Below are positions 1 to 6,008 of a DNA stretch of 6,008 nt, piece after piece. Position numbers and translations under genes: made by a program. The DNA lies in contig DAOVMD010000209.1 in the NCBI GenBank assembly GCA_030630935.1, forward strand, positions 1 to 6,008, in the 5' to 3' direction. The notes under the pieces are model-generated. The model saw only the letters and a list, made by a program, of their open reading frames with translations. It searched no databases and had not been told where the DNA came from. This stretch comes from Candidatus Mcinerneyibacteriota bacterium (GTDB taxonomy: Bacteria > AUK180 > JAQVHJ01). Numbering within the stretch: position 1 is the stretch's first letter; the number at the start of each line of letters is the position of its first letter.

Positions 1-1356
1 CCCGGACTTGTCAATTTGAAAAATCACATCACTGGAATTTTCAAATAAATCCCTGAATTTCTTCTCAGATTCAAGGATTGAAAATTCAGATAATTTCTCT
101 TCCGTTACATCCCTTAGAATTAAAAGAAACTCTATGACATTCCTGAATTTATCATATAAAGGTGAAATAAAAAGGTTAACCCAGCGTTTTTCACCTTCAC
201 GGCGATTGATTATAGAATCAAACGAATAAGAGCGCTTGGTTTCAATTGATTTATTTAAAAATGTATTAAGTTTCTTGTAATCATTTTGAGTAAGAATTTT
301 TTTAAAATCCGAAAGGACATGGAAATCCTTTAGTGAATACCCTATCATTTTCAGAAATATTGAATTAATCTCATGAATCTGAAGGTCCTTATTAATTAAA
401 CATAAACCATTAGGTGATTCATAGAATAAACCACGATATCGCTCTTCGGCTTGAATTATCTTTTGAAATAATCTGGAATTCTTGATTGCAACAGTAATGA
501 AGTTTGTTAAAGTTAATAAAGACTCTACACGTTCTGAATCACCAAAAATGTACGGGATCTCAGAAAAAATATTTAAAACCCCCTCCGTTTTCTTCTTAAT
601 TATAATTGGAAAACCTATATAAGACGTGTACTTCTCTGATTTTAGTATTTCTAACCAGGCTTTATAGGGGCTTTTTAACTTATCTTTTAATTTAAGCTTT
701 AATATCTCTCCCGTTTTCAAAACTGTATATTCCGGGATATTCTCGGTATTATGAAGGTTTACAAAATTCTCATACTTCAGGAAGTACCTGGTCTTTCCAT
801 GCCATGCAACCGGGTACAACTTCTTATCATCAGGATGAATTAGACTTACATAAACAAGTGGGAAATCCAAAATCCTACCTATACTCTCACAAATTCTTGT
901 TAAGAGTTCTGTTATCTCAATTGTCCCTGCAATAGACTTCGAAATTTCTTGAACTCTTAAGAAAAATTCACTGAATTTCCCTGACCCACTTGATAATTTC
1001 AAGGTTACACAAAATCCAAATAACTCTTTCTGTTTTATAAGTAAATTACAGGTCATAAATATATTTCGACATGCACCATTATTATCAATTAATCGAGTAA
1101 GAAATCCATTTGATAGTTCATCCCCCTTCTCCTTCTCGATAAACCTGGTTTGAACATATTCCTTATCTTCAGAATGAAGAAGTTCAATAAAAGGTTTATC
1201 CAGTAAGTCCTTATCCTTAAAATTAGTCTCTTTTAAAAATAGATCATTGTAGTAGATTATCTTTTTCTCTTTGTCCAGAATCACAATTGGCTCCTGAACC
1301 ATATTGAGAAAGGAGGTAAAATCAAAATCAGGAATTTTATCTGTAGATTCTTTCAT
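1..1356 (-). CDS. Multi-PAS/GAF sensor protein, 3' end cut off by the window edge
   Basis: The reading frame is open from the ATG at 1354-1356 to the window edge: 452 codons with no stop, so the C-terminus is missing. I read four sensory modules. A PAS domain covers about residues 14-120 (PIVILDKEKKIIYYND, the usual PAS opening). A GAF domain covers about 143-297 (LLTRICESIGRILDFPLVYVSL to the helix before residue 300). A second PAS covers about 304-421 (ERYRGLFYESPNGLCLINKD, ending LRDVTEEK). A third PAS begins at about 432 (KKFRDLFENSSDVIFQID) and runs out of the window. No membrane segment or signal peptide is visible, so a cytoplasmic sensor is likely. Proteins of this build usually end in a histidine kinase, GGDEF or similar output domain, but none can be seen here. 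The start is chosen because PAS begins right after it; M19 lies inside the domain. The ribosome binding site is weak. It follows the RNase H gene by 39 bases and could be co-transcribed with it. Confidence 0.88.
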   Translation of the reverse strand, partial: MKESTDKIPDFDFTSFLNMVQEPIVILDKEKKIIYYNDLFLKETNFKDKDLLDKPFIELLHSEDKEYVQTRFIEKEKGDELSNGFLTRLIDNNGACRNIFMTCNLLIKQKELFGFCVTLKLSSGSGKFSEFFLRVQEISKSIAGTIEITELLTRICESIGRILDFPLVYVSLIHPDDKKLYPVAWHGKTRYFLKYENFVNLHNTENIPEYTVLKTGEILKLKLKDKLKSPYKAWLEILKSEKYTSYIGFPIIIKKKTEGVLNIFSEIPYIFGDSERVESLLTLTNFITVAIKNSRLFQKIIQAEERYRGLFYESPNGLCLINKDLQIHEINSIFLKMIGYSLKDFHVLSDFKKILTQNDYKKLNTFLNKSIETKRSYSFDSIINRREGEKRWVNLFISPLYDKFRNVIEFLLILRDVTEEKLSEFSILESEKKFRDLFENSSDVIFQIDKSG

Positions 1357-1395
1357 TTTCTAATCTTCGTTTTTATTATTGTATCATAATTTATG

Positions 1396-2073
1396 CTATA
1401 AATCAAGAGAAAGGTTGTGAAATTCCTTTGTTGTTTTAAAATGAAACTTGGCAATCTTTCGAAGTATTTCAAACCCGTGTTTCTTAACAATATCCCTGGC
1501 TTTTTCTTTAATATGCGATGAACCAAGTGGAAGTTCCAATTTGAATTCTGTATTCAGTTTTTTTATCATCTGAATAAATGCTTGACGTGCAATTATTGAT
1601 GCGGATGCAACCGCCATATCAGATTCTGCATTTGTAAATTCAAATACTTCAATCGGTTTCTCAAGCTTAGTCAGATTATTGGTAATATGTTCCTTTACGG
1701 TAAACTTATCAATAATAGCAAGCTCACAATTATTTTTAATGTATAAGTTCTTAATCACTGTACAATGTGCCCAGGCAAGGATCTTGTTCAGATTCTGCAT
1801 CTTATTATATAACTCATTATACTTCTCAGGATAAATCCTGACGATTGAATAAGGAACTGCTTTCTTCAAACTATCGGCAATTGTAAAAATTCGTTTATCT
1901 GATAACTTCTTCGAGTCCTTAATTCCAAACTTAGAAATCTTAGCCTCTAAATCTTCATTGAGATAAACTCCGGCAACTACTATGCCGCCAAAATAATCGC
2001 CCTTACCCGATTCATCACAACCTATCCTCGGCATTGTCGAAAACATTGTTATATTTAAATTCTTCTTCTCCAT
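1396..2073 (-). CDS. rnhC: Ribonuclease HIII-type enzyme, catalytic domain only
   Basis: This is a 225-residue type 2 ribonuclease H, which cleaves the RNA strand of RNA-DNA hybrids during replication and repair. The active-site opening GCDESGKGDYFGG (18-30, with D20 and E21) has the HIII form (DESGKGD) rather than the HII form (DEAGRG). Further conserved blocks are IKDSKKLSDKR (51-61), IDKF with acidic D122, AESDMAVASASIIAR (149-163, with E150), LPLGSSHIKEKA (181-192) and IAKFHFKTTKEF (207-218); the last two also match HIII better than HII. HIII proteins are normally near 300 residues because of an N-terminal TBP-like substrate-binding domain. Here only about 17 residues precede the active site, so that domain is absent. 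Two in-frame TAA codons directly before the ATG rule out a longer start. The gene lies 39 bases upstream of the PAS/GAF gene. I am sure of the type 2 RNase H family and fairly sure of the HIII subtype. Confidence 0.88.
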   Translation of the reverse strand: MEKKNLNITMFSTMPRIGCDESGKGDYFGGIVVAGVYLNEDLEAKISKFGIKDSKKLSDKRIFTIADSLKKAVPYSIVRIYPEKYNELYNKMQNLNKILAWAHCTVIKNLYIKNNCELAIIDKFTVKEHITNNLTKLEKPIEVFEFTNAESDMAVASASIIARQAFIQMIKKLNTEFKLELPLGSSHIKEKARDIVKKHGFEILRKIAKFHFKTTKEFHNLSLDL

Positions 2074-2081
2074 TTATTATT

Positions 2082-2086
2082 CTCCT
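2082..2086 (-). promoter_or_regulatory. Ribosome binding site of the RNase HIII gene
   Basis: On the minus strand AGGAG lies eight bases before the ATG at 2071-2073, an ideal Shine-Dalgarno position. With the two in-frame stops between it and the ATG, it fixes the start of this unusually short RNase HIII. No convincing promoter was seen further upstream, in the repeat-rich gap. Confidence 0.85.
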
Positions 2087-2090
2087 GAAT

Positions 2091-2117
2091 GTCATTGTCC
2101 CGACGCGTCGGGATGAC
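2091..2117. repeat. Perfect 16-bp palindrome with flanking GTCA/TGAC arms
   Basis: TCCCGACGCGTCGGGA (2098-2113) is its own reverse complement. GTCA (2091-2094) and TGAC (2114-2117) extend the symmetry outside it, with a three-base TTG bulge on the left. It could fold as a GC-rich hairpin or bind a dimeric protein. It has no following T-run, so it is not a typical terminator. It lies only five bases upstream (on the minus strand) of the AGGAG site of the RNase HIII gene, so as a leader hairpin it could affect translation. Confidence 0.8.
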
Positions 2118-2160
2118 TTCCGTTCCACTCCAGCCACGCGCTAAAGCAAAGTGTGCTGAG

Positions 2161-2184
2161 CTGGGTACCCAATGTGGTACCCAG
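2161..2184. repeat. Inverted repeat, 9-bp perfect arms around a 6-base loop
   Basis: CTGGGTACC (2161-2169) and GGTACCCAG (2176-2184) are exact reverse complements separated by CAATGT. GAG before the left arm and CTC after the right arm (beyond an AG bulge) extend the stem by three more pairs. A stable hairpin can form on either strand, but neither strand has a downstream T-run. It probably belongs to the surrounding repeat element. Confidence 0.8.
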
Positions 2185-2230
2185 AGCTCCCATTTACAAA
2201 CCCTACTTGCAGGAAATGCTCCTTTTTGAA

Positions 2231-2326
2231 TGCATCGATATCAATCGATGCTGTGATTGCTTCATCACTCACTATGTTCGCTTCTGACGCAAGTTAGATC
2301 TTAGATGCATCAATGACAATCGATAG
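2231..2326. repeat. ATCGAT inverted repeat and its degenerate direct copy
   Basis: GCATCGAT (2232-2239) and ATCGATGC (2244-2251) are exact reverse complements around the loop ATCA. A second, decayed copy follows in the same orientation: bases 2231-2251 and 2306-2326 agree at 16 of 21 positions, sharing the TGCATC start and the AATCGAT block. In the second copy the symmetry is mostly lost. This looks like a small internal duplication within the repeat interval. Confidence 0.6.
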
Positions 2327-2336
2327 TTCTTAGAAA

Positions 2337-2350
2337 GGGAGCTTGCTCCC
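2337..2350 (-). terminator. Weak terminator-like hairpin downstream of the GT2 gene
   Basis: On the minus strand GGGAGC and GCTCCC form a six-pair GC-rich stem around AA, followed by TTTCT. It lies 59 bases past the GT2 stop codon, where the operon's transcript could end. The T-run is short, and the same hairpin belongs to the dispersed-repeat type described for this gap, so termination may be incidental or absent. Confidence 0.3.
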
Positions 2351-2408
2351 AGATTGCCGCGTCGCTTTGCTCCCTCGCGATGACAAAACACACTCATACA
2401 TCTAAATC

Positions 2409-3119
2409 TCATTTCTCACTCGCCTCTTTATTCTTTCCGAATTTATACTTCAGCAATTCGTTAATTGCTTTAAAGATCACAAAAGGATTCCCGCCTGTTT
2501 GTTCACCCTTTAATCTTGGATAGTGATTTACTCCAATCTCAATAAAATTGAATTCACCGTCTTTTAGTTTCAATAATATTTCCGCAGAAGCAAAAGCACC
2601 ACGTGAATGTATTTTAATTCCATCAAAAATACTGCGATGAAATAATTTGAATGCGCAATCAATATCACGAACCTTTAAACCACAGGTAATCCTGAGAACT
2701 AAATTCCAAAGATTTGCATTGAAGATCCTGATAAAATTATCCTGCCTTTTTATTCTATAACCAATTATATAATCGAAATCATCTATCTTCTCAAGGAACT
2801 GTATTATCTCATTTAAATTAAACTGCAAATCCCCGTCAGAGAAAAAGATTAGATCATACTTAGCATTCTCAAATCCCGAAGTTAAAGCAGCACCATAACC
2901 CTGGTTTTCGTCATGATTAATTAACCGGATATTTGAATTGCCCTTCATTATCCCCTCAACTATATCACGTGTCCTATCCGAACTACCATCATTTACAATT
3001 ATAATCTCCCAATTATCTGCATATTCCTTCAGAACTTTCTCCGATTGTGTTATGAGCTCGGAAACATTATCTTCTTCATTATAGCACGGAAAGAAAAAGG
3101 AGATGTTATATTTTTTCAT
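2409..3119 (-). CDS. GT2 glycosyltransferase, dolichol/polyprenyl-phosphate sugar synthase type
   Basis: This 236-residue GT-A fold enzyme probably transfers a sugar from a nucleotide donor (often GDP-mannose or UDP-glucose in this family) to a polyprenyl phosphate at the cytoplasmic membrane face. Visible motifs are FFPCYNEEDN (9-18), VNDGSSDRT (42-50), NQGYGAAL (72-79), the metal-binding SDGDLQF (94-100, with D95 and D97), GYR at 120-122, RDIDCAFKLF (151-160) and HYPRLKGEQTGG (199-210). Together they match the DPM1/DPG-synthase group of GT2. There is no C-terminal membrane anchor, so it should be soluble or peripheral; the end (GKNKEASEK) is charged. Length is normal for an anchorless member. 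It lies 10 bases after the GT-C gene, whose enzyme class uses polyprenyl-phosphate sugars, so it probably makes that donor. The sugar cannot be told from sequence. An undecaprenyl-phosphate sugar synthase for another pathway is the alternative. Confidence 0.88.
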   Translation of the reverse strand: MKKYNISFFFPCYNEEDNVSELITQSEKVLKEYADNWEIIIVNDGSSDRTRDIVEGIMKGNSNIRLINHDENQGYGAALTSGFENAKYDLIFFSDGDLQFNLNEIIQFLEKIDDFDYIIGYRIKRQDNFIRIFNANLWNLVLRITCGLKVRDIDCAFKLFHRSIFDGIKIHSRGAFASAEILLKLKDGEFNFIEIGVNHYPRLKGEQTGGNPFVIFKAINELLKYKFGKNKEASEK

Positions 3120-3122
3120 TCG

Positions 3123-3130
3123 TCACCCTT
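3123..3130 (-). promoter_or_regulatory. Ribosome binding site of the GT2 gene, touching the upstream stop codon
   Basis: On the minus strand AAGGGTGA begins on the last base of the GT-C gene's TAA stop and ends three bases before the GT2 ATG. It matches much of the Shine-Dalgarno complement (AAGGAGGTGA). A ribosome ending on the first gene would sit on this site, which suggests translational coupling and balanced output of the two enzymes. Confidence 0.7.
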
Positions 3131-5610
3131 TAATAAAAACTTATATACGTAGAAATAGGTTTATTATCTAATGGGGATAACCGACCCTTCCTATAAACAA
3201 TCCCATTCAAAGGATAAGAAGGGATTTTAAATAACCTTCCTATCTTCAGATACTTAATCTTAAGACAATATTGAGTATTCTTAATCTCTTCAAGTGATGG
3301 GGGTTCCTTTTTGAGCGGAACATCGATCATTACACCTATCTTGATATTAAATTGTTTCAAGGTCAAATTAATCTCCGAATCCTCAAGACCATTATCAGAA
3401 GATAAATACTTTGCCACAGAAAAGATATCATTCCTTTCCTCAAATTCAATCGATTTTATTATTTTATTTTTCTTAAGAACTGAATGGAAATAATTACTCC
3501 AATCAGGTGCAAGATCCATATCAATATGCTTAACAGAGAACATAATTACTTCTTCTCTATCTAAAACATCCTGATTAATGATCATATCATTAATTCTAAT
3601 CGCACCATGTTTAATTGGCATCTTATTTATGGTTATTTTATTACCTAGCCAACCTAACCCCACGCTGATAATAAGGAACTCTCCCTTTCTATAAATATTG
3701 GAACACTTAATTCCATAATCGCCGGTTATCCTGAATTTCTCAGAAAAATACTGCTTCAGAATTCTTGTTAGTTTTTTACGATCTACTTTTGGGGAGTAAT
3801 CTATAGATGGGTCTTCATCATAATACAGTTGTACATAAAGTTTTTCAACTGGATCTTTATTAATTAAATCACGACGTGCAAAAAGTTTTAATTTAGAATC
3901 CCTGGAAATTTGATAAGAATTTACCAACTTATAATACTTCGTAAACTCTTCCTTATTTTCCTTGATCTTCTCTAATTTCTCACGTTCCTTCATAGTTGCA
4001 AACTTTGGTCCGGGTGAACCCGTTTTTTTAATTATAAAATCAGATAATAAATAATAATCTTTATAACTTACCGCATAAATCGGTAAACCCCTCCTTTCCA
4101 TCTCCAGCTCAAATAAAGTTTTATTTACTCGCGGTAGATTAAGCAGAAGCTGATACCCAAAATATCTCTCCCCATTAAAACCGTCATAATCAGAGTCATC
4201 AAATTTATTAACTATTTTAATCATATCTTTTATCAACGGTTCAATTGAATAATTCCTTGGTCGCGGCGGGGATGAAGCTAAGAACCCGATTGGAATTCGT
4301 GCTTCCTTAATCCGGATATTTACTTTTGTATAACTGGAAATGAAAAAAGAAACCAGTGCAGCTGCGAAAATTATATATCTAATGATCACCTTATGTTTTT
4401 CCTTTAAATATTCAAGCCAGGTTAAAGATATTATTGCAATGAACGGCAGAATCGGTAAACTAAACCTGAGATCTTTATTCCGTAATAGTGTGAGAAATAA
4501 ATAACCGCTTAATACCCAGAGTAAAATATCTGAATTCTCTCTTTTTATATGCTTTAAATATAAAAATAATCCTACGAAAAAAAGTACAAAAAATAAAATA
4601 TTTACTTGGGTTGATAACCCGACAATATAATATATTATTGAAAATATTGATAATACGGCTGGATCCCCTTCTCCTGCACCGATACTCATGTTCCCTGTAA
4701 ATTTAAGTGGGAGTTTAAAAACATAATAACCATACCATCTAAAAGCAACAGCAATAAAAAATAATATGAAAATATAAAAATTCAATAACTGCTTATAATC
4801 AATTGAATACTCCTTCACCATTCTAATAATCAAATAAATAAATAATCCCGACATCAGGACTGGGATAAAAGTCCATTGCCACTGAAAAAAGAAAATAGCG
4901 ACCATGAAAAATACAAATAGTACATTCCATAAAACAAAAACAAATAATCTCTTTTTATGAATTGCAATAAATTGCTTCCTAATATTATTTAGAATTTTTA
5001 TCAATAATATTACCAAAGGAATAATTATGAAAAATAAAAAAGACCACTTGGTCAGCATCCCGAATCCCGATACAACTCCAAATAAAATTGTGAATTTTAA
5101 ATCTTTAAATCCATCTGACTTTAACCAAAAATAAAAAGCAGCAATCACAAAAACTGTCAGTGTTGAATCAATAAGTGTAATCCTCAATAGGAAATTCCAG
5201 AAAAAGTAAAGCGAAAAAAGAAACACCACCCAAAACCCAAACTCCTCATCCTTAAGTTCCTTCCCTACTAAATATAAAAATATTAATCCTATTAACCCAT
5301 AGAACAAATTCATATATAAAACCGGAACCTGACCAAAACCCGTAATGAATAATAATGGTAATGATGATAAATGATAAAATGGCGGATAATAATCCGATAT
5401 TGAAAGGATATCATAAAGATTAAATGTCTGGAACCTAATTTGATTATAATACCTTAGTATCAGTTGAAGATGCATTCCCTCATCCCATAAAGGATATGCT
5501 GCATGATTCCGAACCCAGATAATAAAATTCGCTACGTGAAATAAAAGTAAAATAATGAAAAGGGCTTTGTAACGGATGTTCTCTTTTTTTAAATAATTTT
5601 TTATATCCAT
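3130..5610 (-). CDS. GT39-like (PMT/ArnT-type GT-C) membrane glycosyltransferase with extra C-terminal domain
   Basis: This 826-residue integral membrane protein probably moves a sugar from a polyprenyl-phosphate carrier to an acceptor on the outer face of the inner membrane. The first ~430 residues hold about 11-13 hydrophobic segments (the first at about 15-35, the last near 408-426). The first external loop has PLWDEGMHL (40-48), with the D43-E44 pair typical of GT39. YYPPFYH (74-80), GFGMLTKWSFL (182-192) and RNKDLRFSLPILPF (377-390) are further family signatures. Residues ~430-580 resemble the soluble C-terminal part of such enzymes (SDFIIKKTGSPGP, then LVNSYQISRDSKLKLFARRD). Residues ~590-826 are an additional hydrophilic, strand-rich region I cannot assign firmly. 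The total is long for the family (commonly 450-600). The gene heads the operon behind a strong promoter; no clear Shine-Dalgarno precedes its ATG. The acceptor (lipid, glycan or protein) is unknown. Confidence 0.85.
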   Translation of the reverse strand: MDIKNYLKKENIRYKALFIILLLFHVANFIIWVRNHAAYPLWDEGMHLQLILRYYNQIRFQTFNLYDILSISDYYPPFYHLSSLPLLFITGFGQVPVLYMNLFYGLIGLIFLYLVGKELKDEEFGFWVVFLFSLYFFWNFLLRITLIDSTLTVFVIAAFYFWLKSDGFKDLKFTILFGVVSGFGMLTKWSFLFFIIIPLVILLIKILNNIRKQFIAIHKKRLFVFVLWNVLFVFFMVAIFFFQWQWTFIPVLMSGLFIYLIIRMVKEYSIDYKQLLNFYIFILFFIAVAFRWYGYYVFKLPLKFTGNMSIGAGEGDPAVLSIFSIIYYIVGLSTQVNILFFVLFFVGLFLYLKHIKRENSDILLWVLSGYLFLTLLRNKDLRFSLPILPFIAIISLTWLEYLKEKHKVIIRYIIFAAALVSFFISSYTKVNIRIKEARIPIGFLASSPPRPRNYSIEPLIKDMIKIVNKFDDSDYDGFNGERYFGYQLLLNLPRVNKTLFELEMERRGLPIYAVSYKDYYLLSDFIIKKTGSPGPKFATMKEREKLEKIKENKEEFTKYYKLVNSYQISRDSKLKLFARRDLINKDPVEKLYVQLYYDEDPSIDYSPKVDRKKLTRILKQYFSEKFRITGDYGIKCSNIYRKGEFLIISVGLGWLGNKITINKMPIKHGAIRINDMIINQDVLDREEVIMFSVKHIDMDLAPDWSNYFHSVLKKNKIIKSIEFEERNDIFSVAKYLSSDNGLEDSEINLTLKQFNIKIGVMIDVPLKKEPPSLEEIKNTQYCLKIKYLKIGRLFKIPSYPLNGIVYRKGRLSPLDNKPISTYISFY

Positions 5611-5630
5611 ATCAATTCTTAATTTATCTT

Positions 5631-5659
5631 ATTATATAACTATTTTCTTAATTTGTCAA
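5631..5659 (-). promoter_or_regulatory. Consensus sigma70 promoter of the glycosyltransferase operon
   Basis: On the minus strand a perfect -35 (TTGACA, 5659-5654) and a perfect -10 (TATAAT, 5636-5631) are separated by exactly 17 bases. An A-tract directly upstream of the -35 (5661-5666 as T on the plus strand) could act as an UP element. Transcription should begin near 5623-5625, leaving a leader of only about 13-15 bases before the ATG at 5608-5610. Such a strong core promoter is often held in check by a repressor; the overlapping inverted repeat is a candidate operator. In AT-rich DNA single boxes arise by chance, but both full hexamers at the ideal spacing just before a gene are good evidence. 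Confidence 0.78.
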
Positions 5660-5674
5660 TTTTTTTATTGACAA
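5653..5674. repeat. Inverted repeat over the promoter -35 box, candidate operator
   Basis: TTGTCAAT (5653-5660) and ATTGACAA (5667-5674) are exact reverse complements separated by six T. The left arm contains the -35 box of the glycosyltransferase promoter, and the right arm places a second TTGACA on the plus strand. A dimeric regulator bound here would block the -35. The plus-strand box has no good -10 at 17 bases (TAATGT) and no gene ahead of it, so a divergent promoter is not supported. Confidence 0.55.
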
Positions 5675-5822
5675 TGACCTTACAAAATCATAATGTTAAT
5701 ATTAAATATTAAAAGAGAAATGCTAACATTTGGACTTCATCTCCAAAAAAGTTGGTAAAATAACAAGAAGAATTATATATAATGAAAAAATAAAAACAAA
5801 AAACAAATTTTTACAGGGATGG

Positions 5823-5848
5823 ACGGGATGATAGCATCGCTTCGCTCT
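5823..5848. repeat. Fragment of the same repeat family as in the 2090-2385 gap
   Basis: ACGGGATGAT (5823-5832) resembles TCGGGATGAC at 2108-2117 (8 of 10), and TCGCTTCGCTCT (5837-5848) resembles TCGCTTTGCTCC at 2362-2373 (10 of 12). It is a short GC-rich island in AT-rich surroundings, which supports a decayed dispersed-repeat copy, though short matches of this kind can be chance. Confidence 0.4.
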
Positions 5849-5849
5849 A

Positions 5850-5891
5850 CAAGTAAGAATTAAGAATGAACAATGAAGAGTGAAGAATTAT
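5850..5891. repeat. Degenerate 7-bp tandem repeat, six units
   Basis: Read in steps of seven the units are CAAGTAA, GAATTAA, GAATGAA, CAATGAA, GAGTGAA and GAATTAT, close to a GAATGAA consensus. Stop codons occur in it, so it is not coding. It directly follows the repeat-family fragment. Heptamers of this kind could be a replication-slippage tract; no function is evident. Confidence 0.55.
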
Positions 5892-6008
5892 TTGCATTAT
5901 AGATTTGAATGCTTTTGTTTGGAGCAATTGTTTTTAACAGAGAAACTGTATACTATCTATAAAACGACTGCTATCGGTTCTCTGATTTCTGCTCTCTATT
6001 CAAGCAAC

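Follow-up and report, generated by a model that had tools for sequence, protein, structure and literature searches.

A GT-C glycosyltransferase with a divergent LmeA-like C-terminal tail and its counterparts in other bacterial lineages

The locus and the 826-residue protein

The window, by which we mean the whole stretch of 6,008 nucleotides analyzed here from a Candidatus Mcinerneyibacteriota genome, contains on its minus strand an open reading frame (positions 3130-5610) that is open throughout 826 codons and encodes an 826-aa protein. Ten bases downstream begins a GT2 gene (2409-3119, minus strand; ArnC/DPM1-like; Glycos_transf_2, E 6.3e-31). A repeat, an RNase HII family gene and a sensor gene cut by the window edge make up most of the remainder.

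Residues 1-426 (4333-5610, minus strand) form the membrane part of a GT-C glycosyltransferase. The Pfam model PMT_2 (PF13231) covers residues 88-208, scoring 31.4 bits where its cut-off is 26.1, and a hydropathy scan, a crude topology method, predicted at least 11 membrane helices, the final one ending at residue 426. The first outer loop holds the acidic pair D43-E44 (WDEGMH; 5479-5484, minus strand), a candidate catalytic pair by analogy with other GT-C enzymes; its Asp is invariant across the six aligned fusion proteins. Residues 427-581 (3868-4332, minus strand) would be the soluble domain that such enzymes usually carry outside the cytoplasm. As far as residue 574 they are covered by the BLASTP alignment with the closest full-length homologue that carries a tail, from genome G303 (26% identity, E 2.7e-48, residues 17-574). 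The PF13231 match above cut-off, the helices and the acidic motif in an outer loop argue for assigning residues 1-581 to the PMT_2/GT39-like GT-C enzymes.

After the enzyme proper, which ends near residue 580, the protein continues for about 245 additional soluble residues. This tail (residues 582-826; 3133-3867, minus strand) gave no match to any Pfam or NCBIfam model, with Pfam scanned to E 1. All of residues 427-826 lie C-terminal to the final predicted membrane helix and no helix was predicted within the tail. Since a basic loop precedes the last membrane helix, the crude topology method would place these residues on the outer side, the same side as D43-E44. An initial annotation had described an extra C-terminal domain at 3130-3840 on a GT-C enzyme closing near residue 580. 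The homologue alignment stopping at residue 574 agrees with that boundary and the coordinates were correct, with the start better set slightly earlier, at about 3867; every sequence motif that the annotation quoted is present in the reading frame.

The tail also occurs in G001, which belongs to the family of the window's genome but to a different genus. In comparison with the window, the G001 enzyme part (contig C333) is 58% identical and the tail, on a separate contig (C216), is 30% identical. Downstream of the G001 tail lie the same GT2 and then RNase HII genes as in the window. A tail retained at 30% identity in front of matching genes is therefore not a chance extension of the reading frame. 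Judged from these identities, the tail is conserved, yet changing faster than the enzyme part. The phylum is small: seven genomes were examined, the window's own being about 80% complete, and a search of the remaining five did not recover the tail. One weak match in G017 (E 0.0017) was discarded as chance, because it falls in an RNA polymerase beta-subunit gene.

Relationship of the tail to LmeA

The initial annotation had suggested from sequence patterns that the tail resembles DUF2993/LmeA or YpmS-like proteins. For YpmS (DUF2140), scanning the tail with Pfam to E 1 gave no match. The LmeA suggestion gained support through a chain of two profile comparisons. As detailed below, a search with the LmeA domain (PF11209) recovered GT-C enzymes with C-terminal LmeA domains in other genomes. 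When the window and G001 tails were compared with 27 of these fusion tails using hhalign, we obtained a score of 46.3 (E 2e-6 local, 1.4e-7 global) and an alignment colinear over 201 columns. The fusion tails in turn matched stand-alone LmeA with an E value of 2.5e-22. HMMER without filters also aligned residues 613-823 to positions 22-208 of a tail profile, with an E value of 0.0017 over about 35 sequences. The hhalign score climbed as fusion tails joined the target (20.7 with five, 32.7 with 22 and 46.3 with 27), the added tails having been chosen by us for being fusions while the resulting score was still unknown. A direct hhalign comparison of the window tail with stand-alone LmeA gave no signal (P 0.29), so the LmeA assignment hinges on the intermediate fusion tails. 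Overall, the profile comparisons support homology of the window tail to the LmeA domain over the whole domain. Since PF11209 itself does not match, we call the tail LmeA-like, that is, a divergent relative and not a curated member.

Two blocks of the tail can be followed between lineages. The central block INKMPI ... DMDLAPDWSNYFHSVLKKNK (residues 659-715; 3466-3636, minus strand) aligns with the tails of G303, G376 and others. The C-terminal block LKIGRLFKIPSYPLNGIVYRKGRLSPLDNKPISTYISFY (residues 788-826; 3133-3249, minus strand) has equal spacing in G249, G303 and others, as seen by eye in LKIGRLFKIPSYPLNGIVYRKGRLSPLDNKPISTYI of the window, LKIGWLRIPRWLYQGIVEKPFMLSPEPEWPVTTKI of G249 and LAVGPAVIPRAFYRRDTDQEVALTPTGGWPIYTDI of G303, and its Pro797 is invariant across the six aligned fusions. 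The last strand present in other LmeA tails is absent from the window tail, which is the most diverged of the fusion tails.

Mycobacterial LmeA binds phospholipid and is needed to maintain the levels of the GT-C enzyme MptA (PMC7643837). This second property, the rapid change of the tail and the loss of the last strand would all fit a module of LmeA/TULIP ancestry that has given up lipid binding and now serves a structural or docking role, stabilizing the enzyme or binding a partner. Nevertheless, the window tail keeps all of the domain except that strand, and its C-terminal block, which contains IP, is conserved between lineages, so that we consider a purely structural or docking role unlikely and favor a tail that still holds lipid.

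More improbable still is a lineage-specific beta-rich domain with no relation to LmeA beyond an accidental likeness, for example a carbohydrate-binding module such as those of EmbC or GT136. The missing direct match to LmeA speaks for such a domain, as do the unrelated extensions on other long GT-C homologues and fold matches that are weak and mixed. In contrast, the profile score of 46.3 stands well apart from the hhalign controls, namely 150 column shuffles (mean 13.2, maximum 22.3), the reversed sequence (19.7) and 71 unrelated translated frames (at most 19.3), and the similarity is colinear over its 201 columns at the same position in homologous enzymes.

The fold matches come from AlphaFold modeling, a check that the initial annotation had proposed and that was partly informative. 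The full-protein model from a single sequence was useless (pLDDT 40). The tail modeled alone, again from sequence alone, comprised a helix and then long antiparallel strands, with pLDDT 65-85 at about tail residues 11-100 and little confidence beyond approximately the first 100 residues; the predicted first helix spans residues 609-627 (3730-3786, minus strand; pLDDT about 80). Foldseek on this model returned nothing below E 0.05, and no LmeA or LmcA structure was prominent. With VIA-align, the partly confident model ranked first the TULIP protein Der f 7 (Z 5.9, rmsd 4.4, 102 residues), closely followed by the TMEM24 SMP domain (5.5) and by YceB, Mdm12 and SPLUNC1 (5.0), with cystatin and NTF2-like folds scoring about equal to the TULIP proteins. 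LmeA itself contains a TULIP domain (PMC6791001), and the tail model is compatible with a TULIP fold but falls short of demonstrating one.

Fusions in other genomes and their history

The PF11209 search covered 60 and later 386 genomes, and returned ordinary small LmeA proteins plus long frames. Among the latter were GT-C enzymes with a C-terminal LmeA domain at four loci (G041, G097, G303 and G228). In G041 and G097, PMT_2 and LmeA both score above the Pfam cut-off; in several other fusions LmeA falls below it. The phylum of G303 contains many further fusions, mostly near full length and 41-49% identical to that of G303, and a profile search added those of G376, G127, G263, G249 and G345. The fusions of G303, G376, G127, G097, G041, G228, G345 and G463 share with the window protein domain order, size, and homologous enzyme and tail parts. 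Beyond the window's own family (f1), GT-C+LmeA fusions occur in eight families (f7, f37, f79, f89, f119, f200, f246 and f267). The G228 locus (L046, 3513-7915) has a tandem pair of GT-C+LmeA-like fusion genes with a GT2 gene adjoining, a weak Pfam LmeA match being present in the second tail only. The long frames at L023, L030 and L033 were rejected as fusions, as they are ordinary small LmeA genes with a frame incidentally open upstream.

Homologues with and without the tail both exist. With a full-length profile, GT-C matches were obtained in 114 of the 386 genomes and the tail was covered in ten of these; G001, whose tail lies on its separate contig, comes in addition. The tail is therefore not family-wide. 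That it is simply part of the standard GT-C soluble domain has a negligible probability: some tail-less homologues are also long, but most have about 500-600 residues, the long ones end in TPR repeats or unmatched sequence that does not match the tail profile, and stand-alone LmeA, a family in its own right, is related to the fusion tails. A 725-aa protein of G040 and the frames at L085 and L101 were likewise set aside, their extensions being different (unmatched or TPR). The GT-C homologues at L085 and L101 terminate in TPR repeats, indicating several kinds of C-terminal addition in this enzyme family. The tail as a separate neighboring gene, an arrangement that the initial annotation had envisaged, was not encountered: no LmeA gene adjoins the tail-less GT-C genes within the flanks available, which are short for most loci. 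A stand-alone LmeA was not found in the window's own genome at its level of completeness.

When a tree was built with the tail removed, the enzyme parts of the window and G001 proteins clustered with those of f200 (92/83) and were nested among tail-bearing enzymes (87/90). The G041 and G228 enzymes belong to a distant group, which implies repeated gain or loss of the combination. The presence of the tail needs five changes on this tree, at least three of them forced by strongly supported branches, a count made unsure by several long branches and by uneven letter make-up among the rows.

Gene context and proposed function

A GT2 enzyme paired with a GT-C enzyme is a known pattern, in which a polyprenyl-phosphate donor supplies the sugar that is attached on the outer side of the inner membrane (PMC11127046). 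The GT2 gene adjoins the fusion gene in four genomes, the G001, G376 and G127 copies being 50-68% identical, and it is this neighbor that suggests a polyprenyl-phosphate sugar as donor for the window's enzyme. For the G376 copy, ArnC was the best NCBIfam match, far below cut-off. ArnT (GT83), the lipid A aminoarabinose transferase, is likewise a GT-C enzyme paired with a polyprenyl-phosphate-sugar GT2 (ArnC); ArnT is not known to carry an LmeA tail.

In G376, the fusion lies inside a lipopolysaccharide-core operon, together with KdsB, two heptose-kinase homologues, a heptose adenylyltransferase homologue, a ligase-GmhB protein, a heptosyltransferase and an LpxL-type acyltransferase. A single frame of this locus (L104, 10149-11999) joins an O-antigen-ligase-like membrane protein (Wzy_C) to a heptose-bisphosphate phosphatase (GmhB-like) domain. 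G303, G411 and G228 have GT9 genes (heptosyltransferase family) in the neighborhood of their fusions. LpxC was present in 16 of the 17 genomes searched, including the window's own, and LpxL-type enzymes in all 13 searched. Lipid A genes thus accompany the fusion in almost every genome that was checked for them. The GT2 family provides donors for many glycans, and the lipopolysaccharide-core context is that of G376, another genome, and not of the window, which weakens the case for a lipid A-core acceptor.

We favor, at roughly two chances in three, an extracytoplasmic GT-C enzyme whose divergent LmeA (DUF2993)-type tail holds a lipid beside the active site during an ArnT-like transfer. The neighboring GT2 would load a sugar onto polyprenyl phosphate on the cytoplasmic side, and the donor would then be flipped across the membrane. 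The GT-C part, using the Asp of the first outer loop, would add the sugar to a lipid-linked acceptor; judging from the gene context of other genomes, this would most likely be lipid A-core, or else another envelope glycolipid. Outside the inner membrane, the tail would grip the acceptor or carrier by its lipid portion, and thereby keep enzyme and substrate together or hand the product on. The recurrence of the fusion in distant bacterial lineages suggests that the enzyme itself retains its lipid substrate close to the outer face of the membrane.

Mycobacterial LmeA is also comparable in its periplasmic location and in working with a GT-C enzyme whose donor is a polyprenyl-phosphate sugar (PMC7643837). 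It is encoded separately, whereas the putative lipid binder of the window forms the C-terminal end of the enzyme chain, stops shorter and lies beyond the reach of the Pfam model. For MptA and LmeA as separate proteins, mannan elongation was speculated to be coupled to transfer of lipid (PMC7643837); here both parts belong to a single protein. A built-in TULIP lipid-transfer module by which GT-C enzymes of lipopolysaccharide-bearing bacteria pass the glycosylated lipid onward, coupling glycosylation with transfer, is a less probable extension of the lipid-holding role. LmcA (Rv0227c/MSMEG_0317), likened here by description, is also a proposed lipid-binding protein of the MptA step (PMC8972800), but it is encoded apart and folds as an elongated beta-barrel. 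The nearest described analogue is the GT-C enzymes with extra carbohydrate-binding domains: EmbC, AftD and GT136 carry an additional extracytoplasmic C-terminal domain proposed to bind the acceptor (PMC11127046). That domain binds glycan, whereas the window tail belongs to a lipid-binding family.

The initial annotation did not recognize the fusion as one already described. We found no description of a GT-C fusion with LmeA (DUF2993, PF11209 or TULIP) in open-licence literature, and the combination of the two known halves appears to be new; it is not unique to the window, recurring as it does in the eight other family-level lineages. Domain-architecture databases may already list it, since Pfam recognizes both domains in some members. 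So far, the link between LmeA and a GT-C mannosyltransferase comes from mycobacteria only, via mutant phenotypes. The repeated covalent joining of the two domain types in distant lineages gives independent evidence that domains of the LmeA type act on the substrate or product of a GT-C enzyme, provides a single-chain system for testing this relation, and extends LmeA-like domains to lineages missed by the curated model.

The rest of the window was also inspected. At 1-1356 lies a PAS/GAF-like sensor protein that runs off the window edge; its full-length G001 counterpart (803 aa), at the same place, has a histidine-kinase-like end by eye. The RNase HII family gene (1396-2073; PF01351), with a start like MPRIGCDESGKGDYFGGIVVAG, adjoins the GT2 gene in both genera, and its DESGKGDYFGG motif is reminiscent of RNase HIII. 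Between the two genes, positions 2080-2408 are a dispersed repeat whose first approximately 70 bases occur at about 40 places in the window's genome, with other parts found elsewhere again. Since the GT2 and RNase HII genes are almost adjacent in G001, this repeat is an insertion, and with its short palindromes it may be a MITE-like element.
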